Source: Flavobacteriales bacterium (GTDB lineage: Bacteria > Bacteroidota > Bacteroidia > Flavobacteriales_D > Sanyastnellaceae). Taken from it: DNA of 36,712 bases. Below are positions 1-36,712 of the stretch, piece after piece; position 1 is the first letter of the stretch, and the number at the start of each line of letters is the position of its first letter. The notes beneath the pieces are model-generated. The model was not told the DNA's origin. It searched no databases and saw only the letters and a list, made by a program, of their open reading frames with translations. The position numbers and the translations under genes were made by a program. The stretch is taken from contig CANFLZ010000020.1 of assembly GCA_947448135.1 (NCBI GenBank), forward strand, positions 1-36,712, written 5' to 3'.

Positions 1-10
1 CGTGGTTCAT
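1..10 (-). CDS. Possible gene start running off the left edge
   Basis: An ATG on the minus strand at 10-8 (ATG AAC CAC) is open to the window edge, and a perfect TAnnTTTG element lies 39 bases upstream. Only three codons are visible, so the product cannot be named. The promoter box is the main reason to suspect a real start here. Confidence 0.3.
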
Positions 11-49
11 TTTTTATTGATTTAGTTCGACTTTCATTGAATCGTGTCG

Positions 50-57
50 CAAAGGTA
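50..57 (-). promoter_or_regulatory. -7 promoter box TACCTTTG for a gene leaving the left edge
   Basis: Read on the minus strand this is TACCTTTG, a 6/6 match to the Bacteroidota -7 consensus TAnnTTTG. No clean TTTG -33 element is seen at the usual distance; the upstream DNA is T-rich with TTTTC. Transcription would start near position 43 and read leftward. Confidence 0.4.
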
Positions 58-100
58 AGGAAACTGAAAAAACTGAAAAAATGAGATAGAGCAGGGGGAA

Positions 101-162
101 ATCAGTAGATCGGTAAATCAGTGGATCAGCATATGACCGATCCACTGATATACTGATCCACT
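101..162. repeat. Nested inverted repeat cluster (palindromic 3' element)
   Basis: A perfect 11-bp inverted repeat pairs 117-127 (ATCAGTGGATC) with 139-149, loop 11 bases. Two further arms compete for the same partners: 101-114 (ATCAGTAGATCGGT) pairs with 136-149 at 13 of 14 positions, and 154-162 pairs with 120-128 at 9 of 9. The element begins right at the stop codon of the M42 peptidase and lies in its 3' region. It has no U-tract after the stem on the minus strand, so it is not a classic terminator. It could be a REP-like repeat, a 3' mRNA stabiliser or a protein-binding site. Confidence 0.6.
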
Positions 163-1279
163 ATTTAATATATCTCCAATCGTGACCATTTTTGATGGCC
201 TTGACGCTGGCGTAAATCAATTCAATGACACTTTCTACATCCTTTTTATCCACCATTTCAACGGTAGTGTGCATGTAGCGCAAAGGAAGAGAGATCAAGG
301 CGCTGGCAACACCTGCATTGCTGTAAGCAAATGCATCGGTGTCTGTTCCTGTACTTCTTGATGCTACTTGTCTTTGAATATCGATTTTATATTTGCCAGC
401 CACATCGATGATGTGTTTCAATAAGTTGGTTTGAACAGCAGGGCCATAACTCAATACGGGTCCTTTTCCAGCCGACAATTCTCCGTCTCTAACCTTGTTC
501 ATCATGGGTGTTGAGCTATCATGACAAACATCCGTAACAATGGCAACATCAGGGTTGATGCGGTGTGCAATCATTTCGGCGCCACGGAGGCCTATTTCTT
601 CTTGAACAGAGTTTGTGAAATAAATACCAAATGGCAATTTGTCTTTTCTTTCTTTTAATAAGCGGGCTACCTCAGCAATCATGAAACCACCGATGCGGTT
701 GTCCAATGCACGACCGACAAAGAAGCGATCGTTCAAAATCATGAATTCATCGTCAAATGTGGCCACACAACCGACATGAATTCCCATGTCCTCAACTTCT
801 TTTTTAGATGCAGCGCCGACGTCTAAGAATATGTTGCGCATGCTCGGTGTTTCCTCTTTGTCTGGGGTACGAACGTGAATAGCAGGCCATCCAAAAACAC
901 CTTTCACTACTCCTGTTGGTGTATGAATGTTGACGCGTTTACTCGGAGCAATCATGTGATCACTTCCGCCATTTCTGCGTAGATAAATAAATCCATCAGA
1001 TGTGATGTAATGAACAAACCAAGAAATCTCATCTGCGTGGGCTTCTACGACAACTTTATACGGAGCCTTTGGATTGATTACTCCAACAACTGTTCCGTAG
1101 GTGTCCACCATGTATTCGTCTACATAGGGACGGATATAATCCAGCCACAATTGTTGTCCTGGAGATTCAAACCCCGTTGGAGCGGCGTTGTTGATATAGG
1201 TTTCTAAGAATTGTAAACTTTTCTCAGAAAAGAAAGAAGCCTTCTTCTTTGTTGCTGCACTTTTGGTTTTCTTTGCCAT
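161..1279 (-). CDS. M42 family metallo-aminopeptidase
   Basis: This 372-residue protein is a cytosolic M42-type (glutamyl aminopeptidase / deblocking aminopeptidase) zinc or cobalt exopeptidase, a family that forms dodecameric shells and trims peptides from the N-terminus. The expected di-metal ligands are present: H81 and D83 in EAHADE, D193 in RALDNR, the E227-E228 pair in SVQEEIG, D250 in VTDVCHD and H337 in MHTTVE. Length is normal for the family. The first 17 residues are lysine-rich (MAKKTKSAATKKK) and look like a non-catalytic extension. It stands alone on the minus strand, divergent from mnmD. A TACCTTCG box lies 18 bases before the ATG. Exact substrate preference cannot be told from sequence. 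Confidence 0.9.
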   Translation of the reverse strand: MAKKTKSAATKKKASFFSEKSLQFLETYINNAAPTGFESPGQQLWLDYIRPYVDEYMVDTYGTVVGVINPKAPYKVVVEAHADEISWFVHYITSDGFIYLRRNGGSDHMIAPSKRVNIHTPTGVVKGVFGWPAIHVRTPDKEETPSMRNIFLDVGAASKKEVEDMGIHVGCVATFDDEFMILNDRFFVGRALDNRIGGFMIAEVARLLKERKDKLPFGIYFTNSVQEEIGLRGAEMIAHRINPDVAIVTDVCHDSSTPMMNKVRDGELSAGKGPVLSYGPAVQTNLLKHIIDVAGKYKIDIQRQVASRSTGTDTDAFAYSNAGVASALISLPLRYMHTTVEMVDKKDVESVIELIYASVKAIKNGHDWRYIK

Positions 1280-1297
1280 GATTTTTAAATTACAGTA

Positions 1298-1305
1298 CGA
1301 AGGTA
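1298..1305 (-). promoter_or_regulatory. -7 box TACCTTCG upstream of the M42 peptidase
   Basis: Minus-strand TACCTTCG matches TAnnTTTG at 5 of 6 conserved bases. It ends 18 bases before the ATG at 1279, so the predicted leader is about 10-12 nt. Confidence 0.45.
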
Positions 1306-1345
1306 ATTTTAGTAGGATACAATCTTTTTAAGCCAATTAAAACCT

Positions 1346-2011
1346 ATGAACAATTCAGCGGTGAACAAACTGAGAGCGCGTGAGGTAATGCCTACAGAGG
1401 ATGGATCATATACGCTGCGCATACCAGGAGTGGAAGAGACTTACCATTCCAAGCACGGCGCTGAACAAGAGAGCATGCATGTATTTATTGAGAATGGTTT
1501 GAAATGTTTTAATGGACCCATTTCCATTTTGGAAGTGGGCATGGGAACAGGTTTGAATGTTGTTTTAACAGCAATCCATGCCCGATATCCCATTCAATAT
1601 TGCGCTTTGGAGCCTTTTCCTATTGAGGACGACGTGATTCAACAATGGATAGAATGTCAAAAACATTCAAACGATTTTTTCAAAGCGATTCATGCATCTT
1701 CTTTTGATTCCTGGATTGCATTGGGCTCATTGAATTTTACCAAGTGCCAACAGGGCTTGATGAGTTGGACAACGTCTGACCGTTTTGATTTGATTTATTT
1801 TGATGCATTTGGACCAAGTGTAGAGCCGAGTTTGTGGGAGAGTGAGGTGATGCAAAAATGTTTTGATCTACTTCATCCAGGGGGAATTTGGGTGAGTTAT
1901 TGCGCCAAGGGTGCAGTGCGAAGGAATTTACAATCGGCAGGATTTGCTGTGAAAAGATTGCCTGGCCCTCCTGGAAAAAGGGAAATGTTGTTTGCTCAAA
2001 AACCTGCATAA
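1346..2011 (+). CDS. mnmD: tRNA (mnm5s2U34)-methyltransferase MnmD
   Basis: This 221-residue protein is a stand-alone MnmD (DUF752 family). It transfers the final methyl group from S-adenosylmethionine to the wobble uridine to form mnm5(s2)U in certain tRNAs. The Rossmann SAM-binding motif is VGMGTGLN (64-71), and FDLIYFDAFGP (147-157) is the acidic/aromatic motif typical of the family. The family hallmark ESMHVFIENGL sits at 42-52. In E. coli this domain is fused to the FAD-dependent MnmC2 oxidase; here no oxidase domain follows, as is usual in Bacteroidota. The gene is monocistronic and ends in a bidirectional terminator shared with the opposing lipoprotein gene. Confidence 0.9.
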   Translation: MNNSAVNKLRAREVMPTEDGSYTLRIPGVEETYHSKHGAEQESMHVFIENGLKCFNGPISILEVGMGTGLNVVLTAIHARYPIQYCALEPFPIEDDVIQQWIECQKHSNDFFKAIHASSFDSWIALGSLNFTKCQQGLMSWTTSDRFDLIYFDAFGPSVEPSLWESEVMQKCFDLLHPGGIWVSYCAKGAVRRNLQSAGFAVKRLPGPPGKREMLFAQKPA

Positions 2012-2041
2012 AAAAAGCCTCGAAATTTTCGAGGCTTTTTT
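2011..2041. terminator. Bidirectional intrinsic terminator between convergent genes
   Basis: A-tract, GCCTCGAAA, one T, TTTCGAGGC, T-tract. The stem is flanked by A6 on the left and T6 on the right, so it can terminate mnmD (+) and the opposing lipoprotein gene (-). Confidence 0.85.
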
Positions 2042-2059
2042 GTTTTTTGTATCAACTCA

Positions 2060-3076
2060 TTATTGGAATTTCACTTGGAATAATCCGTTGGTAATATTCA
2101 CTGTTGCTCCATTGCTTGCTTTCAAAGTTCCAGTAAATGAACCTCTGATGTATCCAAGAGCGGGAGAATTGGTAAACTTGATCAAAGTGAAAGTTCCTGA
2201 ACCACCATTGGTTGTTGTGCTGTAAGAAGTTCCATTGGCATCCATGTACACCAACGCGTCGGTAACAGAAGGATTCAAATTCACCACTACGCCTGGTATC
2301 CATCCAGAAGCAGGCTCATTGATTTTTACTTGGAAACTGAGGTTGTCCAATGTCGTTCCAGTCACATCAAAGTCATAGTTGGAGTATGATTCAACAAAAG
2401 TCAAAGAAGTGTGATTGATTCCGCCAACGGTCCAGTCTACGATGCGAATGCAATCAGGGCAGTTCGTGCCACCACAGTCTGTCCAGAATTCGTCACCATC
2501 AATCAAGCTGTTGGTACAATTACTTTCATTGGCACAAACTTGACACATTGTACCACCGCAATCGATTCCGATTTCAGTACCGTTCATGATACCATCAGAA
2601 CAAGATGGGCAGATTTGACAATTTCCTGTGTAAACATCACCAGCATCGTAAACGTTGTTTCCGTTGTTGTCGATGTAAGGACCGTCGTTGCAATCGATTT
2701 GTGTTTCATTACCATTCAAAAGTCCATCTCCACACAAGTCACCGCATGGTCCACAGTTGGTACCACCGCAGTCAACACCTGTTTCATCTCCGCCTAATTC
2801 CAATGTATCTTGGATACCGTTGGCGCAAGGGTCACAAGGACCACACTCACCACCGCAATCCAACCAAGTTTCACCCAAGTCAGGTTGGAAAATTCCGTCT
2901 AAACAATGGTCACATTCTTCGCAAGGACCACCGCAGTCAATCATTTGCTCACCATTGTTTAAAATACCATCAAAACAATTGGGTGGTATTTTGTTATCAG
3001 GATTAGGACATCCTGTCAAAAGGATCATGGCAGCAATTGCTGACAGAAATAAACCGGTGAAAAATCTTGTTTTCAT
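2060..3076 (-). CDS. Lipoprotein with six cysteine-rich DCGG repeats
   Basis: This 338-residue lipoprotein is of unknown function. The chosen start gives a clean type II signal peptide with lipobox LTGC (Cys23); the in-frame ATG 22 codons upstream adds a non-signal extension and is rejected. Residues 34-209 hold six repeats of the form C-x-D-G-I-x-N-G-x-E-x-x-x-D-C-G-G-x-C-x-x-C, probably disulfide-bonded modules outside the outer membrane. The fourth repeat carries an insertion with a 12-residue EF-hand-like loop, DNNGNNVYDAGD (136-147), with oxygen ligands at positions 1, 3, 5, 9 and 12. Residues 210-338 form a Ser/Thr/Gly-rich, probably beta-sandwich domain that I do not recognise. No transmembrane segment follows the lipobox. 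A surface-exposed, calcium-stabilised adhesion or binding protein is plausible but inferred. Confidence 0.75.
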   Translation of the reverse strand: MKTRFFTGLFLSAIAAMILLTGCPNPDNKIPPNCFDGILNNGEQMIDCGGPCEECDHCLDGIFQPDLGETWLDCGGECGPCDPCANGIQDTLELGGDETGVDCGGTNCGPCGDLCGDGLLNGNETQIDCNDGPYIDNNGNNVYDAGDVYTGNCQICPSCSDGIMNGTEIGIDCGGTMCQVCANESNCTNSLIDGDEFWTDCGGTNCPDCIRIVDWTVGGINHTSLTFVESYSNYDFDVTGTTLDNLSFQVKINEPASGWIPGVVVNLNPSVTDALVYMDANGTSYSTTTNGGSGTFTLIKFTNSPALGYIRGSFTGTLKASNGATVNITNGLFQVKFQ

Positions 3077-3172
3077 ATGTTCAACACTCTTTAAGGGGGT
3101 GAATATACAAAAAAGACCATAAAGTTCAGATTTAGGTTGCATTATGTCAGGTTATGCCGTTGTTATGCATGA

Positions 3173-3204
3173 TTTGGAAAGGTTGAATAAAAGGGTCAAC
3201 TTTG
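3173..3204 (+). promoter_or_regulatory. recJ promoter (TTTG - 20 bp - CAACTTTG)
   Basis: A TTTG -33 element at 3173-3176 and CAACTTTG (5/6 to TAnnTTTG) at 3197-3204 are separated by 20 bp. The box ends 4 bases before the recJ ATG, so the transcript is predicted to be leaderless or nearly so. Confidence 0.65.
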
Positions 3205-3208
3205 CAAC

Positions 3209-4882
3209 ATGATTTGGAAAAAAAGAAATGAAAGTTTTGTTGCGGGTGCAGCTGAAAGACCCATGGAGCAATTGATTCGGTCTCGCAACATATCCGACTG
3301 GCATTCGTTTTCCCAACCGATGCATCATCCAGAGCATGATCCTTTTTTGATGAAGGACATGGATGTCGCGGTGGAGATTTTACACGAACATTTGAGTGAA
3401 GGAAAGCGCATTTTGGTTTTTGGTGATTACGATGTTGATGGAACAACATCCGTAGCCATGATGTATGAGTGGCTCACCAAATTGGGAGCCAACACTACTT
3501 TTTATATTCCCAATCGTTACGAAGAGGGATATGGATTTTCGATCACCGGCGCGCAGTATGCGATCGATCAAAAAATGGACTTGGTGATCACTTTGGATTG
3601 CGGTACCAAAGATGGAGCGCGAATTGAATTGTGCAGAAATGCTGGTATCGATGTAATCGTCTGCGATCACCACGAACCTGGCGAACTTCCCAAGGCCAAT
3701 GCTTTGCTCAATCCCAAGCGAAAAGACTGTGCCTATCCATTTACCGGGTTGAGTGGATGCGGTGTGGGCTATAAATTGATTGTTGCGTACACAGAGCGTC
3801 ATCCTCATCCCAATAGTCATCCGTCTCAATATCATGATTTGGTAGCGATTGCTGCTGGAGCGGATATTGTTCCCATGTTGGATGAAAACCGCACCTTGGT
3901 GGCCAAAGGATTGTATTTGATGAATCGTTATTTGCGACCAGGCTTGGCGGCCTTGTTGCGAAAATCAGGCACCAAGCGCACCACGTGGGATGTTACCGAT
4001 CTTGTTTTTTTGTTGGCGCCTAGAATCAATGCCGCGGGCAGAGTGGCCTCAGGCAATGAAGCTGTGAAGTTGATCATTGCACAAGAGGAAGCAGAAGTGG
4101 ATCAATTGGCGCAGCAAGTTGAGGATTTTAATTTGTCTCGCAGAAGCATTGATCAAGAAGTTTCGGCTTCCGCGTTGGCTAAGGTAGAAGCGGATCCTCA
4201 ACATGAAGCTTCTTTTGTAACGGTGGTATATGATGATGAATGGTTGAAAGGAGTAATAGGAATTGTCGCGTCTCGATTGATTGAAAAATATTATCGACCG
4301 ACCATTGTGTTCACCAAGAGTCACGATGTTTACGCGGGTAGTGGTCGTTCTATTGAGGGAGTTGATTTATATGCTGCGCTGGAAAGTTGCAAAGATGAGA
4401 TCGTTCAATTTGGTGGGCATACCATGGCAGCGGGATTGACTGTTTTACCGGAAAAAATGGAAGCCTTTGCGCTTCGATTTAATGAAGTGGTAAAAGAAAT
4501 GATGAAAGGAGAGCGATCTGAACCAGTGGCCTATTACGACATCCCCATGCGAATGAATGATGTGGATTTGAGTTGGGTAGAAGAAATCAAATCCATGGCC
4601 CCATTTGGTCCTGATAATATGGCGCCGGTATTTTTATTTGAAAACGTACAGCATGCCTATCCGCCGAAGAAAATTGGAGCGGATCAAAAGCACATCAAGT
4701 GTGCTTTAAGACAACAAGAAAGCCGGGGATACATCGATGCAGTTGGATTCGGATTAGCCAAAGAGTGGGATGTTTTTCAATACCCCCAGCTGGATATTTT
4801 GGGTGCTTTAGAAATCAATGAATTCAATGGAAGGCGTTCTGTTCAGATCATGATCAAAGCAGTGCGTCAACATCAAGGTTGA
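3209..4882 (+). CDS. recJ: Single-stranded-DNA-specific exonuclease RecJ
   Basis: RecJ is a 5'-3' single-strand DNA exonuclease acting in RecFOR recombination, base excision repair and mismatch repair. The 557-residue length is normal. DHH-family motifs appear in order: DYDVDG (73-78), LDCG (129-132), DHH (153-155) and the DHHA1-side motifs GSGRS (377-381) and FGGH (401-404), which supply the two-metal active site and phosphate contacts. The OB-fold region occupies the C-terminal part. The ATG at 3209 sits four bases after a -7 box with a well-spaced -33 TTTG. thiL follows 17 bases after the stop. The product of mutL, also in this window, works in the same repair pathway. Confidence 0.95.
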   Translation: MIWKKRNESFVAGAAERPMEQLIRSRNISDWHSFSQPMHHPEHDPFLMKDMDVAVEILHEHLSEGKRILVFGDYDVDGTTSVAMMYEWLTKLGANTTFYIPNRYEEGYGFSITGAQYAIDQKMDLVITLDCGTKDGARIELCRNAGIDVIVCDHHEPGELPKANALLNPKRKDCAYPFTGLSGCGVGYKLIVAYTERHPHPNSHPSQYHDLVAIAAGADIVPMLDENRTLVAKGLYLMNRYLRPGLAALLRKSGTKRTTWDVTDLVFLLAPRINAAGRVASGNEAVKLIIAQEEAEVDQLAQQVEDFNLSRRSIDQEVSASALAKVEADPQHEASFVTVVYDDEWLKGVIGIVASRLIEKYYRPTIVFTKSHDVYAGSGRSIEGVDLYAALESCKDEIVQFGGHTMAAGLTVLPEKMEAFALRFNEVVKEMMKGERSEPVAYYDIPMRMNDVDLSWVEEIKSMAPFGPDNMAPVFLFENVQHAYPPKKIGADQKHIKCALRQQESRGYIDAVGFGLAKEWDVFQYPQLDILGALEINEFNGRRSVQIMIKAVRQHQG

Positions 4883-4887
4883 GACCT

Positions 4888-4895
4888 TATCTTTG
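4888..4895 (+). promoter_or_regulatory. -7 box TATCTTTG directly before thiL
   Basis: TATCTTTG is a 6/6 match to TAnnTTTG and ends four bases before the thiL ATG. No convincing -33 element is seen. It lies in the 17-bp gap after the recJ stop and could give thiL a leaderless transcript independent of recJ. Confidence 0.5.
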
Positions 4896-4899
4896 CCGC

Positions 4900-5928
4900 A
4901 TGGAATCACGTACAGAACTCAATAGCATTGGCGAATTTGCCTTAATCGAACATTTAACGCAATATTTCTCCATCCAACATGAGTCGACTTTGAAAGGTGT
5001 TGGAGACGATGCGGCCATCATTGCGACAGGCGGCATGTATGATCAAGTCGTCACGACTGACTTGCTGGTTGAGGGCGTTCATTTTGATTTGATGTATATG
5101 CCATTGAAGCATTTGGGATACAAGGCCATTGCAGTGAATGTTAGTGACATCTGCGCCATGAATGCTACTCCCAAATATATCACTGTCAGTTACGCGGTGA
5201 GCAATCGTTTTTCTTTGGAGGCCATGGAAGAATTGTATGCTGGAATGAAGTTGGCTTGTGAGCGATACAATGTTGATTTGATTGGAGGAGATTCTTCGTC
5301 GGCACTTCAAGGCTTGACGATTTCGGTCACCGCAATCGGAGAAGTTTTACCGGAAAAAGTAGTCACGCGTGATGGTGCCAAAGTAAATGACCTTTTGGTC
5401 GTGACGGGTGATTTGGGCGCTGCATATATGGGACTTCAGATTTTAGAAAGAGAGAAGGAAGTGTACAAGGCAACTCCGAGTATTCAACCGGACTTGGAGG
5501 GCTACGAATATTTGTTGCAACGTCAACTCAAACCTGAGGCCCGAATGGATGCCATTGAATATTTGAATGACTTAAAGCTTGTTCCTACCTCGATGATTGA
5601 TATTTCAGATGGATTGTCTTCAGAAATATTGCACATATGCAAACAAAGCCAAGTGGGTTGTGATTTGTATGAGAACAAGATTCCAATTTCTCCTGATTTA
5701 CAGCGCGCCGCTGAAGAGTTTAACTTGGACGCGACTACATGTGCATTGAATGGTGGAGAGGATTACGAATTGTTGTTTACCATTGCGCAAAGCGATTATG
5801 AAAAAATCAAAGGCAGTCCTCATTTTACCGTCATCGGTCATATCACGGAACAACATTCAGGTTGCAGATTGATCACGAGAGGAAATGAAGCGATTGAATT
5901 AAAAGCACAAGGTTGGAAATCTTTTTAA
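4900..5928 (+). CDS. thiL: Thiamine-monophosphate kinase ThiL
   Basis: ThiL phosphorylates thiamine monophosphate with ATP to make the cofactor thiamine diphosphate, the last step of the pathway. It is an AIRS/PurM-superfamily enzyme of 342 residues from the chosen start, a normal length. GVGDDAAII (33-41) is the metal-nucleotide motif, NVSDICAMNATP (80-91) is a family hallmark, and GGDSS and NGGEDYELL follow in the C-terminal half. A TTG at 4879 would add seven residues overlapping the recJ end; ATG 4900 is preferred because it aligns with family N-termini and sits four bases after a perfect TATCTTTG box. Its stop codon directly abuts that of convergent folC. No other thiamine genes lie nearby. 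Confidence 0.92.
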   Translation: MESRTELNSIGEFALIEHLTQYFSIQHESTLKGVGDDAAIIATGGMYDQVVTTDLLVEGVHFDLMYMPLKHLGYKAIAVNVSDICAMNATPKYITVSYAVSNRFSLEAMEELYAGMKLACERYNVDLIGGDSSSALQGLTISVTAIGEVLPEKVVTRDGAKVNDLLVVTGDLGAAYMGLQILEREKEVYKATPSIQPDLEGYEYLLQRQLKPEARMDAIEYLNDLKLVPTSMIDISDGLSSEILHICKQSQVGCDLYENKIPISPDLQRAAEEFNLDATTCALNGGEDYELLFTIAQSDYEKIKGSPHFTVIGHITEQHSGCRLITRGNEAIELKAQGWKSF

Positions 5929-7149
5929 TTACAGAATTTCCGCCACAGTAAAAAAAGATCCGGTAACCAATATAAAGTCATCACCGGACGCAGATGCTTT
6001 GGCTGCTTCAAACGCATTTTGTACTGAAGAAAATAGTTCACCTTTCAGTCCATGAAAATTAGCTTTTTCAGCCAGGATGTGAACTTCTAATCCTCGAGGG
6101 ATATTGGCTTTGCAAAAGTAGTAATGTGCATTTTGAGGCAACAAGCTTAGAACATGATCAAGGTCTTTGTCGTTGACCATTCCCAAAACGATGTGTAATT
6201 TTTGGAAGGACATTTGGCTTACTTGCTTGAAAACCCACTTGATTCCATCTTCGTTGTGCCCAACATCAGCAATGATGATGGGATTATTTTCTTGCAGTAT
6301 TTCCCACCTTCCTTGAATGCCGGTCAACTCTTTGACATGTAAAAATCCTTTTTCGATATGGGTTGGATTGAGCAAGGGAAAATGCTCGTTGATCATTTGA
6401 AGCGCAATAAATGCGGTGATCGTATTTTCTTTTTGATAGTCTCCTTTTAAGCCGCAATGGGGTGTTGTTATTCCGAAGTTCGCTTCTTGAAATTTGCAAT
6501 TCAATTGAACGGCTTTTTCTTTAAAAACTGCCAAAGCTTCAGGCTGCATGATTCCCAAAGCAACGGGAGTATTGGGTTTGATGATGCCCGCTTTTTCAGT
6601 CGCAATTTTTGGAATCGTATCTCCTAAAAATTGCATGTGGTCTTTGGAGACATTCGTCAATACTGATATCAAGGGTTGAATCACATTGGTACTGTCTAAT
6701 CTGCCTCCCATTCCCACCTCGATAATCGCTATTTCAACTTGCTCATGGGCGAAGAAATCGACCGCCATGGCAAAAGTTAATTCAAAAAAGGAAGGTTGTA
6801 ATGAAATGCAATTTGAATTTTTATAGCGTTGAACGAAATCGGTCACAAATTCTTCTGAAATCCAATCGCCATTGATTTTAATTCGCTCTCTAAAGTCGAT
6901 CAAATGCGGTGAGGTGTAAAGTCCAACTTTGCACCCTGCGGATTGGAGCGCTGCGGATATGAGATGAGCAGTTGAGCCTTTCCCATTGGTTCCGCCCACG
7001 TGAATGGTTTGAATTTTTCGTTCGGGATTGCCAAGCCATTGGCACAATGCCTCCGTATTTTTTAAAGAAGGTTTATAAGCAGCAGCGCCCACCCGATGGA
7101 ACATCGGAAGTTGTGCAAATAAATATTCCAGAACTTCTGGATAGGTCAT
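5929..7149 (-). CDS. folC: Bifunctional folylpolyglutamate / dihydrofolate synthase FolC
   Basis: FolC adds glutamate to dihydropteroate and then extends the gamma-glutamyl chain on tetrahydrofolate in the cytosol. The 406-residue protein is a Mur-ligase-type ATPase: P-loop GTNGKGS (53-59), TSPHL (79-83, substrate loop), EVGMGGRLDSTN in the middle, and a C-terminal Rossmann-like glutamate-binding domain starting near VGHNEDG. Length is normal. The start overlaps the tonB-like stop by four bases (ATGA), so it is the last gene of the ExbB-ExbD-TonB transcription unit. That link to a membrane energy system is conserved-looking synteny rather than an obvious functional partnership. Confidence 0.95.
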   Translation of the reverse strand: MTYPEVLEYLFAQLPMFHRVGAAAYKPSLKNTEALCQWLGNPERKIQTIHVGGTNGKGSTAHLISAALQSAGCKVGLYTSPHLIDFRERIKINGDWISEEFVTDFVQRYKNSNCISLQPSFFELTFAMAVDFFAHEQVEIAIIEVGMGGRLDSTNVIQPLISVLTNVSKDHMQFLGDTIPKIATEKAGIIKPNTPVALGIMQPEALAVFKEKAVQLNCKFQEANFGITTPHCGLKGDYQKENTITAFIALQMINEHFPLLNPTHIEKGFLHVKELTGIQGRWEILQENNPIIIADVGHNEDGIKWVFKQVSQMSFQKLHIVLGMVNDKDLDHVLSLLPQNAHYYFCKANIPRGLEVHILAEKANFHGLKGELFSSVQNAFEAAKASASGDDFILVTGSFFTVAEIL

Positions 7150-7913
7150 TTTAATTTGAACGTAATGACCACCGAGCCCACTTGTTTTTTGGCATCGGCA
7201 TCAGTGCTGAATTTGGTGGCTTTGGCAGCTCGGATGGCTAGTTCAGAAAGTTGCTTGAAACCCTCACCACTGACTTTTGATTTGATGGGATCAGCAGTAG
7301 CAGAAACGACATTTCCTGCATTGTCCACAGTGATATTGACGAAAATGGTCCCCTCAAAATCTGGCTTGCTTTCCAATGAAGGCGCTTTGGCCAATCCTCT
7401 ACCTTTTAGATTCCATTCTCCCTTGGTGCCGTTTCCTCCCTTTCCTCCGAACATTCCTTTCCCATTGATATCGCCGTTGGGGTTGCCCTCAATTCCGGTT
7501 CCCCCTGGTGTTTCACCAGCGCTGGAGTTGCCTCCTTTCTTAGCGAAAAGATTGTTGATTTTGCTCGATTTGGCTGCATTCTCAACTTCTTGAGGGGAAG
7601 GCCCAGGATTCTCGGATGGAGTAGTAGATTCGGTGGGACTCTCACTTCCTTGTGCAGTAGTTTGTGCCGTTGCGTCACTGATTAAATTTTGGACATCGCC
7701 ACCAGCGGCCTGAATAGCCGAGGTTTCAGCACCCAAGTCGACATACTCTCCTTCACCAGGTTCAAAATCTCCCAACGCAGCAAGGTTGAGCGACTCATAT
7801 TGAATGGGCTCAATGGGTGGTAGTTTTTGACAACTTCTCATTCCCAAGATCAGCAAGGATGCTGCAAAGATGTGAAAGATGGTTGTGCCTAAAAATGGGA
7901 TGTATCGCTGCAT
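7146..7913 (-). CDS. TonB-like energy transducer protein
   Basis: This 255-residue inner-membrane-anchored protein probably transmits proton- or sodium-motive force from ExbB-ExbD to outer-membrane TonB-dependent transporters. An N-terminal anchor spans about residues 5-24. A long low-complexity linker follows, rich in Ser/Thr/Glu then Gly/Asn (about 60-180); it replaces the Pro-Lys linker of classic TonB and should still span the periplasm. The last 70 residues (GTIFVNITVDNAGNVVSA onward) match the TonB C-terminal beta-alpha-beta fold and end in a strand, VVITFKLK. Five bases separate it from the upstream exbD stop, and it overlaps folC by ATGA. It could instead be a TolA-like protein; the neighbours do not settle this. 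Confidence 0.8.
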   Translation of the reverse strand: MQRYIPFLGTTIFHIFAASLLILGMRSCQKLPPIEPIQYESLNLAALGDFEPGEGEYVDLGAETSAIQAAGGDVQNLISDATAQTTAQGSESPTESTTPSENPGPSPQEVENAAKSSKINNLFAKKGGNSSAGETPGGTGIEGNPNGDINGKGMFGGKGGNGTKGEWNLKGRGLAKAPSLESKPDFEGTIFVNITVDNAGNVVSATADPIKSKVSGEGFKQLSELAIRAAKATKFSTDADAKKQVGSVVITFKLK

Positions 7914-7918
7914 GTTTT

Positions 7919-8317
7919 TTACTTGGGTGATTGTGTTGCAATAACAGGTTCACAATGCAGTACCTTCAAGGTAGAAAAAAGTTCAATCGTTTCTCCTGTA
8001 GGAACATCTCTGTCCACGTTCAAGATGACGGTTCTATTTTCTTGAGGTCTGCCGAAAAAGTAACTTTGCAATCTTTCTTTTAGCTGTTCTTTGGCGATGG
8101 GCTCATTGTTCAATGAATACACCAAATCTTTTGTGATGGTAATGGTTGTACTTCCCACAGTTGGCGCTCCCGTAGAAGTCTTGGGAAGGTTCACAGCCTC
8201 TCCGTTTACTGCCAAAGTACTGGCAATAATGAAGAAGATGAGGAGCATGAAGATGATGTCAGACAGGGCTGACATAGCTGGCTCTACATGCACTTTGTTT
8301 TTTCTACCAAAATCCAT
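7919..8317 (-). CDS. exbD: Biopolymer transport protein ExbD (copy 1, TonB-linked)
   Basis: This 132-residue protein has one N-terminal transmembrane helix (about 18-38) and a periplasmic domain. Asp20 in SALSDIIFML matches the essential membrane-embedded Asp25 of E. coli ExbD, the ion-carrying residue. The short pre-helix segment and the periplasmic domain of about 90 residues are normal. It is sandwiched between exbB (2-base gap) and the tonB-like gene (5-base gap), so the three should be co-transcribed and co-assembled. It shares its plan and Asp20 position with the second ExbD (10471-10872), but the periplasmic sequences differ, so this is not a recent duplication. Confidence 0.9.
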   Translation of the reverse strand: MDFGRKNKVHVEPAMSALSDIIFMLLIFFIIASTLAVNGEAVNLPKTSTGAPTVGSTTITITKDLVYSLNNEPIAKEQLKERLQSYFFGRPQENRTVILNVDRDVPTGETIELFSTLKVLHCEPVIATQSPK

Positions 8318-8319
8318 AA

Positions 8320-9015
8320 TTAGCGATTTGTTGGTTCTTCTAAAATGTCAATGAATTCCAAAGCGCTCGCTTCCATCTTATTCACCACTCGGTTGATACG
8401 AGAGATCATGATGTTGTAGCCGATGTGGGCAATCATGAAAACGATCAATCCAACTGCCGATGAAATCATCTTCAAATACAACCCTTCAGATACTGTGCTG
8501 ATTTGTAATGAACCCGCTTCTGCGATGTCTTTGAAGATGGTGATAACGCCGAATACAGTTCCTAAGAATCCGAATACTGGAGCAACACCAGCCACAGTCG
8601 CCAATACGATTACGTTCTTTTCTAATTTAGCGACCTCTTGTTTTCCAGATTGCTCAATGGCCTTTTTGATATCATTGACCGGCTTTCCCAGACGATTCAA
8701 TCCTTTTAAAATAATAACTCCTTCTGGTGTATTGACGTTTTTAGCCAAGTCTTTTGCGTTTTCTAACTTTCCAGCATAGATATATTCTTTCACACGAGGA
8801 ATGAAATTGGCCTCGCTTTTTAATGCATTTTTAGTAGCCACCCAACGATCGAAAATGATATAGACACTCAAGATGCTCATGATGATCTGAGGCACATAAA
8901 TGTACCAACCAGATTGCAATTGATGCATCAAAGTTTCAGCGATTGTCGTATTGTGAGGTGCTGCAGCATCGGGAAGGTTAACCGCTGCTTGTAAAAAAAT
9001 CATATCCAATGTCAT
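8320..9015 (-). CDS. exbB: MotA/TolQ/ExbB channel protein (copy 1)
   Basis: This 231-residue inner-membrane protein forms the pentameric channel partner of ExbD. The three helices are about 38-57, 138-162 (FGFLGTVFGVITIF) and 182-205. The conserved threonine of helix 2 is in LGTVFG. The helix 3 position equivalent to E. coli Thr181 (ATAIGL) is serine here (SSAVGL). A large cytoplasmic loop lies between helices 1 and 2. It starts the exbB-exbD-tonB-folC unit. The 94-bp gap after nhaD contains a possible promoter, CATCTTCG (9047-9040) with GTTG 19 bases further up, so this unit may be transcribed separately from the upstream exbB-exbD-nhaD genes. Confidence 0.9.
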   Translation of the reverse strand: MTLDMIFLQAAVNLPDAAAPHNTTIAETLMHQLQSGWYIYVPQIIMSILSVYIIFDRWVATKNALKSEANFIPRVKEYIYAGKLENAKDLAKNVNTPEGVIILKGLNRLGKPVNDIKKAIEQSGKQEVAKLEKNVIVLATVAGVAPVFGFLGTVFGVITIFKDIAEAGSLQISTVSEGLYLKMISSAVGLIVFMIAHIGYNIMISRINRVVNKMEASALEFIDILEEPTNR

Positions 9016-9039
9016 GTTCGTTTGTTATTGTTTACGAAA

Positions 9040-9070
9040 CGAAGATGATTTGAATTTGTTTTGAATCAAC
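9040..9070 (-). promoter_or_regulatory. Possible promoter of the exbB-exbD-tonB-folC unit
   Basis: On the minus strand CATCTTCG (9047-9040) matches 4 of 6 conserved bases of TAnnTTTG, and GTTG lies about 19 bases upstream. It is in the only sizeable gap of the run, between nhaD and exbB. Confidence 0.35.
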
Positions 9071-9109
9071 TGAAAATAATAGGAGTTATTCAACGCGGAA
9101 CGTTGATAC

Positions 9110-10471
9110 TTACAGATGCATCAAGATGTAAAATGCACCGCCCGATAGGTATCCAATCAATGCCCAAGGAGCGATGTTTTTCAAATACCATCCGAAAGTT
9201 ATTTTTTCCAATCCCATAACAGCAACACCTGCTGCGGAGCCAATGATGAGTATGCTTCCGCCAGTGCCGGCACAGTAGGCTAGGAATTCCCAAAACACAC
9301 CATCATGAACGAAATGTTGGAGCCAAGGATCATTGGTAAATTCTGCAATTGGATACATGCCCATGCTGGCGGCAACCAAAGGAACATTGTCAATAATGGC
9401 CGATAAAAGACCAATCAGCATATTGATGGTGTACGGATTGTTGAAGCTGTTTTTTAGCCAAGCGGAAGCTTGAACCAATGCGCCCATTTCCTGCAAAGCG
9501 CTTACCGCTAATAGGATTCCCAGAAAGAAAAGAACGGAGGGCATATCAATTTTTCTCAGCGCAGTTAGGGCAGAAAGTTCGGATTTTGCTTCATCTGATT
9601 TTTGTCCGTGCAAGCGTTCAGTAACCATCCAAAGAACGCCCAAGCTGAGCATGATACCCATAAACGGAGGAAGGTGAGTAATGCTTTTGAAAACAGGTAC
9701 CATCAACAATCCGCCTAGTCCCAGGATCAGAGTGGTGTATTGTTCTCTTTTTGATACGATGATTTGATTTTGCTTTTTTTCAAAATTCTCGATATTGCCT
9801 TTTAAAACAAAGCTTAAAGTGAGCACGGGTGCCAAAAGGCTAATGAGTGCAGGAAGAAATAAATTCTGAATGAGTCCTGCACTGGATACTTGCCCGCCAA
9901 TCCACAGCATGGTCGTGGTGACATCGCCAATGGGCGACCATGCTCCGCCTGCATTTGCCGCAATCACGATAATCCCGCCAAATAGCCACTTGGTTTCTTT
10001 GTCAGGGATAATCTTGCGAATCAAACTCACCATAACGATCGCCGTCGTTAGATTATCCAACGCTGCAGACAAAAAGAAAGTCAAAAGCGAAATGGTCCAA
10101 AGGAGAGTTACTTTTTTCTTAGATGTGATTTTGTTGGTGATGATTTCAAATCCATTGTGAGCATCGATGATTTCGACGATGGTCATGGCTCCCATCAAAA
10201 ACAATAAAATACTGGATATTTCTTGGATGTGATGTTCAAGGCGAAATTCAAAAAATCCTTTTATACCGAATGTGTTTTCTGGGTGTAGTGATTTCCATTG
10301 ATCAAATTCTTGAGCAAAAGAACTTGGAATTTCATGAATCCCGATGACGAGCAGACTCCAACAGGCAACCCCGATAAATAGAGCAGTGGCGGCTTTGTCA
10401 ATTTTCACCGTATGCTCAGTAGCAATGAGGATGTAGCCGATGACGAAAAGAACAATGATTCCCAGTTCCAT
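9110..10471 (-). CDS. nhaD: Sodium:proton antiporter NhaD
   Basis: This is a 453-residue NhaD-type Na+(Li+)/H+ antiporter of the ion transporter superfamily, which exports sodium at alkaline pH. It has about 12 hydrophobic segments. Two pseudo-symmetric motifs, ALDNLTTAIV and IIDNVPLVAASMGM, plus SPIGDVTTTMLW are characteristic. The start is placed at ATG 10471 (MELGIIVLF); the upstream in-frame extension of 58 residues is hydrophilic, overlaps exbD and is rejected. The start shares one base with the exbD stop (TAATG), implying translational coupling. Being enclosed by two ExbB-ExbD pairs suggests that sodium circulation and ExbBD energisation are linked; whether ExbBD here uses Na+ is inference. 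Confidence 0.92.
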   Translation of the reverse strand: MELGIIVLFVIGYILIATEHTVKIDKAATALFIGVACWSLLVIGIHEIPSSFAQEFDQWKSLHPENTFGIKGFFEFRLEHHIQEISSILLFLMGAMTIVEIIDAHNGFEIITNKITSKKKVTLLWTISLLTFFLSAALDNLTTAIVMVSLIRKIIPDKETKWLFGGIIVIAANAGGAWSPIGDVTTTMLWIGGQVSSAGLIQNLFLPALISLLAPVLTLSFVLKGNIENFEKKQNQIIVSKREQYTTLILGLGGLLMVPVFKSITHLPPFMGIMLSLGVLWMVTERLHGQKSDEAKSELSALTALRKIDMPSVLFFLGILLAVSALQEMGALVQASAWLKNSFNNPYTINMLIGLLSAIIDNVPLVAASMGMYPIAEFTNDPWLQHFVHDGVFWEFLAYCAGTGGSILIIGSAAGVAVMGLEKITFGWYLKNIAPWALIGYLSGGAFYILMHL

Positions 10472-10872
10472 TATTGCGGTTGAGTTGTCTTTAAAAACAT
10501 TTTGACTTGTTGTCTTTTGCCCATTTCCATAACATCCACCAAGTCTTGAACACTGAGTGTTTTGTCCATTTGTATTGATACACCTATTGTACTGTCCTTG
10601 GCTGAGAGCAAACCCAATTTGCGTTCTAATTCTTCGGATGTGCAAGGGATGTTTTCGAGGTAATAATGCTTCTGTGCATCTACTGTGAGCTGTGCATTTT
10701 GCTTGGCTTCTTTGGCTGCGGCCTCTTTGGATTCGGGCAACAATACTTTGATCACATTAGGATGTGCCATTGTCGAAAGAATCAAGAAAAACAAGAGCAA
10801 GAAGAACATGATGTCATTCAGCGAATGCGTACTGACCTCTGCACGGTTTTTATTTCTGCGGTTCAGTTGCAT
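10471..10872 (-). CDS. ExbD/TolR family protein (copy 2, nhaD-linked)
   Basis: This 133-residue ExbD/TolR-type protein has one transmembrane helix (about 19-37) with the essential aspartate at position 20 (HSLNDIMFFL), followed by a periplasmic domain containing KVLLPESKEAAAKE and ending in MFLKTTQ. It is one base downstream of its exbB partner, and its stop overlaps the nhaD start (TAATG). No tonB or tolA gene follows directly; the tonB-like gene comes after the second pair. It may energise a different transducer, or form a mixed complex with the other pair. Both ideas are inference. Confidence 0.87.
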   Translation of the reverse strand: MQLNRRNKNRAEVSTHSLNDIMFFLLLFFLILSTMAHPNVIKVLLPESKEAAAKEAKQNAQLTVDAQKHYYLENIPCTSEELERKLGLLSAKDSTIGVSIQMDKTLSVQDLVDVMEMGKRQQVKMFLKTTQPQ

Positions 10873-10873
10873 A

Positions 10874-11515
10874 TCAGTGGCGACTTTCGATCATGGCCAA
10901 TTTAACCAACAAGGCATGTTCTTGAATTTGTCTGGCAAATCGATCGATGCGTTGTTGAAATAGATGGTGCGCACCGAAGGCTATAATTCCAATCATCAAT
11001 CCCGATGCTGATGAGATCATTTTTTGATACAAACCTTCACTGATGACTGCAATGCTGATGTCCTGTGTCACCGAGATATCAAAAAAGATAGTGATAACGC
11101 CGGCAATGGTTCCGATGAATCCCAACAGCGGAGCAATGCCCGCAATGAGGGAGAGGCCGGAAAGATTTTTCTCGAATTGGGCGATTTCTAAATTCGCTGC
11201 ATCAGAAAGCAATTGGTCGGCCTCCTCTTGCTTTGCCCCACTTCCTGCATGGATGAATACACGGCCCCAAGCGCCTGGAACAGTGGTACAAAGTTGCTGT
11301 GCGCCATGTCCTTCTCCAGATCGAAGTAACTCGATGTGTCTTTTTGACTTTTCAGAAATCGACTTTTCTTGTTGAGAGAAATAAAGCCAACGTTCGATGA
11401 TGAGATAAACGGCCCAAAGAAAAATAAAGGATAAGGGAATCATTACCCAACCTCCTTTGAACAACAATTCAATGATGTCCAAGGATGGTGTTTCTGTTGC
11501 TTGCATGAAAATCAT
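10874..11515 (-). CDS. MotA/TolQ/ExbB channel protein (copy 2)
   Basis: This 213-residue channel protein is the partner of the ExbD just downstream. Helix 1 is about 19-37 (VMIPLSFIFLWAVYLII), helix 2 contains PLLGFIGTIAGVITIFFDI with the conserved threonine, and helix 3 contains MISSASGLMIGIIAFG with serine at the position of E. coli ExbB Thr181. The cytoplasmic loop has a Gly/Ala-rich stretch and GSGAKQEEADQL. It lies 22 bases after the porZ stop. A possible -7-like TTCCTTTA four bases before the ATG is too weak to call. Confidence 0.87.
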   Translation of the reverse strand: MIFMQATETPSLDIIELLFKGGWVMIPLSFIFLWAVYLIIERWLYFSQQEKSISEKSKRHIELLRSGEGHGAQQLCTTVPGAWGRVFIHAGSGAKQEEADQLLSDAANLEIAQFEKNLSGLSLIAGIAPLLGFIGTIAGVITIFFDISVTQDISIAVISEGLYQKMISSASGLMIGIIAFGAHHLFQQRIDRFARQIQEHALLVKLAMIESRH

Positions 11516-11537
11516 GCTGTAAAGGAAACAAAAAAAA

Positions 11538-13865
11538 CTATTTTACGAATGCAATTTTTGTAACGTTATCAACTTTGCCTTCGGGATTAGCAGCCATTAC
11601 AAAATAGATTCCGTTGGGGGGGCGTGTTCCATCAGGGAGTTTGCCATCCCATACCAAGCGTCCGCCTTGACTTTGTCCTGTGAATACCAATTTACCATTG
11701 GTGTCGGTAATGTGAACCGTTGTTTGGTAGGCCAACCCTTCAATAGAAATAGGTCCGTCAAAATCAGCTTCAACAGGATTAGGGAAGCAATGAACACTGT
11801 TCATTTTATCATCAAAGTTGGTAGAATTTCCAGTGTACATCACGAGGCCTTTGTCTGTCGCAAAGTAGAGCAATCCATTGGCTTGATTGATTCCTATGTC
11901 ATAAACGTTATTGGATGGAAGCGGACTGTTTTCAGCGGTGAAGTGCTCCAATTGTGTGAGTCCGTCTGGACTAAATTGGAAGACTCCATTTTTTTGAGTG
12001 GCAATCCATTTGTTATTACCACCATCGATTTCTATGCTATTGATGGCTTCTGTTTCGAGCAGAATTTGAACGTTTCCATCTTGTGTGATAAAAATTTGTT
12101 CTGCATCGAAATTCGATTCGGTAAATATGCTGGGTTGGTTGTAGAATATGGCAACCCCTCTGAGTGTTCCTACCCAAATGGCACCGTCCAAATCCTCGGC
12201 CATGCAATAAATATCTTTGGTGGGCAATCCGCCTTCACCTTCTTTATCTGTGAGTAATTTAAAATCATCATCACTCAACTTGGTGGGGGTTTGGTTGTAA
12301 TTCAAGGCTAGAATGCCACGACCCTTCACAATGGCAAATACGTAATTTTCTTGGGTGTGAATCACCTGATCGATGATATCCGATTGGGTGACAAATGGGG
12401 CCAATGAATAAGGCGTGAAAACTTTCTCTTTGGAGAAATAAACCAATGGATTTTCAGAATAACTATTCGAAACCCAAGCATTTCCATTGAGATCAAATCC
12501 AATTCCAGCAACGCCTGTCCAGCCTAAATCGGCATCGAATGGTCCTGCTTGAAATGGCGAATTGTTGGTTTGTGCATTGTAGTAATTTAAACTACCGTCT
12601 GCATTTTTTTCAATCAATCCATTTTCCCAACTTCCAAAAAGTACGTGCTGCACATCGGTTGGGTCAATGGCAACATCCAAAACGTCTTGCACTGCATTTC
12701 CGAAATCATTACCACCTTGTCCAAACGGAGTATTGTACCATGTGTTGGCGATGTGTGCAGTGAGCGATCCCGTATTGTAGGTATTTCCCCACCACGGATA
12801 AATATTTCCCGTAGCGATCCAAACATTTTCATTGTAACCGTTCACCCTGCGCATTCCGTCGGATTGAGGACCTTGCGGAATGATCATATTCTCTTCGCCA
12901 GTGGACTTGTGGAAATTCAAACCAAAAGTTCTGTTACCCATCCAAAATGTGTTTCTATCATCAACAATGCATTGATTGACGTTGAGATAAAGCCATAGAT
13001 TTTGGTTGTCTGAAAAAACAACAGAATTGTCCGGATTGAAAACTGTGTATCCATTGTTTTTGGAGAGTGTCCAAAAGGATTCGTTGAACCACAGGTTCTG
13101 ACATTCTTCACCAGTATTCAAAGTTTGGATGAGATCCCAGTTTATTCCTCCTGTTGATTGCCAAATTTGATCACCTTCCGCAATGTCAAAAGCAACCTTC
13201 CATTGATTTCCCCACAAAGCGGCACCGATAATTTCGCTGCTCGTCGGTAAATTGTTGATGGTTGTCCACACTTGGAAATTGGCCAAAAAGGGATCCGTGA
13301 TGGGCGCATAGCGTATAAAGTTTTGTCCAATGGCATACAACGTATCATTTTGAATGATGCTCTGATTGACAGGAGCAGCCACCCCTTGATTGCCGATGAG
13401 GTAGGTTGATTTTACTTCCAATCTTTCCAAGTCCATGACTACGATACCAATCCCGGTGGCGAGATACGCGTAGTGGTTCCATACTTGAATATCGTTGATG
13501 TTTTTGTTTCCGATAATGGTAGAATGTACAATGTCAGAAATATTAAATGTGCCATCCTTGGTAACCAGATCAAAATTGCCATTGCTATATCCAACCAACA
13601 ATTGCTTTTGTGCTTTTTCGTAATGAATAGCCGATACGCCAACATCGCTCAGCTGAAGCGTTTTGTTGAATTTGGTAATGCTTTGATCGACGGTGTTGTA
13701 AATGAAAATTCCATTGGATGCAACGGCAATAATTTCATTTTCTTCACCTGTGGTGAGCTTCAAAATATTGTTGTACGAAAATCCGTCTTGCCATGTTCCA
13801 ATGGATTGAGACAATCCCCAAAAGTGGAAACTGCAGAATAGGACAAAACCTAAAATTTTTTTCAT
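11538..13865 (-). CDS. porZ: PorZ-like type IX secretion protein (beta-propellers plus sorting domain)
   Basis: This 775-residue secreted protein has a cleavable signal peptide (about 1-20, ending FWGLSQ). The mature N-terminus (IGTWQDGFSYNN), repeated WD/Kelch-like blades through about residue 680, and a type A C-terminal sorting domain (FPNPVEADF onward, ending TKIAFVK) match the PorZ architecture; the length is close to the roughly 776 residues of P. gingivalis PorZ. PorZ belongs to the T9SS attachment complex at the cell surface and binds the A-LPS linker used to anchor cargo. Blade-like lines such as GAIWVGTLRGVAIF resemble the two-component regulator propeller family, which is the alternative annotation. 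It is 35 bases after the dehydrogenase gene and upstream of exbB, an unexpected neighbour for an energised envelope process. Confidence 0.75.
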   Translation of the reverse strand: MKKILGFVLFCSFHFWGLSQSIGTWQDGFSYNNILKLTTGEENEIIAVASNGIFIYNTVDQSITKFNKTLQLSDVGVSAIHYEKAQKQLLVGYSNGNFDLVTKDGTFNISDIVHSTIIGNKNINDIQVWNHYAYLATGIGIVVMDLERLEVKSTYLIGNQGVAAPVNQSIIQNDTLYAIGQNFIRYAPITDPFLANFQVWTTINNLPTSSEIIGAALWGNQWKVAFDIAEGDQIWQSTGGINWDLIQTLNTGEECQNLWFNESFWTLSKNNGYTVFNPDNSVVFSDNQNLWLYLNVNQCIVDDRNTFWMGNRTFGLNFHKSTGEENMIIPQGPQSDGMRRVNGYNENVWIATGNIYPWWGNTYNTGSLTAHIANTWYNTPFGQGGNDFGNAVQDVLDVAIDPTDVQHVLFGSWENGLIEKNADGSLNYYNAQTNNSPFQAGPFDADLGWTGVAGIGFDLNGNAWVSNSYSENPLVYFSKEKVFTPYSLAPFVTQSDIIDQVIHTQENYVFAIVKGRGILALNYNQTPTKLSDDDFKLLTDKEGEGGLPTKDIYCMAEDLDGAIWVGTLRGVAIFYNQPSIFTESNFDAEQIFITQDGNVQILLETEAINSIEIDGGNNKWIATQKNGVFQFSPDGLTQLEHFTAENSPLPSNNVYDIGINQANGLLYFATDKGLVMYTGNSTNFDDKMNSVHCFPNPVEADFDGPISIEGLAYQTTVHITDTNGKLVFTGQSQGGRLVWDGKLPDGTRPPNGIYFVMAANPEGKVDNVTKIAFVK

Positions 13866-13900
13866 ACGACAACTGTCAACGCAGAAAGGTCTGGAAAATT

Positions 13901-15145
13901 TTATTGAGCGCTATTCAATTTCTTCAATGCAATATCGAAAGCAGCAGCTGTGATATGCGTCTTGGCGGTATGTACTGCAAAAATTTCTTCTAACCCTTTT
14001 TTGATGGTTTCACTCGAGTCATCGAAAATTGCTTGATCGTCCAATTGATGTAAGTCAGTGCTCATCAAATATGCAAAAACGCGCGCCATTCCGCAGTTGG
14101 CAATGAAATCCGGAATCAAAGCAATGCGCTGGTCGACGCTTTCTGCGATGGGCCCAAAGAATATTTCTTTGTCAGCAAAAGGAACATTAGCACCACAGCT
14201 AATGACTTGCAATCCTTTTTGAATCATGCGATCTACTTGATCTTGGGTCACCAAACGAGAAGCTGCACAAGGCAAGAAAACATCTGCTGAAACATCCCAA
14301 ATTTTTTGATTGATCTCTTCAAAGGAGATCATTTTTTCACTTACCAATGTGTTGCCTTCTCTTTGTAGGAAGAGATTTTTGATCTCTTCGAAAGACATTC
14401 CATTTTCATCAATGATTCCTCCATTTCTGTCGATGATACCCACTACTTTGGCTCCCGCTTGTGCCATGTAGAACGCAGCGGCTGCACCGACATTACCCCA
14501 ACCTTGAACGATCACTTTTTTGCCTTGAATGTCACCGCCCCAAATGTTGTAATAGTGGAATACGCTGTGTGCAACACCGTAACCGGTGATCATATCAGCA
14601 ACTTTATACGCCTTGTTTAAAGCCGGACTCAGATTTTCTGTATCCAAAACTTTGATGACACCTTGTCTCAATTGACCAATTCTACGCACTTTCTGCGCTT
14701 CACTTGGATTGAAGTGCCCATTGAAAACACCCTCTTGTGGATGCCAAACGCCATTGTTCTCGGTAATCGGAATTACTTCGTGAATTTCGTCAACATTCAA
14801 ATCTCCACCTGTTCCGTAGTAATTCTTCAACAAAGGTTTTACGGCAGCATACCATCGTTGTAGTACGCCATTTTTTCGTGGATCTTGTGGATCGAAATTG
14901 ATTCCGCTTTTTGCACCACCAATAGCAGGACCGCTAACGGTGAATTTGATCTCCATCGTTTTGGCCAATGATTCTACTTCTCGCTTGTCCAATCCTTTGC
15001 GCATTCTAGTTCCGCCACCGGCTGCTCCTCCACGCAAGGAATTGATGACTACCCATCCTTCTGCTTCTGTTTCACGATCTTTCCATTCAAATACAATCTC
15101 GGGTTGACGATTTTCGTAGGCTTTTAAAAGTTCAATCATTTTCAT
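13901..15145 (-). CDS. Glu/Leu/Phe/Val dehydrogenase family protein
   Basis: This 414-residue enzyme oxidatively deaminates an amino acid (probably glutamate) with NAD(P)+. The catalytic lysine lies in GPAIGGAKSGI (72-82, K79), the catalytic aspartate in GTGGDLNVDE, and the nucleotide-binding motif in VQGWGNVGAAAA, followed by GIID. The N-terminal glycine-rich RGGAAGGGTRMR (38-49) contacts substrate. The variant K-S-G-I motif and compact length differ from the hexameric 450-residue GdhA type, so substrate assignment is uncertain. The first ATG is favoured over the second (two codons later) because a TATCTTTA box ends exactly four bases before it. porZ follows at 35 bases. Confidence 0.87.
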   Translation of the reverse strand: MKMIELLKAYENRQPEIVFEWKDRETEAEGWVVINSLRGGAAGGGTRMRKGLDKREVESLAKTMEIKFTVSGPAIGGAKSGINFDPQDPRKNGVLQRWYAAVKPLLKNYYGTGGDLNVDEIHEVIPITENNGVWHPQEGVFNGHFNPSEAQKVRRIGQLRQGVIKVLDTENLSPALNKAYKVADMITGYGVAHSVFHYYNIWGGDIQGKKVIVQGWGNVGAAAAFYMAQAGAKVVGIIDRNGGIIDENGMSFEEIKNLFLQREGNTLVSEKMISFEEINQKIWDVSADVFLPCAASRLVTQDQVDRMIQKGLQVISCGANVPFADKEIFFGPIAESVDQRIALIPDFIANCGMARVFAYLMSTDLHQLDDQAIFDDSSETIKKGLEEIFAVHTAKTHITAAAFDIALKKLNSAQ

Positions 15146-15149
15146 GCGG

Positions 15150-15157
15150 TAAAGATA
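15150..15157 (-). promoter_or_regulatory. -7-like box TATCTTTA before the dehydrogenase gene
   Basis: Minus-strand TATCTTTA (5/6) followed by CCGC and the ATG. The arrangement almost duplicates that of thiL (TATCTTTG, CCGC, ATG). No clear -33 element. Confidence 0.45.
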
Positions 15158-15167
15158 ATTTTAATCG

Positions 15168-15200
15168 CTTGTACTGCTCCACTTTTTCTCATTACATTCG
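15168..15200 (+). promoter_or_regulatory. Promoter of the SIMPL gene (CTTG - 21 bp - TACATTCG)
   Basis: CTTG at 15168-15171 and TACATTCG (5/6) at 15193-15200 are separated by 21 bp. The box ends four bases before ATG 15205, so the mRNA should be leaderless. Confidence 0.5.
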
Positions 15201-15204
15201 TTAC

Positions 15205-15945
15205 ATGAATCAAAATACGGACATTCGAAAATCCATCATTTGGGGTATTGCCATGATCGCAACGGCCTTGGTATTAGGCGGGGCATTTAAAAATAGAAAT
15301 CAAGGAGAGAATGTTATCAGTGTTGTGGGCAAGGCGGAAAAGACCTTTTCATCTGATTTGATTGTTTGGCGTGGAAGCTTCAGTCGCAATGCTTCTACTT
15401 TAAAAGAGGCGTATGATTTATTGAATCAAGATATTGAAGTGGTAAAAAAATACTTGAAGAGCAAAGGAGTTCAAAACAATGTTCCCGTTTTTGATGCGGT
15501 GGATATACAAAAGACGTATCGCTCCGAAACGGACAAAGACGGCAATGAGTCCACCTATTTCGCAGGGTACCTTTTGACCCAAGTGGTGAAAATAGAATCC
15601 AAGGATGTTGATCGCATTGAGAAGTTGTCTCGTGAGGTAACGGAGTTGATCAATCAAGGTTTGGAATTTAATTCCTCTGCTCCAGAATATTATTACACCC
15701 AATTGGCCAATTTAAAAATTGAGATGATTGCAGAGGCGACCAAGGATGCTCGATTGCGTGCTGAAAAAATCGCTGATGAGTCGGGCTCATCACTCGGCAA
15801 TTTGAAGAATGGAGATATGGGCGTTTTTCAAATCGTAGCCCCCAATTCATCTGAAGATGATTTCTCATGGGGAGGTTCATTGAATACGAGTTCTCGCGAA
15901 AAGTCAGCCAGCATCACCATGTCCTTGCAGTTTAATGTAGATTGA
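15205..15945 (+). CDS. SIMPL (DUF541) domain protein
   Basis: This 246-residue protein has an N-terminal membrane anchor or signal (about 9-27) followed by a SIMPL/DUF541 periplasmic domain (from VISVVGKAEKTFSSD). The family, which includes YggE and BP26-type proteins, forms oligomeric rings in the periplasm and has been linked to stress tolerance; its molecular role is not established. The C-terminal strand ASITMSLQFNV is typical. The start at 15205 is chosen over an earlier in-frame ATG (15169) that adds 12 residues spanning the promoter. Seven bases separate its stop from the GTG start of the radical SAM gene, so the two are probably co-transcribed. Confidence 0.82.
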   Translation: MNQNTDIRKSIIWGIAMIATALVLGGAFKNRNQGENVISVVGKAEKTFSSDLIVWRGSFSRNASTLKEAYDLLNQDIEVVKKYLKSKGVQNNVPVFDAVDIQKTYRSETDKDGNESTYFAGYLLTQVVKIESKDVDRIEKLSREVTELINQGLEFNSSAPEYYYTQLANLKIEMIAEATKDARLRAEKIADESGSSLGNLKNGDMGVFQIVAPNSSEDDFSWGGSLNTSSREKSASITMSLQFNVD

Positions 15946-15952
15946 TTTTTAG

Positions 15953-16972
15953 GTGAGTGCGGGTGATCGATTAAAAAGTTTTTTTGCAGTTCTTACTTTC
16001 CGGAAATGTTGGAATGCTTTATTGGTGTATCTCGGATATTTTTTTTCGAGATTGGGTTGGATCAAACAACCTTGGGGTCTGCCCATTTCAATGAGCATAG
16101 AACCCACCACGGCTTGCAATTTGGGTTGTCCCGAATGTCCATCTGGACTAAAGTCTTTTGAGCGCGCAACGGGTAATCTCAAGTTATCTGATTTTGAAAA
16201 TTGGGTGAAAGATTGGCGGCAGCATTTGATGTATTTGAATTTTTATTTTCAAGGAGAGCCATTTATTCATCCCAAACTTTTGGCAATGATTGCCAAGGCA
16301 AAAGAGAACAAGATTTTTACGGCTGTATCGACCAATGGTCATTTTTTGGATGAAGGAAATGTTGAAGCCATTTTGGATTCGGGATTGGACCGCATGATCA
16401 TTAGTTTGGATGGGTTCAGCCAAGCGGTTTATGAGCAATACAGGGTAAACGGGAATGTCAATGAAGTGATGCAAGGTGTCGAGCGATTGGTCAAGGGGCG
16501 AAGCGCGCGCGGATTGCGACATCCGGAAATCATCGTTCAAATGTTGGTTGTCAAACCGAACGAACTTGAAATACCATTGGTAGAGAAATGGGTGAAGGAA
16601 GTGGGCGCTGATGAATTGCGTTTGAAAACTGCTCAATTGTACCAACCCAAAGATCAACATCCGCTCATGCCAGAGCAAGAGAAGTATCGTCGATATCGAC
16701 GCAATTTGAATGGACAATGGGAAATCAAAAATCAATTGGACAATCACTGTTGGCGAATGTGGTCAGGATGTGTGATTACGTGGGATGGAAAAGTGGTGCC
16801 TTGTTGTTTTGACAAAGATGCGAAGTATGTCATGGGCAATTTAAAAACGGAAGGATTACCCGCGATTTGGCGGCAGCGTGCATACCAGCAATTTCGAATG
16901 CGATTGCAAAATGGCCGAAAGGAAATTGATATTTGCGCCAACTGTTCAGAAGGAACAAAAGTTTGGGCCTAA
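15953..16972 (+). CDS. Radical SAM/SPASM domain protein
   Basis: This 339-residue enzyme uses a 4Fe-4S cluster and S-adenosylmethionine for radical chemistry. The cluster motif is C55-x3-C59-x2-C62 (CNLGCPEC). A C-terminal SPASM-like region (about 263-332) carries further cysteines: C and WSGC, VPCCFDK, and ICANCSEG, probably for auxiliary iron-sulfur clusters. The N-terminus has an amphipathic/hydrophobic stretch (about 20-38) that may contact membrane. Translation starts at GTG 15953; no ATG is available before the cluster motif except deep within the fold. No precursor peptide gene is visible beside it, so the substrate is unknown. Such proteins modify peptides, cofactors or tRNA. DUF3109 follows at 9 bases. 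Confidence 0.85.
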   Translation: MSAGDRLKSFFAVLTFRKCWNALLVYLGYFFSRLGWIKQPWGLPISMSIEPTTACNLGCPECPSGLKSFERATGNLKLSDFENWVKDWRQHLMYLNFYFQGEPFIHPKLLAMIAKAKENKIFTAVSTNGHFLDEGNVEAILDSGLDRMIISLDGFSQAVYEQYRVNGNVNEVMQGVERLVKGRSARGLRHPEIIVQMLVVKPNELEIPLVEKWVKEVGADELRLKTAQLYQPKDQHPLMPEQEKYRRYRRNLNGQWEIKNQLDNHCWRMWSGCVITWDGKVVPCCFDKDAKYVMGNLKTEGLPAIWRQRAYQQFRMRLQNGRKEIDICANCSEGTKVWA

Positions 16973-16977
16973 ATTCG
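16970..16977 (+). promoter_or_regulatory. -7-like box TAAATTCG formed by the radical SAM stop codon
   Basis: TAAATTCG (5/6) starts with the TAA stop of the upstream gene and ends four bases before the DUF3109 ATG. No -33 TTTG at a good distance. Confidence 0.4.
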
Positions 16978-16981
16978 CGGC

Positions 16982-17569
16982 ATGATAGTCATTGGCAATA
17001 CGCTCGTTAGCGAGGATATTTTTGAGAATAAATTTGTGTGTGATTTGCAGGCCTGCAAAGGCGCCTGCTGTGTTGAAGGGGAGAGTGGTGCGCCATTGGA
17101 AGCTGATGAAGTAGATCAACTCAAGGCCAATTGGGAAATGGCCAAGGTTTATTTGACACCTGAACATATTCAGGCGGTTGATGAACAAGGATTTGTTGTT
17201 GTCGATGATGAGGGTGATTTGACCACCCCTTTGTATGGCAAACATGGCGCGTGTGCCTTTGTATATTATGAGAAAGACGGGACAGCCAAATGTGCTTATG
17301 AACGTGCCTTTTTGGAGGGTAAGACGCAATGGAAAAAGCCCATTAGTTGTCATTTATACCCTATTCGAACTACGGAGTTGAAAGAGTACACGGGAGTCAA
17401 TTACCACCAATGGCCCATCTGCAAACCGGCGTGTGAGTGTGGATCAAAATTGAATGTTCCTGTGTTTCGATTTTTGAAAGAACCGCTCATCAAAAAGTTT
17501 GGCCAAGCTTGGTATGATGAGGCAGAGTTGGTCTATGAAGCGCTGAAGCTTCCTCCATTAACGGAGTGA
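16982..17569 (+). CDS. DUF3109 family cysteine-rich protein
   Basis: This 195-residue cytosolic protein of unknown function belongs to DUF3109, which is common in Bacteroidota. Cysteines cluster at C20, C25, C29 and C30 (FVCDLQACKGACC), with more in GACAFVYY, AKCAYERAF, ISCHLYPIR, ICKPACECGSKL. The pattern resembles the CxxxCCxxx iron/zinc-binding YkgJ-type proteins, so it probably binds a metal or iron-sulfur cluster. It directly follows a radical SAM gene, so a role in the same modification pathway is possible but inferred. The ATG lies four bases after a TAAATTCG box. Confidence 0.82.
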   Translation: MIVIGNTLVSEDIFENKFVCDLQACKGACCVEGESGAPLEADEVDQLKANWEMAKVYLTPEHIQAVDEQGFVVVDDEGDLTTPLYGKHGACAFVYYEKDGTAKCAYERAFLEGKTQWKKPISCHLYPIRTTELKEYTGVNYHQWPICKPACECGSKLNVPVFRFLKEPLIKKFGQAWYDEAELVYEALKLPPLTE

Positions 17570-17616
17570 TTTTCATAACTCCTTAGTTGTCTTCATTTTC
17601 TTGGCTTATTGATGGC

Positions 17617-17624
17617 GACTTTTG
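17617..17624 (+). promoter_or_regulatory. -7-like box GACTTTTG before the GTG start of the OmpA-like gene
   Basis: GACTTTTG matches TAnnTTTG at 5 of 6 conserved bases and ends four bases before GTG 17629. The spacing supports choosing that GTG as the start. Confidence 0.35.
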
Positions 17625-17628
17625 TTTT

Positions 17629-19071
17629 GTGAGAACTGCATTTATCGCCATACTGTTGTCTTTCGCCTTGTCTCCTATCTGGGGCCAGTGGTCATTGGAA
17701 GTGGTGTCAGATCCGGTGGTTCGTCAGACACAATACTGGGTGACCGGAAATCAACGAGGTGTTATCCGACCCTTTGTCAATGAAAAATCCCAAGAAACAT
17801 GGAAGTCAGGTTTTCAATGGAAATATCAATTGAATGGAAGCGAATCCTGGAACAGTTTTGAAGGGGATGAATTGCTCTGTATGACTTCCATTGGAAATTT
17901 TTACAGTAAAAAAGTCTCCAAGAATGGCAGCGTGAAGTCGCAATTGATGTGGGAGAAAATGAGCGGTGAGGTTACTTGTATCTCAAGCGGAGAGTGGGCT
18001 GATGACATTCACCCTTTTTTCGATGAGCAGAGCAAAATATTGGTATTTTCTTCGAATCGTTCCGGTGGAATAGGAGGATTTGATCTGTATAAGATGATAT
18101 GGACACCAACGGGGTGGACATTTCCAGTTCGTTTGTCGGCAGGGGTGAATTCAGTTCAGGACGAAAAGTTTCCAGTTGTCGACAATGGTGATTTGTATTT
18201 TAGTACACCGACAGAAAAAGGGGATTGGGATATTTTTAAATCGCCCCAATCGGAATATTGGCAGAATAGGTGGCAAATGGAATCGCCCATTAATTCCGAC
18301 CATGACGAATTTCAATGGATCCCAGTGGAAGGTTTTCAAGGACGATTGGTTTCCAACCGCAACACAAGTGGCGTAAACACAGAGTTGCTGGAGCTTCACT
18401 GGAAGGACGCTTCTAATTCTAAGAAAATTTGTTTGCAAACAGATGAACCGGTTTATTGTGTTGCAAAGGATCAAACCATCTTGAATACAAAAAAGGAAAA
18501 GGAGTTTTGTCAAACGATTGTATCCAAAAAATTGTATGAGTGGCGTTTGATGGTCGATGCAGAGCATGCAGCGATTGATAAGACCGTGACCATTGTCGAT
18601 GGGCAAGGTCATGTAATCGCTGTTTTGCATACCAACAGCCAAGGAGAAATTGCATGGGAATATTTACCTTTTGAATTTTCTGGTTTGCATTGGTGGAAAG
18701 ACAATGATCAATCAAGCCTGTTGGCATCCAATGATCCATTGATGATTCCAGAAGTGATCATTTCTGATTCAACGGAAATTTATTTTGAGAGTGGTTCTGC
18801 CTTTATCAGTGAAAAGGCGCAACATGAATTGATGCAGTTGGCCTTCTATCTCCTCATGAATGGCGATAAAGAAGTCTGGATAGTGGGTTCAGCGGATGCC
18901 AAAGGAAATTTCAGCGACAACGAAAAATTGGCTTGGGAGCGAGCTTGGAAAGTACAAAATTTCTTATTGGCACATGGTGTTTTGGTTGATCAGATGAATG
19001 TCGATATTGCGGATCCCGTAAAGAGTAGAATGATCTCGCAAGAGCGGAAAGTGTCCCTTGCTATACGATAA
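17629..19071 (+). CDS. OmpA-like envelope protein with PD40-type repeats
   Basis: This 480-residue protein has a signal peptide (MRTAFIAILLSFALSPIWGQ) when started at GTG 17629; the TTG start 14 codons earlier gives an acidic, non-signal extension. Residues about 130-250 contain PD40/beta-propeller lines (ILVFSSNRSGGIGGFDLYK, GDLYFSTPTEKGDWDIF) like those of TolB and Bacteroidota OmpA/PorE-type proteins. The C-terminal 100 residues (IYFESGSAFISEKAQHELM, WIVGSADAKGNFSDN, LAWERAWKVQNFLL) resemble an OmpA peptidoglycan-binding domain, although some motif residues are divergent. It is probably periplasmic or tethered to the wall. A T9SS PorE-like role is possible, but the sequence is not close enough to claim it. 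Confidence 0.7.
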   Translation: MRTAFIAILLSFALSPIWGQWSLEVVSDPVVRQTQYWVTGNQRGVIRPFVNEKSQETWKSGFQWKYQLNGSESWNSFEGDELLCMTSIGNFYSKKVSKNGSVKSQLMWEKMSGEVTCISSGEWADDIHPFFDEQSKILVFSSNRSGGIGGFDLYKMIWTPTGWTFPVRLSAGVNSVQDEKFPVVDNGDLYFSTPTEKGDWDIFKSPQSEYWQNRWQMESPINSDHDEFQWIPVEGFQGRLVSNRNTSGVNTELLELHWKDASNSKKICLQTDEPVYCVAKDQTILNTKKEKEFCQTIVSKKLYEWRLMVDAEHAAIDKTVTIVDGQGHVIAVLHTNSQGEIAWEYLPFEFSGLHWWKDNDQSSLLASNDPLMIPEVIISDSTEIYFESGSAFISEKAQHELMQLAFYLLMNGDKEVWIVGSADAKGNFSDNEKLAWERAWKVQNFLLAHGVLVDQMNVDIADPVKSRMISQERKVSLAIR

Positions 19072-19090
19072 GACATTCTCCTTATTTTTG
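19057..19090 (+). promoter_or_regulatory. Promoter of the small membrane protein gene (CTTG - 22 bp - TATTTTTG)
   Basis: CTTG 19057-19060 and TATTTTTG (6/6) 19083-19090, spacing 22. The box ends four bases before ATG 19095. The -33 element lies inside the 3' end of the upstream gene. Confidence 0.55.
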
Positions 19091-19094
19091 GCGT

Positions 19095-19613
19095 ATGAAA
19101 ATACGTGAATTATTTCCCTCCACAGATTTAACCCTAACACGTGGACCTTTGCAACAAGGCGGTACGAGTGTTATTGATGGTCAAGAGAAAAAAGGACCGC
19201 AGCGTTGGGTTCGTTTGAATGACATCATTTTTGTTGGGATGAATGATGGCTTGTATCACACCAGGTACAATGAAGAGGTAAGTATCGTTCATGATGCCAA
19301 TAACAAGGTTATCGGATATTGGAACCATAGTTCCAACGAAGGGACTCGACCCAACAAAAGTGCGGTGGTTGGCGCTATTGCTTTGAGTGTTTTAATTTCA
19401 AGTGCGTTGTTCTTGTTGGGCGCATGGAATTTTGTTTGGAAATATGAGCCATTCTTGGTGAAGAACGCCGATGGACAAATTGTGGAAGAGCGTTGGTGGT
19501 TGACAGTAATAGTGATCGGTCTCTATTCTTTGTGGGCGGTTTTCTGGACTGCTGGCTTCGCGCATTTTGAATGGAAACGCCAGAAACTGGCACATCAGAT
19601 GTTGGGTAGATAG
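19095..19613 (+). CDS. Small two-helix membrane protein of unknown function
   Basis: I do not recognise this 172-residue protein. The N-terminal 85 residues are hydrophilic and could fold as a small domain (RWVRLNDIIFVGMNDGLYHT). Two transmembrane helices follow, about 91-115 (VVGAIALSVLISSALFLLGA) and 133-157 (WWLTVIVIGLYSLWAVFWTA), separated by a short loop with NADGQIVEERW. The tail is basic (EWKRQKLAHQ), suggesting both ends are cytosolic. It has its own perfect -7 box and a strong terminator, so it is probably monocistronic. Codon use looks like its neighbours. Confidence 0.65.
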   Translation: MKIRELFPSTDLTLTRGPLQQGGTSVIDGQEKKGPQRWVRLNDIIFVGMNDGLYHTRYNEEVSIVHDANNKVIGYWNHSSNEGTRPNKSAVVGAIALSVLISSALFLLGAWNFVWKYEPFLVKNADGQIVEERWWLTVIVIGLYSLWAVFWTAGFAHFEWKRQKLAHQMLGR

Positions 19614-19630
19614 AAATATTGACGGGTAAT

Positions 19631-19661
19631 AAAAAAGGGCTGAAATTTTCAGCCCTTTTTT
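19631..19661. terminator. Bidirectional terminator between convergent genes
   Basis: A6, GGGCTGAAA, TTTTCAGCCC, T6. It terminates the small membrane protein gene (+) and ftsZ (-). Confidence 0.88.
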
Positions 19662-19694
19662 ATGGATGTTTATTTTGTTGTTAACTCAAGACGA

Positions 19695-21485
19695 TCAGTC
19701 TACGTTATCGTGTAAAAAAGGATTGTTTCCTTTTAACTCATATCGCTTTTCACCATTGGCATCTGTCACTTCAGAAACTCCGAAGCGAGAAGCTTGGCTT
19801 TCGTTGCTGGCAGGTGTTGTATCCAATGCCACTTTCTTGCGCATGTATGCAGGCTCTTCTTCCAAAGAAATCAGGCCACCGGGTGTCTTCATCAACATTC
19901 CTACTTGCTTGATTTTGTTGGCACGATCGTTTTGCAATTGGTTGATAGAAGAACGATCTACAGCGTCTGTAGCGCGCTCGCGAATGGGCATTGAAGCTTC
20001 AGGAGCTTCTTCCATTTTCAAATTGTCTGAAAAACCAATCACATTGAAAACTTCGTTGTTGTTGATTTCAAGAGACTCTTTGTGTTTCATAACCACTTCT
20101 TCTACTTGAGCCACTGGCGCTTCTTCTACGAAGTTAGCAATGGGCGACTCTTCAATGATAGCGGCAGATGGAGCAGCAAATAAATCAATAGTTGTTGGCT
20201 CTTCAGGGAATTCGATTTCAAAAGCTACTTCGTTCTGAACGAATTCTACTTCATTTTCCAACTTATTCTCAACCTCAACAGAGGCCTCGGTATTCATGTT
20301 TAATTCTATGCGCTCAACTACGTTCTCCATGATTGGAGCAGCAGGCTCTTCGATTTTCATTACTGGCGAAGCAATGGGTTGAATTACCTCTTGTAATACT
20401 TGCGATGCGATGGGTTGAGCCATTGGCATCTCTTCTACAGAGGTGTGCACATCCACTACAATAGGAGCGGAGGCTTCAATTCCTGGAAGCACGGCATCGA
20501 TATCTTTTGCATCCCATCCAGTAGCGATAACGGTAACTGAGATGTCAGAATCCAATCGAGTATCTTGACCATATCCCCAAATAACGTTGGCGTTTTGTCC
20601 CGCTTTTTCTTGGATAGCATCGGTGATATCACTCACTTCATCCATCAACAATTCTTCCTCACCGTGGGTAATATTCAACAGGACATGTTTAGCACCGAAG
20701 ATATCACTATCGTTCAATAATGGTGATTCAAGAGCCGCTTCAACGGCGCGTTTAGCGCGTCCTTCACCACTTGCACGTCCACTTCCCATGATAGCGACAC
20801 CACTGTCTTTCATTACAGTTTTCACGTCGTTCATGTCTACGTTCACCAATCCGGTTAATGTCATTACTTCAGCAATTCCCTTTGCAGCAGTGCAAAGCAC
20901 TTCGTCAGCATGACTGAAAGCTTGCTTTAGGCTAAGGTTGCCAAATAACTCGCGCAATTTATCATTGCGGATAATCAATAAAGTATCTACTGCATCGCGC
21001 ATTTCAATCACACCTTCTTCGGCGTGAGTGTGGCGCTTTTTGCCTTCAAAGCCAAAAGGAACAGTAATAATTCCAACGGTAAGAATTCCCATTTCTTTCG
21101 CCATTTTGGCGATGATAGGAGCTGCACCAGTTCCCGTACCACCACCCATACCGGCAGTAACGAAAACCATGCTGGTTTTGTTTTTTTCGTTTTGAAGAAT
21201 GTTGCGAACGGTGTCAATGCTTTCAATAGCGGCTTCTTTTCCTACTTGAGGTGAAGCACCTGCGCCACGACCTTCGGTCAAAGCAGCTCCCAATTGAATC
21301 TTGTGAGGCACTGTAGAATAATCCAAAGCTTGCGCATCAGTATTGCAAACGATGAAATCAACACCTTTGATTCCTTGGTTATACATGTAGTTGACAGCGT
21401 TCGATCCGCCACCACCGACGCCAATAACTTTGATCAAAGAGTTGCACTCTTTTGGCAAGTCAAAATTGAGAGATTGAAATTCCAT
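19695..21485 (-). CDS. ftsZ: Cell division protein FtsZ
   Basis: FtsZ is the tubulin-like GTPase that builds the division ring at midcell. The GTP-binding core spans about 15-335: [10 protein letters not shown]-type N-terminal loop (IGVGGGGSN), tubulin signature GGGTGTG (114-120) and T7 loop NVDMND (215-220) that completes the neighbouring active site. A long, acidic, Ala/Glu/Pro-rich linker of about 240 residues follows, then the C-terminal peptide NPFLHDNVD, the Flavobacteria-type variant of the FtsA/membrane-tether tail. At 596 residues it is longer than the E. coli protein (383) because of the linker. No ftsA, ftsQ or mur gene is adjacent. Two possible -7 elements lie upstream: TATTTTAG ending four bases before the ATG, and TAGTTTCG at 21527-21520. 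Confidence 0.97.
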
Positions 21486-21489
21486 TCTT

Positions 21490-21527
21490 CTAAAATATTT
21501 GTATAGGTTTTACCGGTTTCGAAACTA
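21490..21527 (-). promoter_or_regulatory. Candidate ftsZ promoter region (two -7-like boxes)
   Basis: Minus-strand TATTTTAG (21497-21490, 5/6) ends four bases before the ftsZ ATG; TAGTTTCG (21527-21520, 5/6) would give a leader of about 30 nt. No -33 TTTG is at a good distance from either. The 172-bp gap 21486-21657 is shared with the divergent GGGP synthase gene. Confidence 0.35.
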
Positions 21528-21657
21528 CAAATGGAAAGGGCAAATTTGAAGCATAGAATTGATGAAGTGTTAACGGGTGCTTGTTAGTAAATGCACATAT
21601 TATGCACATAGAAAAATTTTGAACCTTGGGGCAAATGTGTTTTATTTTTACCTCGGA

Positions 21658-22365
21658 ATGAAAATGAATTTCGGCGTGATTGAGCATGCGCAAAAAGGTT
21701 TGGCGATTTTGATCGATCCTGATTTTGGTGGACAGCTACACTGGGAGCACATGGTTGCATTGGCCAAGAAGTCACCAGCCAAATTGATTTTCATCGGTGG
21801 AAGTTTCATGCACAAATCGCAATTGGACAATTGCATTCAGATCATGCGCCAAGCCAATTTACCGATTGTTCTTTTTCCTGGATCTTCACAACAAGTGGTA
21901 GACAGTGCGGATGCGATTTTGTTGTTGTCTTTGATTTCAGGACGCAATCCTGAATTTCTGATTGGTCAACATGTGCAAGCAGCGAGGTCGTTGAAGAAAA
22001 GTGGGTTGACCATTTTACCCACGGGATACTTGTTGATTGATGGCGGCAAACCGACGACAGCGAGTTATATCAGCAATACGCAGCCGCTCCCTGCTGATAA
22101 GCCGCAATTGGCTGCTGCCACCGCTTTAGCAGGAGAGCTGTTGGGAATGAAACTCATTTACTTGGATGCAGGAAGTGGTGCTGATCGTCCCGTTTCGATG
22201 GATGTGATTGCGGCGGTTAGAAAAGAAGTGGAATGTCCAATCATTGTTGGGGGTGGAATTAAAACGCAGGAGCAAGCAGAACAAGCCTGGATGGCTGGCG
22301 CCAACTGGGTGGTCATGGGAAATATTTTTGAAGAAGATCCAAGTATATTGGAAGATTGGAAATGA
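21658..22365 (+). CDS. Geranylgeranylglyceryl / heptaprenylglyceryl phosphate synthase (PcrB/GGGPS family)
   Basis: This 235-residue TIM-barrel prenyltransferase joins a polyprenyl diphosphate to sn-glycerol 1-phosphate, the committed step of archaeal-type ether lipids; related enzymes occur in Firmicutes (PcrB) and Bacteroidota (group II GGGPS). Family motifs are ILIDPD near the N-terminus, FIGGS, LFPGSSQQV, YLDAGSGAD (prenyl and phosphate side) and VGGGIKT plus ANWVVMGN at the phosphate-binding end. The ATG at 21658 is used because the in-frame upstream ATG at 21577 adds 27 residues unlike the family. It is divergent from ftsZ. Its chain-length preference cannot be read safely from sequence. 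No glycerol-1-phosphate dehydrogenase gene is in the window. Confidence 0.9.
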   Translation: MKMNFGVIEHAQKGLAILIDPDFGGQLHWEHMVALAKKSPAKLIFIGGSFMHKSQLDNCIQIMRQANLPIVLFPGSSQQVVDSADAILLLSLISGRNPEFLIGQHVQAARSLKKSGLTILPTGYLLIDGGKPTTASYISNTQPLPADKPQLAAATALAGELLGMKLIYLDAGSGADRPVSMDVIAAVRKEVECPIIVGGGIKTQEQAEQAWMAGANWVVMGNIFEEDPSILEDWK

Positions 22366-22406
22366 GATTTATGACAGGTGTCAATCTTTGGGCTGAAACT
22401 ATCGTT

Positions 22407-22414
22407 TACTTTCG
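22407..22414 (+). promoter_or_regulatory. -7 box TACTTTCG upstream of 3-HAO
   Basis: TACTTTCG matches 5/6. A TTTG at 22387-22390 is 16 bp upstream, shorter than usual. The predicted leader before ATG 22436 is about 15-18 nt. Confidence 0.4.
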
Positions 22415-22435
22415 TTGTTATAAAACAAATCGACT

Positions 22436-22963
22436 ATGATTAAAAGACCATTTAATATCCAGCAATGGATTGAGGATAATAGAGATTTATTGAAGCCTCC
22501 AGTTGGCAATAAAAATATCTACAAAGACGCTGGTGATTATATCGTGATGATGGTGGGCGGACCTAATGCCAGAAAAGATTATCATTACAATGAAACAGAG
22601 GAATTGTTTTATCAATTTCAAGGAGATATTGTTGTGGGAATTCAAGAGGATGGTAAGGCTGTAGACATACACATTAAGGAGGGTGAAATGTTCTTGTTAC
22701 CTGCAGGTGTTCCGCATCAACCCAGGAGAGGGGAAGGTACTGTCGGATTGGTAATTGAAGTGAAACGCAATGACCGTCCCATCAAAGATGGCTTGATGTG
22801 GTTTTGTGAAAAATGCAATACCAAGCTGTACGAGGATTATTTTGTATTGAACAATATTGAATTGGATTTCTTGCCACGATTCAGACATTTTTATGGTTCA
22901 GAGGATTTGCGTACTTGTAAATGCTGTGGACATGTCATGGAAACTGATCCAAGATTTGTATAA
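22436..22963 (+). CDS. 3-hydroxyanthranilate 3,4-dioxygenase
   Basis: This cupin dioxygenase opens 3-hydroxyanthranilate to 2-amino-3-carboxymuconate semialdehyde, the precursor of quinolinate, in the tryptophan-kynurenine route to NAD or to degradation. The 175-residue length matches bacterial enzymes. The catalytic iron ligands are H50, E56 and H94 (DYHYNETEE, GVPHQPRR). The C-terminal rubredoxin-like second iron site is complete: C124-x2-C127 and C161-x2-C164. Other kynurenine genes (kmo, kynU, kynA) are not in the window. It has its own promoter box and a terminator, so it is monocistronic. Confidence 0.95.
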   Translation: MIKRPFNIQQWIEDNRDLLKPPVGNKNIYKDAGDYIVMMVGGPNARKDYHYNETEELFYQFQGDIVVGIQEDGKAVDIHIKEGEMFLLPAGVPHQPRRGEGTVGLVIEVKRNDRPIKDGLMWFCEKCNTKLYEDYFVLNNIELDFLPRFRHFYGSEDLRTCKCCGHVMETDPRFV

Positions 22964-22982
22964 TACAACAAATAGAAAAATA

Positions 22983-23014
22983 AAAAGGTCCGCAATTTTG
23001 CGGACCTTTTTATT
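22983..23014. terminator. Bidirectional terminator between convergent genes
   Basis: A5, GGTCCGC, AATTTT, GCGGACC, T5. It sits between 3-HAO (+) and the LPP20-like lipoprotein gene (-). Confidence 0.87.
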
Positions 23015-23031
23015 ATTAGAAAATTAGAAGC

Positions 23032-23637
23032 TTACTTTTGATCAGCAGCCATTTTTTCCATTTCTTTATTGAAAGTGTCTTTGAACTTTTCGTAGTTGTA
23101 ATCCGCTTTCAACTTCTCATTAGCAGCCAATTTCTCGGCATAAGAGTTAGCCAAACGTTCACCCGATAATTCAATTGCAACATAGCTAACAAAAGAACCA
23201 TCTGGCTTTTGAGTCAACTTTTCGCAAATCTCAACAGCGCCTTTCAAATTTTGATCGACAACCGTGCGCGTCATTTCTTGGAAAGTTTCTGTGATTTCTT
23301 CTTTGTTGTTGAATTCTGAAGAGTTGACGTAATTGTCTCCTACAACCTTCATTGTAGCGCTGATAGACTTTGACAATTCAGACATGGCGTTTGATTTTGC
23401 TTTTTTCTTAGCGGTTTCGCGATCCATGCTCTCGCCAGTTGCAGTGGCGCGGAATGCATCTTTGGTACTCATGAATGATTCTCCAGAGCAGTATTCATTG
23501 ATTAATACCTCTCCTTGTTGTTTTGGATTCACACCAGTATCTTCAGATTTGGCAGCTCCTTTTTTCTTTTTACAGGCAGTCATTCCGAATCCTATGGCAA
23601 CCACCATGATCATCAAAGTAATTTTTAAAATTTTCAT
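23032..23637 (-). CDS. Small LPP20-like lipoprotein
   Basis: This 201-residue protein has a lipoprotein signal peptide (lipobox MTAC, Cys22) followed by a lysine-rich spacer. The segment DRETAKKKAKSNAMSELSKS (72-91) with the following SISATMKVV resembles the helix-strand core of LPP20-family lipoproteins, as in the 460-residue protein encoded just upstream. The C-terminal 60 residues are charged and helical. A promoter inside the upstream gene (TTTG, 18 bp, TAACTTTG) allows expression apart from the upstream operon. Function is unknown; an envelope role is inferred from location and family. Confidence 0.65.
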   Translation of the reverse strand: MKILKITLMIMVVAIGFGMTACKKKKGAAKSEDTGVNPKQQGEVLINEYCSGESFMSTKDAFRATATGESMDRETAKKKAKSNAMSELSKSISATMKVVGDNYVNSSEFNNKEEITETFQEMTRTVVDQNLKGAVEICEKLTQKPDGSFVSYVAIELSGERLANSYAEKLAANEKLKADYNYEKFKDTFNKEMEKMAADQK

Positions 23638-23685
23638 TTTTCTATTTTTTAGGTTAATTGTTTTTTGCGTTTACACGAATAATGC

Positions 23686-23715
23686 CAAAGTTACAAAATT
23701 GCTTGCAACATCAAA
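23686..23715 (-). promoter_or_regulatory. Promoter of the small LPP20-like lipoprotein (TTTG - 18 bp - TAACTTTG)
   Basis: Minus-strand TTTG (23715-23712) and perfect TAACTTTG (23693-23686) are 18 bp apart. The -33 element lies within the last codons of the upstream LPP20 gene. The predicted leader is about 40-45 nt. Confidence 0.6.
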
Positions 23716-25073
23716 TTGAGCCATTCGTCTTCTAATTTTATTTTTCCTTTTTTGTATGCTTCGACGCCAGCAGCAGGGATGCTGAGCTGCACGCCTTTTA
23801 TAGAATTTGTGTCGTTTTGATAACGGATATTATTCTCTTGGTTGTCTTTTAAGGTTAACTTCATTTCCAATATTGCGCTGGAAAAATCATTGGCTTGTCC
23901 AGCAGCTTTGGTGTTGGCCTCTATTTCAATGGTGTAATCTGCCTTGCTGCTGCTGCTGGTTTGATAGCCTTGCTGGGTCAAATAAGTTTGCGCAGCGATG
24001 GCCAGGAGTTGCTGTTGGTTGTTTTGATCGAATTCTCTTTCGATACTTTTGATGCAAAAAGTGGGTTTCACCAAATGAATGGGGATATTCAATTCATTGA
24101 CGGGTGTGGATTGGAGAATCTTACGACATATTTTATCATCTAAATCCGAAGGGATCATCGATTCTATATCCAGCTTGATTTCTAGTTGTGGTAATTTTGA
24201 ACTCATGGGCACATTGGCCACAGATACAGTGATTTTACCATTGGTTCCTGTTATGACTTTCTTGGCTCGGGTAAATTTATCGGTCGGAAAATGATAAAGG
24301 ATGGGAATTCCAATGGCGGGACTGCCGTTGTGCATCGCTTCAACGTCTAATGATTGGGCATAATTGTTTTTGCTATTCAAAACAACAGCGGACTCATCGG
24401 ATGTAAGCTTGAGTGCCGACATAATTCCCTGGATATCGGCATAAATTTGCTGATCTAACAACAGATTTTCTCCGTTGGGAGTGGTAAATGGATTGGATTC
24501 GTTCCAATACGGTTTGATGGCAAAAAGGGCGTGAAAGAGTTCGTCAATCGCAGAACCTATTTGATTGCGCTTTCTGGATGCAACGCTGCTTTCATAATGT
24601 TGATACGCCAGATTAAGCGCTTCGTTTTTCTTTCGTTCTTGTTGGGCTTGATAGGCCGATTTGCTGATGCGCAGATAAATCCAATATTCGGATTCATTCT
24701 CATAGATACCGACTGTTTCGTAATCTTCAAAAACAATATCGGTAGTGGTGTTGATGCTGGAGGTAAAGTCTTCTGAAAATACTTTATTGACCTCCATGGT
24801 GTTTAAAAAGCTCTGTCCTTGGACGCGCACACTCACACTGGAGGCCATGTCGCTGAGGGCATTTTTTTTGGCAATCGCTGCGTAGTCTACAGGATTTAGT
24901 TTTTTATTACAGCTGGATACTCCAATGTAATAGCCATTGCTGATGGGTCTTTGCAACACCCATTCCGGAGCGGGATTGACTTTGGGTAATGCAGAACTTT
25001 CTCCTCCTTTTGGGGTGACACATTGTGCCAAGGACACAGCGCAAAAGATCAGGAGGAAAAAATATCTTTTCAT
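23691..25073 (-). CDS. LPP20 family lipoprotein
   Basis: This 460-residue envelope protein has an N-terminal signal; Cys18 in LAQC is the likely lipid site, although Gln at -1 is unusual for a lipobox. Residues about 34-140 carry the LPP20 pattern (PAPEWVLQ, GYYIGVSSC, AAIAKKNALSDMASSVSV). A helical stretch and two further domains follow; IAAQTYLTQQGYQTSS to DYTIEIEAN near 370-395 looks like a second alpha/beta domain, similar to lipoproteins that sense or bind at the outer membrane. Its start shares one base with the CsgG-like stop (TAATG), so the two are translationally coupled. LPP20 relatives include FlgP, a flagellar disk protein, but no flagellar genes are present. Confidence 0.75.
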   Translation of the reverse strand: MKRYFFLLIFCAVSLAQCVTPKGGESSALPKVNPAPEWVLQRPISNGYYIGVSSCNKKLNPVDYAAIAKKNALSDMASSVSVRVQGQSFLNTMEVNKVFSEDFTSSINTTTDIVFEDYETVGIYENESEYWIYLRISKSAYQAQQERKKNEALNLAYQHYESSVASRKRNQIGSAIDELFHALFAIKPYWNESNPFTTPNGENLLLDQQIYADIQGIMSALKLTSDESAVVLNSKNNYAQSLDVEAMHNGSPAIGIPILYHFPTDKFTRAKKVITGTNGKITVSVANVPMSSKLPQLEIKLDIESMIPSDLDDKICRKILQSTPVNELNIPIHLVKPTFCIKSIEREFDQNNQQQLLAIAAQTYLTQQGYQTSSSSKADYTIEIEANTKAAGQANDFSSAILEMKLTLKDNQENNIRYQNDTNSIKGVQLSIPAAGVEAYKKGKIKLEDEWLNLMLQAIL

Positions 25074-26437
25074 TATTTCACCAATTCAAGCATCAATGAT
25101 TTGACCTGTTGTGCCATGTCGGCGGTGGCTTGCTTGTAGGCTTCTGATGACAATTCTTCAGCAGATTTTAAATCGCGTTGAATGGTGAATAGATTTCTAA
25201 ATCCTTGCACTTTGTCGTGTGCAGTTTGCACGTTACCACCTTCATTGGGATACAATGATTCTCTGTTGTAATCGGTGCGCGCGTAAAACACTTCATCTTC
25301 AACTTTTTTATTGATCAAAGCAGTTTTCAGCAATTCGCCGGTTTGCAAAGAGATCAATTTCATTTGTGCATCAATAGCGCTGTAACTCTTCCCGTAGTAG
25401 TAATCAAATTCGATAGGTCGATATTTGGTCACCATGATGGTTTGTCCGTTGCTGACTTGTTTTTCTTGAAATGCTTGAAAAGCAGTGCGTCTCTCACGAA
25501 CAACATTTCCTTTTTTCTCGTCTAATTTTAAAATACTTCCAGTAAGGATAATTTGGGCACCTACAATTTTACCAACTTCTACAGCGGTTTTGTCGTCAAC
25601 AATCCCACTCAATTGAAGTTTTTGTTCTTGTAAAATGGTCATCATATTTTCACGATCAACAATACGCAAGAAGGGGTCTTTGATAGAAGTTAACGCGGCC
25701 AAGGTGTAGGCAGAGAGCCCTACTTCAGCTCCGCTTGATTTGGTACCGTTTGTAAAGGGAAGAAGGGCGATGGTTACCGTTCCTTTCTCTAACGACTTGG
25801 ATTTTAAGGCCGATGCATCTTTATAGTTACTGCGTTTTTCGACCACCTTCGATAGTGATTCATACGCTGTTCTATATCGCCCCGCTTCAAACATAGCTTT
25901 GCCGTCTTTGTACAAGGGTTCTAGATAGGCAATGTCTTGAAGGTCTTTGGCGTCTTTGAAGTTGGGATCGAACTTCGAAATCTCTTTGAAATTGATTTCG
26001 GCTTCTTTGAATTGTTCTTGCTCCAATTGCGTTGTTCCTTTTTCATAGAGTTCATTGATATAGGCCTTTTTTACTTCATCAAAATCACTTTGGTACATAT
26101 CGCTGATCTCCAAATTCACACCAATTCCTGCAATTTTTTGTTGATACTCTTGAGCGCTTACATAAGCATATACAGCTTCACGTGGAGTGTTCATGGTTTT
26201 TTTGCGGCCAAATTCAACCAACTTTTGATTGAGAACGATTTGCCCTGTGCGCTTCATGCCCGCTTGCGCCTCCACGTAATTTCTTTTTTGACGTAGCGCG
26301 GAAAAATAACTTTCAGAAGCCTCAACTGATAAGCCGCTGGCTTCTTGCTTGGTACCTAGTTTTGTGTAATATTTTGGACCCTTGCAGGCTGTAAACGAAG
26401 TAAGAAGGCAGAAAAAAAGGATAACGTTGGTTTTCAT
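25073..26437 (-). CDS. CsgG-like lipoprotein with N-terminal helical repeats
   Basis: This 454-residue lipoprotein (lipobox SFTAC, Cys18) has two parts. Residues about 35-215 form TPR-like helices (YFSALRQKRNYVEAQ, QEQFKEAEINFKEISKFDP, MFEAGRYRTAYESLSK). From 220 a CsgG/HfaB-type domain follows: VTIALLPFTNGT, LRIVDRENMMTILQEQK, VGKIVGAQIILTGSI, then a strand-rich region and a terminal helix. CsgG is the nonameric outer-membrane channel that exports curli, but related CsgG-fold proteins (LpoB, TolB-N-like) only bind partners, so pore formation cannot be assumed. No csgA, csgE or csgF homologue is in the window. One base separates it from DUF4476 upstream; it overlaps the LPP20 gene downstream. 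Confidence 0.78.
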   Translation of the reverse strand: MKTNVILFFCLLTSFTACKGPKYYTKLGTKQEASGLSVEASESYFSALRQKRNYVEAQAGMKRTGQIVLNQKLVEFGRKKTMNTPREAVYAYVSAQEYQQKIAGIGVNLEISDMYQSDFDEVKKAYINELYEKGTTQLEQEQFKEAEINFKEISKFDPNFKDAKDLQDIAYLEPLYKDGKAMFEAGRYRTAYESLSKVVEKRSNYKDASALKSKSLEKGTVTIALLPFTNGTKSSGAEVGLSAYTLAALTSIKDPFLRIVDRENMMTILQEQKLQLSGIVDDKTAVEVGKIVGAQIILTGSILKLDEKKGNVVRERRTAFQAFQEKQVSNGQTIMVTKYRPIEFDYYYGKSYSAIDAQMKLISLQTGELLKTALINKKVEDEVFYARTDYNRESLYPNEGGNVQTAHDKVQGFRNLFTIQRDLKSAEELSSEAYKQATADMAQQVKSLMLELVK

Positions 26438-26438
26438 C

Positions 26439-27485
26439 TTAAGGGTTGATTTTTGAATTCAGTTCTTCAATTGAGCTTTCAAATTTAAAGGCATCGTTGA
26501 TTAAAAAATAATTTTGTGGGTCGTTGCAACGCGAATGAGCAAATGCGGCATATTCTACTCGATCCGTTTCGAAATCAAAAAGAGTAACAATTTCCTTGAT
26601 TTGCGCTGCACTCAAGCAATTGGAACCCGTGATTTGCTTGGCCAAGGTCATTTTACTGTCTGAAAATGATTTGGATTGGATGCTAGATTTTGCACTTTGA
26701 AAGCTGGCATTGTCCATCGGATAGCCACATCTTCCGGTTGGCGCTGCATTCGTTTGATTTTGTGGATGATCATGATGAGGCTTTTCGTGGGTGGAAGGAC
26801 GGCCTGAATTTCCAACGCTTCCGGATGTTTTGGTAGTCGTTGTGGTAGTTGTTGTCGTGGTTGTACTACTTGAGTTTTGATTGAATCCTGGGTCGGCTGG
26901 AACGTCCATGTTGATTCCCAAATTGACACCACCCATGTTGACATTGACATTCACTTTTTCATTTTGTGGATTTCCTCCTTTTTGAGAAGTGGTTGTCGAT
27001 TTCTGTGTAGTGACAGTGGTGGAAGTGGAAACGGGCATTTCAACAGGCATCGCCGGAGCCTCAACGGGTACAGCAACATTGTCAGGATCGCCAAGTGTAT
27101 TGATGGGCTCCACATATTGATAAGTGCCAGGAGGTAATTTTTGTGCAATGGGTTCTTTGGGACGCTCTGTGAAATAGCGCAATGCGTAGCCTTTTTTGGT
27201 CAATTTGATGACATAGGTAACTTCTAAGTCATACTTTACTGCAAACATTTTGCTAGTAAAATCAGGTAAATTGGGGTCTTCGAAATCAATTCGGGCCATA
27301 TAATATTCGGAGGCAAGGCCTTTGATTTTGACATTGGGGCGTGGATCTTCGTTGATGAGCTCCTCATTGAGGTAGATTTTGAAACGGTCTCCATTTTCAG
27401 AATAGACAATGGCGTCGGCAAGTTGGGATTGGGCCATCATTCCAAATGAAAGAATCCCTAAAAAGATGCATAAAATATGTTTCAT
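26439..27485 (-). CDS. Secreted DUF4476 protein
   Basis: This 348-residue exported protein has a signal peptide of about 18 residues (FGMMAQ at the end). The N-terminal domain (about 20-130) is beta-rich and begins ADAIVYSENGDRFKIYLN. The middle is low complexity: Val/Pro/Thr stretches, VNVNMGGVNLGINMDV, a run of about eleven threonines and a His/Pro segment. The C-terminal 90 residues (DNASFQSAKSSIQSKSF to the end) are a DUF4476 helical domain. The threonine run uses mixed codons, so it is not a slippage tract. It is first in the operon with the CsgG-like and LPP20 genes. A TATCTTCG box (27530-27523) lies upstream. Function unknown. Confidence 0.8.
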   Translation of the reverse strand: MKHILCIFLGILSFGMMAQSQLADAIVYSENGDRFKIYLNEELINEDPRPNVKIKGLASEYYMARIDFEDPNLPDFTSKMFAVKYDLEVTYVIKLTKKGYALRYFTERPKEPIAQKLPPGTYQYVEPINTLGDPDNVAVPVEAPAMPVEMPVSTSTTVTTQKSTTTSQKGGNPQNEKVNVNVNMGGVNLGINMDVPADPGFNQNSSSTTTTTTTTTTTKTSGSVGNSGRPSTHEKPHHDHPQNQTNAAPTGRCGYPMDNASFQSAKSSIQSKSFSDSKMTLAKQITGSNCLSAAQIKEIVTLFDFETDRVEYAAFAHSRCNDPQNYFLINDAFKFESSIEELNSKINP

Positions 27486-27491
27486 ATCGGC

Positions 27492-27522
27492 TTTGTTACG
27501 TGGTAAATTTAGTTCATTTTTG
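27492..27522 (+). promoter_or_regulatory. Promoter of the saccharopine dehydrogenase - mutL - rhomboid operon
   Basis: TTTG at 27492-27495 and CATTTTTG (5/6) at 27515-27522, spacing 19. The predicted leader before ATG 27565 is about 35 nt. The opposite-strand box TATCTTCG (27530-27523) for the divergent DUF4476 operon abuts it, so the two polymerases would compete. Confidence 0.55.
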
Positions 27523-27530
27523 CGAAGATA
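27523..27530 (-). promoter_or_regulatory. -7-like box TATCTTCG for the DUF4476-CsgG-LPP20 operon
   Basis: Minus-strand TATCTTCG (5/6), 37 bases before the DUF4476 ATG. No TTTG at the expected distance. Confidence 0.4.
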
Positions 27531-27564
27531 AAATTCATGCCAATCTAATTAGAGAATAATAGCG

Positions 27565-28887
27565 ATGGAAGAAACTTGGAGGAAGGTGGTCATTTTGGGT
27601 GCGGGAAGAAGTAGTGCGCATTTGATACAGCATTTATTGGATCATGCTGATGCATGGAAAATTCACGTTCGTGTTGGGGATGGTCAGTTGAAAGTAGCTG
27701 AGGAAAAGACCAAAGGAAACAAACACAGCAGTGTGTTTCAATTTGATGCGAAAGATGAATTGCATTTGGATCGCGAAATAGCGCAATCGGATTTGGTTAT
27801 TTCCATGTTGCCAGCTTTCATGCATCCCATGGTGGCGCGCATGTGTCTAAAGCATTTCAAGCATTTGATTACTCCCAGTTATGTGAGTCCGGAAATGCGA
27901 GAAATGCATGAGGAGGCACAAGCGAAAGGTTTAATTTTCTTGAATGAGATGGGTGTTGATCCGGGGATTGATCACATGTCGGCGATGCAAATCATACATG
28001 AGTTGCGCAGCAAAGGGGCTGATATTACCGGTTTCTATAGTCTTTGCGGTGGATTGATTGCCCCTTCGTCGGATAACAATCCGTGGCATTATAAGATAAC
28101 TTGGAATCCAAGAAATGTTGTGTTGGCTGGTTCTGGTGGTAGCGCTCATTTCCGTGAATCGGGAAGAGAGAAGTTGGTGCCTTATCACCGATTGTTTGAG
28201 GAATTGATTCAGGTTGAAATTCCGGGTTATGGCCTGTTTGATGGATATGCCAACCGTGATTCAATGGCTTATGAATCGTTGTATGCTTTGCAAGGAATTC
28301 CGACGTTGTATCGCGGAACTTTGCGCAAGCAAGATTATTGTCAGGCTTGGGATGTTTTGGTGAAATGGGGAATGACGGATGATCAGAAAGTGATGGATTG
28401 GAATGGGATGTCGATAATGGATTTTACCCAGACGTTTTTACCAGAAAATGCTGCGGATTATATTCAGCGCACAGTATCAAAAGACAAGTTGTTTTTATTG
28501 CAATGGTTGGGATTGTGGGATGTTACTCCGGTTCCTATCGATCGTGGTACACCAGCGGAAGTTATTCAAAGGTTGGTGGAAGAAAGATGGGAGTTGGCTC
28601 CCAATGATCGCGATATGCTGGTGATGTGTCATTTATTTGATTATTCCCTGGATGGGAAAAAATACCGCCTGCAATCGCATATGGTCATGGAAGGTCAAGA
28701 TGCATTTTATACCGCTATGTCTGCAACAGTGGGTTTGCCCATGGCAATGGCGGTTCCGTATATTTTAAATGGCGTTTGGAAGGATACAGGCGTCTTGATT
28801 CCTACATTGCCCCATATCTATCAACCCTTGTTGCAAGAGTTGAAAGAAAAGGGTATTCAATTTCATGAACAATTGACCGAGCGATGA
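27565..28887 (+). CDS. Saccharopine dehydrogenase family protein
   Basis: This 440-residue oxidoreductase has an N-terminal NAD(P)-binding Rossmann fold (VVILGAGRSSAHLIQHLL) and a C-terminal saccharopine dehydrogenase domain (MGVDPGIDHMSAMQII, SLCGGLIAPSSDNNPWHYKITWNP). The family makes or breaks the bond between lysine and 2-oxoglutarate, or acts on similar imino acids. It may serve lysine degradation, but a partner lysine-ketoglutarate reductase is not visible. It is the first gene of a seven-gene, tightly overlapping plus-strand operon, and its stop overlaps the next start by ATGA. Confidence 0.87.
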   Translation: MEETWRKVVILGAGRSSAHLIQHLLDHADAWKIHVRVGDGQLKVAEEKTKGNKHSSVFQFDAKDELHLDREIAQSDLVISMLPAFMHPMVARMCLKHFKHLITPSYVSPEMREMHEEAQAKGLIFLNEMGVDPGIDHMSAMQIIHELRSKGADITGFYSLCGGLIAPSSDNNPWHYKITWNPRNVVLAGSGGSAHFRESGREKLVPYHRLFEELIQVEIPGYGLFDGYANRDSMAYESLYALQGIPTLYRGTLRKQDYCQAWDVLVKWGMTDDQKVMDWNGMSIMDFTQTFLPENAADYIQRTVSKDKLFLLQWLGLWDVTPVPIDRGTPAEVIQRLVEERWELAPNDRDMLVMCHLFDYSLDGKKYRLQSHMVMEGQDAFYTAMSATVGLPMAMAVPYILNGVWKDTGVLIPTLPHIYQPLLQELKEKGIQFHEQLTER

Positions 28888-29396
28888 GAAATTGCTTGAC
28901 AATTTTTATTTTGTTTTTTGCATTGCGCGCTCAAGCTCAGTGGCCTGATTGTCCAGCTTTTGGACCCGGTAATTGGCACAGCGAGCAGCAATTTCAAAGT
29001 GCAAAAGATACAATTGTTCAAGTGGCTCAATGGTTGTGTGAAACACCCATTTCTTGGCAATATGAAAAAAGGGCCTGGGCAAATGCCTATGTGATCAAGT
29101 GGATGGTGAATCATCCTTCAAAAAAATTTGATGCAGATTCAAGGTGCTTTGGACCCATTGATGGCGAATTGGATTTGATGTATGCTTATTTACAGGCTTT
29201 TTTGTATTATCAATTGACACATGCACCGATACAACCTGATTTGAGAGATGTATTTATTCTGCAAACTTTGGCGAAAAAGATTCTGCAAAGTGAACAATAC
29301 AGTGATCGAGATGAATGGAAAAAAATGACCAAGGCATTTCAACACAATCAAGAAAAAAAATATTTGGCCAAGTGCCATAAAGCAATGAACCCATGA
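28884..29396 (+). CDS. Small secreted protein of unknown function
   Basis: This 170-residue protein has a signal peptide (MRNCLTIFILFFALRAQA) and a mature domain rich in tryptophan, glutamine and tyrosine (QWPDCPAFGPGNWHS, AQWLCETPISWQYEKRAW, NAYVIKWMVNHP), probably all-helical. I do not recognise the family. Cysteines at CPAF, LCET, RCFG and KCHK could form two disulfides. It overlaps the upstream stop and the downstream ispH start by four bases each (ATGA), so it is translationally coupled to both. A link to isoprenoid or DNA repair genes is not obvious. Confidence 0.7.
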   Translation: MRNCLTIFILFFALRAQAQWPDCPAFGPGNWHSEQQFQSAKDTIVQVAQWLCETPISWQYEKRAWANAYVIKWMVNHPSKKFDADSRCFGPIDGELDLMYAYLQAFLYYQLTHAPIQPDLRDVFILQTLAKKILQSEQYSDRDEWKKMTKAFQHNQEKKYLAKCHKAMNP

Positions 29397-30601
29397 AGAA
29401 ATTCGAAATACCAGAACAGTTTAAATCTTCTTTTTCTGGTCAAATCAAACTTTGGCGTAAAAGCCAAGATCCCAGAAAAAAGGACTTTACGCCTTCTGTG
29501 GTTCCGTTGGGTGATTTGACGTTTGTTTTTCCTCGGCACATGGGTTTTTGTTATGGTGTTGAAAACGCCATTGAAATTGCTTTTAAAGCGGTGAATGAAA
29601 ATCCTGGAAAGCGCATTTTTTTATTGGGAGAGATGATTCACAATCCTGCGGTGAATGAAGATTTGAAATCGTTGGGCGTCACTTTTATCATGGATACTGC
29701 CGGCAATCACCTGATGGATTGGAATACATTGACAGCGGATGATATCGTTATTACGCCGGCATTTGGAACCACTTTGGAAATAGAAGCGCAATTGTCTGCT
29801 TTGGGCGTTGATGTCAAAAAATACAACACGACTTGTCCTTTTGTAGAGAAGGTTTGGAAGCGAAGTAATGAAATAGGACAGGAGGGATATACCATTGTCA
29901 TTCATGGTAAATACAAGCATGAGGAGACGAGGGCAACTTTCAGCCATGCCAATGTGAAGACCAAGAGCGTGATCGTTCGTGATATGCGTGAGGCGGAGAT
30001 CTTGGCTGCTTACATCAGAGGAGAGAAAGATGCATTGGAGTTCTCCAAAGATTTTGCAGGTAAATGTTCAGATGGTTTTGACCCGAATCTTGATTTGTCG
30101 AGAATTGGAGTCGTCAATCAAACCACCATGCTTGCAACAGAAACAGAAGAGATTGCGCAATACTTGAAGCAGGTGGTAACTGCGGTTCGCGGTTCGGAGG
30201 GATTTGCTGAAACCAGAGACACCTTGTGTTATGCAACCAATGACAACCAAGATGCGGCTATGGAATTGCTGAACAGCGGAGCAGATGTTGCTTTTGTTAT
30301 TGGGGGGCATAATTCTTCCAACACCTATCAATTGGCTACGATTTTGTCTCAAAAGATTACGACATTTTTCATCGAAGATGCGGATGCGATTTCGGCAGAA
30401 TTCATTTCATTTCTCGATCTAAAATCCATGCAATTGGAAACCCATGCAACGCAATGGGGAAATTGGAATCGTGTTGTGCTGGCAAGCGGTGCATCTTGTC
30501 CGGATACGTTGGTGGATCAGGTCGTACAGAAAGTTTTATCCGTTAAACAAATCGAAATTACGCCTCACTTGGCTTTACAACAGTGGATGAGTCATGAGTG
30601 A
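29393..30601 (+). CDS. ispH: 4-hydroxy-3-methylbut-2-enyl diphosphate reductase IspH (long form)
   Basis: IspH carries out the last step of the MEP isoprenoid pathway, reducing HMBPP to IPP and DMAPP with an iron-sulfur cluster. Cluster cysteines are C53 (GFCYGVENA), C148 (NTTCPFVEK) and C279 (DTLCYATND). VNQTTM (241-246) and GGHNSSNTY (from 304) match the family. At 402 residues it is much longer than the 310-residue E. coli type: an N-terminal extension of about 40 residues and an insertion with RGEKDALEF and GFDPNLDLSRIGV resemble the long cyanobacterial/plant form. Overlaps both neighbours (ATGA upstream, 8 bases with mutL). Confidence 0.93.
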   Translation: MKKFEIPEQFKSSFSGQIKLWRKSQDPRKKDFTPSVVPLGDLTFVFPRHMGFCYGVENAIEIAFKAVNENPGKRIFLLGEMIHNPAVNEDLKSLGVTFIMDTAGNHLMDWNTLTADDIVITPAFGTTLEIEAQLSALGVDVKKYNTTCPFVEKVWKRSNEIGQEGYTIVIHGKYKHEETRATFSHANVKTKSVIVRDMREAEILAAYIRGEKDALEFSKDFAGKCSDGFDPNLDLSRIGVVNQTTMLATETEEIAQYLKQVVTAVRGSEGFAETRDTLCYATNDNQDAAMELLNSGADVAFVIGGHNSSNTYQLATILSQKITTFFIEDADAISAEFISFLDLKSMQLETHATQWGNWNRVVLASGASCPDTLVDQVVQKVLSVKQIEITPHLALQQWMSHE

Positions 30602-32369
30602 TATAATTTATAAATTACCGGATAATGTAGCCAATCAAATTGCGGCGGGAGAGGTGGTGCAGCGACCCGCTTCTGTGGTCAAAGAAATGTTGGAAAATGC
30701 AATTGATGCAGGTGCTTCCAAAGTGAAGGTGGTGATTCGTGATGCCGGAAAAACGTTGATTTACATCGAGGATAATGGAAAGGGAATGTCGCATCAAGAT
30801 GCATTGATGTGCTTTGAGCGCCATGCCACCAGTAAATTGAAGACAGCAGATGATTTGTTTCATATCGCAACCAAAGGATTTCGTGGCGAGGCATTGTCCA
30901 GTATTGCGGCGATTGCACACGTTGAACTAAAAACCCAAATGGAGTCGGCAGAATCAGGTACGCGAGTGACTGTTTCAGGAGGTCGGGTGGAGTTGCATGA
31001 AACATGTGCAACTGCTGTGGGTACTCAATTCTCGGTCAAAAATTTATTTTACAACGTACCGGCAAGAAGATATTTTTTAAAGAGTGATTCGGTAGAGTGG
31101 AAACATGTGTTGGAAGAATTTACCCGAGTAGCATTGGTGCATCCAGAAGTTGAAATGATGTTGGAGCACAATGGAGTGGTGGAGCTGCATTTGTTGCAGC
31201 AGACCTTCAGACAACGTGTGGTGAAGATGATGGGGAATAAATTTCAGGAGGCATTGGTTCCAATTGAAGAAGAAACGAATTGGTTAAAAATCTCCGGATT
31301 TTTGAGCAAGCCCGAGGTAGCCAAGAAAGTGCGTGGAGATCAATATTTCTTTGTCAACAATCGATTTATCAAACATCCGTATTTGCACCATGCTATTCAA
31401 GCGGTGTACAATGGGATCATTGCCGAAGGAAATTTTCCAGCGTATTTTATTCAATTGGAAATTGATCCAGAGTTGATTGATATCAATATACATCCAACCA
31501 AAACGGAGATTAAGTTTCAAGATGAGCGCTCGATATACGCCATTCTGCATGCATCTGCGCGCAGGGCGTTGGGCATGCACAATGTGGTTCCTAGTTTGGA
31601 TTTTAATCAAGAGGGCAATGTCACCACACCGGTAAATTCATCGACAGAGATCAAAATGCCGACCATCACGTTGACCGGAGATTACAATCCTTTTCAACCT
31701 GCAGCACCCAAACGCGATGTTGTTCAAGAGTGGTTGCGCATGCAAGGGGACATCCATCAAAGTGTTCGACAGATGTCTCAGGAGCAACAGGGCATTTTGG
31801 ATGAAGATTGGGGAGTGGAGATGGAGTTAAAGCCTCAACAGTTCTTCAAGAAGTGGATTGTATTTGAGTACAAAGGAGAGATGTGGTTGGTGGATCAAGG
31901 CAAGGCGCACCGTCAAATACAATTTGAAAAGTGGATGCGTCAGGGATATTTGCCCTCCCCCCAAACCTTGCTTGCCCCATTGGAGTTGTCTTTGAATGAA
32001 AAAGAAAAATCGATGATCAATGCCAGCGCTGACACGCTGTATGCATTGGGCTACCGTTGGGAAATCAGAGATGGACAGGTTTTCTTGATGGCATTGCCGC
32101 AAGAAGATTGGGATCATCAGGATTTTTGGGAACAGATTTTAGGAGAATGGGAAAATGGTTTTGAGCGCATGCTCAATCCCACGCAGATATGGGCTTGGAC
32201 CAAAGCCAAAAAAGAGGCCATACGCGCGGGGCAGATGCTTACTCTGCCCGAAATGAAAGATTTGATGCGCGAATTATTGGATTTGGAAAATCCTTTTTTC
32301 ACGCCGCGTCACGAGAAAATAATTTTTAAAATGAATGCAGATCAACTGCAACAATTGTTTCAATCATGA
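30594..32369 (+). CDS. mutL: DNA mismatch repair protein MutL
   Basis: MutL couples MutS mismatch recognition to strand removal. The 591-residue protein has an intact N-terminal GHKL ATPase: EMLENAIDAG (31-40), DNGKGM and GFRGEALSSI. A linker follows (about 340-410), then a C-terminal dimerisation domain. The position of the endonuclease motif DQHA(x)2E(x)4E instead reads DQGKAHRQIQFE (434-445), with the His, Ala and first Glu replaced; the later ACR-like and CPHGRP-like motifs also look altered (KAKKEAIRAG, FFTPRHEK). Nicking activity may therefore be lost or use different residues. Starts 8 bases inside ispH and overlaps the next gene by ATGA. Confidence 0.95.
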   Translation: MSDIIYKLPDNVANQIAAGEVVQRPASVVKEMLENAIDAGASKVKVVIRDAGKTLIYIEDNGKGMSHQDALMCFERHATSKLKTADDLFHIATKGFRGEALSSIAAIAHVELKTQMESAESGTRVTVSGGRVELHETCATAVGTQFSVKNLFYNVPARRYFLKSDSVEWKHVLEEFTRVALVHPEVEMMLEHNGVVELHLLQQTFRQRVVKMMGNKFQEALVPIEEETNWLKISGFLSKPEVAKKVRGDQYFFVNNRFIKHPYLHHAIQAVYNGIIAEGNFPAYFIQLEIDPELIDINIHPTKTEIKFQDERSIYAILHASARRALGMHNVVPSLDFNQEGNVTTPVNSSTEIKMPTITLTGDYNPFQPAAPKRDVVQEWLRMQGDIHQSVRQMSQEQQGILDEDWGVEMELKPQQFFKKWIVFEYKGEMWLVDQGKAHRQIQFEKWMRQGYLPSPQTLLAPLELSLNEKEKSMINASADTLYALGYRWEIRDGQVFLMALPQEDWDHQDFWEQILGEWENGFERMLNPTQIWAWTKAKKEAIRAGQMLTLPEMKDLMRELLDLENPFFTPRHEKIIFKMNADQLQQLFQS

Positions 32370-33082
32370 GACCAACAACGCCTATCGTCAAGAACATCAT
32401 TATCATTAATGTTCTTTTTTTCTTGGCATCCATGGCCATGCCTATTTTGAGTGATCAACTCTCCGCTTACTATTGGGCATCTCCCAATTTTAGACCTTGG
32501 CAGATCATCACCCATATGTTTATGCATGCAGGATTCACGCACATTTTCTTCAACATGTATGGACTCTATATTTTTGGTCCTGCACTCGAACAATATTGGG
32601 GACCCAAAAAATTCTTGATATTCTATATGGTGTCGGGATTGGGTGCTTTCTTGTTGCACAATGGAATGACGTTTTATGAATTACAAAAAGTAGCGGCACA
32701 GTTGAGTCCTCAGGAATGGGACTTGGTTAGAAGCGAAGGTGCGGAAGCTTTGAGTGAGAACAAAAATTTTATCGATCCATTGATGGCCCGCGCTAATTCT
32801 ATTCTCAATACAGGTATGGTCGGTGCTTCCGGTGCGTTGTTTGGAATTTTGTTGGGATTTGGAATGTTATTTCCGAATGTGGAATTGATGCTGATGTTCC
32901 CACCCATTCCGCTCAAAGCGCGTGTTTTGGTTTTGGGTTATGGTGCCATAGAATTGTTTTCGGCAATGCGCGGAAATCCTGGAGACAATGTCGCGCATTT
33001 TGCTCACTTGGGAGGAATGATTACGGCTTATTTGCTTTTGAAATATTGGCAAAGAAATCAACACGAAAATCACTGGCATTGA
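32366..33082 (+). CDS. Rhomboid family intramembrane serine protease (first of a pair)
   Basis: This 238-residue polytopic protein is an intramembrane serine protease with about six helices. The nucleophile is S155 in GASGALFG, the base is H214 in HFAHLGG, and N63 in FFNMYGL helps the oxyanion hole. All three are intact, so it should be active. A soluble segment at about 105-148 sits between helices and is longer than in GlpG. Substrates cannot be predicted. Overlaps mutL by ATGA and precedes a second rhomboid by four bases, an arrangement that suggests a working pair. Confidence 0.9.
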   Translation: MRPTTPIVKNIIIINVLFFLASMAMPILSDQLSAYYWASPNFRPWQIITHMFMHAGFTHIFFNMYGLYIFGPALEQYWGPKKFLIFYMVSGLGAFLLHNGMTFYELQKVAAQLSPQEWDLVRSEGAEALSENKNFIDPLMARANSILNTGMVGASGALFGILLGFGMLFPNVELMLMFPPIPLKARVLVLGYGAIELFSAMRGNPGDNVAHFAHLGGMITAYLLLKYWQRNQHENHWH

Positions 33083-33086
33083 TCAA

Positions 33087-33872
33087 ATGAAAAGGTACGC
33101 AATTTTTCAAACAGTAACGGGGCAGCTGATTGTGGCCACCTCGTTGGTTTGGTTGATATTGTTGTTATTGCAGATGACGGGCAATTTATCGACACAAGAG
33201 ATGGTGTCGGAATTGTGTGCTTTACCCTCTTCATTTGCTGCGTTTTTACAAAAGCCATGGACACTCTTCACGTATTCGTTTGTGCATTTACACACTGGAC
33301 ATTTTTTGATGAATGTCTTTGGTTTGTATTGGTTGGGGATAGTTTTCGAGGCACAAGTGGGTAAGCGCTTGTGGCTGTGGGTGTATGGATTGGGTATGAT
33401 TGTGGGAGCAATGTTTTATTGGTTTTCATTTCAGATTTATCCCGGTATCAATCACTTCTTGTTGGGCAATTCCGCCTCTACAATGGCCATTATGGGAGGT
33501 ATGTTGGCAGTAGATTCCAGACGCAAGATCAACTTGTTGGGTGTATTGATATTAGAGGTTCGCTGGTTGTTTTTGGTTTTTGTATTATTCGATTGGATGG
33601 GTGTAAGACAAGGTTGGAATATCGGAGGGCACTTTGCGCATACAGGAGGCGCATTGGCGGGCTACTTATTCATCTATTGGAAATCGAAATCGAGCAAGAC
33701 CTCATCCAATCCTTTTACCCTCAAACGACCCAAGACAGATGATCAGTACAACGATGAGCGAAAACAAAGAGAGGATAGATTGAATGCAATACTGGACAAA
33801 ATCAATCGTTCTGGTTTTGCAAGTTTGTCTCAAAGTGAAAAGGAATTTTTAGAATCGGAGTCAAAAAAATGA
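33087..33872 (+). CDS. Rhomboid family protein with altered GxS motif and C-terminal tail
   Basis: This 261-residue second rhomboid keeps N76 (HFLMNVFGL), S129 and H185 (HFAHTGG), but the motif around the serine is GNSAS instead of GASG, so the glycine after the nucleophile is replaced by alanine. Activity is probable but less sure. After the last helix (about residue 200) comes a 60-residue charged tail (DERKQREDRLNAILDKINRS to the end) that looks helical and cytosolic, a tail seen on Bacteroidota rhomboids. Its end overlaps the next gene by ATGA. Confidence 0.85.
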   Translation: MKRYAIFQTVTGQLIVATSLVWLILLLLQMTGNLSTQEMVSELCALPSSFAAFLQKPWTLFTYSFVHLHTGHFLMNVFGLYWLGIVFEAQVGKRLWLWVYGLGMIVGAMFYWFSFQIYPGINHFLLGNSASTMAIMGGMLAVDSRRKINLLGVLILEVRWLFLVFVLFDWMGVRQGWNIGGHFAHTGGALAGYLFIYWKSKSSKTSSNPFTLKRPKTDDQYNDERKQREDRLNAILDKINRSGFASLSQSEKEFLESESKK

Positions 33873-34966
33873 AGCATTTGCTCAACATACCCAAATGGTT
33901 ATTGTGGACATTCAGCGCTGTATGGATAATATGGTTGTTGATGGCTTACTTTGCATACTGGGTGCCTGTCCACATGTCCAGTTGGTTGCCATTTTTGGGA
34001 TTGGCATTTCCGTTTCTGTACGTCGGTGGATTATTGTTGATGTTGGGTTGGATGATTTTTGCATTCAAAAAATCATGGTGGGTAATTGCCATTGTGCTTT
34101 TGGGAATTCCCTTCGTTGGCGGTTATTATCAGTGGGGTTTTTCCGATAATATTCAGGAGAAGAGTGATTTGAAAATCATGAGTTGGAATGTCAATCTCAT
34201 GGGATTAAACCGCCGCAACAAGCAGGTGAAAATGGATAATTTGGCGATTCGTGATTCCATGTTCCAAGTGATGAAGGATGCTTCACCCGATGTGATTGCC
34301 TTTCAAGAGTTTTTTCAAAGCGATGAATTTGATCACATCGGTATGGTCAAAAGCGAATTGAAATTGCCGTATCACCATGTGAAGTTTTCGATGGCCAAGA
34401 GAGGAGGGCGGAAGAGTGGCGTTGCTTTATTTAGCAAATATCCAATATTGAAAAGTGGTTATGTCCCATTCACCGGCGATACCCATAACTTTTGCATTTA
34501 TATCGATGTATTGAAAGATGCTGATACACTGCGGATTTACAATGTGCATTTGCAAAGCATTCGATTCAAGTCAGAGGATTATGCCACCATTCAAGAGGAG
34601 CAAGAAGAAGTGGATGGATATTGGCGCATTTTGCGATTGATGCGTAAGGCGTTTGTCAAAAGAGAAGGGCAGGTACATACGGTCAAGTTGCATGCAGCCA
34701 CTTGTCCTTATCCGTATTGGATTGTCGGAGATTTTAATGATCCCCCTCAATCCTACGCTTATCACAAAATGAGCAGTGGAATGGAGGATGCATATAGAGA
34801 AGCTGGTGAAGGGATTTCGCCCACTTATGCGGGCAAGTTTCCCAATTTCAGAATCGATTATATTTTGGGACCTCAAGAGCGTTATCACACCGTGCTATAC
34901 CATGTTTATCCGGTAGAATTGGTCGATCATCGTCCCATTGTGGCTGGATATTCGCGAAAAGAATAA
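33869..34966 (+). CDS. Endonuclease/exonuclease/phosphatase family protein, membrane-anchored
   Basis: This 365-residue protein has about three N-terminal transmembrane helices (about 8-32, 38-60, 68-86) and a C-terminal EEP hydrolase domain (from about 105). Active-site motifs are MSWNVNLMG, AFQEFF, YNVHLQS, VGDFNDPP and VDHRPI, including the conserved Glu, Asp, Asn and His residues. EEP enzymes cleave DNA, phosphoinositides or sphingolipids; the membrane anchor favours a lipid or extracytoplasmic phosphodiester substrate, which is inference. It ends the seven-gene operon; no strong terminator is seen before the tRNA promoter. Confidence 0.88.
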   Translation: MKHLLNIPKWLLWTFSAVWIIWLLMAYFAYWVPVHMSSWLPFLGLAFPFLYVGGLLLMLGWMIFAFKKSWWVIAIVLLGIPFVGGYYQWGFSDNIQEKSDLKIMSWNVNLMGLNRRNKQVKMDNLAIRDSMFQVMKDASPDVIAFQEFFQSDEFDHIGMVKSELKLPYHHVKFSMAKRGGRKSGVALFSKYPILKSGYVPFTGDTHNFCIYIDVLKDADTLRIYNVHLQSIRFKSEDYATIQEEQEEVDGYWRILRLMRKAFVKREGQVHTVKLHAATCPYPYWIVGDFNDPPQSYAYHKMSSGMEDAYREAGEGISPTYAGKFPNFRIDYILGPQERYHTVLYHVYPVELVDHRPIVAGYSRKE

Positions 34967-34982
34967 ATTTTTTTTGAAAAAA

Positions 34983-35013
34983 TTTGTGAGGGAACAAATT
35001 GAATGTATATTTG
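34983..35013 (+). promoter_or_regulatory. tRNA-Val promoter (TTTG - 19 bp - TATATTTG)
   Basis: TTTG 34983-34986 and perfect TATATTTG 35006-35013, spacing 19, the best promoter in the window. It gives a start near 35020, about 13 bases before the mature tRNA. Confidence 0.75.
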
Positions 35014-35032
35014 CACCCCGATCAAACGGAAT

Positions 35033-35110
35033 GGGAGTTTAGCTCAGCTGGTTCAGAGCACCTGCCTTACAAGCAGGGGGTCACTGGTTCGAACCCAGTA
35101 ACTCCCACCA
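35033..35110 (+). tRNA. tRNA-Val (anticodon TAC), CCA encoded
   Basis: GGGAGTT (35033-35039) pairs with AACTCCC (35100-35106). The anticodon arm is CCTGC-CTTACAA-GCAGG with anticodon TAC (reads GTA and, with modification, other GTN codons). The T arm contains TTCGAAC. A is the discriminator base and CCA (35108-35110) is encoded. The promoter and terminator flank it closely, so it is a single-gene transcript. Confidence 0.97.
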
Positions 35111-35138
35111 AGCCTTCAGAAATGAAGGCTTTTTTTTT
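35111..35138 (+). terminator. Intrinsic terminator of tRNA-Val
   Basis: AGCCTTCA, GAAA tetraloop, TGAAGGCT, then T8. It begins immediately after the CCA end. Confidence 0.88.
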
Positions 35139-35148
35139 GCCAACTACC

Positions 35149-35490
35149 TCAACCCTTCATCTCCTTCAGTCTCCATTTCACGATGTCCTCCATCAATTTT
35201 AATGGCAAGGGTTGGTTGTGGGGGAATTGAATGGCTCCTTTTGAGGTCTTGTAATCTTGGAGCTGGGAGGCAAAGTGAACAATGGGGGCAGGGGTAGGAT
35301 AAAAACCCAAATGGTTTTTAAATGCTGCAAAGTAGACAATGTTCTCTGTGCTGCGAAAGGCAGGCATGCCATAGGCCATGCGCTCTTCTGCACCTTTGCA
35401 TAATTTCTTCAAAAGTGTGCAGGTGGTGTGCAATCTTTCTTGTACATCGGACGGATATTGCGCAAAGTATTTTTCGAATTCAGGTGACAT
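35149..35490 (-). CDS. DUF1801 (YdhG-like) family protein
   Basis: This 113-residue small cytosolic protein belongs to the DUF1801/YdhG family (frataxin-like fold reported for relatives; some are called iron chaperones). Recognisable features are ERMAYGMPAFR, ENIVYFAAFKNHLGFYPTP and the closing PLPLKLMEDIVKWRL. Length is normal. The 3-base gap from the upstream membrane protein stop implies co-transcription with it and hutI. The precise role is unclear. Confidence 0.85.
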   Translation of the reverse strand: MSPEFEKYFAQYPSDVQERLHTTCTLLKKLCKGAEERMAYGMPAFRSTENIVYFAAFKNHLGFYPTPAPIVHFASQLQDYKTSKGAIQFPHNQPLPLKLMEDIVKWRLKEMKG

Positions 35491-35493
35491 TAT

Positions 35494-35934
35494 TTAATGA
35501 CTTGGGTTTGAATTGCTTTTTATTTTTTTTCCAATGAGGTGTCCCAAATAAGCCATGGGGATATAAGCACCCAAGAGATCGAGCACATCAAACCACAAGG
35601 GTGAAGGAAGCATCATGACCATCATAATACCTCCAATCAAAAATGCAAATCCAGGTATCATGGACAATTTGAATGGGTTGGAACGTGCTAGCAGCGCAAT
35701 GATCAACGATGCGGTAAGGGTGCCTGCAGCATGTGCGAGATAAGGAAATAAAAAATGTTGAGGTTGCATCAATGCCATCCCTGCCTTCAATCCTTCTTCT
35801 GTCGTCATGTCAACACCCGCAGGTGGTGCAATTACTTTTGGACCTGTTTCGATTAAAAACATATTGACCCATCCGCCAATATAAAGTGCAACAAAAACAA
35901 CTACGATGTTGATGAGAATATTTTTAGTTTTCAT
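35494..35934 (-). CDS. Four-helix membrane protein of unknown function
   Basis: This 146-residue integral membrane protein has about four hydrophobic segments (about 6-27, 60-85, 90-110, 112-135). The chosen ATG (35934, MKTKNILINIVV) avoids a 37-residue hydrophilic extension that would overlap hutI further. It overlaps the hutI end by 11 bases, so the two are coupled. I do not recognise a family; HFLFPYLAHAAGTLTASLII and GAYIPMAYLGHLIGKK are the most distinctive lines. Confidence 0.75.
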   Translation of the reverse strand: MKTKNILINIVVVFVALYIGGWVNMFLIETGPKVIAPPAGVDMTTEEGLKAGMALMQPQHFLFPYLAHAAGTLTASLIIALLARSNPFKLSMIPGFAFLIGGIMMVMMLPSPLWFDVLDLLGAYIPMAYLGHLIGKKIKSNSNPSH

Positions 35935-36712
35935 ACTTCTGTCCGTTGATATAGACTTCTTTGATTCTGCTTTCTCCGAAATAGTAAAATAATTCGGATA
36001 AATATTCCATGGGTTCGGTGAGAATGAAGTTGGCTTTTTTACCAATGGTGATGCTGCCTACTTGCATGTCCAACTGCATCGCTGCAGCGCCATTCTGGGT
36101 AGATGCATTCACCACCTCTTCGGGTGTCATTTTCATTTGTATACAAGCCAGGCTGTTGACCAAATTCATGTTGCCATTGGGCGCAGAGCCGGGATTGAAG
36201 TCGGTGGCCAACGCCACCGGGATATTGCGATCCATCAATGCTCGCGTTGGAGTGTAAGGGATTTTGGTGAACAGTGAACACGCGGGCAAACCTGTGACAA
36301 TAATCGGATTTTTTTCGAGATCGTTCAAATCTTGCTCAGACAAAACCTCTGCGTGGTCGATGCTGAGGGCGTTTCCTTGGATGGCCGCTTGAATGCCGCC
36401 GATGCTATAAAACTGATTGACGTGAATCTTGGCGGGTTTCTGGTGTTGCTGTGAAATTTTTAAAATTTGTTCCAAATGACAAACCTGAAAATAATCCCTT
36501 TCGCAAAAAATATCGATAAAGTCAAAACCAATTTCCAATGCTTGGGGCAATAACGCACTTTCCAAGTGGTCCATGTACTCATTCATTTTGCCCTTGAAAT
36601 CTTGAGGAAGCGCATGACCCATCAGCAATGTAACGGTGATGGGAATAGGAGAGCTGGCTTTCAATTGTTGAATGACACGCAGCATTTTCAGTTCGTTCTC
36701 AACATCCAATCC
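35924..36712 (-). CDS. hutI: Imidazolonepropionase, 3' part (cut by window edge)
   Basis: HutI hydrolyses 4-imidazolone-5-propanoate to N-formimino-L-glutamate in histidine degradation. Only the C-terminal 262 residues lie inside the window; the frame stays open to the right edge and begins GLDVENELKMLRVI, right after the usual KSGYG motif. Metal- and substrate-site residues visible are the His in KIHVNQF, the His in SIDHAEVL and the Asp in ATDFNPGSAP. Full-length enzymes have about 410 residues, so some 150 are missing here. The N-terminal HxH pair is beyond the edge. Downstream genes are a membrane protein and DUF1801, not the usual hut genes. Confidence 0.93.
   Translation of the reverse strand, partial: GLDVENELKMLRVIQQLKASSPIPITVTLLMGHALPQDFKGKMNEYMDHLESALLPQALEIGFDFIDIFCERDYFQVCHLEQILKISQQHQKPAKIHVNQFYSIGGIQAAIQGNALSIDHAEVLSEQDLNDLEKNPIIVTGLPACSLFTKIPYTPTRALMDRNIPVALATDFNPGSAPNGNMNLVNSLACIQMKMTPEEVVNASTQNGAAAMQLDMQVGSITIGKKANFILTEPMEYLSELFYYFGESRIKEVYINGQKYEN

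Follow-up and report, generated by a model that had tools for sequence, protein, structure and literature searches.

Co-inherited CsgG-fold and LPP20 lipoprotein genes of Flavobacteriales may encode an outer-envelope assembly

Introduction

Most of what is known of the LPP20 and CsgG folds comes from flagellar disks and curli pores. CsgG (PF03783) is the curli channel, and FlgP and Lpp20 (PF02169) have an SHS2-like fold. Parts of both types lie under the outer membrane in the H ring of Vibrio (FlgO, FlgP, and FlgT), with LPP20-type and TolB/CsgG-type components, the fold of FlgO being of the TolB/CsgG type.

Here, we analyze a locus in a 36,712-nucleotide stretch of DNA from a Flavobacteriales bacterium (the window), in which an earlier note had proposed that four adjacent genes (P1 to P4; Table 1) form a DUF4476, CsgG-like, LPP20, and LPP20-like operon encoding an envelope system. 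In the open-licence papers searched, we found no description of the trio P2-P3-P4; LPP20 and CsgG were not found together, nor with Bacteroidetes, and the only match of LPP20 with Flavobacterium was false, being another gene's name in a reference list.

Materials and methods

Counts in the 120 genomes sampled from the order include strong matches only. For P2, 15 of the 62 matching genomes were left out, their best match being 6.3e-12 or weaker, and for P3, G422 (a fragment, E 1.2e-16) and G475 (9.8e-4) were left out. G419 and G463 were scored as P4 positive despite weaker hits on other contigs (3.3e-30 and 1.5e-19), which may represent a paralogue. Among 98 matching genomes of the window's family, 5 have weak matches only (1e-5 to 1.3e-24), probably paralogues. 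P4 lipoboxes were counted in the 20 rows of alignment A3. Alignment A4 (61 P2 rows) omits L068 (a near-copy of L067), L118 and L146 (broken P2), rows longer than 480 aa, and rows cut at a contig end; alignment A5 (65 P3 rows) omits rows longer than 480 aa and cut rows. The Fisher test on joint presence and absence ignores relatedness.

Results

Table 1. Features of the locus, with positions in the window
Feature	Positions	Strand	Basis
P1: optional first gene; exported protein with Thr-rich linker and DUF4476 at the C-terminus	26439..27485	-	Pfam PF14771
P2: TPR + CsgG-fold lipoprotein, 454 aa	25073..26437	-	Pfam CsgG above cut-off; AlphaFold2 pLDDT 88
P2 residues 21-219: helical TPR-like half	25781..26377	-	model secondary structure; TPR_2
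P2 residues 220-454: CsgG/PelC-like domain	25076..25780	-	Foldseek, VIA
P2 residues 306-358: long charged beta-hairpin at site of first CsgG membrane hairpin	25364..25522	-	model, profile alignment to E. coli CsgG
P3: large LPP20 lipoprotein, 460 aa	23691..25073	-	Pfam LPP20; AlphaFold2 pLDDT 87.5
P3 residues 36-137: LPP20 (SHS2-like) domain	24663..24968	-	Pfam 36-136; model: strand, helix, insert, two strands
P3 residues 81-118: 38-residue insert at FlgP ring-hairpin site	24720..24833	-	model: after helix 64-80, before strand 119-125
P3 residues 221-301: Ig/macroglobulin-like domain	24171..24413	-	VIA: complement MG domains, Z about 10
P3 residues 327-460: PelC/LptE/TraT/FlgT-like C-terminal domain	23694..24095	-	VIA
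Promoter-like site before P4, TTTG-N18-TAACTTTG	23686..23715	-	pattern match
P4: small LPP20-like lipoprotein, 201 aa	23032..23637	-	profile-profile match to P3 family; 20 aligned members
Terminator-like hairpin 3' of P4	22979..23014	-	16-bp stem + T tail

A lipoprotein gene set with an optional first gene

All four ORFs of the proposed cluster were confirmed on the minus strand, as were their coupled starts: P1 and P2 are separated by 1 base, P2 and P3 overlap at TAATG, and 53 bases lie between P3 and P4. The products had been proposed to be exported or lipid anchored, and this held as well, with a lipobox cysteine in every aligned P2 (61/61), P3 (65/65), and P4 (20/20) row and a putative signal peptide without a lipobox, read from the sequence by eye, in P1. 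Acidic residues after the lipobox are described as a surface-export signal (PMC5080379, excerpt). Two acidic residues at positions +2 to +6 occur in 0/61 P2, 0/65 P3, and 1/20 P4 rows, which we count in favor of an assembly of the trio that faces the periplasm.

P1 carries DUF4476 (E 1.4e-18), and a role for this protein as a core partner or cargo was not borne out. P1 is matched in 48 of the 80 named loci; no match was found upstream of P2 in the other 32, of which the contig start explains at most 2, nor, by single-sequence search, in 7 of the 20 loci of the window's family. Since it is so often unmatched, we reject P1 as an essential partner, and the conserved unit is P2-P3-P4. The one paper matched for DUF4476 among those with an open licence concerns spiralian animals.

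Co-inheritance of P2, P3, and P4

The order P2-P3-P4 is kept in all 65 named loci with enough contig, and in the remaining 15 of the 80 the contig stops 0 to 486 bases beyond the set's last gene. Of the 120 genomes sampled from the order, 47 have strong matches to P2 and 48 to P3, and 48 carry P4 homologues. Every one of the 47 P2-positive genomes also carries P3 and P4, one genome has P3 without P2, none has P2 without P3, and 72 have neither P2 nor P3. Outside the window's family (n = 89), both P2 and P3 are matched in 16 genomes, P3 without P2 in 1, P2 without P3 in 0, and neither in 72; in all 16 genomes with both, the two matches share a contig and are separated by -4 to 32 bases.

Elsewhere in the class, three genomes from another family pair P3 with P4 without a P2 match and amid different neighbors, and in a distant genome a CsgG-fold gene of 206 aa immediately precedes a P3 homologue, indicating that these pairings recur beyond this synteny. 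In one distant genome (L150), a P3 homologue adjoins a lytic transglycosylase gene. The survey thus sustained one part of the suggested CsgG-LPP20-DUF4476 set, as CsgG-LPP20-LPP20 is conserved and co-inherited, and left DUF4476 as optional. Synteny alone is no proof of joint function, however, because a divergent saccharopine-dehydrogenase-like gene is also matched in 70/80 named loci.

Pfam scans of six neighboring genes recognized no transporter, glycan, Pel, conjugation, or Pqi gene. Consistent with the claim that no curli or flagellar gene is present, neither CsgF (E. coli control positive) nor the flagellar P-ring gene FlgI, the sole motor gene sought (E. coli, Caulobacter, and Thermotoga controls positive), was found in 40 relatives, including the window's genome in the case of CsgF. 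The host group, known here from environmental genomes alone, appears to lack curli and flagella.

Regarding the suggested extra internal promoter, a promoter-like TTTG-N18-TAACTTTG site is present before P4, and the P3-P4 junction carries TAnnTTTG in 17/65 named loci versus 2.1 expected by shuffling, compared with 0/65 at the P2-P3 junction (1.2 expected) and 5/80 upstream of the operon (1.8 expected). Over the whole window, the TTTG-N18-TAACTTTG pattern is not enriched (4 found versus 2.3 expected). Terminator-like sites in the region number 6, versus 5.3 expected in shuffles.

Domain content and predicted folds

The window's P2 matches CsgG (PF03783) at E 4.4e-9, with 36.4 bits versus a cut-off of 20.8, its own-genome match spanning positions 7-153 of the 210-position profile, and CsgG is matched at E <=0.01 in 61/61 family members. 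It also matches LpoB (PF13036) over ~50 residues at E 2.5e-5, with 24.6 bits versus a cut-off of 22.3 (E <=0.01 in 41/61 members). In its N-terminal half, helices are predicted by AlphaFold2 over residues 21-219, as had been anticipated from a TPR-like appearance; TPR lies below the Pfam threshold in the window's P2, and TPR_2 is matched at E <=0.01 in 51/61 members. The predicted fold of P2 is matched best in Foldseek by CsgG (6l7a, 7.5e-6; 4uv3, 8.8e-6) and in VIA by PelC (Z 14.3, 2.1 A over 117 residues), followed by the DUF330 protein 2iqi (Z 14.1), FlgT 3w1e (Z 13.3), the LPHT-ring chain 8z5n_0 (Z 12.6), and PqiC (Z 11.0), with TraT and TolB also in the list. A sequence search of solved structures with P2 returned nothing but TPR proteins and what appear to be chance hits, with CsgG not among them. 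The low-confidence P2 segment 261-291 is unusually conserved, a fraction of 0.044 of sequence windows being as conserved.

P3 matches LPP20 (PF02169) at E 3.5e-9, with 37.4 bits versus a cut-off of 25.9; LPP20 is matched in 65/65 family members, and a sequence search of solved structures found the LPP20 protein 4kzs (E 7.7e-4; 0.011 with a larger alignment). Its Foldseek list is headed by Nir2, Cj1090c, HpaA, and LptE-like proteins. Among tied rows in VIA, the C-terminus is matched by PelC (Z 10.8), FlgT 3w1e (Z 10.3), and TraT (Z 10.0), and also by the LPHT-ring chain 8z5n_0 (Z 10.3); as a full-length homologue of P3, FlgT was rejected at a Foldseek TM-score of only 0.21, with single domains alone matching. 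FlgP has a ring-forming beta-hairpin inserted between the SHS2 helix and the second strand (PMC12222027, excerpt). The P3 insert at this site is 38 residues long in 65/65 rows, has mixed propensity (strand above helix in 41/65 rows), and is not built as a hairpin in the AlphaFold2 monomer model, in which residues 83-110 have low pLDDT. We rejected two apparent peculiarities: segment 81-113 is not unusually conserved, with 0.274 of sequence windows equally conserved, and the fixed lengths of the P3 and P4 inserts are not special, with 112/394 and 88/127 same-length windows also length-invariant.

P4 is linked to LPP20 indirectly, by profile: its own match lies below the Pfam cut-off (E 0.017, 16.0 bits versus 25.9) and reaches E <=0.01 in only 3/20 members, and the profile-profile comparison with the P3 family gives E 1.9e-6 for that one comparison. 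A sequence search of solved structures with P4 found nothing credible.

The P2 hairpins

In the model, the first P2 hairpin comprises strands 313-329 and 332-363, lies between conserved GS(I/V) and STGE(I/L)L-type motifs, and is longer than that of CsgG; its placement is by motifs and fold, the hhalign probability versus E. coli CsgG being only 5%. In the second-hairpin region, the model places only a short strand, 395-399, after strand 369-387. The first hairpin is 30% charged in the window's P2 and 32% charged across the family, and the second 29% and 24%, versus 17-19% in the CsgG hairpins. The tip of the first is 21% charged in the window's P2 and 37% in the family, and Y323, Y339, and Y344 are nearly invariant. 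A low-power test for lipid-facing two-residue periodicity found no significant signal in the P2 family profile and z >1.64 in 5/61 single sequences for the first hairpin and 0/61 for the second; the same kind of test on CsgG gave z 2.1 and 1.7 for its two hairpins on whichever scale was better, and no signal on the other. Of the membrane hairpins needed for a CsgG-like pore, the first is thus predicted in the right place, but it is charged and gave no significant periodicity in the low-power test.

Discussion

We suggest, at somewhat less than an even chance, that P2, P3, and P4 constitute one periplasm-facing outer-membrane lipoprotein assembly, a ring or disk scaffold without a flagellum. 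The LPP20 (SHS2-like) domains of P3 and P4 would build a ring or disk below the outer membrane, joined by the CsgG/PelC-like domains of P2 and the P3 C-terminus, while the TPR half of P2 would project into the periplasm and offer other envelope proteins a surface to dock on. The trio would then work like the accessory disks or H ring of some flagellar motors (FlgP, FlgT, FlgO), organizing or stabilizing the outer membrane, with additional P4 perhaps expressed from a promoter of its own and P1 as an optional accessory. In favor of a ring or disk, we count the fold matches of P2 and P3 that include ring-forming lipoproteins (PelC, TraT, CsgG) and the P3 insert at the FlgP ring-hairpin site. Against it, we count the presence of the core fold in lipoproteins that do not form rings (Nir2, Cj1090c, HpaA, LptE-like) and in TolB, the insert's mixed propensity and lack of a modeled hairpin, and the LPP20 match of P4 below the Pfam cut-off.

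Between the secretion pore and the envelope scaffold offered in the earlier note, the scaffold remains the better half. P2 could instead be a CsgG-like outer-membrane pore exporting some cargo, with P3 and P4 as a collar and the TPR half recruiting the cargo. P2 shares with CsgG, its top Foldseek match, the C-terminal fold, the lipobox, and the position of the first membrane hairpin, which is lengthened between conserved motifs and has a sparsely charged tip in the window and nearly invariant tyrosines. However, P2 adds a TPR half and has LPP20 partners, its hairpins are more charged than those of CsgG and gave no significant periodicity in a low-power test, no cargo gene was recognized, CsgF was not found in the 40 relatives, and the P3-P4 pair exists without a P2 match in three class-mates. 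The pore is thus weakly supported, and we consider it unlikely.

More doubtful still is that P2 is an LpoB-like activator of peptidoglycan synthase with P3 and P4 as its envelope partners. The LpoB matches and the lytic transglycosylase gene beside the P3 homologue in L150 favor this idea, but P2 falls far below the NCBIfam LpoB equivalog TIGR02722 (18.2 bits versus a cut-off of 110.55), CsgG outscores LpoB in the window's P2, and, to our knowledge, LpoB has neither a TPR half nor a long hairpin. A role of the trio in polysaccharide or lipid transport, like that of PelC or PqiC lipoproteins, seems improbable: PelC, 2iqi, and PqiC rank high among the VIA matches of P2, and PelC and TraT also match the P3 C-terminus, but only the core fold is shared, the trio has extra domains, and no gene of such systems was recognized among the six scanned neighbors. 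Nor do we give much credence to the view that the three genes are neighbors by descent alone, without joint action. The linked saccharopine-dehydrogenase-like gene shows that the whole neighborhood is stable. Against this view, however, the genes occur or are missing together in different families of the order, their starts overlap, and P3 and P4 are linked amid different neighbors in another family.

Returning to the scaffold, a bolder version, which we regard as possible though rather unlikely, makes the trio a flagellum-free relative of flagellar outer-membrane disks, with LPP20 rings of P3 and P4 and a CsgG-fold ring of P2 with TPR arms, forming a large scaffold or gate attached to the outer membrane in Bacteroidota without flagella. 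P3 resembles FlgP and Lpp20 in its LPP20 domain and insert but adds helical, Ig-like, and PelC-like domains. The trio resembles the Vibrio H ring in its types of parts, with FlgT and the LPHT-ring chain matching both P2 and the P3 C-terminus, but differs from it in domain order, and no flagellar P-ring gene was found in the 40 relatives. Because curli- and flagellar-type folds occur here in hosts apparently without either structure, the trio may form an undescribed outer-envelope structure. If the bolder version is true, the H rings and basal disks of flagella would represent one application of an envelope module that predates them. A clade with both folds in one inherited unit, apparently without curli or flagella, offers a test of an older general outer-membrane role and of how flagellar disks were recruited, and the trio supplies defined partners for gene families of unknown function.

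A conserved set of three lipoprotein genes, with DUF4476 as an optional fourth

The lipoprotein trio formed by P2 (TPR plus CsgG fold), P3 (large LPP20 protein) and P4 (small LPP20-like protein) is the conserved unit of this locus and the DUF4476 gene P1 is optional, since P1 matches are patchy and P2-P3-P4 is intact in every named locus where the contig allows. In the window's genome (2.5 Mb, 96% completeness), the four minus-strand genes have the layout described in the earlier note, with a 1-base gap between P1 and P2 and a TAATG overlap between P2 and P3, followed by a 53-base gap between P3 and P4 and a 16-bp terminator-like hairpin closing the set. P1 encodes about a dozen consecutive threonines, not a simple DNA repeat because the codons are mixed.

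Coordinates of the gene set and of related genes at other loci
Gene	Locus	Position	Strand	Product	Length
P1	window	26439-27485	-	DUF4476	348 aa
P2	window	25073-26437	-	TPR + CsgG fold	454 aa
P3	window	23691-25073	-	LPP20	460 aa
P4	window	23032-23637	-	Small LPP20-like lipoprotein; last gene of set	201 aa
Second LPP20 lipoprotein	L166 (window's own genome)	6330-6914	-	LPP20, 26.2 bits	194 aa
Lytic transglycosylase	L150	8611-9825	-	SLT + Mltc_N	
P3-like LPP20 protein	L153	6486-8396	+	C-terminal part, ARPP-1 domain (PF20208, 6.3e-58)	

P2 is matched in 98 of 101 genomes of the window's family, and none goes unmatched among the 48 with completeness of 90% or more and contamination of 5% or less. 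In five of the 98, one of which belongs to the group of 48, the matches are weak only and probably fall on paralogues, so that strong matches number 93/101 and 47/48, respectively. Gene neighborhoods were read from the best 80 of 81 named loci, which were located via a P2 motif and hence contain P2 by construction; every public record matched is a MAG, mostly labelled Flavobacteriales. P3 is present in 73 and P4 in 65 of these 80, and in every locus without P3 or P4 the contig ends 0 to 486 bases past the last gene of the set. The neighborhood survey proposed earlier therefore came out in favor of a CsgG-LPP20-LPP20 set, kept together in all 65 named loci with enough contig. DUF4476 as a partner or cargo fared poorly: P1 is matched in only 48 of the 80 (of the other 32, two are uninformative because the contig starts no more than 75 bases from P2) and in 13 of 20 family loci from 19 genera, 19 of which carry the trio and the twentieth of which is cut by a contig end. 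One P2 orthologue (genome G085, locus L012) has a TAA inside the match, from either faulty assembly or disruption of the gene. Five records bearing the locus (L067, L080, L105, L115, and L117) are labelled Chryseobacterium gleum or Euryarchaeota archaeon; these labels look wrong; the neighbors of the five in the list are Flavobacteriales MAGs with the same locus.

Co-inheritance and paralogues

Counting strong matches only, 120 genomes of the order contain P2 in 47, P3 in 48 and P4 homologues in 48. P2 and P3 occur together in 47, P2 alone in none, P3 alone in one (G453, which also carries P4) and neither in 72; without the window's family (n=89) the counts are 16, 0, 1 and 72, and Fisher values for this co-occurrence ignore relatedness. 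In two of the 48 P4-bearing genomes the P4 match is weaker and on another contig, and 34 of the 48 have multiple P4-profile matches. The distribution is patchy: the trio occurs in families f51, f53 and f54 and in some members of f52 and f57, and strong matches are lacking in the genomes listed for f2, f55, f56 and f58 to f61, a listing that gives no-match genomes in part. Of six order loci inspected, five have an adjacent trio; the remaining one has a P2-P3 pair, and its P4 homologue sits on a different contig. One of the six has a P1 match. The trio is thus real and co-inherited.

Across 296 genomes of the phylum, strong P3 and P4 matches (E < 1e-60) occur in nine and five, respectively, and full-length P2 (E < 1e-100) in two, both from the window's family; 62 other genomes have weaker, mostly partial P2-profile matches. 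P3 and P4 are adjacent among other neighbor genes, with no P2 match, in three class-mates (L147-L149), a 206-aa CsgG-fold gene (CsgG 1e-10) immediately precedes the P3 homologue of a distant genome (L152), and P3 lies near small LPP20-like proteins in two further distant genomes (L150 and L151). Because these pairings recur outside the shared neighborhood, it is improbable that the trio genes are mere neighbors. A lytic-transglycosylase gene directly upstream of the L150 P3 homologue may connect it with the cell wall, and in a P3-like protein of L153 an ARPP-1 domain makes up the C-terminal part.

At the searched threshold, the CsgG family is matched once and the LPP20 family twice in the window's genome. 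The second LPP20 lipoprotein of this genome stands alone, with adjoining genes that we read from sequence as FKBP-type isomerases. Near the middle of each of loci L051-L063 lies a P2 paralogue that also has the TPR+CsgG architecture (22-28% identity), and no P3 or P4 match was found close to it. Neighbors were listed for four of the 13 loci (L051, L053, L057, and L058), where the paralogue adjoins genes likewise read as dephospho-CoA kinase-like and ribulose-phosphate epimerase-like.

Searches of 40 relatives, the window's genome among them, found neither CsgF (PF10614) nor FlgI (PF02119) and did match the positive controls, which agrees with the earlier statement that curli and flagellar genes are absent, judged by one marker per system. 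Many PF03783 matches lie outside curli systems, and the non-specific ones are probably paralogs within a larger protein family, according to PMC3521004. An open-licence paper library yielded no report of LPP20 together with CsgG and mentions DUF4476 in a single paper, on animals.

Predicted location, pore and scaffold

The lipobox cysteine is present in all aligned rows (P2 61/61, P3 65/65, P4 20/20). A pair of acidic residues at positions +2 to +6 is seen in none of the P2 rows (n=61), none of the P3 rows (n=65) and one of 20 P4 rows, so the trio lacks the lipoprotein surface-export signal described in PMC5080379 and therefore likely faces the periplasm.

The AlphaFold2 model of P2, built with 61 sequences from the window or the named loci (pLDDT 88.0), has a predicted helical half (21-219), in line with the TPR-like N terminus noted before, and a CsgG-like domain (220-454). 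CsgG structures are the top Foldseek matches (6l7a, E 7.5e-6; 4uv3, 8.8e-6), and VIA gives PelC (Z 14.3, 2.1 A, 117 residues), CsgG 6lqh (13.5, 6.5 A, 173 residues) and FlgT 3w1e (13.3, 3.4 A, 141 residues). For the helical half, 14-3-3 proteins alone are among the VIA matches listed, which may reflect a mere common helical arrangement.

That P2 forms a CsgG-like secretion pore, as proposed earlier, draws on this fold and on a segment at the position of the first CsgG hairpin: the stretch between ILTGSIL and KLISLQTGEL aligns to that between MVEGSII and LRVVNVSTGEIL in CsgG, a placement resting on motifs and fold because the overall hhalign probability of the profile alignment is low (5%). However, the segment is longer (51-56 residues, 306-358, versus 29 to 36 in CsgG, depending on the ends chosen) and more charged (30% in the window, 32% in the family; tip 318-346, 21% and 37%) than the CsgG hairpins (17% and 19%). 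The separate second hairpin region of P2 is 29% charged in the window and 24% in the family. Two-residue periodicity of the family profile is not significantly above shuffles, in a test of low power, since the E. coli CsgG hairpins each pass on only one scale (hairpin 1, z 2.1; hairpin 2, z 1.7 on the other); single P2 sequences exceed z 1.64 in 5/61 for the first hairpin and 0/61 for the second on one scale. Charge and periodicity speak mildly against a CsgG-type pore, short of refutation, and a conserved tyrosine row (Y323, Y339, and Y344) could still face lipid; we regard such a pore as unlikely. An LpoB-like role is less probable still, and a transport accessory has only a slim chance.

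A scaffold ring or disk, although tentative, has nearly an even chance. The P3 model (65 sequences, pLDDT 87.5) predicts an LPP20/SHS2-like domain, a helical part, an Ig/macroglobulin-like domain and a PelC/LptE/TraT/FlgT-like C-terminal domain; the last gives VIA Z 10 to 10.8 with many tied rows, the LPP20 part being barely tested by VIA, and Nir2, Cj1090c and HpaA fill the first Foldseek rows. Between helix 64-80 and strand 119-125, at the place of the ring-forming hairpin of FlgP (PMC12222027), P3 has a 38-residue insert in 65/65 rows, of low confidence in the monomer model (periodicity over residues 77-117, z 1.9 on one scale, none on the other), and comparison of profiles points to a similar insert of ~36 residues in P4. 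Helicobacter FapH, a lipoprotein encoded with flgP, forms an outer-membrane-associated ring suggested to preserve barrier function while the flagellum rotates (PMC11756786). In Vibrio, FlgT and FlgO make up the H ring, and FlgP is probably associated with it (PMC6504787). In its components, known here from genes and predicted folds, the trio resembles the H ring, and the three lipoproteins would build a putative ring or disk scaffold from parts like those of flagellar disks and H rings.
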